Shown: piece after piece, positions 1 through 48,190 of the stretch
Position numbering within the stretch: position 1 is the stretch's first letter
Layout of the letters: every line of letters begins with the position of its first letter
Source: Patescibacteria group bacterium
GTDB lineage: Bacteria; Patescibacteriota; Microgenomatia; UBA1406; GWC2-37-13
Assembly (NCBI GenBank): GCA_026415975.1
Contig: JAOAFZ010000007.1
Location: forward strand, 1-48,190
Reading direction: 5' to 3'
DNA length: 48,190 nucleotides
Program-made: the position numbers and the translations under genes
Notes under the pieces: model-generated
What the model saw: the letters and a program-made list of their open reading frames with translations, nothing else
Database searches by the model: none
What the model was told of the DNA's origin: nothing

Positions 1-686
1 GGATCAGACACAGTGGCAGTTTCGAATACATAGTTCCACCCGCCGGTCCAGTTGCGAGTGGCATACCCCGTGCCGCGATAGTAGACAATTACACTCCCCG
101 ATTCATTCGGTGCAACCGGATTCGGGAGATCAATAATGATCTTATCACCTTTGAGTATAGTTTCTGAACGGAAGTATGTTGCAGTATCCCACCACGGTTC
201 AAAGTAGTCAGGCTTTCGGTACTCAGCACATTGCGGATTATCATAAGGATTGGACGGATCGTACCGATATGGCATATAACGAATGCATTGGGGTTCCCGC
301 TTGATCTGGAATGCTACAATATCCTGAGGCGTTATTCTTGGCACCCGGATCGCGAGTGCTTCCATGGTTTTAGTACCGGTGTTAGAGAATGCTATCCGGA
401 GAGAAACTACCGATTCTCCATTACCGCGAAAGGTGACTGTGTACGCATGATCCTGTCCCATAAGCCCGATATCGGTTCCGGGGTTGGGAGGAGGTATCAG
501 AAACCGGCCATCATCAGCAACAGGTACTGGTTCTTCCGGGGTAGGTAATCTAGGAGACTCAACCACGATTTTAGCTACTTCTGTGGGGGTATCTCTCGGA
601 ATATTTGGAGGAAGTGTAACAGCAAGAGCTGTTGCGGGAAATAGGAAGTAAAGGGGTATAAATTGCGCCGGGTATAAACGCCACAT
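1..686 (-). CDS. Secreted/surface protein, N-terminal part (runs off left edge)
   Basis: An open frame begins at ATG 686 and stays open to base 1, so at least 228 residues are seen and the C-terminus is missing. The first ~22 residues (MWRLYPAQFIPLYFLF...) are hydrophobic and read like a signal peptide or membrane anchor. They are followed by a Pro/Thr/Glu-rich stretch and then by beta-rich sequence with many aromatic residues (FEPWWDTATYF, NWTGGWNYVF). This is typical of extracellular Ig-like or S-layer-type domains, but I do not recognise a named family. The ATG lies only 3 nt after the stop of the upstream phosphatase-kinase fusion on the same strand, so the two are probably cotranscribed. 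Function unknown; exported location is inferred from the N-terminus. Confidence 0.75.
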   Translation of the reverse strand, partial: MWRLYPAQFIPLYFLFPATALAVTLPPNIPRDTPTEVAKIVVESPRLPTPEEPVPVADDGRFLIPPPNPGTDIGLMGQDHAYTVTFRGNGESVVSLRIAFSNTGTKTMEALAIRVPRITPQDIVAFQIKREPQCIRYMPYRYDPSNPYDNPQCAEYRKPDYFEPWWDTATYFRSETILKGDKIIIDLPNPVAPNESGSVIVYYRGTGYATRNWTGGWNYVFETATVSD

Positions 687-689
687 GCT

Positions 690-2294
690 TTATTCTACCT
701 CCGGACGGTCTGTCTTTCCAGCCCATTCTAAAAGAATTTTCCGGGAAACCTCAGCCCGCTCCGCACGGATGGGATTTCCTTTATACTCAAGCACATCGCG
801 GAGAGTCCAAGCGTGAAACAGAATTGCAAAACGGCGATAAAAACCGAACTGTTCGTCGCTGACGGTATTACGTATTAGACCATCCCAGTATTCTGCTAAC
901 TCAGGCTGTTTCCGTTGCAGCCAGCCATAAAAGTACCCGTAATCCCAAAGCGAATCTCCAATCCGTGCACGTTCAAAATCAAGTACCCGGAGTTTGCCAT
1001 CGGAGGTGAGAACAATATTCTGTGGTGAAAAATCGCCATGAAGTGGAACTAGTTTTACGCTTTCGGAAGCCACATACCTCCGTAAGATCTCTAATTCTCT
1101 TCTTACCTTCATTTCTATCCCCCGATCTGGCAGTACAACCGCGAGTTGCGAAATAGTAAAGTCTACTTCGTCAGCCATAAAGTTACGCCAGGGGATATGC
1201 ACTTTATGCCAGGAATCCTCGGGATACCAGTACTCAGCAACATCGTCGAGGGGAATAGAGTGGATCTGCTTGAGAAGTGTAAACGCCTGATCCATCAAAT
1301 GTTTACTACAGCCGGTATTCCTCGAAAAATACTGCATTAGGTCTTCGCCTGGTTTGTAGTCCTGTAGCAGAACAGTATCGCGGAAGAATATCCGGCTTTT
1401 GTCATAGTTTAAAACATGTGGGGCATCGATTTCTGTTTTCGACTCCAGGTACGCGTAGATTAATACAATACGCTCACTGGATACTATCTCCCGTTCCCGG
1501 ATAATTTTAACGATGGCATCAGCGCCATTGGTAACATGGTAAACCATATTTTCAGATGCAGTTACCTTCTCTTCCAACGAGACGTCGGTATAACCTGCAA
1601 TTCCCCCCAGGTAAAACTGCAATGACTTGACTGTGGGTGTTACCGCCGGGGTTTTATATTCATGTAATCGGAAACGGAGGGGTGAAGCGTGCAAATCAAT
1701 TTCATAAACCGATGCATTGGGAACCTCGATAGTATGTACAAAATCCACAAACGCCTTCCGGTATGAAGGGGTTGTAGCATCACGGTCAGGATGACCGTAC
1801 ATGAGACAGAATAAGAGCGTCGAGATTATTACATCATGGGACACGAAGAGAATATTTACTTTTTTATCCCGATCATGACCGGCGAGCCAATCCTGGTAGC
1901 CATTCCATACTCGGTCCGACACCATCCGCAAACTTTCCCCGTTAGGAAACGCAAAATCCATATCGGTGTTCCAGCGATGGAAATCGGCCCGCTTCTTCTC
2001 GATATTTACCCAGAAGTACTCACCCTCGTAATCACCATAGCTCATTTCTTCAAGAAACGGGACCTTTGTATAATCCACGGAAAGGAGCCGGGAAAGAATC
2101 TGTGCAGATTCTACGGCGCGGGCTACCGGGCTACAATACAGATGATCGAAATGCAGTTTCCGGAGTTGCCAGGCAGTACGAGTAATCTGCACCCTGCCTT
2201 TGACCGTCAGTCCGCGAGAGTCTGTGCGCCCCGCTATAAAGCCCCTGTCAACATTTCCCTCGCTTTCGCCATGGCGCACCAGGAAAAGTTTCAT
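690..2294 (-). CDS. Histidine phosphatase fused to APH/choline-kinase-like phosphotransferase
   Basis: This 534-residue protein has two enzyme domains. Residues 1-210 form a histidine-phosphatase (phosphoglycerate mutase superfamily) domain, with the phospho-accepting motif LVRHGES at 5-11, CSPVARAVESA around 54-64, and the second catalytic His in VSHD at 152-154. Residues ~230-530 resemble aminoglycoside phosphotransferase/choline kinase proteins, with the catalytic-loop motif HGDFSPQN at 419-426 and the metal-binding DFE at 439-441. The frame is open 45 codons further upstream. I chose ATG 2294 because the phosphatase family starts with MKLFLVRHGE and a TATAAT on the minus strand ends 7 nt before it. 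The gene is divergent from enolase with only 39 bp between them. Substrate unknown; a phosphorylated small molecule handled by both domains is an inference. Confidence 0.85.
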   Translation of the reverse strand: MKLFLVRHGESEGNVDRGFIAGRTDSRGLTVKGRVQITRTAWQLRKLHFDHLYCSPVARAVESAQILSRLLSVDYTKVPFLEEMSYGDYEGEYFWVNIEKKRADFHRWNTDMDFAFPNGESLRMVSDRVWNGYQDWLAGHDRDKKVNILFVSHDVIISTLLFCLMYGHPDRDATTPSYRKAFVDFVHTIEVPNASVYEIDLHASPLRFRLHEYKTPAVTPTVKSLQFYLGGIAGYTDVSLEEKVTASENMVYHVTNGADAIVKIIREREIVSSERIVLIYAYLESKTEIDAPHVLNYDKSRIFFRDTVLLQDYKPGEDLMQYFSRNTGCSKHLMDQAFTLLKQIHSIPLDDVAEYWYPEDSWHKVHIPWRNFMADEVDFTISQLAVVLPDRGIEMKVRRELEILRRYVASESVKLVPLHGDFSPQNIVLTSDGKLRVLDFERARIGDSLWDYGYFYGWLQRKQPELAEYWDGLIRNTVSDEQFGFYRRFAILFHAWTLRDVLEYKGNPIRAERAEVSRKILLEWAGKTDRPEVE

Positions 2295-2300
2295 GGAGCA

Positions 2301-2324
2301 ATTATACAGGGACGGGATTATAAT
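2301..2324. promoter_or_regulatory. Back-to-back -10 elements for the phosphatase-kinase fusion and enolase
   Basis: The 39-bp gap between the two divergent start codons holds TATAAT on the minus strand (2306-2301, 6 nt before ATG 2294) and TATAAT on the plus strand (2319-2324, 9 nt before ATG 2334). No Shine-Dalgarno sequence fits in either gap. Transcription start is predicted at or within a few bases of both start codons. Confidence 0.6.
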
Positions 2325-2333
2325 AGGTAATAT

Positions 2334-3578
2334 ATGCGAATACAAAACATTCAAGCGATGGAGATCCTGGACTCCCGCGGCAACCCTACCGTAAAGTGCT
2401 TTGTTACCCTCGAAGATGGCTCCGTCCATACTGCGGCCGTACCTTCAGGAGCCTCAACAGGGAAGCATGAAGCAGTAGAAAAGCGCGATGGAGACGTCCA
2501 AAGATATGCGGGAAATGGAGTAATTACCGCAGTAAATTCTATAAATACAACAATTTACGACGTCTTGCGTGGAGGAGAGTGTAGTGACCCGGCAGACCTC
2601 GACCGGCGAATGATCGAGCTTGATGGAAGTAAAAATAAGGCCAATTTAGGTGCAAATGCCATCCTGGCGGTAAGTCTTGCATTACACCGTTCAGCAGCCT
2701 ATAGTACATCACAACCACTGTGGAAATTTTTACATCATTATTATGGTTTTGAGCGCTCTCCAGCTTTCCCCGGCGTTTTCGCTAACGTAATTAATGGTGG
2801 AAAGCACGCCGGATGGAATTTCGACATCCAGGAGTTCATTCTGGCCGTAAAACTCCCCTCTTTTTCGGAGTCAGTAAGAGCAGCTGCGGAGCTATTCCAC
2901 GCTCTGGGAGCTCACCTAAAGAAACAGGGATTCAGCACCCTTGTCGGTGATGAAGGCGGGTACTCCCCCGCCCTCTCGAGCAACGGGGGAGTGTTCGACA
3001 CCATCATCGAGAGCGCCTCATCTCTCCCCTATACTTACACCAAAGACTGGTCAATTTCTTTGGACGTTGCCGCATCAGAGTTTTATCAGGATGGTAACTA
3101 CGTCATGATGAAGGATAAAACGACAATTTCACCCGAACAGTTGATGGCAAAGTATATGCAGTATATTGATAAATATAAACTCTACTCCATCGAAGACCCG
3201 TTTGACCAGGATGATTGGGAACAATACAAAAAGTTCACTGCCGCCGTTACTGGGAAAACATACGTGGTTGGAGACGATTTCCTCGTCACGAATCCTGAAC
3301 GTATCCGCCGGGCTATCGAAGAAAACGCAGCCAACGCGGGGCTTATCAAGCTGAACCAGATTGGCACGGTCATGGAAACCATAGAGGCTATCAAACTCTG
3401 CCAGGGCGCAGACTGGAAAGTAATCGTCTCGCACCGTTCCGGGGAAACCGAAGACACCTTTATCGCGGATCTCGCGTATGCCGTAGGTGCGGATTGGATC
3501 AAGACCGGATCAATGTCACGGAGCGAGCGTCTGGCCAAATATAACCGCCTCATGGAGATCGAACAGTTCGAGATATAA
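2334..3578 (+). CDS. eno: Enolase (2-phosphoglycerate dehydratase)
   Basis: Converts 2-phosphoglycerate to phosphoenolpyruvate in cytosolic glycolysis. The 414 residues cover the whole family, slightly shorter than the usual ~430. Visible landmarks are SRGNPTV at 14-20, SGASTGKHEA at 38-47, GDEGGY at 205-210 (general acid/base Glu207), metal ligands Asp244 (SLDVAASEF), Glu287 (SIEDP) and Asp314 (VGDD), Lys339 (LIKLNQIGT), SHRSGETED at 366-374 with His367, and Lys390 (IKTGSMSRSER). All key catalytic residues appear present, so it should be active. A histidine-phosphatase gene follows 14 bp downstream on the same strand and another is divergent upstream, so the preceding glycolytic step may be encoded alongside. 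Confidence 0.97.
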   Translation: MRIQNIQAMEILDSRGNPTVKCFVTLEDGSVHTAAVPSGASTGKHEAVEKRDGDVQRYAGNGVITAVNSINTTIYDVLRGGECSDPADLDRRMIELDGSKNKANLGANAILAVSLALHRSAAYSTSQPLWKFLHHYYGFERSPAFPGVFANVINGGKHAGWNFDIQEFILAVKLPSFSESVRAAAELFHALGAHLKKQGFSTLVGDEGGYSPALSSNGGVFDTIIESASSLPYTYTKDWSISLDVAASEFYQDGNYVMMKDKTTISPEQLMAKYMQYIDKYKLYSIEDPFDQDDWEQYKKFTAAVTGKTYVVGDDFLVTNPERIRRAIEENAANAGLIKLNQIGTVMETIEAIKLCQGADWKVIVSHRSGETEDTFIADLAYAVGADWIKTGSMSRSERLAKYNRLMEIEQFEI

Positions 3579-3580
3579 GG

Positions 3581-3586
3581 TATACT
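3581..3586 (+). promoter_or_regulatory. -10 element immediately before the second histidine-phosphatase gene
   Basis: TATACT lies just after the enolase stop codon and is separated from ATG 3593 by 6 nt, so transcription from it would begin at the start codon. It gives the gene its own promoter in addition to any read-through from eno. Confidence 0.5.
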
Positions 3587-3592
3587 GCCAAT

Positions 3593-4222
3593 ATGAAGCT
3601 GTATTGTGTGCGACACGCTGAAAGTGTGCTGAATCCCGGCATGCGGGTTCATCAGACCGCGGACACGCCACTTTCGGAGGCCGGCATCAAGCAGGCGCAC
3701 CTGGTGGCAAAACGGTTTGCAAATATCCCCATAGATGGAATAATCGCAAGTGACTATGCCCGGGCAAAACATACTGCAGAAATTATTCATGCTACCGTCG
3801 GGAAAACCATCGAGTTCTCTCCCCTGCTCCGCGAACTCAAGAAGCCGACCGCTCTAGAGGGCAAAGACTACGATGACCCGGAGATCGCACATATCCTCAT
3901 CGAGATCGCAAATAATAAACATAATCCTCACTGGAAGTATTCTGATGGAGAATCCTTTTCCGAATTCGTAAGACGCGGTTCGGCGTTTCTGGAGATGGCC
4001 GGGAATCGCGACGAAGCAAGCCTCCTGATCGTCAGTCATGGGCAGTTTCTGAATATGGTGGCGGCACTTATTACGATCGGTCAGGACAATCTAACTCCGG
4101 CATTACTCGATCACTTTTTCCACCATACCTGGATGACGAATACTGGGGTAACAATTTTTGAACAATTCGAAGCAGATCGCTGGTGTCTTCTGTCTTGGAA
4201 TGATCATTCACACCTAGTGTAA
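3593..4222 (+). CDS. Histidine phosphatase, phosphoglycerate-mutase-like
   Basis: This 209-residue protein carries the superfamily signature near its N-terminus (CVRHAES, with Arg7-His8 as the phosphate-accepting pair), an ARAKHTAE segment (Arg57), an acidic residue at LLREL (~81) and the second catalytic His at VSHGQ (149). The residue after the catalytic His is Ala rather than the usual Gly. This change is seen in phosphatase rather than mutase subfamilies, so a true phosphoglycerate mutase role is uncertain. The gene follows enolase by 14 bp and may be cotranscribed with it, but it also has its own TATACT 6 nt before the ATG. Alternatives are a cofactor-dependent mutase, or a broad phosphatase or repair enzyme. 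Confidence 0.88.
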   Translation: MKLYCVRHAESVLNPGMRVHQTADTPLSEAGIKQAHLVAKRFANIPIDGIIASDYARAKHTAEIIHATVGKTIEFSPLLRELKKPTALEGKDYDDPEIAHILIEIANNKHNPHWKYSDGESFSEFVRRGSAFLEMAGNRDEASLLIVSHGQFLNMVAALITIGQDNLTPALLDHFFHHTWMTNTGVTIFEQFEADRWCLLSWNDHSHLV

Positions 4223-4437
4223 CAGTGTGGATATCAGGTCATGCCGGACTACTCCAAAGAACGCCAGCCATACCCTGTCTGATAATGTGCAACAACCGCC
4301 ATAAATTACCACGAAATGCATTCCGAGTTTGCCGAAATCAATCTCATCGAAGCGTATGATTTGCACATAACGGAATTGATGACCTTGGTGGTGCATAGAC
4401 CTTTAGAATACCTCTCCAGCATGGGAACGTCGAGCCG

Positions 4438-5763
4438 CTACTCACCGTATAACCGTACAAGTGCCTCGATCCCCTTTTCAAACATTTCCAGATCAAAGTT
4501 CTCGTTTGGAGCATGAATATTATCATCAGGCAGGGTGAAGCCAGTTAAAATAGACGGCTTTCCAAAAATCCGCTCCAGCGACTCCGCAGCCGGTATCGAC
4601 CCGCCGGAGCGATTAAACACCGTTTCTGTGCCGAAGTACTCTCCCAGAATCCGTGCCGCACGCTGTACCTCGGGGTGCCGGAAGTCCGAAAAAAACGGAG
4701 TGCTCATGCTGTGTACAGTTAGGGTATGATTCACTCCCTCCGGCAGGTTTTCTTCCACAAACGACTCCACAGCATCGCGGACCGCTTCGGGATTCTGATA
4801 CTCGACCAGACGGATGGAAAACTTTGCCCGGGCGGATCGCGGGATAATCGTCTTTGATCCCTCGCCGGTAAAGCCCGAAACCATTCCATTGACATCGAGT
4901 GACGGGAGAATTTTGGGGGCCAGATACGCCGGGACATCGCCAACACCGGACACGGCAATAACCCCCGCCTCGGCGGCAAGACCGGCATCCGGGATTGCCG
5001 CTTTCGCAAGCAGTGCCCGCTCCTCGTCATCAGGAATCCGGACTCCCTCCATAACACCGGGAATAAGAATTTCGCCGGTTCGTACGTCTTTCATCCGCCC
5101 GATCAGATTGGCAAGTACGTTTGCCGGATTCGGTACTGCATTGCCATACACGCCGGAATGCAGGTCGCGGGAGCCGATCCAAAGCTCCAGTTCAAAATAC
5201 ACCAGCCCTCGGAGCGCGTAAAAGATCTGCGGTACATTGGGGGCATGCATTCCCATATCGGTTACATAAAACACGTCAACTGCTTTCAAGTCGCCGGCGG
5301 CTTCGCGCAGCAGATCATCCAGGTGCACGCTTCCCGTTTCCTCTTCGCCTTCCAGGAGGAAGACGATATTGGAGGAAAGTGATCCGGATTCTATCAGGCG
5401 GGATACCGCGGTAATATTCTGGATAATATGCCCTTTGTTATCGGCTACTCCCCTGCCATAGAGCTTTCCATTCTTTTCTACCAGCTCAAAAGGTGGCGTG
5501 TTCCATTCGGCGACGGGATCCTCCGGCTGCACGTCGTAATGGCCGTATATGCCAATGGTGCGGGTGGCACCGGGTACTGTATACCGGGCGACGACGAGTT
5601 TTGGCACGTCGGGTTTACCGTACGAGTGAACGGTGAAGCCACGCTTTTCAAGTGTATCCGCTAGATAGTGCGCAGCTGCAGCCACATCCTGTTCCCGCGA
5701 TGGATCGGCGGATACGGATTGAATGGCGATACAACTTGCCAGCATTTCTTTCGCAGTATTCAT
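4438..5763 (-). CDS. M20-family metallopeptidase (dipeptidase-like)
   Basis: The 441-residue protein is a zinc-dependent exopeptidase or dipeptidase of the M20/M25/M40 group. Metal-binding motifs are in order: GHYDVQP at 74-80 (His75, Asp77), GRGVADNKG at 103-111 (Asp108) and LEGEEETGS at 137-145 (Glu pair). A dimerisation or lid domain sits in the middle and a C-terminal SGGSIPAAES segment is present. A GTG at 5772 extends the frame by three codons. I prefer ATG 5763 because AGGTGA lies ~5 nt upstream, with a TACAAT -10 and TTGATT -35 further up. It is a stand-alone gene. Likely role is cytosolic cleavage of imported dipeptides, plausible for an auxotroph, but this is inferred. Confidence 0.92.
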   Translation of the reverse strand: MNTAKEMLASCIAIQSVSADPSREQDVAAAAHYLADTLEKRGFTVHSYGKPDVPKLVVARYTVPGATRTIGIYGHYDVQPEDPVAEWNTPPFELVEKNGKLYGRGVADNKGHIIQNITAVSRLIESGSLSSNIVFLLEGEEETGSVHLDDLLREAAGDLKAVDVFYVTDMGMHAPNVPQIFYALRGLVYFELELWIGSRDLHSGVYGNAVPNPANVLANLIGRMKDVRTGEILIPGVMEGVRIPDDEERALLAKAAIPDAGLAAEAGVIAVSGVGDVPAYLAPKILPSLDVNGMVSGFTGEGSKTIIPRSARAKFSIRLVEYQNPEAVRDAVESFVEENLPEGVNHTLTVHSMSTPFFSDFRHPEVQRAARILGEYFGTETVFNRSGGSIPAAESLERIFGKPSILTGFTLPDDNIHAPNENFDLEMFEKGIEALVRLYGE

Positions 5764-5874
5764 ATTTCTCACCTTTAATTGTAACGGAACTTTACGGAAA
5801 TCAAGTAAGTAAATAGAGTTTCTATTATAGGATTTATTTGAAAGAATAACCCGTTAATACAAAACTTTAGGTAT

Positions 5875-8010
5875 ATGGGAGAATTTTTGAGATATCGTGG
5901 CGCAGAATACCTGCGGGATCTTAATAATACTTACGCTCTCGTGGAAGAACACCGCAGACAGGCAAGGGAGTTTGCCGTCGCCGCGGGTACATACAGAGAC
6001 GCCTACATTCCGGAAGGTGTTCGGGGCTTGCGCTTAACCCTTCTTTCAGCAATCGATCTTATAGCAGAAGCACTTAGGCCTCCGTTTAAGCTCGGATACG
6101 CATCAATGTATTACGAACGGCTTCTTGCTTACAGGCGTTCTGATCCCGCAAGTGGTAATAATATCAATATCGGGCGTATCGCAGTCAACGAAGCCGATTC
6201 ACTTCGAAACTGGGGGGAAAATCCGGCAAAAGTCGGCGAAGGTAACCGGAAAATTACCCGTACGTTCCGGTATCCGGGCAGTAGATCCTTTCTTGGAGCG
6301 TTGGAAGCAATGCGACTTAATGGTCCGCGTATTGTAGAATCTATACGCTCCGGGCAACATATTACAGAAGATCCTCCTTGTATCGCGTTCTCCGCTTCAA
6401 GTGCTATCGCACATCTCGGTGGCAGACTCTACGGGGGAAGATACTGTATCAACGGTTTCGATCGAGTAATGCTAAGTATTCCTTATATCGAAGGCCGGGA
6501 AGAACACGACATGCTCGACAACTACATCACCTGGCTCCAGAGTGTGCAGGAAGTTGACACTGATTCACCGGATGCAGCGTTTCGGTATTTCCGGATGCAA
6601 AAATTATTTATTATTGATGCAGCAGGAGAGTTGTTTCATCCAGCATACAATACCTGTTATCCCGTACTGCAGTTACCTGGCGCGCAGATTGCAGAAACAA
6701 TCCATGGTGAAGACCCACACACAGGCGAGTACGCAGAGGCAGTCCTGCAGATCGGCGGCTTCGAAACTGTCCCGGAAATGGGTGATCCTAATCACCACGT
6801 TTTAGTACATGAAGGTAGAGCAAATGCCGGAGCTATCATGCGTATTTTAGATGCCTGCACCGAGGCGGAACGCCGGAAGAAGCGTCTCATCCTCTCAGAC
6901 GCACAACGCGAGAAAATCAGCCACTATTACCTGGGAGCATGGGCCCATCGGCTCTTGAATATGCTAACCTACGAAAAGTCTGCACGACTGGTCGATAAAA
7001 CAGTAGAAGTACTCAAGGCAATGGCAACAAATTTCGACCCTACTGTGGTTCTCTCTGCGGCAAAATCTGCCCGATTTCCCCCTACCGGTACGCCCAATAC
7101 CCTGGTAATACATTCAGAAGATATCCTTAATAGGTATGGCGCAGTTTTTTTAGAATATTTCGAGTTACTCCATCAGCGTACCGGATTTGATATGGCCAAT
7201 CGGGAGGGAAATGCACGGGAACTGACCAAAGAGTTCCTGCAACTGGCAAAAGAAGAAATCGACAAAGAATATAATGAGCCATCACCCTTGTATGTCCGGC
7301 TACTTCTCGAGCGCTTCCTGCTATCGTACCACCAGAAAATGATAATGCAACAAATCGAACTTTATACAGCCATGCTGTCGAGTCGGCAAAGTGCTGCTAG
7401 TGGCATGCAATCAGAGCTGGCTGGCACACTTTATCAAATGGAATCAGGCATCAACCTGACCTCTCTGGAAGTCATGTCGCTAGAGGCATTACTCGATAGC
7501 ATTCAAGCTGTTTCCCGTACATTTGAAGGATCGCGAGTGGCATTTAACATTGAAGATGTGGCAAGTGACATTCAGATTGAAGCTATGCGCCCGATACTCT
7601 CTCGCTGGGTCGAGGTTGTTACTCACAACGCGGCAAAATATGGACTTCCCAATGATCAGCAAATAGTTGAAATCAGAGTATCAGCTGAAAATGAAGGTGC
7701 CTATACACATATCCGGTTCGTAAATAAGGGACAGATGGCCGAAGCTGATTTTAAACAGGCAGAAGCGAAGGCAATGGCAATCAGCCGGCAGACGGAAGAG
7801 AAAACTACAAGTGCTGATGCTGAAGGTGGCCACGGAGTGGGGACAATGTATGTTCGGGTACTTGTGGATGCCATGTATACCAATCCGGACCATTGGAACA
7901 CAAACTGTCAATCAGAACACTGCTGGTATGAGATACGTGAGATTAAACGAGATGGTGGTATGGTTGAGTTTGAATTCATTGCGCATCTTCGCCTGCGCAA
8001 TGCCACCTGA
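5875..8010 (+). CDS. Large protein with a C-terminal GHKL (histidine-kinase-type) ATPase domain
   Basis: The 711-residue protein is mostly unrecognised. Its last ~150 residues look like a GHKL ATP-binding domain: an N-box-like helix ending in THNAAKYG (His584, Asn585), a degenerate G1 region with VNKG at 606-609 in place of DNGxG, and a G2-like GGHGVGTMYV from 651. No phospho-accepting H-box is visible and there are no membrane segments, so it is unlikely to be an ordinary sensor kinase. Residues 1-500 are mixed helical/strand sequence, with a Cys/His-containing tail near the end (TNCQSEHCWYE). It is followed by two more plus-strand genes, an unknown and an epimerase-like enzyme. Possible roles are an ATP-dependent switch, anti-sigma-type kinase or chaperone-like ATPase; none can be chosen from sequence alone. 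Confidence 0.8.
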   Translation: MGEFLRYRGAEYLRDLNNTYALVEEHRRQAREFAVAAGTYRDAYIPEGVRGLRLTLLSAIDLIAEALRPPFKLGYASMYYERLLAYRRSDPASGNNINIGRIAVNEADSLRNWGENPAKVGEGNRKITRTFRYPGSRSFLGALEAMRLNGPRIVESIRSGQHITEDPPCIAFSASSAIAHLGGRLYGGRYCINGFDRVMLSIPYIEGREEHDMLDNYITWLQSVQEVDTDSPDAAFRYFRMQKLFIIDAAGELFHPAYNTCYPVLQLPGAQIAETIHGEDPHTGEYAEAVLQIGGFETVPEMGDPNHHVLVHEGRANAGAIMRILDACTEAERRKKRLILSDAQREKISHYYLGAWAHRLLNMLTYEKSARLVDKTVEVLKAMATNFDPTVVLSAAKSARFPPTGTPNTLVIHSEDILNRYGAVFLEYFELLHQRTGFDMANREGNARELTKEFLQLAKEEIDKEYNEPSPLYVRLLLERFLLSYHQKMIMQQIELYTAMLSSRQSAASGMQSELAGTLYQMESGINLTSLEVMSLEALLDSIQAVSRTFEGSRVAFNIEDVASDIQIEAMRPILSRWVEVVTHNAAKYGLPNDQQIVEIRVSAENEGAYTHIRFVNKGQMAEADFKQAEAKAMAISRQTEEKTTSADAEGGHGVGTMYVRVLVDAMYTNPDHWNTNCQSEHCWYEIREIKRDGGMVEFEFIAHLRLRNAT

Positions 8011-8059
8011 CCCCTTTCTTACATTCGCGTCATATTCCACCCCTATAATATAGATTATA

Positions 8060-8088
8060 TTGACAGGGTAAAAACTGGCACGTACTAT
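8060..8088 (+). promoter_or_regulatory. Consensus-like sigma70 promoter upstream of the 587-residue gene
   Basis: TTGACA (8060-8065), a 17-bp spacer and TACTAT (8083-8088) give the best -35/-10 match in the window. Transcription should start near 8095, leaving a leader of ~27 nt that contains AGGAGG. Confidence 0.7.
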
Positions 8089-8114
8089 TAAGTTGTATTT
8101 GGATGGTTTTTACC
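8067..8114. repeat. 9-bp inverted repeat spanning promoter and ribosome-binding region
   Basis: GGTAAAAAC at 8067-8075, inside the promoter spacer, is perfectly complementary to GTTTTTACC at 8106-8114, just before the AGGAGG. The arms are 30 nt apart. The left arm precedes the predicted transcript start, so a DNA-level operator pair is more likely than an RNA hairpin; chance cannot be excluded. Confidence 0.4.
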
Positions 8115-8121
8115 AGGAGGT

Positions 8122-9885
8122 ATGACAACGCTAACATCTTACCCGGGCCTCAGTCTGGTTTCGGCTACAGCCACTCGTACCAAGCTCTTTCTCGACTATG
8201 AAGAAGAACTCGGTCGTCTCCCCGAGTACGTCGAGATGTACCGGCGGAGCGGAAAAGTCCGTTTAATTCCGCAGGACTCAATAGATTTTGTTACAACAGT
8301 TCTGGATCAAAGTGAAGCATTAATAGAACTAAACCGCAGCCTTGTCCCCCATGAGCCGGTCTTTACCTCTGTCTACACCAAGACCACCTCTTCCGGAAAT
8401 CCCCGGCCTACTCTCACCGCTTACGATCTGAAGAGGTTTCACGGGTTCCGCAATCAGGTAACTGATCTGGTGGTACTAGAAGGCATTAGGGATGTTCATG
8501 CCGTTCTGCTTCATTTTGCAGAAAATGAAACTGCCGAAGCGTTTGCCCATGCCGCGTTCGGGCTTGAGTTCGGTGCTCCCTATATTCAGACCACCCAGAC
8601 AGTAGGTGGAATCGAATATTTCGTAATCAACTTTCTTTTTAATGATGAATCAATGAAGCTCGCATCAGTTCGGGAGACGTATTCGTTTATGCACCGGTTT
8701 ATGGATGCCTACCCTGACTTGCCCCACATTCGCGTAGAAATGAACGATGATGCCCTTTGCAAGCTCTACCTGGACTCAAACCTTGTTCTTGCGACAGCCG
8801 AAGCCTATAAAGAAGGACGGCCGGCACCTATGTACGCCAGCTGTGGCTTTTCCCTGTTGGGCAACTTTGCATTTCATCAGGAAGGATGGAACACACTCCC
8901 CACGCAGTTTAGTTCTGATGAACAGATTATCGCAACGCTCGAACATATGCAGCTTGATGTGATCCCCACATACAACCGCCTTCTCAAAGACGGCCTCGAA
9001 GTACTGCAGGATGATCGGTCGTTTCTTCCCCAGACAGAACTCGAGTATGTTCGTGAAAAAGTAGGTTCACTTATATGGGATGAGGTTATAGCCTATTTTT
9101 CACAGAGCATTAGCGGCTTTGAGAAGCTCTATTCAGTTTTACTCGAGAAAAAGGAAATTGATACCCAGACAGTGAAAGCTATTATCGAAGCGAAAGAAAG
9201 TTTTGAAAACTCACGCAAGCAGCTTGCCCAGCTCAGGACTAACTTCGGCCGAATTGTTCCACGGTTATCAGGTCTTCGTTCCGTTTCGGTTGGAGCGGAA
9301 TACCGGCAGACTGTGCGTGAACTGGAACTTGCATATGAATTATCAGCACTTGATAAAAAAAGATCATTCCATTTTATTCTCGAGCTTGAAGGATTCGGGA
9401 GAAGGTCAATCAAAACGCTTCCCCGGATAGTAGGGTTTTACGGCTTCCTGAAAATAATCATGGCTATATTCTCCCAGCGGGCATTCCGGAAAAATCGTGA
9501 CCAGCGAGCATGTTATTTACATACGCGGTTTTCACCGTCAATTATCGAGAATGAAGGATATTTGAATGTGCTGCTTTTTGCAACAGGGCAGGAAATGTCA
9601 GCCACACTGCTTCAGGCTCTAAATGATCCTCTCGAACACTCTGTCCCAACGAAAAATAGTGGTGACATTGCACTCAAAAATCTACAGGAACTATTCGCCC
9701 ATATATACAAAATACCCCTCTATGAGGGCGGAAAAATCCGTAAAGATAATGTCCAGCGGCTCCGGCAACTCTTCCGGGTAGGGAACCTTTCAGAACGGGA
9801 CGATGATCTCTCCGGCAAAACCGGTTTTTTTCTGGAAATACATTTTCCCGCATTTGGAAGAATCGAAGATTTCCGGCGTAAATAA
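8122..9885 (+). CDS. Conserved-looking protein of unknown function (587 aa)
   Basis: No family is recognised. The sequence is of normal soluble composition, with a mixed alpha/beta first half and a helical middle (~residues 330-400, charged, possibly coiled coil). A short hydrophobic patch occurs near residue 440-455 (FYGFLKIIMAIF), possibly a membrane-contacting helix. The gene is real by length, by a consensus promoter 34 bp upstream and by codon use like its neighbours. One oddity is that AGGAGG ends only 1 nt before ATG 8122, too close for normal initiation; an in-frame ACG at 8128 sits at the ideal 7-nt spacing. Its position between a GHKL-ATPase-like gene and an epimerase-like gene on the same strand suggests a shared process that I cannot name. 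Confidence 0.75.
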   Translation: MTTLTSYPGLSLVSATATRTKLFLDYEEELGRLPEYVEMYRRSGKVRLIPQDSIDFVTTVLDQSEALIELNRSLVPHEPVFTSVYTKTTSSGNPRPTLTAYDLKRFHGFRNQVTDLVVLEGIRDVHAVLLHFAENETAEAFAHAAFGLEFGAPYIQTTQTVGGIEYFVINFLFNDESMKLASVRETYSFMHRFMDAYPDLPHIRVEMNDDALCKLYLDSNLVLATAEAYKEGRPAPMYASCGFSLLGNFAFHQEGWNTLPTQFSSDEQIIATLEHMQLDVIPTYNRLLKDGLEVLQDDRSFLPQTELEYVREKVGSLIWDEVIAYFSQSISGFEKLYSVLLEKKEIDTQTVKAIIEAKESFENSRKQLAQLRTNFGRIVPRLSGLRSVSVGAEYRQTVRELELAYELSALDKKRSFHFILELEGFGRRSIKTLPRIVGFYGFLKIIMAIFSQRAFRKNRDQRACYLHTRFSPSIIENEGYLNVLLFATGQEMSATLLQALNDPLEHSVPTKNSGDIALKNLQELFAHIYKIPLYEGGKIRKDNVQRLRQLFRVGNLSERDDDLSGKTGFFLEIHFPAFGRIEDFRRK

Positions 9886-9895
9886 GCTTTTTATC

Positions 9896-10570
9896 ATGAT
9901 TGTCACTCCCTCGATCCTCACTACCACTGCAGAAGATGTACGTTCTCAGATCTCCCGTTTGCTCCCCTACTTTCGTCATTTTCAGATTGATATTGCTGAT
10001 GGTATTTTTGTGGAAAACACGACAGTTTCACTCTTTGATGTACTTGCTTCTTTTGAGTCTGAACCCCTACCCCCCGGGGTAAAAATTGATTTTCACCTCA
10101 TGGTTATAGACTACGAAAAACACATCTCAGCAATTTCACAATCGCCTGTCTCGAGGTACACGGATATTGTACTCGTACATTTTGGAGTAAGACCTGAGTT
10201 ACATAAATTACTCCAGGTCTATAACAATATATCTACTGGGATAGTTCTAAACCCGGAAGACCAGGTGCAGGACTGTGCAATGTCTTATCCCTTGGATTCC
10301 CTAGTAGGTATTCAAATAATGTCGGTTAGTCCAGGTTGTCAGGGTAATCCTTTTCTGCCATATACGTTGGATAAAATTGATCATCTAAGAACTCATAACT
10401 ATAGGAATAAAATCTATCTCGACGGCGGTATAAACCGGGACACATTACCGGCTATTTGCTCTAAATTCTATAAGCCGGATGTTATTACACCGGGAAGCTA
10501 TCTTTCAAAGGCTCATGATATTTCCGCCCGTGTTCAGGAGTTAAACGGCTTTGTTACACACGCAGAGTAG
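9896..10570 (+). CDS. Ribulose-phosphate 3-epimerase-like TIM-barrel protein
   Basis: The 224 residues fit the epimerase family along the whole length. They begin with VTPSIL, followed by HFQIDIADGIFVENTT (canonical HxDVMDGxFVPN), FHLMV, GIVLNPEDQ, SVSPGCQG (canonical VNPGFGGQ), LDGGIN and ITPGSYL. The catalytic His/Asp residues of strands 2, 3 and 7 seem retained, but DVMDG reads DIADG and the FGGQ loop is altered, so the substrate may differ. The frame extends 31 codons upstream into the previous gene. ATG 9896 is chosen because family homology begins there, 10 nt after the previous stop. It would interconvert ribulose-5-P and xylulose-5-P in the pentose phosphate pathway if canonical. Confidence 0.85.
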   Translation: MIVTPSILTTTAEDVRSQISRLLPYFRHFQIDIADGIFVENTTVSLFDVLASFESEPLPPGVKIDFHLMVIDYEKHISAISQSPVSRYTDIVLVHFGVRPELHKLLQVYNNISTGIVLNPEDQVQDCAMSYPLDSLVGIQIMSVSPGCQGNPFLPYTLDKIDHLRTHNYRNKIYLDGGINRDTLPAICSKFYKPDVITPGSYLSKAHDISARVQELNGFVTHAE

Positions 10571-10614
10571 TTCACTTCTTGCGTCTATTTAACACGTTTC
10601 CCAGAATTTGGGGC

Positions 10615-12324
10615 TTAGGGAAGATACGAAGCGAGTTCCTCCGGTCTGGTGATTCCTTGCCAGATATCGCCGAAGGAAATAGTACCGTCGCCATCAAGAT
10701 CGAACGGAAGCATACGTTCAAAAATAATTTCATTTGTTCCCAGTCCAAAAGTAACGTAGGTCTGGCGCGGCAGGTAGCCCTTATGAAGAAGAACAATACG
10801 ATAGGTTTTTCCGTAAGCAATGTTCCTGATTGCTTCAATATCTCCTACTCCGTCAACGACCCGTATTCGATTTCTTTTATACACTAACTCCTCGCTTTCA
10901 TTAAAGATTTGTAGCTCAAAACGATCGCTGGTGGTCTTCAGCTTTGGAAACAATTTCGATTGAATTTTAAGGCTTGGTAAAGGTAAAACCTTGTACTTCC
11001 ATACATCTGATTCAAGAACTTTTCTCTCTCCGTTATATAACACGAAGCGCCGTTCCTGTAATGCGGAGGCTCTGCCGGTCTTAAAGTAAAAATCGAGCGC
11101 TACACTATCCCCGGGCCTGATCCGGTACAAATCCGCAACCAAATAATCACGGGGATCGGTATTTTCAAGTTCTAGGCGATACCCGTTTTCATCATGCCAG
11201 AATCCTTCTCCGGTATTGCGAAGCGTAATAATAAAGTGATATTTCGAGTCTTCAACCAGTTCGGAGGGAAATCCGGCAAAAGAGATCGACCCATTTTCTA
11301 CAATTTTCGGCTGTCCGACAACTTTTTCCATCTGTTGAATGGTAGTATACTGTGGATAGAATTCGGTGCTCTGGTGTTTCCGCCACGAAAACTTCAGAAA
11401 GGGCTCATCCTGGTAATTCAGTATAAACGGCGTTACCACCTGCACACGATGGTCAGGGAGCCAGATATTTCGGAAGGCATACTCCAAGTTTTGCGCCGTC
11501 TGCACTCGTCCAATAGCATTGGCATCCCAGCCTGTTTCAGTAATAAACACCGGCATCTCCCGGACGCCGAGCTGTGACAAAAGTTGCAACTCCCACTCAT
11601 ACGAACGAACGCTCCCCTTTCCTGTTCGTGTGGGAGCCTGAGAAAAACCGGGATTTGGGTAGGAGTGCGATGCAAACGCGTCGAACAACTGATTCACGCG
11701 ATCTTTTCCTATCGTCTCTACGACAATACGGAGAAACGTACCGGAGTCCTCGAAATAGGGAGTCCGTGAAGGAGCACTTGCATCAAGGCCTGCCAGCATT
11801 ACCCGGAACCGGGGACTTTTTTCCTTTAATGCCGTAGCAAATGCAACAGCCACCTCCGCATATCCCTGTGGATCAACCCTTCCCCCCCACTCCGTAGCAT
11901 GGTTTGGTTCATTAAAGATTATTACATAACGATCTTCTGTAACCCACCGAAGTGAGTGAAGAAACTCTGCCCACTCACTCGCTTCCTCCTTCGTGGGTCG
12001 TCGCCAGTTGAGACCATCAGGTTTGGTAGCAATGCGAACGATCGGAATGAGCCGCAACTCGCGCATCATATCAAACTTATTCTGCCAAGCGCCTGCGTCA
12101 CGGTTATCCTCCTGCATTACCATCGTTACGTACCCCCAGCCACCTCCGTTTCCGTTTACCAGTTTTGCGGCATCAATAATATCCTCTTCGTGGGGCTTGG
12201 CGATATGGATGCCAAACTTATTGTTAGGTACCTCTTCCCGGGCAAATAAAACGACGGGAGATAAAAATACTTGCTGCAATAGAAAAATAACAAGGATGAA
12301 CCCAAAAAAGCGTCTCATCAGCAT
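10615..12324 (-). CDS. Secreted glycoside-hydrolase-like TIM-barrel protein with EF-hand/dockerin-like C-terminus
   Basis: This 569-residue protein starts with an uncleaved-type anchor or signal peptide (residues 4-28). It continues with a (beta/alpha)8 glycosidase-like domain resembling clan GH-A enzymes: acid/base Glu139 in IIFNEPNHATEW and nucleophile Glu263 in FITETGWD, separated by the expected ~125 residues. A beta-sandwich region follows (~330-480). Near the end is a PEGA-like stretch, then a calcium-loop motif DLDGDGTISFGDIW at 542-555, as in one half of a dockerin or EF-hand. TATAAT lies 6 nt before the ATG, implying a leaderless message. The likely role is cleavage or remodelling of extracellular polysaccharide; the exact GH family was not determined. 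Confidence 0.85.
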   Translation of the reverse strand: MLMRRFFGFILVIFLLQQVFLSPVVLFAREEVPNNKFGIHIAKPHEEDIIDAAKLVNGNGGGWGYVTMVMQEDNRDAGAWQNKFDMMRELRLIPIVRIATKPDGLNWRRPTKEEASEWAEFLHSLRWVTEDRYVIIFNEPNHATEWGGRVDPQGYAEVAVAFATALKEKSPRFRVMLAGLDASAPSRTPYFEDSGTFLRIVVETIGKDRVNQLFDAFASHSYPNPGFSQAPTRTGKGSVRSYEWELQLLSQLGVREMPVFITETGWDANAIGRVQTAQNLEYAFRNIWLPDHRVQVVTPFILNYQDEPFLKFSWRKHQSTEFYPQYTTIQQMEKVVGQPKIVENGSISFAGFPSELVEDSKYHFIITLRNTGEGFWHDENGYRLELENTDPRDYLVADLYRIRPGDSVALDFYFKTGRASALQERRFVLYNGERKVLESDVWKYKVLPLPSLKIQSKLFPKLKTTSDRFELQIFNESEELVYKRNRIRVVDGVGDIEAIRNIAYGKTYRIVLLHKGYLPRQTYVTFGLGTNEIIFERMLPFDLDGDGTISFGDIWQGITRPEELASYLP

Positions 12325-12330
12325 AGATGT

Positions 12331-12336
12331 ATTATA
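12331..12336 (-). promoter_or_regulatory. -10 element of the glycoside-hydrolase gene
   Basis: TATAAT on the minus strand, separated from ATG 12324 by 6 nt. No Shine-Dalgarno sequence fits in the gap. Confidence 0.55.
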
Positions 12337-12371
12337 GCGAAGGAGTAATATGGCAGACAGCTGTTTCCGGT

Positions 12372-12929
12372 TTATACCCTTGGCAACACGATGCTGGTCT
12401 GCTTTGAATATGCTCCTGAAAGATCCCGATACGACTTCTCGGGCATCTCGTCCGACTCAAAGAACAAGATCTCGGCAATACCCTCACCGGCATAGATTTT
12501 TGCCGGCAACGGGGTCGTATTCGAAATCTCGATAATCAACGACCCCTCCCATTCCGGCTGAAGCGGTGTTACATTGACAATAATGCCACAGCGGGCATAG
12601 GTTGATTTTCCGATGCATAGTCCCAGGACATTCCGGGGAATACGCAGGTATTCCTGACTCCGGGTAAGTGCAAACGAGTTCGGGGGTATAAGTACGCTGT
12701 CAACATCCTGAACATCCACAAACGATTTTTCATCAAACGCCTTCGGATCAACAATGGCAGAATGCACATTGGTAAATATCTTAAACTCCCGTGCTACGCG
12801 CAGATCATAGCCGAAGGATGATAGCCCATAGGAAACCTTTCCGTTCCGGATGAGCTTCTCCTGAAACGGCTCGATCATCCTGTGCTCCTTGACCATCCGT
12901 TTTATCCAGCTATCAGGTTTTATTGGCAT
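12372..12929 (-). CDS. dcd: dCTP deaminase (dUTP-forming or bifunctional)
   Basis: The 185 residues match the trimeric dCTP deaminase family of the dUTPase superfamily throughout. Landmarks are [40 protein letters not shown] with the catalytic Glu, [21 protein letters not shown] and the C-terminal YSKQ. It converts dCTP to dUTP, supplying dUMP for thymidylate synthesis; bifunctional family members also hydrolyse dUTP. The start MPIKPDSWI is typical for the family. A weak TATTAC lies 8 nt before the ATG. The tRNA-Pro gene lies 90 bp upstream on the same strand. Confidence 0.96.
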
Positions 12930-13018
12930 AGGCAGGTGTAATAAAAAGGCGTTTTTCTATCGGGACGGCGGGAGTACCCATGGGGTAGCCCCGCATCGCA
13001 CTTTTCCTGGTACCTCTG

Positions 13019-13091
13019 TCGGGGCGGCGGGACTTGAACCCACGGTCTCCGGACCCCCAGCCCGGCATTTTACCATCTAAACTACGCCCCG
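13019..13091 (-). tRNA. tRNA-Pro (anticodon GGG)
   Basis: The minus strand folds into a complete 73-nt cloverleaf. The acceptor CGGGGCG/CGCCCCG pairs fully, the D stem is GTTT/AAAT, the anticodon stem is CCGGG/TCCGG with loop CTGGGGG, and the T arm is GTGGG-TTCAAGT-CCCGC. C1-G72 and discriminator A73 are the bacterial proline identity elements. CCA is not encoded. A TATAAT on the minus strand (13107-13102) lies 10 nt before the mature 5' end. Confidence 0.96.
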
Positions 13092-13171
13092 TTGTGTCCC
13101 AATTATACAGCATCCCCCGTGCTCTCCAGCACCAAGTTCCCGTTATACCGGAAAACAGGGGTTGCATAGTT

Positions 13172-13300
13172 TCACCTCAAAACGCGTTTATGAGGATTTA
13201 AGGCTAACCTGAGTCACTTTTGGCACTTAGTACCCGGGGAGAAACAATCCGGGTGCCGTCTCTTGGCGAGTGCTTAGCTCGGATAACGGCATATCCGGCT
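13172..13300. other. Intergenic region with several short dyads (possible structured RNA or operators)
   Basis: The ~260-bp gap between tRNA-Pro and the mannosyltransferase gene has no credible gene. It holds a near-palindrome at about 13172-13192 (CCTCA ... TGAGG around AAACGCGTTT), an inverted repeat ACCCGG/CCGGGT at 13232-13237 and 13249-13254, and CGGATA/TATCCG with a 6-nt loop near 13278-13296. The series ends before the TATAAT of the downstream gene. I cannot match it to a known riboswitch, SRP RNA, RNase P or tmRNA signature. Confidence 0.3.
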
Positions 13301-13341
13301 TTTATGCTCGAACTCTATACCGGTTTTTGGCTCACCAGCGG

Positions 13342-13347
13342 TATAAT
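13342..13347 (+). promoter_or_regulatory. -10 element of the mannosyltransferase gene
   Basis: TATAAT ends 5 nt before ATG 13353, predicting a leaderless or near-leaderless transcript. Confidence 0.55.
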
Positions 13348-13352
13348 GGGGC

Positions 13353-14606
13353 ATGTTGTTTTTTCACGTCTTCATTCTATTGCTGATTGTCCGGGCTCTT
13401 GATTTCGGGGTGTCATTGGTGGCTCCGCAATTTCTTCCGTATCTGGCATTCTTCCCCTATCACGAAATGCTTCCCGAAACTGAACTGCCTCGGTGGCTCT
13501 ATTCATTCGCAAACTTTGACGGACTGCATTACGCAATTATTGCAGATCAGGGATATCTGAAATACCAGCAAGCGTATTTTCCGCTCTTTCCACTCCTTAT
13601 ACGATTTGTTGCCCCGCTTTTGGGGAATAATTTTATATTAACCGGAATTCTCCTGGCACTTCTTATAGGCAGTGTTGGAATCCTGCTCTTTGCCGGATAT
13701 GCCCGCGATCTACTGGGTTCAGCGGATGCTGCACGCTGGAGTGTCGTCTTCCTTCTTGTTTTTCCGACCTCTTTTTTTCTTGGGGCGGCATACACCGAAA
13801 GCCTGTTTCTGGTCTGCGCTACGGGCTACCTGTGGGGTATTCACAAGCGAAAGTATGCGCTTGCGGGCCTCTTTGGTCTGGCAGCCGGTGCTACCCGGTT
13901 AATCGGATCATTTCTGGCACTATCCCTCCTTGTCGTCTTCCTGCTTGAAGCATTGGCAAAGCTCCAAAAAAATCCGGCTAGGAGCACCCCACAGTCGGCA
14001 CGGGTGGTTTTCTCTACCGGTATAAGCGGAGCTATTCTTGCCATGCGTGCCATTATCTTGGAAATATACCGGCAACCGGTGCGTCTTCTGGCTCTCGGCG
14101 GACCGCTTGCCGGACTCGGCGCGTACATGACATACTTGTATCTACAAACAGGTGATCCGCTCTTTTTCTACAACGCTCAGCCCGCATTCGGTGCAAACCG
14201 GTCAACAGAGCTGGTCCTCCTGCCACAAGTTGCATACCGCTACATAAAAATTTTCTTTACTGCAGAGCCGAACTACCAGTACTTTGTGGCAGTCCTGGAG
14301 TTTGGACTGTTTTTCGCAGTGCTCGGTATTCTTTTTTTCGAAGTCTGGAAACTTCGAAATAACTGGGCAAAACGCGAAAACGCTGAACGAATCGGTGTAG
14401 CAGTGTTTGGTCTGGCATCCATGATGCTCCCTACGATTACCGGAACCTTAAGCTCTACACCACGCTACGCACTCATGGCACTCACTACTTTTTTTGTCCT
14501 CAGTACAATCAAATCTCTCCCGCTAAAGATTGGGCTTACCATCGTATTAGGAGTGCTCCATATGGTTCTTCTTGCGTTGTTTATCCAAGGCTATTTCGTC
14601 GGCTAG
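13353..14606 (+). CDS. PIG-V-like polytopic mannosyltransferase
   Basis: This 417-residue integral membrane protein has about nine to ten hydrophobic segments. It shows the pattern of PIG-V/GPI-mannosyltransferase-like GT-C enzymes: an N-terminal loop with ANFDGLHYAIIADQGY containing the acidic pair position (Asp before GxHY), YFPLFPLLIR, a FPTSFFLGAAYTESLFL helix and GLAAGATRLIG. These enzymes move a mannose (or similar sugar) from a lipid-linked donor to an acceptor at the outer face of the membrane. The start is supported by a TATAAT 5 nt upstream. Its last 60 nt overlap the convergent potassium-channel gene. Likely role: surface glycan or glycoprotein synthesis. Confidence 0.85.
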   Translation: MLFFHVFILLLIVRALDFGVSLVAPQFLPYLAFFPYHEMLPETELPRWLYSFANFDGLHYAIIADQGYLKYQQAYFPLFPLLIRFVAPLLGNNFILTGILLALLIGSVGILLFAGYARDLLGSADAARWSVVFLLVFPTSFFLGAAYTESLFLVCATGYLWGIHKRKYALAGLFGLAAGATRLIGSFLALSLLVVFLLEALAKLQKNPARSTPQSARVVFSTGISGAILAMRAIILEIYRQPVRLLALGGPLAGLGAYMTYLYLQTGDPLFFYNAQPAFGANRSTELVLLPQVAYRYIKIFFTAEPNYQYFVAVLEFGLFFAVLGILFFEVWKLRNNWAKRENAERIGVAVFGLASMMLPTITGTLSSTPRYALMALTTFFVLSTIKSLPLKIGLTIVLGVLHMVLLALFIQGYFVG

Positions 14607-14966
14607 GCGTTCCATACGATGTTCCAGCCGGTCTATCTTCTTGAGGATACGAGAAATGTGTCTTTCTTCGTCCCGCTGAAAAATCACAACCGTTGCTAGG
14701 GAAATTAAGGTAAAGAATGTCGATAATCCAATCATTATCAATGCGATTCCCAGTGATCGGCCTGCTGGCGTCACCGGAAAGTGATCACCGTATCCTACCG
14801 AGGTTACGGTAGCAATAGCCCACCATAAACCATCGGCATTCGTAAGAATATTCGCCCGCGGATCTACCCGTTCCACCTGAGGAAGGGCAAATCCGATTAC
14901 CATAGTAAATAAGATGAGAAAAACAAAAAGCAGGAAGAGCATTTTCCGGGAATCCTTCATTTCCAT
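14547..14966 (-). CDS. Two-TM potassium channel
   Basis: This 139-residue protein has an N-terminal TM helix (residues 9-28), a pore helix, the selectivity filter TVTSVGYGD at 53-61, a second TM helix (69-94) and a charged coiled-coil tail (100-139) that could tetramerise. This is a minimal Ion_trans_2/KcsA-type channel without a regulatory RCK domain. Two ATGs six bases apart are possible starts (14966 and 14960). TACAGT directly precedes the first and ends 6 nt before the second, so 14960 fits the leaderless pattern of this window better. Its 3' end overlaps the convergent mannosyltransferase gene by 60 nt. Confidence 0.9.
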   Translation of the reverse strand: MEMKDSRKMLFLLFVFLILFTMVIGFALPQVERVDPRANILTNADGLWWAIATVTSVGYGDHFPVTPAGRSLGIALIMIGLSTFFTLISLATVVIFQRDEERHISRILKKIDRLEHRMERLADEIALDKQRKKNHMEHS

Positions 14967-15022
14967 ACTGTACCATATTTACATACCGGTCGCTTATATG
15001 TTTCTCGTGCTAAAAAATACTG

Positions 15023-15028
15023 TATAAT
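15023..15028 (+). promoter_or_regulatory. -10 element of tRNA-Ala
   Basis: TATAAT lies 12 nt before the mature 5' end of the tRNA, leaving a 5' extension of only a few bases. No clear -35 is seen. Confidence 0.6.
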
Positions 15029-15040
15029 GGGGGTCCCGCA

Positions 15041-15114
15041 GGGCTCGTAGTTCAGTTGGCTAGAACGTCGCGCTGGCAGCGCGAAGGTCAGGGGTTCGAG
15101 TCCCCTCGAGTCCA
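15041..15114 (+). tRNA. tRNA-Ala (anticodon GGC)
   Basis: A full 74-nt cloverleaf: acceptor GGGCTCG/CGAGTCC with the alanine identity pair G3:U70, D stem GTTC/GAAC, anticodon stem TCGCG/CGCGA with loop CTGGCAG, T arm AGGGG-TTCGAGT-CCCCT and A73. CCA is not encoded. Confidence 0.97.
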
Positions 15115-15155
15115 CTCGCTCTTTCTTAGTCTTTGAAGACTCCATTCCGAGCATG

Positions 15156-15161
15156 TATACT
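15156..15161 (+). promoter_or_regulatory. -10 element of the 315-residue membrane protein gene
   Basis: TATACT, 7 nt before ATG 15169. It decides the start: the open frame also has a TTG at 15133, but that lies upstream of this promoter. Confidence 0.5.
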
Positions 15162-15168
15162 AGTGTAT

Positions 15169-16116
15169 ATGCCTGAAACCAGTAAATTTCCGGTAGTGGA
15201 GGAACATAAGCAAATGGCTTCTGAACCGAAACCCGTAACAGCAAATAAAGCCTTCGAGATTGAAGAGCTTGTAAAAGCCGCCTGGGAGCGTACCAGGGAC
15301 CGATTTCTAAACTACATACTCACCATAATGGTAATGTTTGCTCTGTATGTGGGTGCCGTGGTGGTTATTCTTATCGCGGCTGCAGTTATGGGGGTGCTGG
15401 TAGTCGGTACACGGGATGTCGCACTTTCGCTCACCGTTGGTACTATTCTTGCCGTATTGGTGGTAACCGTAATTCTTTATGCCGGAAGCTGGAGTACCCT
15501 TGCCAGCACTTATGCAATTATTTCCCCCCGTAAAGTAGGTGCAATCAAGGCTTACAAAGAAATGTTCCCGCTTGTTTGGGGTTACGTAAAAGTAACGGCT
15601 CTCCTCGCGCTGTTTTTAATCGGACTCGTTCCATTAAGCGTATTTACCCTGTTTATTCTGATTTTTGTCTGGATGATTTGGGCGGTATTTACCGTATTTG
15701 TCTATATCGAAGATAAGCCACGTGGGCTGGAAAGTCTCTGGATAAGTAAATCTGTTGTTAATACCCGATTCTGGGGAGTCTTTGGAAGAATATTTCTGGT
15801 AAACGCAGTTCTGTTGGGGGGTTATAACGTGCTGCTCATCTTCACGCAGGATAACCCGAGAGTGAATGTATTACTCTCCCTTCTTTATTATGCAATTATG
15901 CCATTTGTCGTCAGTTTTCAGTACGAAATATACCGCCAACTGAAAAAGCCCCCGACACATGCCCGAAATACTGTCTGGATTGTTCTTGCCGGAATCGGAT
16001 GGGTATTGATCGCAATTATCCTTTTCTCATTAGTAGCAGGCTTTATCGGAAATCTGCCGAATACTATTAAGAACATCGACAGAGACTTCCGAAACGCGCA
16101 AACGAGTATGATATAA
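15169..16116 (+). CDS. Polytopic membrane protein of unknown function
   Basis: The 315 residues carry an N-terminal soluble stretch (~1-50, with AFEIEELVKAAWERTRDRFLNY, an amphipathic helix). About six hydrophobic segments follow, the last near residues 275-300, and then a short tail. The arrangement resembles the GlpF-like/DUF975 and glycerophosphodiester-phosphodiesterase membrane-domain proteins that CPR genomes often carry, but no catalytic motif is visible. ATG 15169 is chosen over the upstream TTG 15133 because TATACT sits 7 nt before it. It lies just downstream of tRNA-Ala and converges with a small membrane protein gene 5 bp away. Confidence 0.82.
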   Translation: MPETSKFPVVEEHKQMASEPKPVTANKAFEIEELVKAAWERTRDRFLNYILTIMVMFALYVGAVVVILIAAAVMGVLVVGTRDVALSLTVGTILAVLVVTVILYAGSWSTLASTYAIISPRKVGAIKAYKEMFPLVWGYVKVTALLALFLIGLVPLSVFTLFILIFVWMIWAVFTVFVYIEDKPRGLESLWISKSVVNTRFWGVFGRIFLVNAVLLGGYNVLLIFTQDNPRVNVLLSLLYYAIMPFVVSFQYEIYRQLKKPPTHARNTVWIVLAGIGWVLIAIILFSLVAGFIGNLPNTIKNIDRDFRNAQTSMI

Positions 16117-16121
16117 AAGTA

Positions 16122-16361
16122 TCAGTTAAGATGTTTCTTCGCGAAAAACGCAATGGCGATCCCCATTCCAAAATACACCGCAACCATGATCGCACCAAGA
16201 ATGAGAATTGGCGTTCCCATCGGCAGAGAGATCGGTGCGATAAGAAACGGATAGATCGCCTCCATAGAGTATGCGAGCGCCACTCCGATCATAGCGATTC
16301 CTCCGAGTGCAATCGTAAAGCGGATAATACGGGTTGCAAAAGACTTTTTATTTTTTGCCAT
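16122..16361 (-). CDS. Small two-TM membrane protein (79 aa)
   Basis: A basic N-terminus (MAKNKKSF...) precedes two hydrophobic helices (residues ~12-32 and ~45-73) and a basic end (AKKHLN). A TATACT 9 nt upstream of the ATG and the tight fit between neighbours support it as a gene. No family recognised. Confidence 0.7.
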   Translation of the reverse strand: MAKNKKSFATRIIRFTIALGGIAMIGVALAYSMEAIYPFLIAPISLPMGTPILILGAIMVAVYFGMGIAIAFFAKKHLN

Positions 16362-16387
16362 AGTAGCTGCAGTATACCATATCGCCG

Positions 16388-16684
16388 TTATTTCCGGATT
16401 TCGAAGCTAGGAAAGATATCTTTTACCTCCTGCCAATATACCTCCACATCATCTACGCGTGCAATCGAGGGTCCTGCTTTTATACGCTGAATCATCTGAT
16501 TCAGCTGGTACTCGGTTCCCTGGAATATTGCCTCAACGCCACCGCCCCGGCCGAAGACATGCTCTTTGTCATGTACGTTTCGTACCCAGCCGTTAACCTG
16601 AAGATCCTTTGCCTGTATCTTAGTCCAGGCCCGGAAACCGACCCCGATTACATCGCCGATAACGTAGACGTGTACTTGCCGCAT
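16388..16684 (-). CDS. acyP: Acylphosphatase
   Basis: The 98 residues contain the family core VIGDVIGVGFRAWTKIQA, in which GVGFR forms the phosphate cradle (Arg18), and GWVRN with the catalytic Asn36. They also have the conserved downstream segment GGGVEAIFQGTE. The enzyme hydrolyses acyl phosphates such as acetyl-phosphate or 1,3-bisphosphoglycerate in the cytosol. Between the Asn and the GGGVEA strand there is a slightly longer loop (HDKEHVFGRG) than in short acylphosphatases. Single gene; function well supported by both active-site residues. Confidence 0.93.
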   Translation of the reverse strand: MRQVHVYVIGDVIGVGFRAWTKIQAKDLQVNGWVRNVHDKEHVFGRGGGVEAIFQGTEYQLNQMIQRIKAGPSIARVDDVEVYWQEVKDIFPSFEIRK

Positions 16685-16765
16685 AGCGATTATTACCTTA
16701 TCATACCAGATTTCGTCGAGGTACCGGGATCGTATCAGACACCCCGTGCCAGCTTCAGTCTGAGG

Positions 16766-18043
16766 TTAGAACTGGAATACGAAATACCTGAGATAAATAT
16801 ATCCCGATGCAATCACAAATCCGAGTAGCGAGATAAAGAGGCCGTACTTGAGGAAATCGAAGAACGTGATCTTGTATTCGGTACGGTTACAGATATCGGC
16901 TCCAACAACGTTCGCCGATGCGCCAATCAGAGTTGCATTCCCTCCCAGACAGGCCCCGAGGGAGAGCGACCACCAGAGGGTATTTACGTCCACTCCAGTT
17001 GCCTGGATATCTTTAATCATGGTCACAAGGACGGTAGTGATCGGGATATTGTCGATAACACCCGATGACAGTCCCGAGAACCAGAGAACAAGCATAGAGG
17101 TCTTTAATGCATCACCGCCGGTAAGGTTCATTACTTGGCTGGCGATTACCTCGATAATACCAACATGCTCCATGGCACCCACCATCACGAACAGTCCGGT
17201 AAAGAATAAGATAGTACCCCATTCGACTTCCTTGTAAATATCATCTGGGTGCTTGATCGTCAGGAGCAGTAATAGTGCAGCACCAGCCATGGCAATCGTG
17301 GCAGCCTCTAGTTGGAATACACTATGCACGAAGAAGCCGATCATAACGAGGGTAAATACGGTCCCGGTCTTAATAAGAAGTGGAATATCTTTGAGTGCCT
17401 TCCGAGGATCGAGCTGCTCAAGCTGTTCCTTTTTCATGGAACGCTTGGGGATCTGATTCCTAAAGTAGAAATAGATAACCAGCAGCGAAATCAGCAGAAT
17501 AATCCCCACCGCCGGCGCTATGTTCACAATAAAGTCCATATAGGATAGTCCGGCTGCAGACCCGATAATGATGTTCGGTGGATCACCGACCAGCGTCGCC
17601 GTACCTCCTATGTTACTAAACATAATCTGGGAGATGATAAACGGCACCGGCGAAGTCCTAAGAATCTGTGCAACAAACAACGAAATCGGGCTGACGAGCA
17701 AAATAGTAGTAACGTTGTCCAGAAACGCCGAAAGAACTGCAGTTAAGAGTGCAAGCGCGAGCAAAATATAGATCGGCCTTCCCTTTGTTGCGTGGATAAC
17801 CGAGATCGCCAGATACTCATAAAAACCGGTCTTCGCCGAAATCGAAACCAGAATCATCATACCGATCAGCAGCCCCAGCGTATTGAAGTCGATCGCCTGT
17901 ATCGCATGGTGCTGGTCGATAAATCCGAAAATAACGAGGATTGACGCGCCAATCAGCGAGACAATCGAGCGGTTGATTTTTTCGCTGGCGATGATCGCAA
18001 GAGCAACTGCGAAGATCGTCACGACAACTATTTGTTCGAACAT
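16766..18043 (-). CDS. ArsB/NhaD-type (ion transporter superfamily) permease
   Basis: The 425-residue protein has about eleven to twelve TM helices and the paired motifs of the ion-transporter superfamily: AFLDNVTTILLVSP in the first half with GGTATLVGDPPNIIIGS, and GVIDNIPITTVLVTMI in the second half with LGGNATLIGASANVV. These duplicated re-entrant motifs are typical of NhaD sodium/proton antiporters and ArsB-like proteins; sequence alone does not separate the substrates. It starts 9 nt after the stop of a CBS-domain gene on the same strand, so the CBS protein is a likely regulatory partner. Confidence 0.9.
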   Translation of the reverse strand: MFEQIVVVTIFAVALAIIASEKINRSIVSLIGASILVIFGFIDQHHAIQAIDFNTLGLLIGMMILVSISAKTGFYEYLAISVIHATKGRPIYILLALALLTAVLSAFLDNVTTILLVSPISLFVAQILRTSPVPFIISQIMFSNIGGTATLVGDPPNIIIGSAAGLSYMDFIVNIAPAVGIILLISLLVIYFYFRNQIPKRSMKKEQLEQLDPRKALKDIPLLIKTGTVFTLVMIGFFVHSVFQLEAATIAMAGAALLLLLTIKHPDDIYKEVEWGTILFFTGLFVMVGAMEHVGIIEVIASQVMNLTGGDALKTSMLVLWFSGLSSGVIDNIPITTVLVTMIKDIQATGVDVNTLWWSLSLGACLGGNATLIGASANVVGADICNRTEYKITFFDFLKYGLFISLLGFVIASGYIYLRYFVFQF

Positions 18044-18052
18044 GACGGTAAA

Positions 18053-18514
18053 TTAGTCGAGATGATTCTCGATGAGTGATAATATAGCCTCTTCCAGACT
18101 TTGACGAGTTACCAAGCCGTGGCACTTTCCGCCCGAATCGATCACCGGAATATAGTCGAAGCCGAAGCTAAACATCTCGGTCGCAGCCTTCAGGAAATTA
18201 GCATCCGGCTCTATAGAAACAACTTTGTCACACATAATATCTCCTGCTGTCAAGCTCATACACTTTTTTACCTGTTCTGGAGTGAGCATTTCGGTAAAGG
18301 CAAATTCGGAAAGAATATCGTCCAACTGCAGATAGAACGGTAACAACTTTTTCAGGACATCATACAATGTCAGGATTCCGATTATCCGCTTTTCGTCGTC
18401 TTCCACCAGAAATACATTACACTTATCTTTTACCCATCGTTTCATGATATCGAACAATTTCGTGTCCGGAGGACCACTGTGATAATGCGGTTGGAGGAAT
18501 TCGGAAACTAGCAT
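18053..18514 (-). CDS. CBS-domain pair protein, probable regulator of the adjacent transporter
   Basis: The 153 residues form two CBS motifs (roughly 1-60 and 85-150), with typical phrases VFLVEDDEKRIIGILTLYDVLKKL and FDYIPVIDSGGKCHGLVTRQSLEEA, and TAGDIMCDKVVSIEPDANF at the start of the second. CBS pairs bind adenine nucleotides and gate partner proteins. The frame extends 15 codons upstream. ATG 18514 is preferred because TATAAT ends 6 nt before it. The downstream gene, 9 nt away, is an ArsB/NhaD-like permease, which suggests nucleotide-dependent control of ion transport. Confidence 0.9.
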   Translation of the reverse strand: MLVSEFLQPHYHSGPPDTKLFDIMKRWVKDKCNVFLVEDDEKRIIGILTLYDVLKKLLPFYLQLDDILSEFAFTEMLTPEQVKKCMSLTAGDIMCDKVVSIEPDANFLKAATEMFSFGFDYIPVIDSGGKCHGLVTRQSLEEAILSLIENHLD

Positions 18515-18520
18515 AGGGCT

Positions 18521-18526
18521 ATTATA
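18521..18526 (-). promoter_or_regulatory. -10 element of the CBS-permease operon
   Basis: TATAAT on the minus strand, 6 nt before ATG 18514. A TTGTAC 16 bp further upstream is a possible -35. Confidence 0.55.
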
Positions 18527-18652
18527 CTCCTGTAATGCAAGAGTACAATACATATCCATGGAGTAGTAAATTTTATCGTGTTAATACATATTAAAGTAGT
18601 ATTTTCCTTATCCTGTCAAGATAATGTCATGGTTTTTTCGGCTGTTGGCAGA

Positions 18653-18658
18653 TATACT
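18653..18658 (+). promoter_or_regulatory. -10 element of a 38-residue membrane peptide gene
   Basis: TATACT lies 6 nt before ATG 18665, the same spacing as for confirmed genes in this window. Confidence 0.45.
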
Positions 18659-18664
18659 GATGAT

Positions 18665-18781
18665 ATGAAATACAAGTTCCAGAAATACGACCAGCACGGG
18701 TATGCGGTGGTGAGACTGACGATGTCTGTGCTGTACGTTTCCGTGATGCTCGCTCTTGCGGTGTTAACTGTTATAACTTGA
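18665..18781 (+). CDS. Putative 38-residue single-TM membrane peptide
   Basis: The peptide has a polar, basic N-terminal half (MKYKFQKYDQHGYAVVRL) and one hydrophobic helix (about residues 19-36) ending in VLTVIT. The frame is open further upstream, but TATACT 6 nt before this ATG marks it as the start. Its stop lies 10 nt inside the convergent TPR gene. No homologue known to me; the gene call rests on the promoter pattern and the tidy TM design. Confidence 0.5.
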   Translation: MKYKFQKYDQHGYAVVRLTMSVLYVSVMLALAVLTVIT

Positions 18782-19445
18782 CGAATGGAGCGTCTTTCCC
18801 GGTCGCCGGGTCGATGGCGCGGGCGCGGTTCAGGTAGTCGTTAGCTTTTTCCTTTTCACCTTCCTGATGATATAAAAGGGCGAGTGCGTACAGTATATCC
18901 CGCGCCTCAGGGTTTTGTGTAAGTTCCGCCTCCAGATAAGATATCCGTGCTCTCCGGCTCATACTTTCACGGTTTATCTCATCGGCGAGCTCGCGATATC
19001 GCCCCTTGTACTCCAGAATCAGCGGTAATCCGTCATCCCGGTCGGCGGCTGCCTTAAAAAAAGTCACCCAGGTATCCCTGTCACCGTTTACCAGCCGAGA
19101 GTATGCGGGTACAGTCAGCTGGGAAGCTGCAAGGTTTGCTGCAAGAAACGCAATAGCAATAGTAATTATCACTGTACCACCAATTAACCCGCGTAATGAC
19201 CACCGTTGAGTGCCGGAATGGTGTTTTTTCTCCGTATGATGCGTTTCTTTCCGGTTCGATGAGGCTGAGGAATCTGCCGCCAGTGTCTGTGGAGACTTCT
19301 TTTCTTTACTGGATTTAGCCACCTGTATTTCCGCGAGCACTGCTTTTATTGCTTCCTTGTGTAAATCACGCTCCGGATCTCCGGCTCTATCCGAATGACC
19401 CACTGAACCCGATTTATCGGCTGGTTTGTGTTTTTTCTTTCCCAT
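18771..19445 (-). CDS. Membrane-anchored TPR protein
   Basis: This 224-residue protein has a highly charged, Lys/His/Ser-rich cytoplasmic region (1-83) and a single TM helix (~87-108). A C-terminal helical domain with tetratricopeptide-like repeats follows (ARDILYALALLYHQEGEKEKANDYLNRARAIDP at ~184-216 is a clear TPR unit). It is divergent from the VirD4-like ATPase gene with 39 bp between them and shares an overlapping pair of -10 elements. A scaffold role in envelope assembly is plausible but inferred. Confidence 0.82.
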   Translation of the reverse strand: MGKKKHKPADKSGSVGHSDRAGDPERDLHKEAIKAVLAEIQVAKSSKEKKSPQTLAADSSASSNRKETHHTEKKHHSGTQRWSLRGLIGGTVIITIAIAFLAANLAASQLTVPAYSRLVNGDRDTWVTFFKAAADRDDGLPLILEYKGRYRELADEINRESMSRRARISYLEAELTQNPEARDILYALALLYHQEGEKEKANDYLNRARAIDPATGKDAPFVKL

Positions 19446-19466
19446 AGGAATACCGAATCCATCCCT

Positions 19467-19476
19467 ATTATATAAT
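19467..19476. promoter_or_regulatory. Overlapping bidirectional -10 elements
   Basis: ATTATATAAT reads as TATAAT on both strands: minus at 19472-19467 for the TPR gene, plus at 19471-19476 for the VirD4-like gene. The plus-strand element ends 8 nt before ATG 19485. RNA polymerase can occupy only one direction at a time. Confidence 0.5.
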
Positions 19477-19484
19477 GTATCTGT

Positions 19485-21833
19485 ATGGAGATGCTTACCG
19501 AGCTTGCAAATGCGGCGGCTCTTATCGGAATTGTACTGGTCGCGTTCCTGTTTGCGATCGGGTTTTCCGTGGGTTTTTTCTATCTGATCGTGCTTTACAA
19601 CCGGGTCAAGAAGCGCGAAGAATCGTCTCTTGAGATGGTTACGCTTGAAGTAAAGCTTCCCAAGGAAAACGAAATTAAAGTAGACGTGGCAGAACAGATG
19701 TTTGCATCATTCTCTGCGCTTAAGCCGAGGGGATTTTGGTCGTTTTTGGAGATTTCGGACATGATCTGCTTCGAAATAGTCGGCAAACACACCGATATCC
19801 GGTTTTACGTCTCCGCACCAAACAAACTCATTGACCTTGTCGAAAAAACGATCTACGGGTACTACTCCTCCGCGGATATCGTAAAAGTAGAAGAGCCGAA
19901 TATCTTTTCCGAAAAAGGAAAGGTCTCGTTTGCCTCCCTGAAAACCGAAAGTAATAGTTATTATCCGCTCAAGAGCTATCGCGACATGCCAAACGATCCG
20001 ATGGCAGCACTTACCTCTGCCCTTTCCAAGATGAACGAAGGGGAAGGTGCCATGGTGCAGTTCCTGCTCCGCCCGGCAGACTCAAAGTGGAAAAATGCCG
20101 GGAAATCATTTATTTCGAAGACAAAAAAAGACGAAGCCAACGCGGAAAAGGCGAAGTTTGAGGTCGATCCGAAAGATCTGGAACGTATCGACGAAAAGTT
20201 GTCACGTCCCGGATTCGAGACAATCATCCGCATCGTGGTATCCGCTTCCAGCTCCGATATCGCCGATATGCACCTGCGAAATATCGTTGCCGCTTTCAAG
20301 CAGTTCGACTCGCACCAGCAGACTCTGGGGGAGGCGAATATCTTCTTCAAGCAGGGATTCATGATTAACTTCATTTATAAGTTCTTCCCGGTCTGGGAAC
20401 CGCCGTTCGGGAAGGTTACCTCGATTCTTTCCTCCGAAGAATTGGGTTCGCTGTTTCATTTCCCAAATAAGACTGTCGAAACGCCTCATATCCAGTGGCT
20501 CAAGGCAAAAACAGCGCCAGTATCTGCAGAGGTCCCCACAAGCGGCGGAACGTTCATGGGCACAGCTTACTATCGAGGAGTCAAACGTCCCGTTCACATC
20601 CACCTGAAAGACCGCATGCGGCACGTCTATATTATCGGGAAAACCGGCGTAGGAAAATCAGAGCTTCTTAAGGAAATGATCAAGCAGGACATTAAAGAGG
20701 GAAAGGGTGTCTGTGTTATCGATCCGCATGGGGATCTTATAGACGACACCCTCCGCTATGTCCCAGCCGAACGAGCCGAAGACGTTATTCTTTTTGATCC
20801 CTCCGATGTGGAACGCCCCATTGGGTTAAACCTGCTGGAGTGCCGAAGCGAGGAAGAGAAACACTTTATTACCTCGGCAATCATTAACCTTATGTACAAG
20901 CTCTACGACCCGCAGCGAACGGGTATCATCGGGCCCCGGTTCGAGCACGCCGTGCGGAACGCCATGCTCACGGTTATGTCAGAGCCGGGCACCTCGTTTA
21001 TCGAGATAGTCCGCGTACTCACTGATCCTAAGTACGTACAGGAGCTTCTGCCAAAAGTGGACGATCCGATTGTACGCCGCTACTGGACCGATCAGATTGC
21101 TCAGACCTCAGACTTCCACAAATCGGAAACGCTTGACTACATCGTCTCCAAGTTCGGCCGCTTCGTTACAAACAAAATGATGCGCAACATCATCGGACAG
21201 TCAAAGTCAGCGTTCGATTTCCGCGAGATTATGGATACCGGCAAGATTCTGCTGATCAACCTCTCCAAAGGAAAACTGGGCGAAGAGAACTCGCAGTTTT
21301 TGGGACTGGTCATTGTACCAAAGATCCTGGCCGCCGCCATGAGCCGTGCCGATGTGCCCGAAGACCAACGCCGCGACTTCTTCCTGTACGTTGATGAGTT
21401 CCAGAACTTCGCCACCCCCGACTTTGCTGTTATTCTCTCGGAAGCACGGAAATATCACCTTGGCCTTACCGTTGCAAACCAGTTCATCGGTCAGATGGAC
21501 GAAGAGGTCAAGAATGCCGTCTTCGGAAACGTGGGCACGATCATCTGCTTCCGTGTCGGAGTGGCGGATGCCAATTTTATCCAGCGCGAATTCCAGCCAT
21601 TCTTTAATGAGAGCGATATTATCAATGTGGAGCGGTTCCATGCCTACATGAAGACCCTAGTAAATAACGAACCGGTCGATCCCTTCTCGGTAGACATGAC
21701 CAAGGACATGGAGGAGCTCAAGAAAGAACGGAATGAACAGATCGCGCAAGCAATTACCCAGTTATCCCGCCTCAAGTTCGGCCGCCCCCGCGAGCTTGTG
21801 GAGGCAGAGATTGCAACGCGGGCGCGGCTTTAG
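19485..21833 (+). CDS. VirD4/TraD-like coupling ATPase
   Basis: The 782-residue protein has an N-terminal TM segment (~8-38), a ~340-residue middle domain and a C-terminal FtsK/HerA-type ATPase. Motifs are Walker A GKTGVGKS at 385-392, VIDPHGDLIDD at ~411-421, and Walker B LYVDEFQNF with Asp637-Glu638 followed by TPDFAVILSEARKY and an NQF sensor-like element. This is the TraD/TraG-DNA-binding group that pumps DNA or protein substrates into type IV secretion machines. It lies ~18 kb from the VirB4/PrgI cassette of this window, so the machine is encoded in at least two loci. CPR genomes keep such genes on the chromosome, which suggests DNA uptake or contact-dependent transfer; that role is inference. 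Confidence 0.9.
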   Translation: MEMLTELANAAALIGIVLVAFLFAIGFSVGFFYLIVLYNRVKKREESSLEMVTLEVKLPKENEIKVDVAEQMFASFSALKPRGFWSFLEISDMICFEIVGKHTDIRFYVSAPNKLIDLVEKTIYGYYSSADIVKVEEPNIFSEKGKVSFASLKTESNSYYPLKSYRDMPNDPMAALTSALSKMNEGEGAMVQFLLRPADSKWKNAGKSFISKTKKDEANAEKAKFEVDPKDLERIDEKLSRPGFETIIRIVVSASSSDIADMHLRNIVAAFKQFDSHQQTLGEANIFFKQGFMINFIYKFFPVWEPPFGKVTSILSSEELGSLFHFPNKTVETPHIQWLKAKTAPVSAEVPTSGGTFMGTAYYRGVKRPVHIHLKDRMRHVYIIGKTGVGKSELLKEMIKQDIKEGKGVCVIDPHGDLIDDTLRYVPAERAEDVILFDPSDVERPIGLNLLECRSEEEKHFITSAIINLMYKLYDPQRTGIIGPRFEHAVRNAMLTVMSEPGTSFIEIVRVLTDPKYVQELLPKVDDPIVRRYWTDQIAQTSDFHKSETLDYIVSKFGRFVTNKMMRNIIGQSKSAFDFREIMDTGKILLINLSKGKLGEENSQFLGLVIVPKILAAAMSRADVPEDQRRDFFLYVDEFQNFATPDFAVILSEARKYHLGLTVANQFIGQMDEEVKNAVFGNVGTIICFRVGVADANFIQREFQPFFNESDIINVERFHAYMKTLVNNEPVDPFSVDMTKDMEELKKERNEQIAQAITQLSRLKFGRPRELVEAEIATRARL

Positions 21834-21859
21834 GATAATCTGCACGATGTGGATGTGTC

Positions 21860-22441
21860 CTATTGCGTTGGAGTGGGTGATCGCGAAGGTGTAGGAGTAC
21901 GCGAAGGCCCACCCACGGTGACTGTGGGTAGCTGGGTGGGTCTTGGTGGTGGCGTATTAGTTACAGGACCGCCACCACCGGGTGTAATTTTCAGAATTTT
22001 TGGCCCTTCAGGATTTACCGTGTAGTAAACCAGTTCGTCCTCCGCCCTATTCTCTCCGCCTTCCAGAAGTGTACGTAAGCTGTAGCTCTGCCCGTCCTCG
22101 CTCAAAAGATACTCATACCCGTAAAACAACCCGGTATCTCCCGCTTCACGCCCTTCATAGGAATCTTTCACTATCTCGGATAAATACCCTCCCGAAACCA
22201 GAGTCTGTAGCCAGTTTGCTTGTTCCGGGTATCTTCCTTCGTTCGCCCGATATTGTTCCAGCGCACCCTGGAGTTTATTCAAGTCGTTTTTCCGTTGAGT
22301 ATCCCGCGCCTGTCGGGAAAAATTCGAGTATGCCACCACCGGCAAAGCAATCAGAATCGCCACTATCGACAATGCAATTAGTATCTCAATCAGCGTAAAA
22401 CCTTTAGAAAAACCGGTATTGAGCTTTTCTCGCAGCAACAT
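21860..22441 (-). CDS. Type IV pilin/pseudopilin with Pro/Thr-rich tail
   Basis: The 193 residues start with a short basic leader ending in KG followed by FTLIEILIALSIVAILIALP, the class III prepilin cleavage site (G before F) and assembly helix with Glu at +5. Next come an ARDTQRKNDLNKLQGALEQYRANEGRYP segment typical of PulG/PilE-like pilins and a small beta region. An unusual ~45-residue C-terminal tail rich in Pro/Thr/Gly (ITPGGGGPVTNTPPPRP..., RTPTPSRSPTPTQ) follows. TATAAT ends 6 nt before the ATG. Processing by a PilD-type peptidase and assembly into a pilus are expected; the tail may be glycosylated. Confidence 0.92.
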   Translation of the reverse strand: MLLREKLNTGFSKGFTLIEILIALSIVAILIALPVVAYSNFSRQARDTQRKNDLNKLQGALEQYRANEGRYPEQANWLQTLVSGGYLSEIVKDSYEGREAGDTGLFYGYEYLLSEDGQSYSLRTLLEGGENRAEDELVYYTVNPEGPKILKITPGGGGPVTNTPPPRPTQLPTVTVGGPSRTPTPSRSPTPTQ

Positions 22442-22447
22442 AAATCC

Positions 22448-22453
22448 ATTATA
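22448..22453 (-). promoter_or_regulatory. -10 element of the pilin gene
   Basis: TATAAT on the minus strand, separated from ATG 22441 by 6 nt, with no Shine-Dalgarno sequence. Confidence 0.55.
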
Positions 22454-22483
22454 ACTGAAATAGATATCCGGAAATCTAAAATA

Positions 22484-22963
22484 TCATTTTTTTGTAGTAT
22501 CGCCTGATACAAGCAGTGTACTTGCTTTTCCGCTTTCAGGAAGTACAAAAAAATACTCACCTTCTAGTTCAAACATGTATCGCCGTTCTTCTCCAGAATC
22601 TAGTACTATTCTGTTAGGTGAAAAAATTCGCGGAATCTCGACCTTAACAGGATTCTTAGAACGGTTTTTGATTGCGATAAGTGTTCCAGGTTTCACAGTT
22701 GTCCGGCGTGGTGTTATGCCTGTTCCGGATATTATCAGATACATGTCAGGTGTCCGCCGCGAAAGGTTGGTTTCTGATGCAGGACCCGGGGACGTGTTTT
22801 TCTGTGACTTCCTATCCTCCGCTTGCGCAATTGATTTCCGGTACGATGCAAACGCAAGCTCTTTCAGCTCGTGCTGCTGAGCCTGAATGTAGTAAACGAT
22901 TCCGGCAACAACACATAAAATAGCAAAAAACGCGGCAAACCCGAGCCCGATTCGCAACAACAT
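22484..22963 (-). CDS. Membrane-anchored cupredoxin-like protein
   Basis: The 159 residues comprise one TM helix (~5-28), a charged linker and a C-terminal beta-sandwich of cupredoxin type (GITPRRTTVKPGTLIAIKNR..., LDSGEERRYMFELEGEYFFVLPES). No His/Cys/Met copper ligands are present in the expected loops, so copper binding is unlikely. A protein of the same design is encoded at 46166-46660. A TACGCT 7 nt upstream may be its -10, while GAAGGAT in the same place could serve as a weak ribosome-binding site. Extracellular role unknown. Confidence 0.75.
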   Translation of the reverse strand: MLLRIGLGFAAFFAILCVVAGIVYYIQAQQHELKELAFASYRKSIAQAEDRKSQKNTSPGPASETNLSRRTPDMYLIISGTGITPRRTTVKPGTLIAIKNRSKNPVKVEIPRIFSPNRIVLDSGEERRYMFELEGEYFFVLPESGKASTLLVSGDTTKK

Positions 22964-23012
22964 ATCCTTCAGCGTACCACATAAGTCCTATACGCTACAA
23001 GTGATTTTACGG

Positions 23013-23018
23013 TACAAT
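23013..23018 (+). promoter_or_regulatory. -10 element of the flavoprotein reductase gene
   Basis: TACAAT ends 6 nt before ATG 23025. It supports this ATG over the upstream GTG at 23001. Confidence 0.5.
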
Positions 23019-23024
23019 TACCCT

Positions 23025-23762
23025 ATGATTGCAACATTTCCGATCCGCCTCACGGCACGAGAGAAGCTTGTTGATAATGTCTTCCGGTTTACGTTTGCGC
23101 CAGTAGACCACGCCTTTGTTTTCAAACCGGGACAATACGTGATACTCCATATTCCGCAAGCAGATGGTCATGCTGTCCGGCGACTGTATTCCATGGCATC
23201 TCCCGCCTCCCGTCCGGGCTCATTCGATCTTATAGTAGAGATCATCGAGGGCGGCCTTGCATCGGGGTACCTTATGCGGATGCAGATCGGAGAAACGCTA
23301 ACCACACAGGGACCGGCAGGTATGTTTACTCTTCCGCCAGAGCCTGCTGATTCGGTTTTCCTTGCAACCGGTACCGGTATAGCACCTATTATGAGTATGC
23401 TTTCCCACCTGGCCGAGCATCACACGGATAAACAGGCGTTTCTTTTCTGGGGTTTTCCCAATATATCATCTGTATATCTACAGGATGAATTGAAGAAGAT
23501 TGCCAGCATTCACCCAAACTTCCGATTTATGAACTGCCTTTCCCGTGAACAGGATCTTACCTGTGTTACTAGTCCGGCGGAGCGTGGTTATTTTGGTCTT
23601 GGTCATGTAAACGACGGGCTGGAAGCGGTAGTTGGTGCCGATATTCCAAAATACCACTACTTCCTGTGTGGTGGACCAAAAGTCGTCGAATCACTTCGCG
23701 AGTACCTGGCAGGAAAAGGTGTTCCCAAAGAACAGGTTCACTTCGAAAAGTTTACCGGGTAA
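23025..23762 (+). CDS. Ferredoxin-NADP(+) reductase-like flavoprotein
   Basis: The 245-residue protein has the two-domain ferredoxin reductase layout. The N-terminal FAD barrel has FKPGQYVILHIP and RRLYSMAS (the RxYS isoalloxazine motif). The C-terminal NAD(P) domain has LATGTGIAPIMSML, FLFWGFP, HYFLCGGPKVVESL and the terminal HFEKF. It should shuttle electrons between NAD(P)H and a one-electron carrier. No partner ferredoxin is encoded nearby. The start at 23025 is fixed by the -10 element and by homology beginning at residue 3. It is flanked by minus-strand genes and so is a single-gene unit. Confidence 0.92.
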   Translation: MIATFPIRLTAREKLVDNVFRFTFAPVDHAFVFKPGQYVILHIPQADGHAVRRLYSMASPASRPGSFDLIVEIIEGGLASGYLMRMQIGETLTTQGPAGMFTLPPEPADSVFLATGTGIAPIMSMLSHLAEHHTDKQAFLFWGFPNISSVYLQDELKKIASIHPNFRFMNCLSREQDLTCVTSPAERGYFGLGHVNDGLEAVVGADIPKYHYFLCGGPKVVESLREYLAGKGVPKEQVHFEKFTG

Positions 23763-23815
23763 CACAAATAACCTCCGGTCATGGTTGGTAATCACCCATG
23801 CTCACGCATGAGTGC

Positions 23816-24721
23816 CTAGAAGCTGGTTACCCAGAAATCTGCGGGAAACTGAGGGTACGACTGGAAAATTTCTGCAACACGGGTCAGCCCTGCCTGGGCA
23901 GTGGGCACTGGTGTGCCTGCTCCCGGAGTTACCGCCAGAGCGGCACGTGCAATGGCCTTGATAGTGCGCCCTTGCGGAGGAAACTGACTGGTACCGTCTG
24001 TCTTAAACCCTATTCGGGTAGGTCCAAAGTAATTCTGCACGAGAATAAACTTTGCACTCTCGTATTCACCGGTATCGATAATTTTCGTTGCACAGGCGTA
24101 CTCGTAGCCGTCTATATTTCCACCGCCTTCGCCTTCTACACAAGTCGGATCATCGCTAATAACACACTTGAAAATATCCCGATTTGTCGTGCCCCGATAA
24201 ATCTTATCGCCCGCATCAGAAATAAACGTTTCGGCTTCATAAATATAATCACTGTCCTTATCGTACACCAGCGTCATAACAAGGGAAACATCTTCGCAGG
24301 TGCCGGTCGGTGAGTCATAAAGTACCTGAAAACCGATCAGATACTGCCGGTCAAAGTACGGGAACTCTGGAGTGTATTGAGACAAATAGAACATGTATTG
24401 TTCATCTTTATTCAAACGCTTCGTACTAAACTGTTTAACTGGGAATTCACTGATCTCAACAAAACTGTTATCTACGTTTATACCGCCCAGATTCGACAAT
24501 CCAAGATCTGCAAATGATCCACTGCGCCCTTCCAAAAGTGCTTTTTCTAATGCCGCTTCCGCGGCGGTAATCGTGAGCTGTGATTGCTGATTTATGCCAC
24601 CGATCTGAGTTTGCGTCGACGTCTGGAAAATCGCGGTCATACCCACGATAAGTAACGTACCGAGCACCATAATAAGAAGCAGGAGAACCTGCCCTGAGTT
24701 ACTGGATCTGTTTCCACGCAT
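23816..24721 (-). CDS. PilX-like envelope protein (minor pilin class)
   Basis: The 301 residues start with a polar patch and then a long hydrophobic segment (SGQVLLLLIMVLGTLLIVGMTAIFQ, ~9-33) followed by TAAEAALEKAL. This is the pattern of PilX/PilW-type pilus assembly proteins, in which a Glu after the TM helix begins an amphipathic helix. The rest is an extracellular beta-rich domain with paired cysteines (GTCEDV, DIFKCVISDDPTCVEG, YEYACATK). The chosen start, MRGNRSS, overlaps the end of the previous gene by 23 nt, suggesting translational coupling. It is the last gene of a four-gene minus-strand operon headed by the S74 autoprotease. Confidence 0.75.
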   Translation of the reverse strand: MRGNRSSNSGQVLLLLIMVLGTLLIVGMTAIFQTSTQTQIGGINQQSQLTITAAEAALEKALLEGRSGSFADLGLSNLGGINVDNSFVEISEFPVKQFSTKRLNKDEQYMFYLSQYTPEFPYFDRQYLIGFQVLYDSPTGTCEDVSLVMTLVYDKDSDYIYEAETFISDAGDKIYRGTTNRDIFKCVISDDPTCVEGEGGGNIDGYEYACATKIIDTGEYESAKFILVQNYFGPTRIGFKTDGTSQFPPQGRTIKAIARAALAVTPGAGTPVPTAQAGLTRVAEIFQSYPQFPADFWVTSF

Positions 24722-26069
24722 AGTCTGCTGTCGAGAAATACGGTAACATCGAGAAATACATGGATGGATTGTGTACCACAAAGAGTACAGGCCGGCGGGA
24801 GTCATAGCGGCGACGGTCATTCTGGAATCTGTTAAAAACACTCAAGTTCCCCTTGATCTTCAACCCGAAAAGATCCCTGCCATTTGTAGGCTCAATCACC
24901 AGATTTTCGGTAATCAATATCGCGTTAATTGTATTTACATGATTATTTTCATCGCCGGAGCTGCGGATTGTGGTAGTACCGGTCACAACAATTGCGAGCG
25001 GATATGGCACGTATCCGGCACAGTTAGCAAAGTAACTCGGCGAACGACAATGATTAATGTCACGGGTAATAACAAGGTCACCGTCTACTACAAGCACAAA
25101 AGAGTTCATACCAGTCAAGACGCAGCCGGGCGTAATCACCCCACCTTCAAGATTGGTGGTATTTGTAACCGTTGCTCCGGTGTAAGTACAGGTTCCGCGT
25201 ACCGGACCGTTTGTAGCATTCGTTACCACTGCTTTAACGGTGCCGAACATTTTACCCTCTCCTCCCGGGCCGGGCCCGATGAACCGTCCTTTGAACAGAT
25301 TGTTTTCCACCACTCCATTCAGTTGGACAGTACCACTAGTATTTGAGTTATTTAACGCGGAGCCCTCTGCTGTCATTGTAATTGTGGAAGAAATCACTGC
25401 TCCTCCCCGTTTCGGTCCACTCGGAATGATAAACTGATCTGCTCCGTTGTCAAAGTCCGACTCATTTACCAGCAACACCCCGTTTTCAGGCTTGAACACA
25501 TTTACCCGATTCGCCTCAAATTCGTCCCGAATATTCGTTATACGCTTCACCTGTTTTCGTGCATTCGCATAATCAAGGAAGCGCCTCGGGCTAAAACTCC
25601 GCTGTTTTGTGTAACCATCTACCACCCAGCCGGAACTGACGGCAGTCTCATCGTTTAGGGCGCCAAACTCCGGTGCGGAAACAACTCCCGGAGGAATCTG
25701 ATCACGGGTCTCAGGATCTGTAGAATCACTGAGCATAAACTGGGGAAGATTCTCATCATCCGGATCATTTTCGTTAAACTTTTTCCGGGTTGCAGCATTC
25801 TGGGGAATCTGAAAGTTCTTGAATGTCTCCGCATTGAGCGCGTGAAAGGAAAAAGTTTTTACCTTGATCCAGGGGTTATCCGGAACTGGGGTAGGCGTTG
25901 GAGAAATACACCCGAAAGAGCTACCCGCCCCGCACGACTGATAAATCTCCATGAGGCTGCATGATTCCTGCGCGCATGCCGGTTCACGAGCGGGGTGCGC
26001 GAAGAACGCGAAAAAAAAAAGAAGGGCGAAAGTAAGAAGCGCGATACAAAAATCACGAGGTGCTTTCAT
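24699..26069 (-). CDS. Secreted protein of unknown function in the S74/pilus-like operon
   Basis: The 456-residue protein has a signal peptide (hydrophobic 8-25, ending near PACAQ) and a short Cys-rich patch (ESCSLMEIYQSCGAGSSFGC). Next come a Pro/Thr spacer and a long beta-rich domain with an ITMTAEGSALNNSNTSG-like repeat-poor region and several Cys (TPGCVLTGM, INHCRSPSYFANC). Its C-terminal 140 residues (LVVDGDLVI, AIVVTGTTTI, INAILITENLVI, IKGNLSVF) read as successive beta-helix rungs. This resembles the PilX-associated or polymer-forming cytoskeletal (bactofilin-like) style, but no family is certain. The start is 9 nt after the previous stop, with GTGAGGG as a plausible ribosome-binding site. 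Confidence 0.72.
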   Translation of the reverse strand: MKAPRDFCIALLTFALLFFFAFFAHPAREPACAQESCSLMEIYQSCGAGSSFGCISPTPTPVPDNPWIKVKTFSFHALNAETFKNFQIPQNAATRKKFNENDPDDENLPQFMLSDSTDPETRDQIPPGVVSAPEFGALNDETAVSSGWVVDGYTKQRSFSPRRFLDYANARKQVKRITNIRDEFEANRVNVFKPENGVLLVNESDFDNGADQFIIPSGPKRGGAVISSTITMTAEGSALNNSNTSGTVQLNGVVENNLFKGRFIGPGPGGEGKMFGTVKAVVTNATNGPVRGTCTYTGATVTNTTNLEGGVITPGCVLTGMNSFVLVVDGDLVITRDINHCRSPSYFANCAGYVPYPLAIVVTGTTTIRSSGDENNHVNTINAILITENLVIEPTNGRDLFGLKIKGNLSVFNRFQNDRRRYDSRRPVLFVVHNPSMYFSMLPYFSTADYAWKQIQ

Positions 26070-26078
26070 ATCATACCC

Positions 26079-26909
26079 TCACGGTAACGGTGTAATACTT
26101 TGCCCAACCTGTGCAGAGCTGGTACCTGCTGGCGTGGTTTGGGGGACAGCCATGTTTCCTTCAGCACCCGGCGCCATGGGTGTTGGGAGAATCTGGACAG
26201 AACGTGCCCGTACTGCACCAGTCCCCGGTTTTTGCTCAGTTTGCACCACTACTACCGCTCCCTTACTGATATCGGTTATCCGCCCTCGCGCGGAGGAAGG
26301 GCCAGGCGCCGATCCGGGAGGGCTCAGTATTTGTGCACCTTCTGGTACTAAAACCTGAAAGGTATCGGAATCGGCAAATGCATTTAATGCATTAAGCCGA
26401 ACTGCTGTACCTACAATTGTTATGGTCCCATCATTTACCTGCTCTACTGTCCCGGAGAGTGTGTACGCCGGCTTCTCGACGGTAATGCTAGCAGCAACCG
26501 GCGCATCGGGATTTACGCGAAGATCCTCAGCAAGCCGCACAGTAACCTGATCACCCTTTTTGATCTGCGATACATTAAGGCGTAGGGTTGATCCTGGGGT
26601 TGCGTCAAGCGGATCAAAGAGGCTTACCACAGTCTTATCATTTATGGTCACTCGGGAACGCACGTTTTGCCGAGATTCTCCTGGCGCGGAAAAAGGAACG
26701 ATCTCAAGGGTAACGTGCGAATTTGAGGAATCGAGTACTACTCCCCGAAGCTCTTGTATTGGTAGGGTCACTGCCAGTAATAGGTCGGGTTGTATACGAG
26801 AAGCCCCAGTGCTTCTCCCCAGAGCAATTACCAGCATGGCAATATTGACAACCAGCGCAACTAAAACAACCACAACAATAAAGGCACGGAAACCAACTGC
26901 TTTTTTCAT
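26079..26909 (-). CDS. Membrane-anchored beta-barrel-fold protein (DUF5666-like)
   Basis: This 276-residue protein has one N-terminal TM helix (~10-30) followed by two OB-like beta modules: residues ~50-140, with ELRGVVLDSSNSHVTLEIV, and ~150-220, with YTLSGTVEQVNDGTITIVG. A Pro/Ala/Gly-rich tail follows. The pattern xxGxVxxVxxxxITV resembles DUF5666-type domains, offered as a similarity only. Its start overlaps the stop of the S74 gene (ATGA, 4-nt overlap), so the two are translationally coupled. Confidence 0.75.
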   Translation of the reverse strand: MKKAVGFRAFIVVVVLVALVVNIAMLVIALGRSTGASRIQPDLLLAVTLPIQELRGVVLDSSNSHVTLEIVPFSAPGESRQNVRSRVTINDKTVVSLFDPLDATPGSTLRLNVSQIKKGDQVTVRLAEDLRVNPDAPVAASITVEKPAYTLSGTVEQVNDGTITIVGTAVRLNALNAFADSDTFQVLVPEGAQILSPPGSAPGPSSARGRITDISKGAVVVVQTEQKPGTGAVRARSVQILPTPMAPGAEGNMAVPQTTPAGTSSAQVGQSITPLP

Positions 26910-28723
26910 GGGGATTTGTGCGAATTACTAAGTGCTTCAACTTTTTGCTCTAAGCGCTTTATCCTTTCCTCCTGCAATCGAATGATTTCTTGCTGTTTAC
27001 GGACTTGCTCTTCGAGTTTTTTATCCCGTTCCTCGAGCCGAACTATTGATGCACTTACTTCGGCTGAGAATTTCTCATACCTCACGAAGAGCTCTTTTAG
27101 GGCCTCGGTGAGTAACGCCGTCAGGTTTGCATAGGAAACCGACTTGAATCCCTTGGTGTCGCTGGTAACCAAAAATGGGAGCACCTTTTCCACCTCCTGC
27201 GCGATAAAACCCATAGAGTGTTTCTGAAACAGCGGATTATGCTCATGTTCTGGATTGTTCTTCCAATCAAACTCTACCCCGCGAAGCTGAGCAACTTTCT
27301 CAAGAGGTTTTGCTATAGTGCTGATATTTTCCTTCGAACGAAGGTCCGAAAAGTATGAATATCCGTTCGCTGTCACATTGCCGAAGACCGCCAGTCCTCC
27401 ATTAACACTAACAGTTCCACCGGTATCCCAGTTCAGGTAAAGGTTCCGATTCTGTGCACTGGGATTTATCACCAAGTACCCCCCATCTGTGCGAAAGGAA
27501 GGCGCATAGGTATTAATAGACCCATTGAGAAGATAGTAAATTCGATCTTGTAAACCTTGCCGAAATATGATATATTGCGAGGACGATGAGTCCGGTCCTA
27601 GGTACAAATGCCCTGCATAATTCTGGATTGTCGCATGGCCAGCATTTGGCTCAACAAACGCACTATTGTGAGCAAGCATGAGTGCCCCAGTGAAAGAGGC
27701 ATTGCCTTGAACATGAAGCTTTCGACCAGCGATAGGGGCCGCATTGGTGCCAATGGAAACAACCCCGACGTCAGGCTGCAAAGAAAGTGTGTTACAGCAA
27801 CCACCTGCATACGATGCACGGCCGCTCCATACTCCATCGATGTAGCTTTGAATTGCAGACACATTATCACCAGGTCGCCAAAAAACCAAGCCGTCACCAA
27901 TTTCCTCGATATGTAATTTTCCTAAGCTCGAGTACGTTCCAACGCTTAAACTTGAACCAATTCCGGTGTGTCCAGCAATCGAAAATGTTCCTGGTGTATG
28001 CACGCCGTTGGCAAACTCGAGATCTTGATTTAACCGAAGGTATGAATCACTCCCACGAAAAGCCATCTTCCCCGATAGCTCAATATCTCCCGCCACATCA
28101 AGCATGCCAGAAGGAGAAATAGTACCAATGCCCACGCGTCCGTTCGTCTTAACCACCATTAATGGATTAAGTACAGAGGAGCCATTTGTAGCACGGGTGG
28201 TGGTATCGGCGGCAACGCGAAAAGCTTCGTTGTCTCCCAAATTCGTCTGAAATCCCGCAGCGTTCCCATTGTATCTATTTCCGTCTATCACTTTCCAGGT
28301 GCCGTCCCAATACGCATTTTGGTACACGTGAATGTTATCCACACTGGAGAGAAATCCATACCGAGAATCGCTACCGGCTGTGCTGTTCTCAAATCGAATT
28401 CCCTCAGTATTTTGAATGGTGAGTCTGCCTTTTGATTGTCCTGGTGTGTCAACTCCATAACTTTCCGTAAGCCGCGAGTTGCGGATGCGCGCATTGCCAC
28501 CCTCTACTTGCCACACAGCAACGGAGTTGTTCGTGGTTACCGCAGAACACGCCTGTTGTGCCAGCGCATCGTTCCCGATTTTCCTGGAAATACAGTCACG
28601 CAGGTAAGAAGGGAGCGGGGTCATCAAGAGCATCGCAACATCATCTCCAAAGGTAAACACCCCCGAGAGAACTGCAATTGCAGCGATATACACAAACGGT
28701 TTCCTGAATGGGAAAGATGGCAT
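26906..28723 (-). CDS. Phage-tail-fibre-like surface protein with S74 intramolecular chaperone autoprotease
   Basis: The 605 residues have an N-terminal TM or signal segment (~9-27) and then a long repetitive beta domain (~60-450) with phrases typical of tail-spike and bacterial fibre proteins (GRVGIGTISPSGMLDVAGDIELSG, GVVSIGTNAAPIAGRKLHVQGNASF). A C-terminal S74 domain begins at YFSDLRSKENIS. Ser459 and Lys464 are spaced exactly like the Ser/Lys pair that performs self-cleavage in endosialidase-type tail spikes. HSMGFIAQEVEKVLPFLV and KSVSYANLTALLTEALKEL are further hallmarks. A ~50-residue coiled coil (~548-598) follows and would trimerise. It leads a minus-strand operon with two envelope proteins and a PilX-like protein, pointing to a cell-surface fibre rather than a virion part. 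Confidence 0.88.
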   Translation of the reverse strand: MPSFPFRKPFVYIAAIAVLSGVFTFGDDVAMLLMTPLPSYLRDCISRKIGNDALAQQACSAVTTNNSVAVWQVEGGNARIRNSRLTESYGVDTPGQSKGRLTIQNTEGIRFENSTAGSDSRYGFLSSVDNIHVYQNAYWDGTWKVIDGNRYNGNAAGFQTNLGDNEAFRVAADTTTRATNGSSVLNPLMVVKTNGRVGIGTISPSGMLDVAGDIELSGKMAFRGSDSYLRLNQDLEFANGVHTPGTFSIAGHTGIGSSLSVGTYSSLGKLHIEEIGDGLVFWRPGDNVSAIQSYIDGVWSGRASYAGGCCNTLSLQPDVGVVSIGTNAAPIAGRKLHVQGNASFTGALMLAHNSAFVEPNAGHATIQNYAGHLYLGPDSSSSQYIIFRQGLQDRIYYLLNGSINTYAPSFRTDGGYLVINPSAQNRNLYLNWDTGGTVSVNGGLAVFGNVTANGYSYFSDLRSKENISTIAKPLEKVAQLRGVEFDWKNNPEHEHNPLFQKHSMGFIAQEVEKVLPFLVTSDTKGFKSVSYANLTALLTEALKELFVRYEKFSAEVSASIVRLEERDKKLEEQVRKQQEIIRLQEERIKRLEQKVEALSNSHKSP

Positions 28724-28771
28724 AATACGGATAACTGATGCTATAACTGTACTCCACCCAGCTCCTTCCTG

Positions 28772-29152
28772 TCAAGCAGACAGGTACCACTTCACTTCTT
28801 TCAGCAGCTGCTCAGGAGTATAATCGCTCTTTACCAGATATCCCCGGATTCCCAGAGACAGTGCTTTGGCAACCAGTGTGTCCTGACCCAGATTGGTAAG
28901 CAGCACTACCGACAGGTTTTTCGCATCGGCAACGCCCTCTGCTTTCAGTTTTTCCATGACCTGGATCCCATCCATCTCGGGCATCATGATATCCAGCAGT
29001 ATTAGATCGTATTTTCCGGTTTTGATTTTTTCGTAGGCTACGGCGCCGTCAGGCGCAGTGTCTACAGTATATCCCGCCCCGGTCAGGATTGTTACATATA
29101 GCGATTGCAGATCGGTCTCATCTTCAACTACAAGTATTTTTTTTGCATCCAT
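28772..29152 (-). CDS. Stand-alone receiver-domain response regulator
   Basis: The 126 residues form a single CheY-like receiver: acidic pair in VVEDE (10-12), phospho-accepting Asp54 in LLDIMMPEMDG, Thr86 in LLTNLG and Lys108 in LVKSDY. There is no output domain, so it must act through protein contacts or as a phosphorelay step. The frame is open 36 codons upstream, but ATG 29152 is preceded at 10 nt by AAGGAGGTGA, the strongest ribosome-binding site in the window, overlapping the end of the histidine kinase gene. The two are cotranscribed and form a two-component pair. Confidence 0.95.
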   Translation of the reverse strand: MDAKKILVVEDETDLQSLYVTILTGAGYTVDTAPDGAVAYEKIKTGKYDLILLDIMMPEMDGIQVMEKLKAEGVADAKNLSVVLLTNLGQDTLVAKALSLGIRGYLVKSDYTPEQLLKEVKWYLSA

Positions 29153-29162
29153 CCGTTCGGGC

Positions 29163-31334
29163 TCACCTCCTTGCCGAATGCACGGGTAATTGTACGATAA
29201 ACGTCGCGCCCTTATTCTCGCTCGATTGTACCGAAATCTTTCCCGAATGTAAATCAACAATCTTTTTACAGATATACAACCCCAGACCAGTGCCAGCCTT
29301 TGCCCCCGATTTATCGTAGGCGAAGTTTACTTTTCCAAACTTCGTAAAGAGTTTTTCCTGGCTGTCTTTCGGAATGCCGGGTCCATTGTCTGAAATCCGA
29401 ATCACAGCATACTCCTGTTCCTTTGTCAGGACAACCTTTACCATACCTTCTCCGGCGGGAACAAACTTGAATGAATTCATTAGCAGATTCTGAAAGACTT
29501 CACGCAGTTTAGCACTATCACCCTTTACCACGATATCCGGCTCTGTTGAGGTGAATGTAAGGTGAACTTCCTTCTCGTTCGCCTGCAGTCGCATTTCCTC
29601 GCAGAGGCTTTCCAGGAACTCAACCAGGTTGAACTTCTCGGTTTCAAGTTCCAGTTTATTGCGCTCTATACGGGAGATAGTAAGCGTATCGTTAACCATC
29701 ATAATCATCCGCTCGGCAGAATGGTAACAGATTTCGAGGTTGGTGCGCGTTGCGGCATCCAACGGTTTATTTGACTGGTTCAGAGTGAGCCAGAGGTAAT
29801 TCCGGATCGCGGTAAGCGGGGTCCGCAGCTCGTGGGAGGCAATGGATATAAACTCGTCTTTGCGTGCATCCAGTTCCTTCAGGCTGCGGTTGGCATTCCG
29901 CAGACCTGCCGTAGCGGTTTTCACCTCTTTTTTCAGGGTTTCGTTAAAGTTACGGATCTCTTCATATGCCAGCGCATTTTTCACTCCTACCGCTAATTCG
30001 GGTGCAACAATCCGTAATACATCTATATCTCTTGAACTATATGGTTCTCCCGATGCTTTTGGACCGAGGGCAATTACTCCGAACATCTCCCGTTTAATCG
30101 TAAGCGGGAGAATTATCTCAATATCAAATTTCCGGAAGTACTCACGCACTGAGTCATCGGAGAGCTCATGAAACATAACAACCTTATCCGCGTCGATTTT
30201 GTTTGCTTTCCGGGCCTGCCGGTACAGCTCGCGGGGATCGAGTTTCCCATCGCTAAAGTGAAAGCCTTTTCGCCACACATCTTTGCCTCCCTCGTAGAGT
30301 GCAATATAGCTTGAGGTAATCCGCATCTGCAGAAACAACTCCCGAAAAACACCGCCGACCAGCCGGTCCAGGTCGATGGTCCGGGTGGTAACGTCGGTAA
30401 TATCTTTCAGGAGCTTCCGTTCGTCATAGGGATTATGAAAAAATAGCGGCGCCGTGATATGTTCCACAAAACGACGCACCGTAGGCAGTGAATACCCTAC
30501 CGCCAGTGACAGGAGTGAAAAGAACAGTATATTTGAGGAGGTAAGGTCCGTACCAAAGAGGTAACTCCCTATCGATAGCATAGTACTAACGTAGATAACA
30601 GCGGCAGTCGCAAGCAGCGCAAAAAAACTGATAGTCCGGAAAATCAGCAGTTTCAGATCCAGGAAGCGGTGCTTCGCAATGGCGTAGGCCACACATGTCA
30701 GCAATATCACCGCCATGTTCGGTCCCAAGAACACCAACCCCGTGTATCCGAATACTACTGTCGGGATAACGGTTGTCAGCGCCATCGCCGAGAAGGTACC
30801 GATTACGCCGATCAGAAAGTAAAATAGCTGCGCCTTTTCCACACCCTCACTTCTTCGATATTTCAGAATCAGCGCCAGAAACGACACGAGAAACAGCCCA
30901 ACGAAAGCAACGAGAAACACGAGAATTGCAGGCCCGGGCACCGGGACCACACTCCCGTTTCGCAACTCGATTCCGCTAAAGATCATATCAGTCATCGAAA
31001 GTGCAGCCGAGATCAGGCCCATCGACATGACTGATGCCAGAATAACACTCCTGGTCGGGATTTTCTCCCGGGGGAACGTATCCACGAGTAGAAATACCGT
31101 CGGGCCGATAAATGACGTTACAAACATGACGAGACGAGTCCAGGCCAGTTGTTCTTCGAGTGTACCTCCGGGCGGGTTCAGGGAGATGTAGTTAACAATG
31201 ATATAGGTGTTTATTAGGAGTGCTAGCAGAAGAAACAGGCGGTTCGTCCAGCTTCTTCGGTTGCGGAGGAATATGATAGTCCCCATCGTTCCGTTGAGAA
31301 AGAGAACCACCACACTGACAAGTATCTCCAGCAT
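29163..31334 (-). CDS. Multi-TM hybrid-sensor histidine kinase (7TM-type sensor, GAF, HisKA, HATPase)
   Basis: The 723-residue protein begins with about eight TM helices (residues 1-280) of the 7TM/MASE-like sensor type. A GAF-like domain follows (~310-455), then a linker helix and the HisKA box SIASHELRTPLTAIRNYL (His501). The ATPase domain has N-box VFQNLLMNSFKF, G1 DNGPGIP at 649-655 and G2 GTGLGLYI at 681-688. All kinase motifs are intact. TATACT ends 6 nt before the ATG, giving a leaderless first gene, and the receiver protein follows after 10 nt. Signal unknown; the membrane-embedded sensor suggests a lipophilic or membrane-state cue. Confidence 0.95.
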   Translation of the reverse strand: MLEILVSVVVLFLNGTMGTIIFLRNRRSWTNRLFLLLALLINTYIIVNYISLNPPGGTLEEQLAWTRLVMFVTSFIGPTVFLLVDTFPREKIPTRSVILASVMSMGLISAALSMTDMIFSGIELRNGSVVPVPGPAILVFLVAFVGLFLVSFLALILKYRRSEGVEKAQLFYFLIGVIGTFSAMALTTVIPTVVFGYTGLVFLGPNMAVILLTCVAYAIAKHRFLDLKLLIFRTISFFALLATAAVIYVSTMLSIGSYLFGTDLTSSNILFFSLLSLAVGYSLPTVRRFVEHITAPLFFHNPYDERKLLKDITDVTTRTIDLDRLVGGVFRELFLQMRITSSYIALYEGGKDVWRKGFHFSDGKLDPRELYRQARKANKIDADKVVMFHELSDDSVREYFRKFDIEIILPLTIKREMFGVIALGPKASGEPYSSRDIDVLRIVAPELAVGVKNALAYEEIRNFNETLKKEVKTATAGLRNANRSLKELDARKDEFISIASHELRTPLTAIRNYLWLTLNQSNKPLDAATRTNLEICYHSAERMIMMVNDTLTISRIERNKLELETEKFNLVEFLESLCEEMRLQANEKEVHLTFTSTEPDIVVKGDSAKLREVFQNLLMNSFKFVPAGEGMVKVVLTKEQEYAVIRISDNGPGIPKDSQEKLFTKFGKVNFAYDKSGAKAGTGLGLYICKKIVDLHSGKISVQSSENKGATFIVQLPVHSARR

Positions 31335-31340
31335 TCCCTT

Positions 31341-31346
31341 AGTATA
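31341..31346 (-). promoter_or_regulatory. -10 element of the two-component operon
   Basis: TATACT on the minus strand, separated from ATG 31334 by 6 nt. It lies just downstream of the decayed nitroreductase frame. Confidence 0.55.
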
Positions 31347-31355
31347 GGGGATCGA

Positions 31356-32535
31356 TCAGGAGTGCGTGCGTCTAGCGATGGCCGCGCTCCGCGCGGTCGA
31401 TGGCGGTCCGCCTCGTGGAGCGGCGTACCAATCCTGAAGAGCGTCGAAGGAAGAGCCCGGGTACGCAGGCTTGCCGCAAGCATCCGCCCCGCTGCGGGCA
31501 CTTCTGCAACAGCAGCATGCATAGCATGCACGAAGCCGTACTTTTCCAGGGCAAGTGACATTCTCAGATACGCCATACCGGTTTCTACGTATGATTCCGG
31601 ATTCGTCTGTTTTACCGCGATAACGCAGACAGCCGGAGATGATTTCAGCATTACCTTACTCCCCGTTGCAAACTATGCGATCTCGTCTGGAAGTAGCCAC
31701 AGCTCGCGCTTGAGCCCTTTGTGCATACGCTCGAAAAGTCGTCAGGAAACCCGAATTCCCGACCGCGCATTCCGTTTGTTCTTCGGTCATCGGAATTGGG
31801 AAGCAGCCAGTCACCAAGCTCGGTAGCAAAGGTGTCGCGCTCTATTACTGTCCGGTCGGCAATCTCCTGGATCTTGGCGATCGCAGTAAGGTGTAGCCGG
31901 TTCGTAATTATATGCAGCTCCAGTCCGGGGTAATCGGCGATCTTTATTCTGCTGGGCCGAACCTCACGCATTATGCCCTCAGCCAAGTTTCCCCCGACAC
32001 TTGCGCCTACGATCCCTACGGTGGCTCCATCGAAAACAGCACGCACCTCTTCCCAGGAACGCTTGCCATCCGGATCGGTACACAGATTGCCGTTGTTGGT
32101 CACCAACCCCAGCCGGTGCCAGAACTCGGGAAGAATCAGAAACAGCTGGTTGAAGACCGTATCGTAGACGTAGGTTCCGTAGTCTGGCTCGGAATATGGC
32201 CTATCCTCGCCGGCTGCTGTCATAGCCTGTTCCAGCATTTCCTCGTACGCCGTCATCTCGGCATCGAATCGCTCGCGGAGCGATCTGCCGTCGCTGGTTT
32301 TCGGGGAATTGGCAGTCTGGGACAACGCTTTATTCAGATCCTGCAACGAAGGCAGAATAAGAGGAAACTGGCCAGTAAGCGGTACAGTGGCGGTGCGTGG
32401 CCCACCAGTCATGGCATCGCAGTAGCGTACCGTTGCTACCCCGTCATTATCATACACCACCAGACCTTCGGCGTGTGCGGTTGTAGCAGCAACAACAAAA
32501 GGGCGAAACTGATACCGGCGCATATCGGCTTGCAT
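31356..32535 (-). pseudogene. Decayed ThiF (E1-like) - nitroreductase fusion
   Basis: The first ~190 residues of the 294-codon open part hold a ThiF/MoeB-type nucleotide-binding motif, VGIVGASVGGNLAEGIM, followed by RIKIAD. The sequence then changes to nitroreductase-like sequence (LHIITNRLHLTAIAKIQEIADRT...), suggesting an internal deletion. After GFPDDF the frame is lost at an A4 run (31734-31737); restoring one base gives FERMHKGLKRELWLLPDEIA, then an in-frame TAG (31675-31673), then FATGSKVMLKSSPAVCVIAV... up to LFRIG. A second one-base loss near FRIG, if restored, yields YAAPRGGPP... and a stop at 31356, 22 bp before the histidine-kinase start. ThiF-nitroreductase fusions are known (mycobacterial Rv1355c type). 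Sequencing error could explain the indels but not the amber codon or the deletion. Confidence 0.7.
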
Positions 32536-32537
32536 AA

Positions 32538-33331
32538 CTATAGTGTAAACCGGAACACGCCGGGATTGCCATGAATCCAGTAGGCAGGGTAACGCTCACG
32601 TAGCCGGTGAAGCTCTTCGCTTTCCAGAGGCTTAGCTGGAAGAGGGGTTGTTACGACAATCCTATTCCGTTCAAAATAGGCACGGACTGTTTCCGAGAGT
32701 ATCGCAACTGCCGGAACTTTTTCACGAAGTGCCCGTTGCGCCTGACTTCGTATTACGGCCGATAATGCTTCAGCTTTTATTGACCGGGAGACCATTCGCA
32801 ATGCCGGAATTTCGGCCAGAACTTCGAACACTGGGTGCGCTGCCATACGACCAATCTCGAGATAGGAAACAGAATCCAGATCCGGGACATAAAAGACCGT
32901 TTCCAAATGAGACAACGATTCACCTACCCTGCGGAATATTCCCCGACTGGTGGCCAGCGTTCCGGTGCGGGCATTGCGCACAATATGAACATCCTCGAAC
33001 CCGCTCTGTCTGGAGCGTCCGAGGCGTGAAAGATCGCGGTCATACCTGCCGCCGGCATACCGGGAATAACCCACGCGGATAATCTTATCGGTTCGGTTAA
33101 GTACGCATCTTCCGTGTATCGTGAAAGTACCGAGACATTTTCCGGAATCATTGCCTGAGCCGAACCGCCGCTGTCCTCGACAAACTGCCGAAGAAGCGCA
33201 CTCACGACCTGACGGGTAGCTGCTGTCATGCCGGATGTAGTCACAAACTTTTTTTCCGCAAGATAAACCGCCTCCCGCTCTATAAGGAGTGGTTCTCGGA
33301 AACCAACCTGTGCAGAGATCCGGCTTGGCAT
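32538..33331 (-). pseudogene. Frameshifted acyltransferase (GNAT-like) gene
   Basis: Two overlapping minus-strand frames cover this stretch: 33331-32924 (starts MPSRISAQVGF) and 33074-32538. The second, from about RYDRDLSRLGRS onward, has GNAT/acyl-homoserine-lactone-synthase-like phrasing (DVHIVRNARTGTLATSRGIF, then SYLEIGRMAAHP, then a helix with ALSAVIRSQAQRAL). The first becomes unnatural (Met/Pro/Ala-rich) where the second takes over, so a single ancestral gene with a frameshift around 33040-33110 is my reading. Two genuine overlapping genes cannot be excluded. It ends 2 nt before the start of the decayed ThiF-nitroreductase gene, so both belong to one degraded operon. Confidence 0.5.
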
Positions 33332-33607
33332 ATATCCTATATAATTGGATTATACAGGACTATTTTCAATTTAAACTAGCTATGAATGCTTTTTTTACTT
33401 ACCAAATATGTAATATATGTATCTTATAGTAATACATATTTGATATACATTTTCCTGTTCCCGATCCATAGTCTTCAGTGCCGGATGCACAATGCCGAAT
33501 CACCGCTTTCCGGTACCAGATTCTCAACCCCACCTCCGGTTGCCCGTGGGGGATTGTCGACAACCAATGCCGGATCCCGCTGCCCCGGTTCTTCATTTGC
33601 TCCTTGT

Positions 33608-34021
33608 TTAACCTATATACCGGTCCCGATACCACTGCACTGCACTATCAACCGGTACTTTCTGCGGGGGCTGGTTAAAGCTCACCCACAGCTGCTTAAG
33701 TAAAGCCTCCATTGCATGTACATTCTGGCAATAGGCAAGCAGGTAGCTATCGTGTTCCAAAGAGTTCAGATCTTCACATTCCTTCTTTACCGCATACCCG
33801 TGCCGCTCCAGCCACCGGATGTAATACTGATTAAAGGAGTACAGCAAAATATATACCGTATAGCTTTTTTCCCCCGGCCGCACTGAATCAGCAGAAGCCG
33901 CCACCAGTGTTTCCACAAGGGAAACCAGACATCGCTCCATCTGCGCGAAACTACGCTCGTAGAGGTGGGTGCAAATACTATCAAGTTCGGCGGTATGTGC
34001 CGGTAGAGGTTGTTGAGACAT
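33608..34021 (-). CDS. Hypothetical helical protein (137 aa)
   Basis: The sequence is mostly alpha-helical, with an aromatic-rich middle (YTVYILLYSFNQYYIRWLERHGY) and an amphipathic C-terminal half (LLAYCQNVHAMEALLKQLWVSF). No family is recognised and no catalytic motif stands out. The start is ATG 34021. A perfect 8-bp inverted repeat (34047-34068) lies at the expected promoter position and may be an operator. Between this gene and the decayed acyltransferase there is a ~275-bp AT-rich, gene-free stretch. Confidence 0.6.
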   Translation of the reverse strand: MSQQPLPAHTAELDSICTHLYERSFAQMERCLVSLVETLVAASADSVRPGEKSYTVYILLYSFNQYYIRWLERHGYAVKKECEDLNSLEHDSYLLAYCQNVHAMEALLKQLWVSFNQPPQKVPVDSAVQWYRDRYIG

Positions 34022-34046
34022 GGCAGTAAAGAAAATAGTAATGCCA

Positions 34047-34068
34047 CTGTGTTATCTCAGTAACACAG
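34047..34068. promoter_or_regulatory. Perfect dyad upstream of the 137-residue gene
   Basis: CTGTGTTA and TAACACAG, 8-bp arms around TCTCAG. It lies 26-47 bp upstream of ATG 34021, where a -35 would be, so an operator is as likely as an RNA hairpin. Confidence 0.45.
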
Positions 34069-34096
34069 GTTCAAGCGATTATACCGCTGGAAGACG

Positions 34097-34145
34097 AAAA
34101 GGGGGATGACTGAAGTGTCAGGAATTCTGACAAATTATCCCTTTT
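34097..34145. other. Nested stem-loop in the gap downstream of the RHH gene pair
   Basis: The outer arms AAAAGGG(GG)AT at 34097-34107 and ATCCCTTTT at 34137-34145 pair around an inner perfect hairpin, TGTCAG/CTGACA with loop GAATT (34116-34132). On the minus strand it lies ~140 bp beyond the end of the second RHH paralogue. It could be a terminator (the T-run is short) or a small structured RNA. No gene is visible in 34146-34283. Confidence 0.45.
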
Positions 34146-34283
34146 GCGAAGTGAACATTGTTAAGTAAATATTGTGGAGTAAACGCAACGGGTACAGGCG
34201 AAACCAAAGTGGGGTCTTAAATCCTGCCCGAACCGTATACCCGAAGGGGGGGAAAAAGAATAAAACCTGCATCATGCACTCAT

Positions 34284-34865
34284 TTACTCTGTATTCTTAG
34301 AATTCTTGTTAGAGCGCATGTGTTCAACAATGAGGTTGCGGATATACTTCGATTTAGTTATACCTTCCTCAGCACTTGCCCGTTCTAGGAACTCGAGCAG
34401 CTTGGGGCTTATGAAGAAGTTAAAGCGCTTGTCACGTTTTTCGCGTGCCAGGGTAATAACCTCTCGGATCATCTTCTTAAGGGTTTTTTCGTCGTAGCCC
34501 CGGATTATGAGCCGCTCATTCTCTATTCCGGCCATAAAGTATGGAACCAGATCTTTATAGTACAGCACAATTGTGGGCTTCATGTGATCCAGCGAAGCGT
34601 GCACCAGAAATCCGGTAGAAAGGCTGTGTGCGCTCGCATCAAAAACACAGATGTCCGCTTTCTTGATGGCATCCATCTTTTCGTTGTACCGCCTGATCCG
34701 GTCTTCGTGCGGGAGCTCCTTGAGTCTTATGAACTCCTCTTTGGAAAGTGTTACGGCTTCATTATCCGTGTGCTCGAAACCGAGCGCCTCGATTTCATGG
34801 TAAATCTTGCGGATGATCTCCTGAGGAAAATCACCCAGAAGTGAAGCGGAAAAGAATATTTTCAT
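34284..34865 (-). CDS. Nucleoside-deoxyribosyltransferase-like domain fused to ribbon-helix-helix domain (copy 1)
   Basis: The 193 residues have an N-terminal Rossmann-like fold resembling nucleoside 2-deoxyribosyltransferases: MKIFFSAS start, KKADICVFDASAHS at ~69-81 and STGFLVHASLDHMKPTIVLYY. A C-terminal ribbon-helix-helix DNA-binding domain follows (KRFNFFISPKLLEFLERA then GITKSKYIRNLI, ~147-179). The position of the family's catalytic Glu (GxxxE after the Asp motif) is His89 here, so enzymatic activity is doubtful. It starts 3 nt after the stop of a paralogue, so both are cotranscribed. It may be a ligand-sensing repressor; this is inference from domain order. Confidence 0.78.
   Translation of the reverse strand: MKIFFSASLLGDFPQEIIRKIYHEIEALGFEHTDNEAVTLSKEEFIRLKELPHEDRIRRYNEKMDAIKKADICVFDASAHSLSTGFLVHASLDHMKPTIVLYYKDLVPYFMAGIENERLIIRGYDEKTLKKMIREVITLAREKRDKRFNFFISPKLLEFLERASAEEGITKSKYIRNLIVEHMRSNKNSKNTE
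34399..34427 (-). repeat. 29-bp exact repeat shared by the two paralogues (second copy 34975-35003)
   Basis: The two RHH-encoding segments are identical for 29 bp, coding FNFFISPKL. The nearby N-terminal domains are far more diverged. This marks a tandem duplication with either recent conversion or strong selection on the DNA-binding part. Confidence 0.8.
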
Positions 34866-34868
34866 GCT

Positions 34869-35444
34869 TTATGAATCCTGCGACTGCGCGCGCATTTTAT
34901 TTACAATAAGGTTTCGGATGAATTTCGATTTCGTGACACCCTCCGCAGCACTCGCATTCTCGAGATACTCTAGAAGCTTGGGGCTTATGAAGAAGTTAAA
35001 GCGTTTATCGCGGCGTTCGCGGGCGATATCAAGCGCTTCGGCTATGATCTTTTTATAATTTTTTTCGGTATATTCGCGTATAATGAGCTTTTCGTCTGCT
35101 ACCCCAGACAGGAATATCGGTCGGTGTCCCTTAAGGTAAATTACCACTGTCGGCTTATTCATTTCAAGGGATTTTTCGATACTAAAACCTATTCCGATAC
35201 TATGGATGCTAACCTCAAAAACACAAATATCGGCAATTTGTATATTTTTTATAAACCGCAATGAATGGTTGGCATATTCTTTCTCGCTGTCTTTGAATTT
35301 TTCGGCAAACTCCTCGTAGCTCAGACGAATATTCTCATCGAACAGATGAGTGTATCCTAATCGTGCAATTTCATCGTAAATGCACCGAAGACGCGCACGA
35401 GTGTCTTTCTCGGAGGTATATGCTGAAGTGAGGAATACTTTCAT
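34869..35444 (-). CDS. Nucleoside-deoxyribosyltransferase-like domain fused to ribbon-helix-helix domain (copy 2)
   Basis: The 191 residues are built like the downstream paralogue: MKVFLTSAYTS start, IADICVFEVSIHS at 70-82, GIGFSIEKSLEMNKPTVVIY at 84-103, and the C-terminal RHH KRFNFFISPKLLEYLENASAAEGVTKSKFIRNLI. Unlike copy 1 it keeps a Glu (Glu90) at the position of the deoxyribosyltransferase nucleophile, so this copy could bind or process a nucleoside-like ligand. About four in five of the last 40 residues match copy 1. TATAAT lies 10 nt before the ATG, making it the first gene of the pair. Confidence 0.8.
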   Translation of the reverse strand: MKVFLTSAYTSEKDTRARLRCIYDEIARLGYTHLFDENIRLSYEEFAEKFKDSEKEYANHSLRFIKNIQIADICVFEVSIHSIGIGFSIEKSLEMNKPTVVIYLKGHRPIFLSGVADEKLIIREYTEKNYKKIIAEALDIARERRDKRFNFFISPKLLEYLENASAAEGVTKSKFIRNLIVNKMRAQSQDS

Positions 35445-35460
35445 GTACGATCGGATTATA

Positions 35461-36228
35461 TCATGAACGTAATGTAATAGGAACAGGTTTGTTACATTCT
35501 CTTACCAAGTATACGCGTGTATCCCGTTCCTCTGGAGCACATTCGCCACCGATATCACCCAATACTCCTATACATTCGAAATCAGGCTGTCTATCGTAAA
35601 AAGCCCAGCCATCTTTCCACCACACACGCCTGCTGGTAAATATGAAATATCCAGCACGCCAGGCTTGATATATTGCTCCCTTTAAACCATTCATCACCAC
35701 CCTGCCGATAGGGATGTCTTCTCTATGCTCAGGATTCGGCGAGGTATAGAGAAAGCACATTTCCGGCACAGGTTTTCTCAGATCGTAGTAATTCCCATGT
35801 TGATCAGTATAATTACTCTTCTTGTCTAAAAATTCCCTAAGCGGTTGGTTCATCCGTTCACCATCCAAATAACCCGTTACTCCGAGAACGATTCCAGATT
35901 TAACCAGCGTAAAGAAATGCCCTCTGTCCACACACCCCGAAACAAAATGGTTTATGCGTTCGATGTTGTTTTTAAATATCTTGTGGAGTAAATTTCTCCG
36001 GTCAGCGTGTTCGGGAAACTGATCGTGATAGGTACCCAGCCAATAAGACATTATTCTTTTAATATCCTCAATGTCTTCTATCAGGGTGGGTCTAAATATA
36101 ATCTTTCCGCATAGCTTGTGCTTGGGAGGCAATCCTAAGTCTGTTGCAGAAAATTTAATATCTGGCACTCTGCGAGGGCGCTTACCATCAGCAGTGGTTG
36201 AACTTCTTGAATTTTCAGGATAACTCAT
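35461..36228 (-). CDS. GNAT-family acetyltransferase
   Basis: The 255 residues have a ~40-residue basic N-terminal extension, then a GNAT fold: IIFRPTLIEDIEDIKRIMSYWL (strand 1/helix 1), FFTLVKSGIVLGVTGYLDGE, MCFLYTSPNPEHREDIPIGRVVMNGLKGAIYQAWRAG (acetyl-CoA-binding region, in which the usual Q/RxxGxG/A loop is modified) and GWAFYDRQPDFECIG near the end. Substrate unknown. It is divergent from alanine racemase and the two start codons are preceded by the same 10-bp motif. Confidence 0.78.
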   Translation of the reverse strand: MSYPENSRSSTTADGKRPRRVPDIKFSATDLGLPPKHKLCGKIIFRPTLIEDIEDIKRIMSYWLGTYHDQFPEHADRRNLLHKIFKNNIERINHFVSGCVDRGHFFTLVKSGIVLGVTGYLDGERMNQPLREFLDKKSNYTDQHGNYYDLRKPVPEMCFLYTSPNPEHREDIPIGRVVMNGLKGAIYQAWRAGYFIFTSRRVWWKDGWAFYDRQPDFECIGVLGDIGGECAPEERDTRVYLVRECNKPVPITLRS

Positions 36229-36380
36229 ATCTTATATTCTTTTAGTAATTTTCCATGGTTTAACTAAGCAACCTGCCTAAAAGTGTACGGTGATATATCT
36301 TATAATATATATCTCTATTTCACAATGGTGTATAATCAACATTATTACATATAGTATGTGTATAATTCAATATAAGATAT
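36227..36380. promoter_or_regulatory. Divergent regulatory region with three copies of TATAAGATAT
   Basis: The AT-rich gap between the GNAT and alr start codons holds the 10-mer TATAAGATAT on the minus strand at 36236-36227 and 36304-36295, and on the plus strand at 36371-36380. The outer two form a 13-bp inverted repeat, AATATAAGATATG, each running into its own ATG. TATAAT boxes at about 36330 and 36360 are possible alr -10 elements. A shared operator is the simplest reading. Confidence 0.5.
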
Positions 36381-37521
36381 GTCTGTCAACCCCCATACTG
36401 CCATAACTATTTCTACCGGTGCGATTCGTCGAAACTGCGAATCACTCTCTCTGAAAATAGGACCTGCGGTGGATATTACCTTTGTCGCGAAATCAAATGC
36501 CATGGGGTATGGTCTCATAGAATCCACAAAGCAAGCCCTTCGTGGAGGAGCAAGGAGAATAGCCGTCTCCGACGTAAACGATGTTTCCATTCTTCGGGAT
36601 AATGGCATTACTGCCTCTATAATCTTGTTATACCACCCATTGCCCGATGCTAGCACAGTCGCCATTCATCATGGGGTAACTATTTCGATCAGCAATCCGG
36701 TCAGTCTCCTTTCGCTGGAGAAGTTAGCACGTAAATTACGTAAAACGGTATCGGTAGACCTGTTCTTTGACACCGGTATGAAGCGTTACGGGATTGATCC
36801 GAATTATATTCCGGAACTCATTCGTACTCTTCAGAAGACTTCAAACATAAGGGTTGCCGGCATATCTTCGCATTTTGCCACATCCGATTCCGATATTCAA
36901 TTCGCAAAAAAGCAGCTCACCTGCTTTCACAAAATACTTGTCCGGTTACACCCAGTGATCAATAGGACAGTCCGCGACATTCATATCGCTAATTCAGCAG
37001 CTGTAGAGCTACTTCCTGATTCCTGGAACAGTCAGAATGTTTTGAAACTGTATCCGAATGCACGAATGAGTGTCCGCATATTCAGGGCAGTTGTGGGTGC
37101 AAGTCCGGTACGTATGCAACCCCCCCTTGAGCCGGCATTCGTTTCCTTTACTTCTGTGGTACAGACTACACAACGAGTAAAAAAGGGTGAATACATCGGT
37201 TACGATAAGTCGTATCAGGCAAAACGCGATCTCAACGTTGCTATAGTACCCGTCGGATGGGCAAACGCGGGATATCAGTTACAAAGGGGGTATGTAATAG
37301 TAAATAACGTAAAATGCCCAATGGTAGGCTTTCCCTCTGCTAACGCTCTCTCATTTGAAAACCTGGCAGGTGCAAAAGAAGGCGATATTGTGTATCTTGT
37401 AAAGCAAGACGGGCTCGGAGAACAACTTACCTTACAAGAGCTTGCAGAAATCAACGGGATAACCCAAACGCATATTACCGCAGCTCTTGGAGCGTTCAAT
37501 CCGCGTTTCTATCGTGAGTAA
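36379..37521 (+). CDS. alr: Alanine racemase (divergent)
   Basis: This 380-residue fold-type III PLP enzyme interconverts L- and D-alanine for peptidoglycan. Landmarks are FVAKSNAMGYG with the PLP Lys38, the FFDTGMKRYGI barrel strand, GISSHFATSD, IANSAAVEL, VRIFRAVVGASP and GYDKSY containing the catalytic Tyr region. Two usually strict motifs are altered: IGYADGY reads VGWANAGY, and the CMD loop reads KCPMVGFPSANAL. The enzyme may therefore be slow or have changed specificity, although overall coverage is complete. It lies next to PBP2 (convergent), a wall-synthesis neighbourhood. Confidence 0.88.
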   Translation: MSVNPHTAITISTGAIRRNCESLSLKIGPAVDITFVAKSNAMGYGLIESTKQALRGGARRIAVSDVNDVSILRDNGITASIILLYHPLPDASTVAIHHGVTISISNPVSLLSLEKLARKLRKTVSVDLFFDTGMKRYGIDPNYIPELIRTLQKTSNIRVAGISSHFATSDSDIQFAKKQLTCFHKILVRLHPVINRTVRDIHIANSAAVELLPDSWNSQNVLKLYPNARMSVRIFRAVVGASPVRMQPPLEPAFVSFTSVVQTTQRVKKGEYIGYDKSYQAKRDLNVAIVPVGWANAGYQLQRGYVIVNNVKCPMVGFPSANALSFENLAGAKEGDIVYLVKQDGLGEQLTLQELAEINGITQTHITAALGAFNPRFYRE

Positions 37522-37576
37522 GAAACGTGTTTGCAAAGACAGTTCCCACTGTACAGCAGATACCGTAATTTACATC

Positions 37577-39358
37577 TCACTCTACCCGCTCAAAATACAG
37601 TCGCAGCAGCTCCCGCGCCACAGGTGCGGCCACTTCGGAACCTTGTCCCGCCTCCTCGAACAATACGGTAATCAGTATTTCCGGATCTTCGTACGGGGCA
37701 AATACCGTAAACCAAGCGTGCGGTTTGCGACCGGGCATAGACTCCGCCGTTCCTGTTTTACAACCGAGCTCGACGGTTTTAGTATAGGCCAGATTTGCTG
37801 GACTGGTGGCGGTCAGATACGCGGGATCCCAAAGCTTTTCGATCGGGAGTGTCGTCGGCGAGGGCTGGGGCGTGAGTGCGGCGCTCCCAGTGGCCGGAGG
37901 TGGGGTGAGTGACGGTTTGGTTTTGTCCGCTATCCGGAAGTTAAACAAGGGCCAGCCAGTACCGCCAACTTTGCATGCCTGCAACAATCCTTCACGAATA
38001 GTTTCCAAATGCTCGATGGTAATTTCCTTTATAGGTTTACAGTCGGGCTCTGAAGCAAGAGGCGTACCCTGCTTTACCAGTGTGGGTTTACAATATCGTC
38101 CGCCATTTGCGAAAGGCACCATTGCCAGAGTCACCTGCAAGGGAGTAGACAAGACGTATCCCTGCCCAATCGAGAAGTTATACGAATCGCCGGTGTACCA
38201 CTGCTCCTTAAGCGTATCCTGCTTCCAGAACGGCGACGGGATTGTTCCGGCAACCTCATCTATACCGATCCCGGTGAGTTTTGCAAAGCCGAAGCGCTCC
38301 GACCAGCGTTTCATTACGTCGGGACCCATCTTTTCGCTGATTTTATAGTAGAAAATGTCGTTGGAACGGGAGAGAGACTTAATAACATCCACGTCTCCCT
38401 CGGTGCGGCTGTGTTCCAGGTAGTTCCAAGTGCCAAAACTCCGGTCTCCAAGCTCGATACGGCCGGTGTCCTGAACGATTGTACGTCTGTCGATGATTCC
38501 CTCCTCCAGAGCTGCCAGAGCGATAACCGGCTTAAACACAGAGCCGGGTGGGTATGTTCCCTCCGTCGCCCGATTAAAGAGTGGCCGGTTTTTATCCTGA
38601 AACAGCGCCATAATAGCTTTCCCATCGTTATCCTCGAAGACCTGGGGGTCAAAGCTGGGGAACGAGGTGAGTGTTAATATTTCGCCGTTGCGGGGATTTA
38701 TGGCCACCACCACTCCCTTCTTGTTTTTCGCCTGGAGCATCTCGTAGGCTCGGCGCTGTAGATCGCTGTCTACGGAAAGCTGTACATCTGTTCCGGGTAC
38801 CGGTTTTACTACGTTGAGAGTACGTTTAAAGAGCCCCTGCGCGTTCACCTCGATAAGTTTTTTCCCGTTCCTCCCCCGTAGCTCACAATCAAAAAGCGCT
38901 TCTACCCCCTTTTTTCCTACCGTATCTCCAAGGCGTGCTTTATGCAGACACCTATCGGCTTGAAGCTCTGCAGCATTTGCGTTCTGGCGGTACCCCAGCA
39001 GGTGGGCAAATGGTGCCGCATCATGGTAGTACCGTTTCGATGGCTGCCGTTGCAGACTTTCGGTAACCTCGACAGCGTTGTTTTCGGCAAGAACGTATCC
39101 TCTCCGGTCCAGGATGCGGCCTCGCTGGGCCTCAATCACGACCTCCCGGATACGGTTGTCTTCCGAGAGACTCCGGTAATAATTTCCCTTGACTACCGTT
39201 AACTGGAACAGTCTGACAATCATTATAAGAAAGAAAACAATAACAACTGTAAAGAAGAAATACATGATTCCGGCCGAAGAAGTCGTGGTACGGACCCGTG
39301 CACCAAAGTCCATGTTCCCGCTCTCGCCCCGGTGAATTAATGGCAGCTTCCGGTTCAT
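37577..39358 (-). CDS. mrdA: Penicillin-binding protein 2 (elongasome transpeptidase)
   Basis: The 593-residue protein has an N-terminal TM anchor (~31-55), a short pedestal domain (RGRILDRRGYVLAEN at 79-93) and the transpeptidase domain. Active-site motifs are GSVFK at 272-276 (nucleophile Ser273, Lys276), SND at 332-334 (the SxN/SxD box) and CKTGT at 533-537. It cross-links peptidoglycan during cell elongation on the outer face of the membrane. Between the second and third motifs there is a Pro/Thr/Ser-rich insert (~481-507) that is unusual for the family. The convergent neighbour is alanine racemase. A TATACT about 13 nt before the ATG is the likely -10. Confidence 0.95.
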   Translation of the reverse strand: MNRKLPLIHRGESGNMDFGARVRTTTSSAGIMYFFFTVVIVFFLIMIVRLFQLTVVKGNYYRSLSEDNRIREVVIEAQRGRILDRRGYVLAENNAVEVTESLQRQPSKRYYHDAAPFAHLLGYRQNANAAELQADRCLHKARLGDTVGKKGVEALFDCELRGRNGKKLIEVNAQGLFKRTLNVVKPVPGTDVQLSVDSDLQRRAYEMLQAKNKKGVVVAINPRNGEILTLTSFPSFDPQVFEDNDGKAIMALFQDKNRPLFNRATEGTYPPGSVFKPVIALAALEEGIIDRRTIVQDTGRIELGDRSFGTWNYLEHSRTEGDVDVIKSLSRSNDIFYYKISEKMGPDVMKRWSERFGFAKLTGIGIDEVAGTIPSPFWKQDTLKEQWYTGDSYNFSIGQGYVLSTPLQVTLAMVPFANGGRYCKPTLVKQGTPLASEPDCKPIKEITIEHLETIREGLLQACKVGGTGWPLFNFRIADKTKPSLTPPPATGSAALTPQPSPTTLPIEKLWDPAYLTATSPANLAYTKTVELGCKTGTAESMPGRKPHAWFTVFAPYEDPEILITVLFEEAGQGSEVAAPVARELLRLYFERVE

Positions 39359-39437
39359 AGGGGATACACATAGTATACGATTTCATGCCAAAGAGCAACC
39401 CGGATTCTTAAGAAAAAGACTGACCGGTAAGACTTGG

Positions 39438-41255
39438 TTACCCTGCCCCTTCGATCAGCGCTTTTTCCTCCTCGGAGGCGATCACCTTGAAGCCCACATG
39501 GCTCTGTCCTGCAAAGAACAGGCCCTCGCCCACACTCGCTGAAAGGAGAAAATGCTTTTCACCACCGGTTAGGTAGAACACTTTAGAAATCCGGTCCACG
39601 GCGGCAGTAGACTGCTTAAGGATAATCTGGAGTGATGAGTTGGTAATAATTGCCTTGCCTTCCTCGGTATTCAGAAAGTCCTCAACGTCCTGCGTAATGG
39701 TGGTAAGCCCCAGCTTATATTTCCTGGCACGCTTTGCAAAGTTATGCAGATACGCACCGGAGTCTTTGTTTTTAATCAGATACCAGGCCTCGTCAACAAT
39801 CAGAACGCGCTTTTTGTGCTCTCCTTTGCGGACACGGTTCCAGATATAGTCGAGCACCACATACATGGCTACCGGCCGCAGGTTTTCCTCCAGATCGCGG
39901 ATACCGAATACAGTAAACGGGTTGCGGATATCAAAGTTGGACTGCTGATTAAAAATTCCAGCCGCAGAGCCCTTTACATACTTTTCCATGCGGTCAGCCA
40001 TCTCCCGTGCTTCCGGCGTCTCCATCCCGATGAACACCTTATACAGATCCTCCAGGAGCGGTGGTTCCAGCTTAAAGGTTTCAGGGTCTTGGGTAATCCC
40101 CTTGTTGCGGTAGGTAAGAACCAGCGCACGATCCAGCATGGCATCCTGCGTGGGAGTAAGCTCTCCCATCATAACCCGCAAAAGTGAGTGCAGGTCCAGG
40201 ATCTTATTCGAGAGTTCGTCCGGTTCGGGGCTTTCCACTGCTATTTCGAAAGGATTGATCTTGTACTGGGAATTGCTCGCAAACTCCACAAACTCGCCGC
40301 CTACTGCTTCGGCAATGTTTTTGTATTCGTTCTCCGGGTCTAGAATAATCACATCTACACCCATCATTAAGAGCCGCAGACATTCCAGTTTTACCAGAAA
40401 CGACTTTCCCCCTCCCGACTTCCCCAGAATCACACTGTTCGAGTTCTCCAGGGTAAAGCGGTCGAAGATAATCAGCGAGCCATCATGCTGGTTAATGCCG
40501 TACAAGATTCCCTCGTTCCGAGTGAGTGATGCCGTTGAAAACGGAAAGGTCATCGCAAGAGAAGTCGTGTCCATGTTCCGCCATACCTGGAGCTTATCCA
40601 TAAACATGGGAAGGGTTGATTTAAAGCCTTCTTCGTGCTCCAACGTGGCCACCTTGCCAATGATCAGTAACGAGGATAGTGTGTTGTCAAGTTCCTTGGT
40701 AACCGAATCCAGCTCTTCAAGGGTATCTGCCGGTATAGTCACATAGAGTGCGAACTGAAAAAACCGCTCGGCTCCTTTCGCCAGCTCCGCCTGTAACGAG
40801 AGTGCATCATCGAGCGCTACCTGCACCGTCGGATCCACAACCTTTCCGGCCTTGATGTCGGTTTCGATAGTAGCCTGCATTTCGGCAATCTTTTTCTTCA
40901 GCTGATCCAGCACCACCTTGGATTCCGTCGGATACACATACATAGACACAAAGAGAGGATGATCATAGGTAATAAGCGAGTATAGCCAGTTCGCGGAAAC
41001 ATACCGGGGATACCCCACTACAAAGATCGTACGATAATACCGGTCATCGATCTTAAGGTGATTAAAGTCCACCTCAACGTACGAGGGTGCAATGATATCC
41101 TTGATACTGAACGCACCGGCCGCCAGCGTTTCCGCGACATTCGGGAACTTCGAAGGAATCGGAATCCCTTTTGCGTTCACCGGTGTCTGTTGCGGATGCG
41201 CAGGAGGCATGCCGGGCTGTGCCGGCTGCTTCGGTTTGCCGCCGAATAAACCCAT
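39438..41255 (-). CDS. VirB4/TraC-type secretion ATPase
   Basis: This 605-residue protein has a Pro/Gln-rich start (7-30), an N-terminal alpha/beta domain (~45-230) and a TraG/VirB4 ATPase domain. Walker A is GKSGGGKS at 278-285, then VDVIILDPENEYKNIAE, then Walker B RVLIVDEAW with Asp488-Glu489, YLHNFAKRARKYKLGLTTITQDVEDFL and the final arginine-finger-like segment ITNSSLQIILKQS. It would power assembly or transport of a type IV secretion-like machine at the cytoplasmic membrane. TATAGT lies 8 nt before the ATG, so it may have its own promoter although it follows the TraC-like gene by 109 bp on the same strand. Confidence 0.93.
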   Translation of the reverse strand: MGLFGGKPKQPAQPGMPPAHPQQTPVNAKGIPIPSKFPNVAETLAAGAFSIKDIIAPSYVEVDFNHLKIDDRYYRTIFVVGYPRYVSANWLYSLITYDHPLFVSMYVYPTESKVVLDQLKKKIAEMQATIETDIKAGKVVDPTVQVALDDALSLQAELAKGAERFFQFALYVTIPADTLEELDSVTKELDNTLSSLLIIGKVATLEHEEGFKSTLPMFMDKLQVWRNMDTTSLAMTFPFSTASLTRNEGILYGINQHDGSLIIFDRFTLENSNSVILGKSGGGKSFLVKLECLRLLMMGVDVIILDPENEYKNIAEAVGGEFVEFASNSQYKINPFEIAVESPEPDELSNKILDLHSLLRVMMGELTPTQDAMLDRALVLTYRNKGITQDPETFKLEPPLLEDLYKVFIGMETPEAREMADRMEKYVKGSAAGIFNQQSNFDIRNPFTVFGIRDLEENLRPVAMYVVLDYIWNRVRKGEHKKRVLIVDEAWYLIKNKDSGAYLHNFAKRARKYKLGLTTITQDVEDFLNTEEGKAIITNSSLQIILKQSTAAVDRISKVFYLTGGEKHFLLSASVGEGLFFAGQSHVGFKVIASEEEKALIEGAG

Positions 41256-41364
41256 ATCTTCTAACTATACAGTGTACAGACCTTGAAGGGCAAGCCGAAG
41301 GCACGAAATGGACGCGTATCCGGGAAGATTGCCCGGGAGATTCCCTTATTATTGCATATTAATC

Positions 41365-42021
41365 CTAGCCTGCAGAGAGCACTACATCTGTATATGTATC
41401 CACTGGTGCAAGCTGCTTTCCGGTCGCAGAGGGGTTGTAGAGGTTGTAGAAAAGCTCAACGAGTTCCTGTCGGTGCAGTACCGTGGCTTTGAGTCCGATC
41501 TTGGCAAGCAGGCGTTGCAAGTGATCACGCTTAGGATACAACGACGTCTTGGCACGACTTATGATGTATTCTTTATTCATTTTTGACGCACTAATTCCAG
41601 CAGCACCCAGCTCTAGCGGCGAAAACGGGATAATAAAAAAGAATCGCTTTTCGAGAACGGTATTCTTTTTTACCACGTTTTTAATGAAATTCTGGTACGC
41701 AGAAAGCCGGTTCTTTACCACTTCCGACTGCGATGTGGCAATCTTTCCATTCAGATATTCTAGATACGAGGAAATATCCATTTTCTTGGAAAGTATCAGG
41801 ATCTCGACCGGGAATGAGAGTGAGTTCAGAAGCCCCCCGTATGCATATATGATTGATGTCTGCTCTTCCTGTGAAAGAAGCCAGAAGTTAACCGCACCCA
41901 CCTCGATTACCACCACAGCCGAACGATCCCGCATCAGAATAATATCATCTTTGATCTCATCGATCTCGATAAATTGCTGTGTTGTTGCCTTGACTGGTGA
42001 TGTCGGTTTTCGTTTCTGCAT
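41365..42021 (-). CDS. TraC-like accessory protein of the secretion cassette
   Basis: The 218 residues read like the N-terminal, non-ATPase part of VirB4/TraC proteins: FIEIDEIKDDIILMRDRSAVVVIEV, then NFWLLSQEEQTSIIYAYGGLLNSL and FPVEILILSKKMDISSYLEYL. These are followed by a helical region and a C-terminal LVELFYNLYNPSATG motif. There is no Walker motif. CPR genomes carry such a short TraC-like gene between PrgI-like and VirB4-like genes, exactly as here. ATG 42021 lies 3 nt after the PrgI-like stop, so both are cotranscribed. It is probably an adaptor between the membrane component and the ATPase. Confidence 0.82.
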   Translation of the reverse strand: MQKRKPTSPVKATTQQFIEIDEIKDDIILMRDRSAVVVIEVGAVNFWLLSQEEQTSIIYAYGGLLNSLSFPVEILILSKKMDISSYLEYLNGKIATSQSEVVKNRLSAYQNFIKNVVKKNTVLEKRFFFIIPFSPLELGAAGISASKMNKEYIISRAKTSLYPKRDHLQRLLAKIGLKATVLHRQELVELFYNLYNPSATGKQLAPVDTYTDVVLSAG

Positions 42022-42024
42022 ATG

Positions 42025-43176
42025 TTACAAGAGTTCGCGGGAATGAAATTCAAGGGGATGCGGGTTTTCCGGCTGTACTGCAACTTTCATTGTATCAAAA
42101 AAATAGGTTCCGTTCGGATCCTTGATCTCAAAAGTGTATTCACCGGGGGGAAGCGGATTAAAGGTGGCAAATATACCGTGTGGATTTGTTTTAAGAATAC
42201 GCTGGGGCTTTCCCTCAGAGTCTTTTACGTAAATCATAATCCCGGGAAGCGGTATCTTTTTTTTATTTTTCACTACTCCCATAAAGAAAGGATGAGTAGG
42301 AGGAATAACGACTGGAACAGGGGGTGCAGTCTTTGCTGGTGGCGGTGCGGGAGGTGGCGACGCCGGTTGTGGGGGCGGAGAGGGAATTGTTGCAGTAGGT
42401 GCTACTACCACTGCGGGCACTGAGACTACCGGTGTGGGGACAGCTTCGGTTGCCGCAGAGGCGGAGGGTGGCGCCTCCTGAACCTCAACACGCATCACCG
42501 GGGCTGGAGCGGCCGGGACTTGGGCCGGATATGTGGCAGGGGCAGGCGCCGGAGCACCAAGCGGAGCTCCCCCAATACTCTGAGCCAGTCCTGCAAACGG
42601 ATTGGCGGGAGATACCGGCGGAGGTTCAGAAGCAGTAGTCGAGGCAGATACGGGAGCTACCGGTGCCGGAACATCCTCTGCCCCCGGAACGGGAATCGGC
42701 GCCGTTGATGTTAGTTGTGCCGATGATGCCTGCAATAAAGCGCCAACCTGTTTTTTCCGGTAGTTGGCTTTCGGTTTTTGACGGGTCATGGCAAGATACT
42801 GAGAAAGTTTCTCCCGCGATTCCACGTGCGCAAGCATATGATGGGGATCCGCGAGAAAGTAGAGGTCTTTTAAAAAGTACAGCGGATCATTCTTTTTATG
42901 GTAATAGTACTGAGTGGGTGCCTGCAACCGCTTCCAAAGGTTTTTTACCCATACATCCAGAGAACGGTCGTATATCGGGACAAACGCAGTGACTACACCG
43001 GCACCACCCACCAGAAATGCCAGAATAAAGCCGATAAACTTGATCGGGAATATCTGAAAAACCACATAGGCAGCCGGCAATGATACTGCCAGGTACAAAA
43101 ACTGCCGCAATGTCATGAAACCGATGAGCTTGAACTCAAAGGTGGTGATCTGACGTGGAACCGGATGCTGATCCAT
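42025..43176 (-). CDS. PrgI-family membrane protein with Pro/Ala linker and C-terminal carboxypeptidase-regulatory-like domain
   Basis: The 383 residues start with the PrgI signature region (residues 1-75: FEFKLIGFMTLRQFLYLAV, two TM helices, FVPIYDRSLDVW). A cytoplasmic stretch follows (~80-150), then a ~150-residue Pro/Ala/Val-rich linker. A C-terminal Ig-like domain comes last (PFFMGVVKNKKKIPLPGIMIYVKDSEG..., then LPPGEYTFEIKDPNG), as in carboxypeptidase-regulatory or SdrD-like repeats. ATG 43176 is chosen over an upstream start because TATACT ends 7 nt before it, with TTGCTC 17 bp further up. It heads the cassette PrgI - TraC-like - VirB4. Confidence 0.88.
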   Translation of the reverse strand: MDQHPVPRQITTFEFKLIGFMTLRQFLYLAVSLPAAYVVFQIFPIKFIGFILAFLVGGAGVVTAFVPIYDRSLDVWVKNLWKRLQAPTQYYYHKKNDPLYFLKDLYFLADPHHMLAHVESREKLSQYLAMTRQKPKANYRKKQVGALLQASSAQLTSTAPIPVPGAEDVPAPVAPVSASTTASEPPPVSPANPFAGLAQSIGGAPLGAPAPAPATYPAQVPAAPAPVMRVEVQEAPPSASAATEAVPTPVVSVPAVVVAPTATIPSPPPQPASPPPAPPPAKTAPPVPVVIPPTHPFFMGVVKNKKKIPLPGIMIYVKDSEGKPQRILKTNPHGIFATFNPLPPGEYTFEIKDPNGTYFFDTMKVAVQPENPHPLEFHSRELL

Positions 43177-43183
43177 GGATTCT

Positions 43184-43212
43184 AGTATAGCTGTTCGGAA
43201 AGGTTGGAGCAA
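43184..43212 (-). promoter_or_regulatory. Promoter of the PrgI/TraC/VirB4 cassette
   Basis: TTGCTC (43212-43207), a 17-bp spacer and TATACT (43189-43184) on the minus strand. The -10 ends 7 nt before ATG 43176, predicting a leaderless message. Confidence 0.6.
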
Positions 43213-43486
43213 CGGTCGGGAAGCTGGTTGACCCTATTAGAGATCAGCAAAAAACAATTTTGAATTCACTCCCTTCTACGGCTACGCGGAACTCCGCCGG
43301 TGTAGATAATATCAGTATGATCTGTTACCTGCCGTGTTCCCATTTTTGAATAGAGCGCTTTATTTTATAATCACGCTCTCCAGTGAACCCTTGCTTTAAT
43401 GCGCACTCGCTCTCATAACCTCTGCTTCAGTGTCACTTCGCTTGAGAGTAAACGTGCTGTATTTTGTTAGCAATCTAAGACCTACT
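43213..43486. other. Gene-free interval
   Basis: The ~275 bp between the cassette promoter and the 441-residue gene hold only short, poorly composed open frames. I see no RNA gene, terminator with a T-run, or repeat above chance. A small GCGGA/TCCGC dyad occurs near 43290. Confidence 0.5.
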
Positions 43487-44812
43487 TCACTGCTGTGGCA
43501 CTTTAGAAACAGGTTTCTGCACAGGTGTTGCAGGTCCAGGCTGGCGCCTAAAATCCATTGAGTACCCGTAAGCCCCGTAAAAACGGTGTCCATAACTACG
43601 TTGCGTCAGTTTTTCCAACGGCAGCCGGGCAACGAACTGGAATCCTCCAGTATCTGTCAGGTATCGCGAATCCACGACAAACCCGTACGCCCTGAGTAAG
43701 ACTTCGATCAGCCTGTGTAAAGGGCGCGGTCTGCTTTCACGAGTATACTGACCTGAACTCTCCCGTAGTACCAGCACAGGTTCTGCAGTGCCATTTCGGC
43801 CGGAAGCTACTAAATTCTGTGCAGCAACCTGAATAAGGTCTTCCAAATTAAAACCGGGAATACCGGCGGTATCCGCAACTATAAGAGTGGTTGTACCTGC
43901 CATCGCTTCATCTATTTCTTTAGTTGTAGTACATGCGGTTTTACCGAAGCGCCTTGTTTCCTCGCTAAATGCCTGCAAAGCTGAGGCTTCAAGCCCGTGC
44001 GAAGGCACTACATAGCCTCCTATCAAGCCAAGCCCTGCAAATTGATATGCTACCGGAAGCGTTGAAAACAATCCCCCTACGTAGGTGATTTTCTGTTCTC
44101 TTAGATCAGCTATCGGTATCATTTTTCCTCTTTTCCGCAGACCCACCTCTTGTGCCAGGATATCCCGGCGAATCGCCCATCGAGGAAGTAATTGAGGAGT
44201 GTTCGAGATAAAGAGCCGCCTTCCTGATCCCACACCGAACGATAGCGGGGAGTACACGGTTGATGATTCGTCTGTTCCCCACTCTTTTCCACCATACCAC
44301 CTGCTCCAGTTCAAAGACTCACGTGCAATAGAACGCCCCACACGCCGTGCCGCAAGATGCATGAGCCGGTTTGCATCACTATTGTTCTCTTGATAGAGCT
44401 GGGTAAGGATTTTCTCTATTGCGTTTATCTTGGCCTCTGCTTTTATCCAGTCGATATCCCTATAACGTAGGGTGTTTATTGCCTCCTCTAGGCAGCCATG
44501 GGCATACACTGGTCCCCCTTCGTCCTCATAGGGAATCTTCCCGAACTGGTCGAAATTTGCAACAGCGCGAATCACATGCTCCGGAACATCAATATCCCCT
44601 CTTCTGTGTTTTTGCACCCGTACGGGTAGTCTTTTGCCATCCGGATCTTGCTGTCCAAAGACAAGTCTTCTCCAGGCAATGTCTTCGAGACTGGCTGCCA
44701 GCGGCTCATTGGTTAGCTGAAACGCCAGAGCCCCAAGTTCCTGGGCTTCATTATTACGTTGATCTTCATACGACAAATGGATACTGGGTAGTTCGCTGAT
44801 TTGTCTCCTCAT
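43487..44812 (-). CDS. Protein of unknown function (441 aa)
   Basis: The family is not recognised. The sequence is soluble, with a helical first half (YRDIDWIKAEAKINAIEKILTQLYQE, LMHLAARRVGRSIA) and an alpha/beta second half with Gly-rich turns (YQFAGLGLIGGYVVPSHGL, TTTLIVADTAGIPGF). The C-terminus is Pro/Lys/Gln-rich. The frame is open to a TTG at 44923, but that codon sits inside the terminator-like hairpin after rpsA. ATG 44812 has TACTGT 6 nt upstream in the window's usual pattern, so I start there; the extra N-terminal residues cannot be excluded. It is downstream of rpsA on the same strand. Confidence 0.68.
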   Translation of the reverse strand: MRRQISELPSIHLSYEDQRNNEAQELGALAFQLTNEPLAASLEDIAWRRLVFGQQDPDGKRLPVRVQKHRRGDIDVPEHVIRAVANFDQFGKIPYEDEGGPVYAHGCLEEAINTLRYRDIDWIKAEAKINAIEKILTQLYQENNSDANRLMHLAARRVGRSIARESLNWSRWYGGKEWGTDESSTVYSPLSFGVGSGRRLFISNTPQLLPRWAIRRDILAQEVGLRKRGKMIPIADLREQKITYVGGLFSTLPVAYQFAGLGLIGGYVVPSHGLEASALQAFSEETRRFGKTACTTTKEIDEAMAGTTTLIVADTAGIPGFNLEDLIQVAAQNLVASGRNGTAEPVLVLRESSGQYTRESRPRPLHRLIEVLLRAYGFVVDSRYLTDTGGFQFVARLPLEKLTQRSYGHRFYGAYGYSMDFRRQPGPATPVQKPVSKVPQQ

Positions 44813-44889
44813 AGTATTACAGTATTCACCGCTATTATGCCAAACAATTATACCGTGCCCGTACCGCTCATCTACTAGTGTCGGATCAA

Positions 44890-44921
44890 CAAAAAAACCC
44901 GCCGGAAGCTGGCTTTTTTGC
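44890..44921. terminator. Terminator-like hairpin downstream of rpsA
   Basis: On the plus strand, AAAAAAA-CCC-GCCGG-AAG-CTGGC-TTTTTT forms a 5-bp stem followed by six T. On the minus strand the same element gives GCC/GGC flanked by A and T runs but with GGG before the T-run. It lies 24 bp after the rpsA stop and could act in both directions. Confidence 0.5.
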
Positions 44922-44944
44922 AATCGGGACTGCTCTCACCCCTG

Positions 44945-46030
44945 TTAGCGGTAAAGGATCGGTTTCGACTTGGCGGGAAGAACCAGAGACATCTTGCGGT
45001 CCTTCTTGTTAATGCGTTCAACAAAAACCTTAATTCGGGAGCCGATTTCCAGATTTTCATCACCTGCAAGCTTTGAGACATGGATAAGACCCTCAATTCC
45101 GGGCTCCAAACGCACAAAGTATCCATAATGCTCTTTGCGGATAACCTCGCCTTCGAGTTCCTTATCTTTCGGATATTTTTCTTCGATATCATGCCACGGA
45201 TCTGTGGTGAGCCGCTTGATCGAGAGGTTCAGCTTCAGATCGTTTTCGTTCTTTTCGACAACCATCACGCTGATATTCTCGTTCGGTCGCACATACGAGG
45301 CAGCATCGGATACCTTCTCCCAGGATATTTCAGAGATATGAACCAGACCTTCCACGCCATCCACTTCGCAGAAGATGCCAAACTCGGAGACACCAAGTAC
45401 CCGGGCAGGATAGGATTCACCCACTTTGATCTTATCGAACTTTTCCCGCAGATCTTTCTGGGAGATACCAAGCGCCGACGCCTTCTGGGAAACAACGAGA
45501 CGGTTCTTGGTCTCGTCTACTTCCAGCACCTTAACCTTGATCTTCTGGCCGACCAGCTTGGACGGATCATCGATAAATTCAGGAGTCAGCTGGATCTTGG
45601 GAATGACCCCGCGGATACCCATGAAGTCTACAAATACGCCGCCCTTGCCGTACTCGCCGCAGACGACTTCAATTTCTTCTTCATTTTCTTTCTTCTCCTT
45701 CAGGATATCCCACTTGCCCTTCTCAAAGAAGCGCGACATAGAGACTACCGGATAGCCGTCACGGGACTCTTCCGCAATCACACGGACCTTTACCGTATCG
45801 CCGACCTTCAGGTAGGGGAGATAGGTAGAAATCTCCTTGAGTTCGCGGTCTCCCAGCACGGCAAACGCCTTGGCACCGAGATCGAACATTACGTTTTTTT
45901 TCGAGAGCGAGACAATACGGGTCTCTAATTCTTGTCCTTTCCGGATAGCCGGCATCTCCTGTTTGCCAAGAAGCTGATCCATGATGCTGTTGGGGTTTGT
46001 TGAGTGTATGGTTTTGTGTTTTGTTGCCAT
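44945..46030 (-). CDS. rpsA: Ribosomal protein S1
   Basis: The 361 residues contain four S1/OB repeats, at roughly 28-100, 115-190, 205-275 and 290-358. Typical phrases are GVFVDFMGIRGVIP, GIFCEVDGVEGLVHISEISWEKV and GYFVRLEPGIEGLIHVSKLA. S1 binds mRNA on the 30S subunit and aids initiation on structured or leadered messages. Six repeats occur in Escherichia coli and four in many other phyla. A strong AAAGGAGGA sits 6 nt before the ATG, downstream of an ~80-nt leader with a hairpin and a good promoter. This leadered design contrasts with the leaderless neighbours. Confidence 0.96.
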   Translation of the reverse strand: MATKHKTIHSTNPNSIMDQLLGKQEMPAIRKGQELETRIVSLSKKNVMFDLGAKAFAVLGDRELKEISTYLPYLKVGDTVKVRVIAEESRDGYPVVSMSRFFEKGKWDILKEKKENEEEIEVVCGEYGKGGVFVDFMGIRGVIPKIQLTPEFIDDPSKLVGQKIKVKVLEVDETKNRLVVSQKASALGISQKDLREKFDKIKVGESYPARVLGVSEFGIFCEVDGVEGLVHISEISWEKVSDAASYVRPNENISVMVVEKNENDLKLNLSIKRLTTDPWHDIEEKYPKDKELEGEVIRKEHYGYFVRLEPGIEGLIHVSKLAGDENLEIGSRIKVFVERINKKDRKMSLVLPAKSKPILYR

Positions 46031-46068
46031 ATGGGTTCCTCCTTTACGGGTGGTTTTTACTTACGAAA

Positions 46069-46099
46069 GTTACAAGGCTCTCAGGAAGAAACTTGTAAC
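46069..46099 (-). promoter_or_regulatory. Hairpin in the rpsA leader
   Basis: GTTACAAG and CTTGTAAC form a perfect 8-bp stem with a 15-nt loop, inside the predicted leader between the promoter and the ribosome-binding site. Position and form suit autogenous control by S1, which is known in other bacteria; here it is inferred. Confidence 0.5.
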
Positions 46100-46117
46100 G
46101 GAATGTAAGGAACGTTA

Positions 46118-46146
46118 AGTATAGCAGATTTTCCTTATCCAATCAA
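46118..46146 (-). promoter_or_regulatory. rpsA promoter
   Basis: TTGATT (46146-46141), exactly 17 bp, then TATACT (46123-46118) on the minus strand. The start is predicted near 46111, giving a leader of ~80 nt. Confidence 0.7.
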
Positions 46147-46165
46147 GGGATATCGCTTTGGAGAG

Positions 46166-46660
46166 CTAATTGACCGTGATCTTCAGCTGTGGGTTGCCGG
46201 TAATCGTAAATAGATAATCACCCGGACTTTCCATAGGCACCTCGCTAAATTCTCCTGGTGATATGGTTGCTGAAATACCGACCATTGACTCTGTAATAGT
46301 AATTACTGCATCTGTGGCATTCACGATTCTCAACAATGACCCGGCAGGTATTTTACGGTTCTGCTGAGTATCAGTGGTGCTCCCGATAACTACTACCTCA
46401 ATCGGCTTGCTGCGTTCGACCGTAGGAAGCGGAGATGGCTGTTGTACCGCCGGAGTAATCGGACCGGTAACGATAATTTTTCGCTCTGTAATCTGCGGTG
46501 GTATCCTCGTTGCGGAAGGTTGCTTAGCTACAGGTCTCGCTCCTGTCCCGTCCGGAAGCTGTTTTCCTGCACGTTTTTCCGCAAGCCGGAGCATCAACCC
46601 GATGAGGATTACAAGTAAAACCAATGCTAGAATACCAAGCACGATTCGGATTTTTTTCAT
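46166..46660 (-). CDS. Membrane-anchored cupredoxin-like protein (second copy of this design)
   Basis: The 164 residues have one TM helix (~5-27), a basic/Pro linker and a beta-sandwich (IEVVVIGSTTDTQQNRKIPAGSLLRIVNATDAVITITE..., SPGDYLFTITGNPQLKITVN) that matches the organisation of the protein at 22484-22963. Copper-ligand residues are absent. It begins 6 nt after the stop of the secreted protein upstream, so the two form an operon. Likely an extracellular domain tethered to the membrane; function unknown. Confidence 0.72.
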   Translation of the reverse strand: MKKIRIVLGILALVLLVILIGLMLRLAEKRAGKQLPDGTGARPVAKQPSATRIPPQITERKIIVTGPITPAVQQPSPLPTVERSKPIEVVVIGSTTDTQQNRKIPAGSLLRIVNATDAVITITESMVGISATISPGEFSEVPMESPGDYLFTITGNPQLKITVN

Positions 46661-46666
46661 CTTGAG

Positions 46667-48190
46667 TTATCTACAACTGTTTCCAACAGAGGTGTCGGCA
46701 ACCTGAACATACCCGGAAGTCGCCAGTTCAGGAGTAACAGCAAAACTATTAAAGGTTCCGATTGGTATCTGAACAGCCGCCGGGTTCGATGCGCCATATG
46801 GAAATATCTCCGGCGCTTCAGGCGTCTGCATATAGCTACAAGACGGAATATTTCCGGATGTATCACTCCGCACGATGGTTACCTCCCGTGCAAGGCACGG
46901 ATTCGCAGACATATCTCGGCATTGGGTAGAAAACAAGAAGGCCCCGTTCCTGGTGGAGATATGGTTTCCACGCGTACAGGTATAACTGAGGTTGGGATGG
47001 GCAATTTTCCGGTTCATGTGGAGAGTCATGTTTGTATCCAGATTAAATATAGATAACCCGATTTCTCTATCTAGCATGGCCGGAGCCCAGTCGACAACAA
47101 TTTTATTTGGATCACCGGTTACGCCCGCAATGCTGCTCGGGTACCAGTTACCGCTATCGGAATATGCTCCATAGGATCTACGGAAGGTACCATCGCCGTT
47201 GAGGACTACGAACCGGTCTGTGGTATTCGGGAATTCAAGGCGCTGACGATGAAACCACGTAAATCCCCCGCCGGGCATTGCTGCTACATTTGCACCGACA
47301 GCGACATTCAAGGGGTAGAAACTGAGTCCGAGCTCTTTATTAGCATCTCCTATACGTATGGCACTCAATAACGTTCCATCACTCATCGATATCCGGTAGA
47401 AGTGAGCATCTTCTTCGCCTGCTGTATATCCCTGCTGATCTGAAATCGCCAGGAGGGTGATTTCTCCATTTGTATTTACGTTCACTTTATTGACACTGGA
47501 ACCCCACGAAGCCGGTGCGTCCAGCACACTGATAACGCGCGCCCACTGAACTGTCCCGGAACTGGATATACGGGTAACAAACGCGATTCCCGAACCCGAA
47601 GAAGACCAGCCGTTCGATTGACCGGCGAGAATAAAACTATCATTGTATTCCACCGCAGTCCAAATCTGCATATTCCCGTACGTTCCGGGAGCCCGAAGCG
47701 GCAGTGTCCACTGGAGAACTCCGGTTTCAGTGTATTTTCTTATTACTGATCCACGGCCATGCGTAGTTGGGTTGTACCAGTGCGTTAAAACTGTCAATAC
47801 ACCGCCATCGGCAGTAGCCAGGACAACCGGAAGCTGGAGATCTGATGTTGGGATCCCCGGCGCGAGCTGTTCTGTCCGCGTAAAAGCAAGCGAACCGTCG
47901 TTGCGGAATTTCCGGATCTCGATGAGAGGATTTCCATAATTACCGTTATCATAAGCCGCAAGCCATCGTCCCGACCAGACTGATCCATCTGGCGCCATAA
48001 CAGCTGAGTTCCAGTTTGAGCACATATTGTTGTTCCCCGAGAGCGTTCGGACAAACGGGTTTATCTGATTTGGATTTATGGTAGGTTGTGCCGCAGGTGT
48101 CGGGGTAGCTGTAGGTGTCGGGGTAGCGCACAAATTGTTTACGCAGATATTCGGACTGGTACACAAATGCCCCGAAGATATCGTGCACGG
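46667..48190 (-). CDS. Secreted beta-propeller-like protein, C-terminal part (runs off right edge)
   Basis: The frame stays open to the right edge, so at least 507 residues are present and the true N-terminus lies outside. The visible start is Cys-rich (LCTSPNICVNNLC), followed by a Pro/Thr linker (TPTPTATPTPAAQP). A long repeated beta region follows with phrases such as DGGVLTVLTHWYN, FILAGQSNGWSSSGSG and GTVQWARVISV, spaced like propeller blades, and paired cysteines occur late (YTCTRGNH, FSTQCRDMSANPCLA). Such delta-60/Kelch-like propellers occur in many surface proteins of CPR bacteria. It is cotranscribed with the cupredoxin-like gene 6 nt downstream. Confidence 0.8.
   Translation of the reverse strand, partial: PCTISSGHLCTSPNICVNNLCATPTPTATPTPAAQPTINPNQINPFVRTLSGNNNMCSNWNSAVMAPDGSVWSGRWLAAYDNGNYGNPLIEIRKFRNDGSLAFTRTEQLAPGIPTSDLQLPVVLATADGGVLTVLTHWYNPTTHGRGSVIRKYTETGVLQWTLPLRAPGTYGNMQIWTAVEYNDSFILAGQSNGWSSSGSGIAFVTRISSSGTVQWARVISVLDAPASWGSSVNKVNVNTNGEITLLAISDQQGYTAGEEDAHFYRISMSDGTLLSAIRIGDANKELGLSFYPLNVAVGANVAAMPGGGFTWFHRQRLEFPNTTDRFVVLNGDGTFRRSYGAYSDSGNWYPSSIAGVTGDPNKIVVDWAPAMLDREIGLSIFNLDTNMTLHMNRKIAHPNLSYTCTRGNHISTRNGAFLFSTQCRDMSANPCLAREVTIVRSDTSGNIPSCSYMQTPEAPEIFPYGASNPAAVQIPIGTFNSFAVTPELATSGYVQVADTSVGNSCR

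Follow-up and report, generated by a model that had tools for sequence, protein, structure and literature searches.

Gene organization of the locus

The window analyzed here, a stretch of 48,190 nucleotides, is contig C8 of a 1.31-Mb Patescibacteria genome (10 contigs, completeness 96.6%). Four genes, named P1 to P4, are all present on its minus strand, and the features of the locus are as follows.

28652..28696, minus strand: N-terminal hydrophobic segment of P1 (about residues 10-24), a membrane anchor or uncleaved signal, read from the sequence
26906..28723, minus strand: P1, a 605-aa putative cell-surface fibre protein with an N-terminal hydrophobic anchor or signal, a beta-rich stem, an S74 domain and a C-terminal coiled coil (profile and sequence evidence)
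27089..27349, minus strand: S74 domain of P1 (residues 459-545), an intramolecular chaperone predicted to be self-cleaving, with the Ser459 codon at 27347-27349 and the Lys464 codon at 27332-27334 (Pfam, alignment, matches to 6f45 and 7dc3)
26918..27082, minus strand: coiled coil at the C terminus of P1 (residues 548-602), of the kind that usually follows an S74/ICA domain (weak coiled-coil family matches, heptad pattern)
26079..26909, minus strand: P2, a 276-aa membrane-anchored protein with predicted OB-like beta barrels, a conserved partner gene of fibre genes (structure prediction, gene order, overlap with P1)
24699..26069, minus strand: P3, a 456-aa secreted protein with a predicted C-terminal beta-solenoid, forming a conserved pair with P4 (family searches, predicted structure)
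23816..24721, minus strand: P4, a PilX-like, minor-pilin-like protein (family searches, start revision)
28772..29260, minus strand: response regulator upstream of P1, possibly on the same transcript (domain match, spacing)
29163..31334, minus strand: histidine kinase upstream of the response regulator (sequence and kinase family match)
21860..22441, minus strand: T2SSG/N_methyl pilin-like protein, related to the pilins found downstream of fibre-P2 in relatives (domain match)

The stop codon of P1 and the start codon of P2 overlap in the sequence ATGA (26906-26909); P1 ends in CCATGA and the ATG within it is the start of P2, which bears out the translational coupling of these genes proposed in an initial annotation of this DNA. 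P2 and P3 are separated by 9 nt. The likely start of P4 is the ATG at 24721 and not the GTG at 24841, giving an overlap of 23 nt with the end of P3. The response regulator and histidine kinase genes, not mentioned in the initial annotation, lie directly upstream of P1 on the same strand at a distance of 48 nt.

The window also carries genes for a VirD4-like coupling ATPase (19485-21833), a VirB4-like ATPase (39438-41255) and a PrgI-like protein (42025-43212), which are parts of a type IV secretion-like system. Between 31223 and 33331 there are four overlapping minus-strand ORFs in changing frames, which may represent one gene with frameshifts or assembly errors; no PHROG matches were obtained among those scanned.

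The S74 domain of P1

P1 residues 459-519 matched the Pfam family Peptidase_S74 with an E-value of 1.5e-14 and a score of 54.5 bits, against a curated cut-off of 22. Ser459 and Lys464, contained in the motif SDLRSK, fall on the dyad columns of this family and are five residues apart, the same spacing as in endoNF (S911/K916) and MyRF (S587/K592), confirming the earlier assignment of P1 as an autoprotease-type S74 fibre with its dyad spaced as in endosialidase. The N-terminal membrane segment described for P1 corresponds to the hydrophobic stretch listed above. The stem is rich in G, S and N and has a few 'VGIGT..P...L'-like motifs. No DNA-binding or enzyme domain was recognised in it, and within the family the relatives of P1 shared only the S74 domain and short repeats.

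The conservation of the dyad was determined by aligning 94 S74 rows from Patescibacteria, among which a few loci may be duplicated. Both columns are covered by 89 rows, and Ser and Lys are both kept in 88 of them; therefore, as judged by this conservation, self-cleavage of P1 is probably functional. By sequence (E <= 0.01), P1 had just two solved relatives: 6f45, a long tail fibre of a phage (E 9e-6), and the ICA domain of MyRF (7dc3, E 0.006). MyRF is cut just before its serine S587, and the substitutions S587A and K592A both abolish cutting (PMC8326128). Since this serine is equivalent to Ser459, a cut just before Ser459 is the right expectation for P1. The likeness to the MyRF ICA (PMC8326128) extends from the shared domain to a near-identical site (SDLRAK in MyRF), a coiled-coil-like C terminus and, probably, a beta-helical stalk; on the other hand, MyRF frees a transcription factor.

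The same chaperone and self-cleaving domain is present in phage S74 spikes and fibres, such as endosialidase endoNF, the T5 L-shaped fibre and the T4-like long tail fibres. P1 differs from these proteins in that virion genes were not found nearby and in that a hydrophobic N terminus replaces the virion-binding one.

Self-cleaving S74 fibres on the bacterial surface are already known from Bdellovibrio (PMC10769870). The mosaic adhesive trimer (MAT) protein Bd3182, which has an SDxxxK motif, cleaves itself, and the S782A substitution blocks processing and abolishes localisation in prey (PMC10769870). Like the S74 branch of the Bdellovibrio bacteriovorus MAT proteins (PMC10769870), P1 is a cellular fibre that carries SDxxxK in a terminal S74 domain, with a variable stem and tip and several copies per genome, and its best matches in named genomes were from Halobacteriovoraceae and Bacteriovorax. 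In contrast to the MAT proteins, P1 belongs to another phylum with another cell envelope, and its type of gene is associated with those for P2, pilin and ligase. The MAT capping-loop motif V-G-G/N-pi-X-X-P-X-X-X-L had no match in P1 in its published form, a related VGIGTISPSGML occurring once, and for this reason P1 was not filed as a MAT member.

Occurrence of S74 genes in the phylum

Peptidase_S74 was detected in 92 of 380 genomes sampled evenly from the phylum; within the family, 17 of 72 genomes carried it. In a separate search, named S74 records came from Parcubacteria, Portnoybacteria and Roizmanbacteria, which, like the small genome and its VirB4/PrgI-type and PilX-like genes, points to Patescibacteria. 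Beyond the phylum, P1-like S74 genes occur in Bacteriovorax, Halobacteriovoraceae, Bacteroidota and others. The neighbours of the S74 genes were identified by reading the first residues of their products, and those recognisable were housekeeping genes (e.g. ribosomal proteins, gyrase, NDK) or uncharacterised, not virion genes. Since both phage and cellular matches were found, the S74 domain is common to phages and cells, and the P1 copy lies in a cellular setting: P1 is a cellular S74 protein.

The genome itself has a second S74 gene, on contig C7 (9717-16358), an ORF of more than 2,200 aa with a long stretch beyond the S74 domain. The domain is internal and not terminal in this protein, and a similar tail end is found in the S74 proteins of two other genomes (G031 and G016).

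P2 and the gene order fibre-P2-pilin-ligase

P2 was predicted (mean pLDDT 77) to have one N-terminal helix followed by small beta barrels, and OB-fold proteins, CusF for example (TM about 0.7, target side), were among the Foldseek local matches of the model. A Pfam identity for P2 was discarded, the matches to DUF5666 and others being weak and below threshold. The family seemed nearly absent by single-protein search; with a profile, 8 of 72 family genomes proved to have it, and in nearly every one of them a fibre gene adjoins P2 or lies near it. P2 directly follows an S74 gene in the window, in G007 and in G455, and is further downstream of one in G023, whereas in G025, G021, G036 and on contig C5 of the same genome as the window it follows fibres without S74.

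The usual order around P2 is fibre, P2, pilin and a protein here called O-antigen-ligase/TPR. A pilin also follows the S74 gene in five genomes (G031, G016, G007, G451 and G436). The ligase/TPR protein is a membrane protein of about 670 aa with TPR repeats, for which one of six members gave a weak O-antigen-ligase match; matches to the ligase-like family, weak in some cases, were obtained in 70 of 72 family genomes. A ligase/TPR gene was located at most four genes downstream, on the same strand, of 14 of 94 S74 genes from several families, where about 1 would be expected by chance (a rough estimate from 82 genes with enough sequence, four positions and about 3 such genes per 1,000, not a formal test). 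The window locus has no adjacent ligase gene; the copy of this genome is on contig C7. Because many S74 genes have no P2, pilin or ligase gene alongside, the module is not obligatory. These data uphold the initial annotation in so far as it described a cellular, non-phage, probably self-cleaving S74 surface fibre accompanied by an anchored beta protein; in relatives, pilin-like genes accompany such fibres.

The fibre-P2-pilin operon on contig C5 (6897-10954) is the second of this genome, and its fibre has 646 aa and no S74 domain. This fibre ends in a different C terminus, 'DLAE...GVVS', which recurs in family fibres at three further loci (L313, L320 and L323) and is possibly an alternative C-terminal folding or capping domain. 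A phage G2-type chaperone was considered for this end on the basis of resemblance only; Pfam gave no match and the identity is not claimed.

P3 and P4 form a separate pair

P3 was found in 30 and P4 in 43 of the 57 genomes searched. The two genes are adjacent, often with a flavin/NAD oxidoreductase and the VirD4-like ATPase nearby, in loci that contain no S74 gene; synteny of the VirD4-like gene with P3-P4 extends across much of the family, at about 70% identity. P3-P4 is therefore a separate pair, a secreted protein with a predicted beta-solenoid and a PilX-like, minor-pilin-like protein, conserved in most family members without S74.

The P3 model was poor overall (pLDDT 58.7) and gave no significant Foldseek match; its C-terminal beta-solenoid was predicted better. 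When this solenoid was compared by VIA, ice-binding proteins and Thermus ComZ tied at Z about 9, little above unrelated models, the values for ComZ, a competence pilin, being Z 9.1 and rmsd 4.8 over 215 residues. In the P4 family 16 of 29 members match PilX_N (PF14341), but the P4 of the window itself is below threshold. Among known systems, PilX-type minor pilins and Thermus thermophilus ComZ come closest to the pair, which differs from them in that P3 and P4 are two genes and P3 shows no pilin N terminus.

In one genome (G022, contig C54) the kinase-regulator pair of the window is conserved directly before P4, without S74, P2 or P3, which suggests that these two genes go with P4 rather than with the fibre.

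Alternative explanations

The S74 domain is best known from phages, and P1 could be a decayed or recently acquired phage tail fibre, the remnant of a prophage. In PHROG it matched chiefly tail fibre and baseplate proteins, for the most part only through its S74 end, and the viral contig that matched best (53% over residues 410-571) has phage-like genes. However, the listed matches in 50,697 phage records reached only 25-39% identity, and viral contigs, at the sensitivity of the search, yielded no relatives of P2 or P4, P2 being a single-protein query. Apart from the S74 end of P1 itself, the window, whose proteins were scanned together with part of the small ORFs, gave no recognisable capsid, tail or integrase protein; the sole match labelled terminase was a 50-residue ATPase stretch of the VirD4-like protein. 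This agrees with the earlier statement that capsid, terminase and tail genes do not surround P1. With the dyad intact and housekeeping neighbours across the phylum, a prophage origin of P1 is largely refuted by the neighbourhood, phage and viral searches and we regard it as extremely improbable. It is also very unlikely that P1 works like MyRF, its self-cleavage freeing one half as a signal, perhaps sensed by the upstream kinase-regulator pair, with adhesion not the point. The S74/ICA similarity to MyRF and the closeness of the kinase and regulator genes on the same strand would fit such a role, but the stem of P1 is long and fibre-like and the domain types searched for were not recognised in it. 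Moreover, no kinase-regulator pair was seen beside the other S74 genes whose neighbours were read, and in G022 such a pair precedes P4 in a locus without S74.

The initial annotation had joined all four genes into one dedicated organelle, which could resemble a pilus: P4 would be its minor pilin, P3 its solenoid tip and P1-P2 its fibre. Several observations are consistent with it: the tight spacing and overlaps from P1 to P4, the PilB/PilT-type ATPases of the genome, the resemblance of the P3 solenoid to Thermus ComZ and, in G075, a P3-family gene two genes past the S74 gene. The closest link between pilus and fibre was found in G063, a genome of another family, where a type IV pilus cluster (contig C8 of that genome, 82000-100000; ATPases, platform protein and several pilins, read from the sequences) leads to a P4-like PilX gene and directly on to an S74 fibre. 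Nevertheless, the order P1-P2-P3-P4 was present in no other genome examined, S74-P2 occurs without adjoining P3-P4 in G007 and G455, and the ComZ match ties in Z with ice-binding beta-solenoids. Loss of the order in relatives was the outcome that the initial annotation had named as refuting its reading. Since P3-P4 stands without S74 in most relatives and fibre-P2 belongs to another recurring order, the four-gene claim fails in favour of two modules, and a single organelle seems unlikely.

Proposed function and significance

Taken together, it is likely that P1 is a membrane-anchored, self-trimerising surface fibre with P2 as its partner, that fibre-P2 belongs to a surface-fibre locus and that P3-P4 is a separate pair. 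P1 would be exported while its N terminus stays in the membrane. The coiled coil and the S74 domain would then bring three chains together, after which the beta stem would fold and the S74 domain would release itself by a cut immediately before Ser459, so that a stable fibre with an exposed tip remains. Such a course would come close to the behaviour of Bd3182 in Bdellovibrio (PMC10769870). P2, an anchored protein with predicted OB barrels, may help to export, anchor or space the fibre. The locus formed by fibre, P2, pilin and O-antigen-ligase/TPR genes probably builds glycosylated surface appendages for attaching to other cells, and P3-P4 would be a widespread pair that now adjoins fibre-P2 in the genome of the window. 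Attachment is the most likely function of the P1 fibre, whose mechanism would resemble that of the S74 branch of the Bdellovibrio MAT adhesins. A bolder proposal, which we consider possible although somewhat doubtful, is that fibre-P2-pilin-O-ligase encodes an attachment organelle of Patescibacteria that is glycosylated, linked to pili and not described before; its trimeric host-recognising fibres would be built by C-terminal domains that can replace one another (S74 or the non-S74 'DLAE' type), and P2 would be a dedicated anchor.

Among the factors by which Patescibacteria may recognise and hold other cells, type IV pili have been tested most (PMC12206443, PMC10633639). In cultivated Patescibacteria these pili contribute to host binding (PMC12206443), with which adhesion by P1 would agree, and the T4SS cluster of a Saccharibacterium has been reported to include essential pilin-like genes (PMC10633639). 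No paper pairing S74 or endosialidase with Patescibacteria or CPR was found in the literature searched, most subscription papers being outside its scope. Thus, of the undescribed adhesion system suggested initially, the principle was already known from Bdellovibrio (PMC10769870), whereas the wide occurrence of S74 fibres in Patescibacteria and the repeated association of fibre, P2, pilin and ligase genes appear to be new. These fibres, which recur throughout the phylum and often have pilin and sugar-ligase genes next to them, are good candidates for hooks that hold other cells. If so, S74 fibres, present with an intact dyad in about a quarter of the sampled genomes of the phylum, would be a second candidate class of adhesins, parallel to that of Bdellovibrio, and P2 would be a conserved partner protein to study alongside them.
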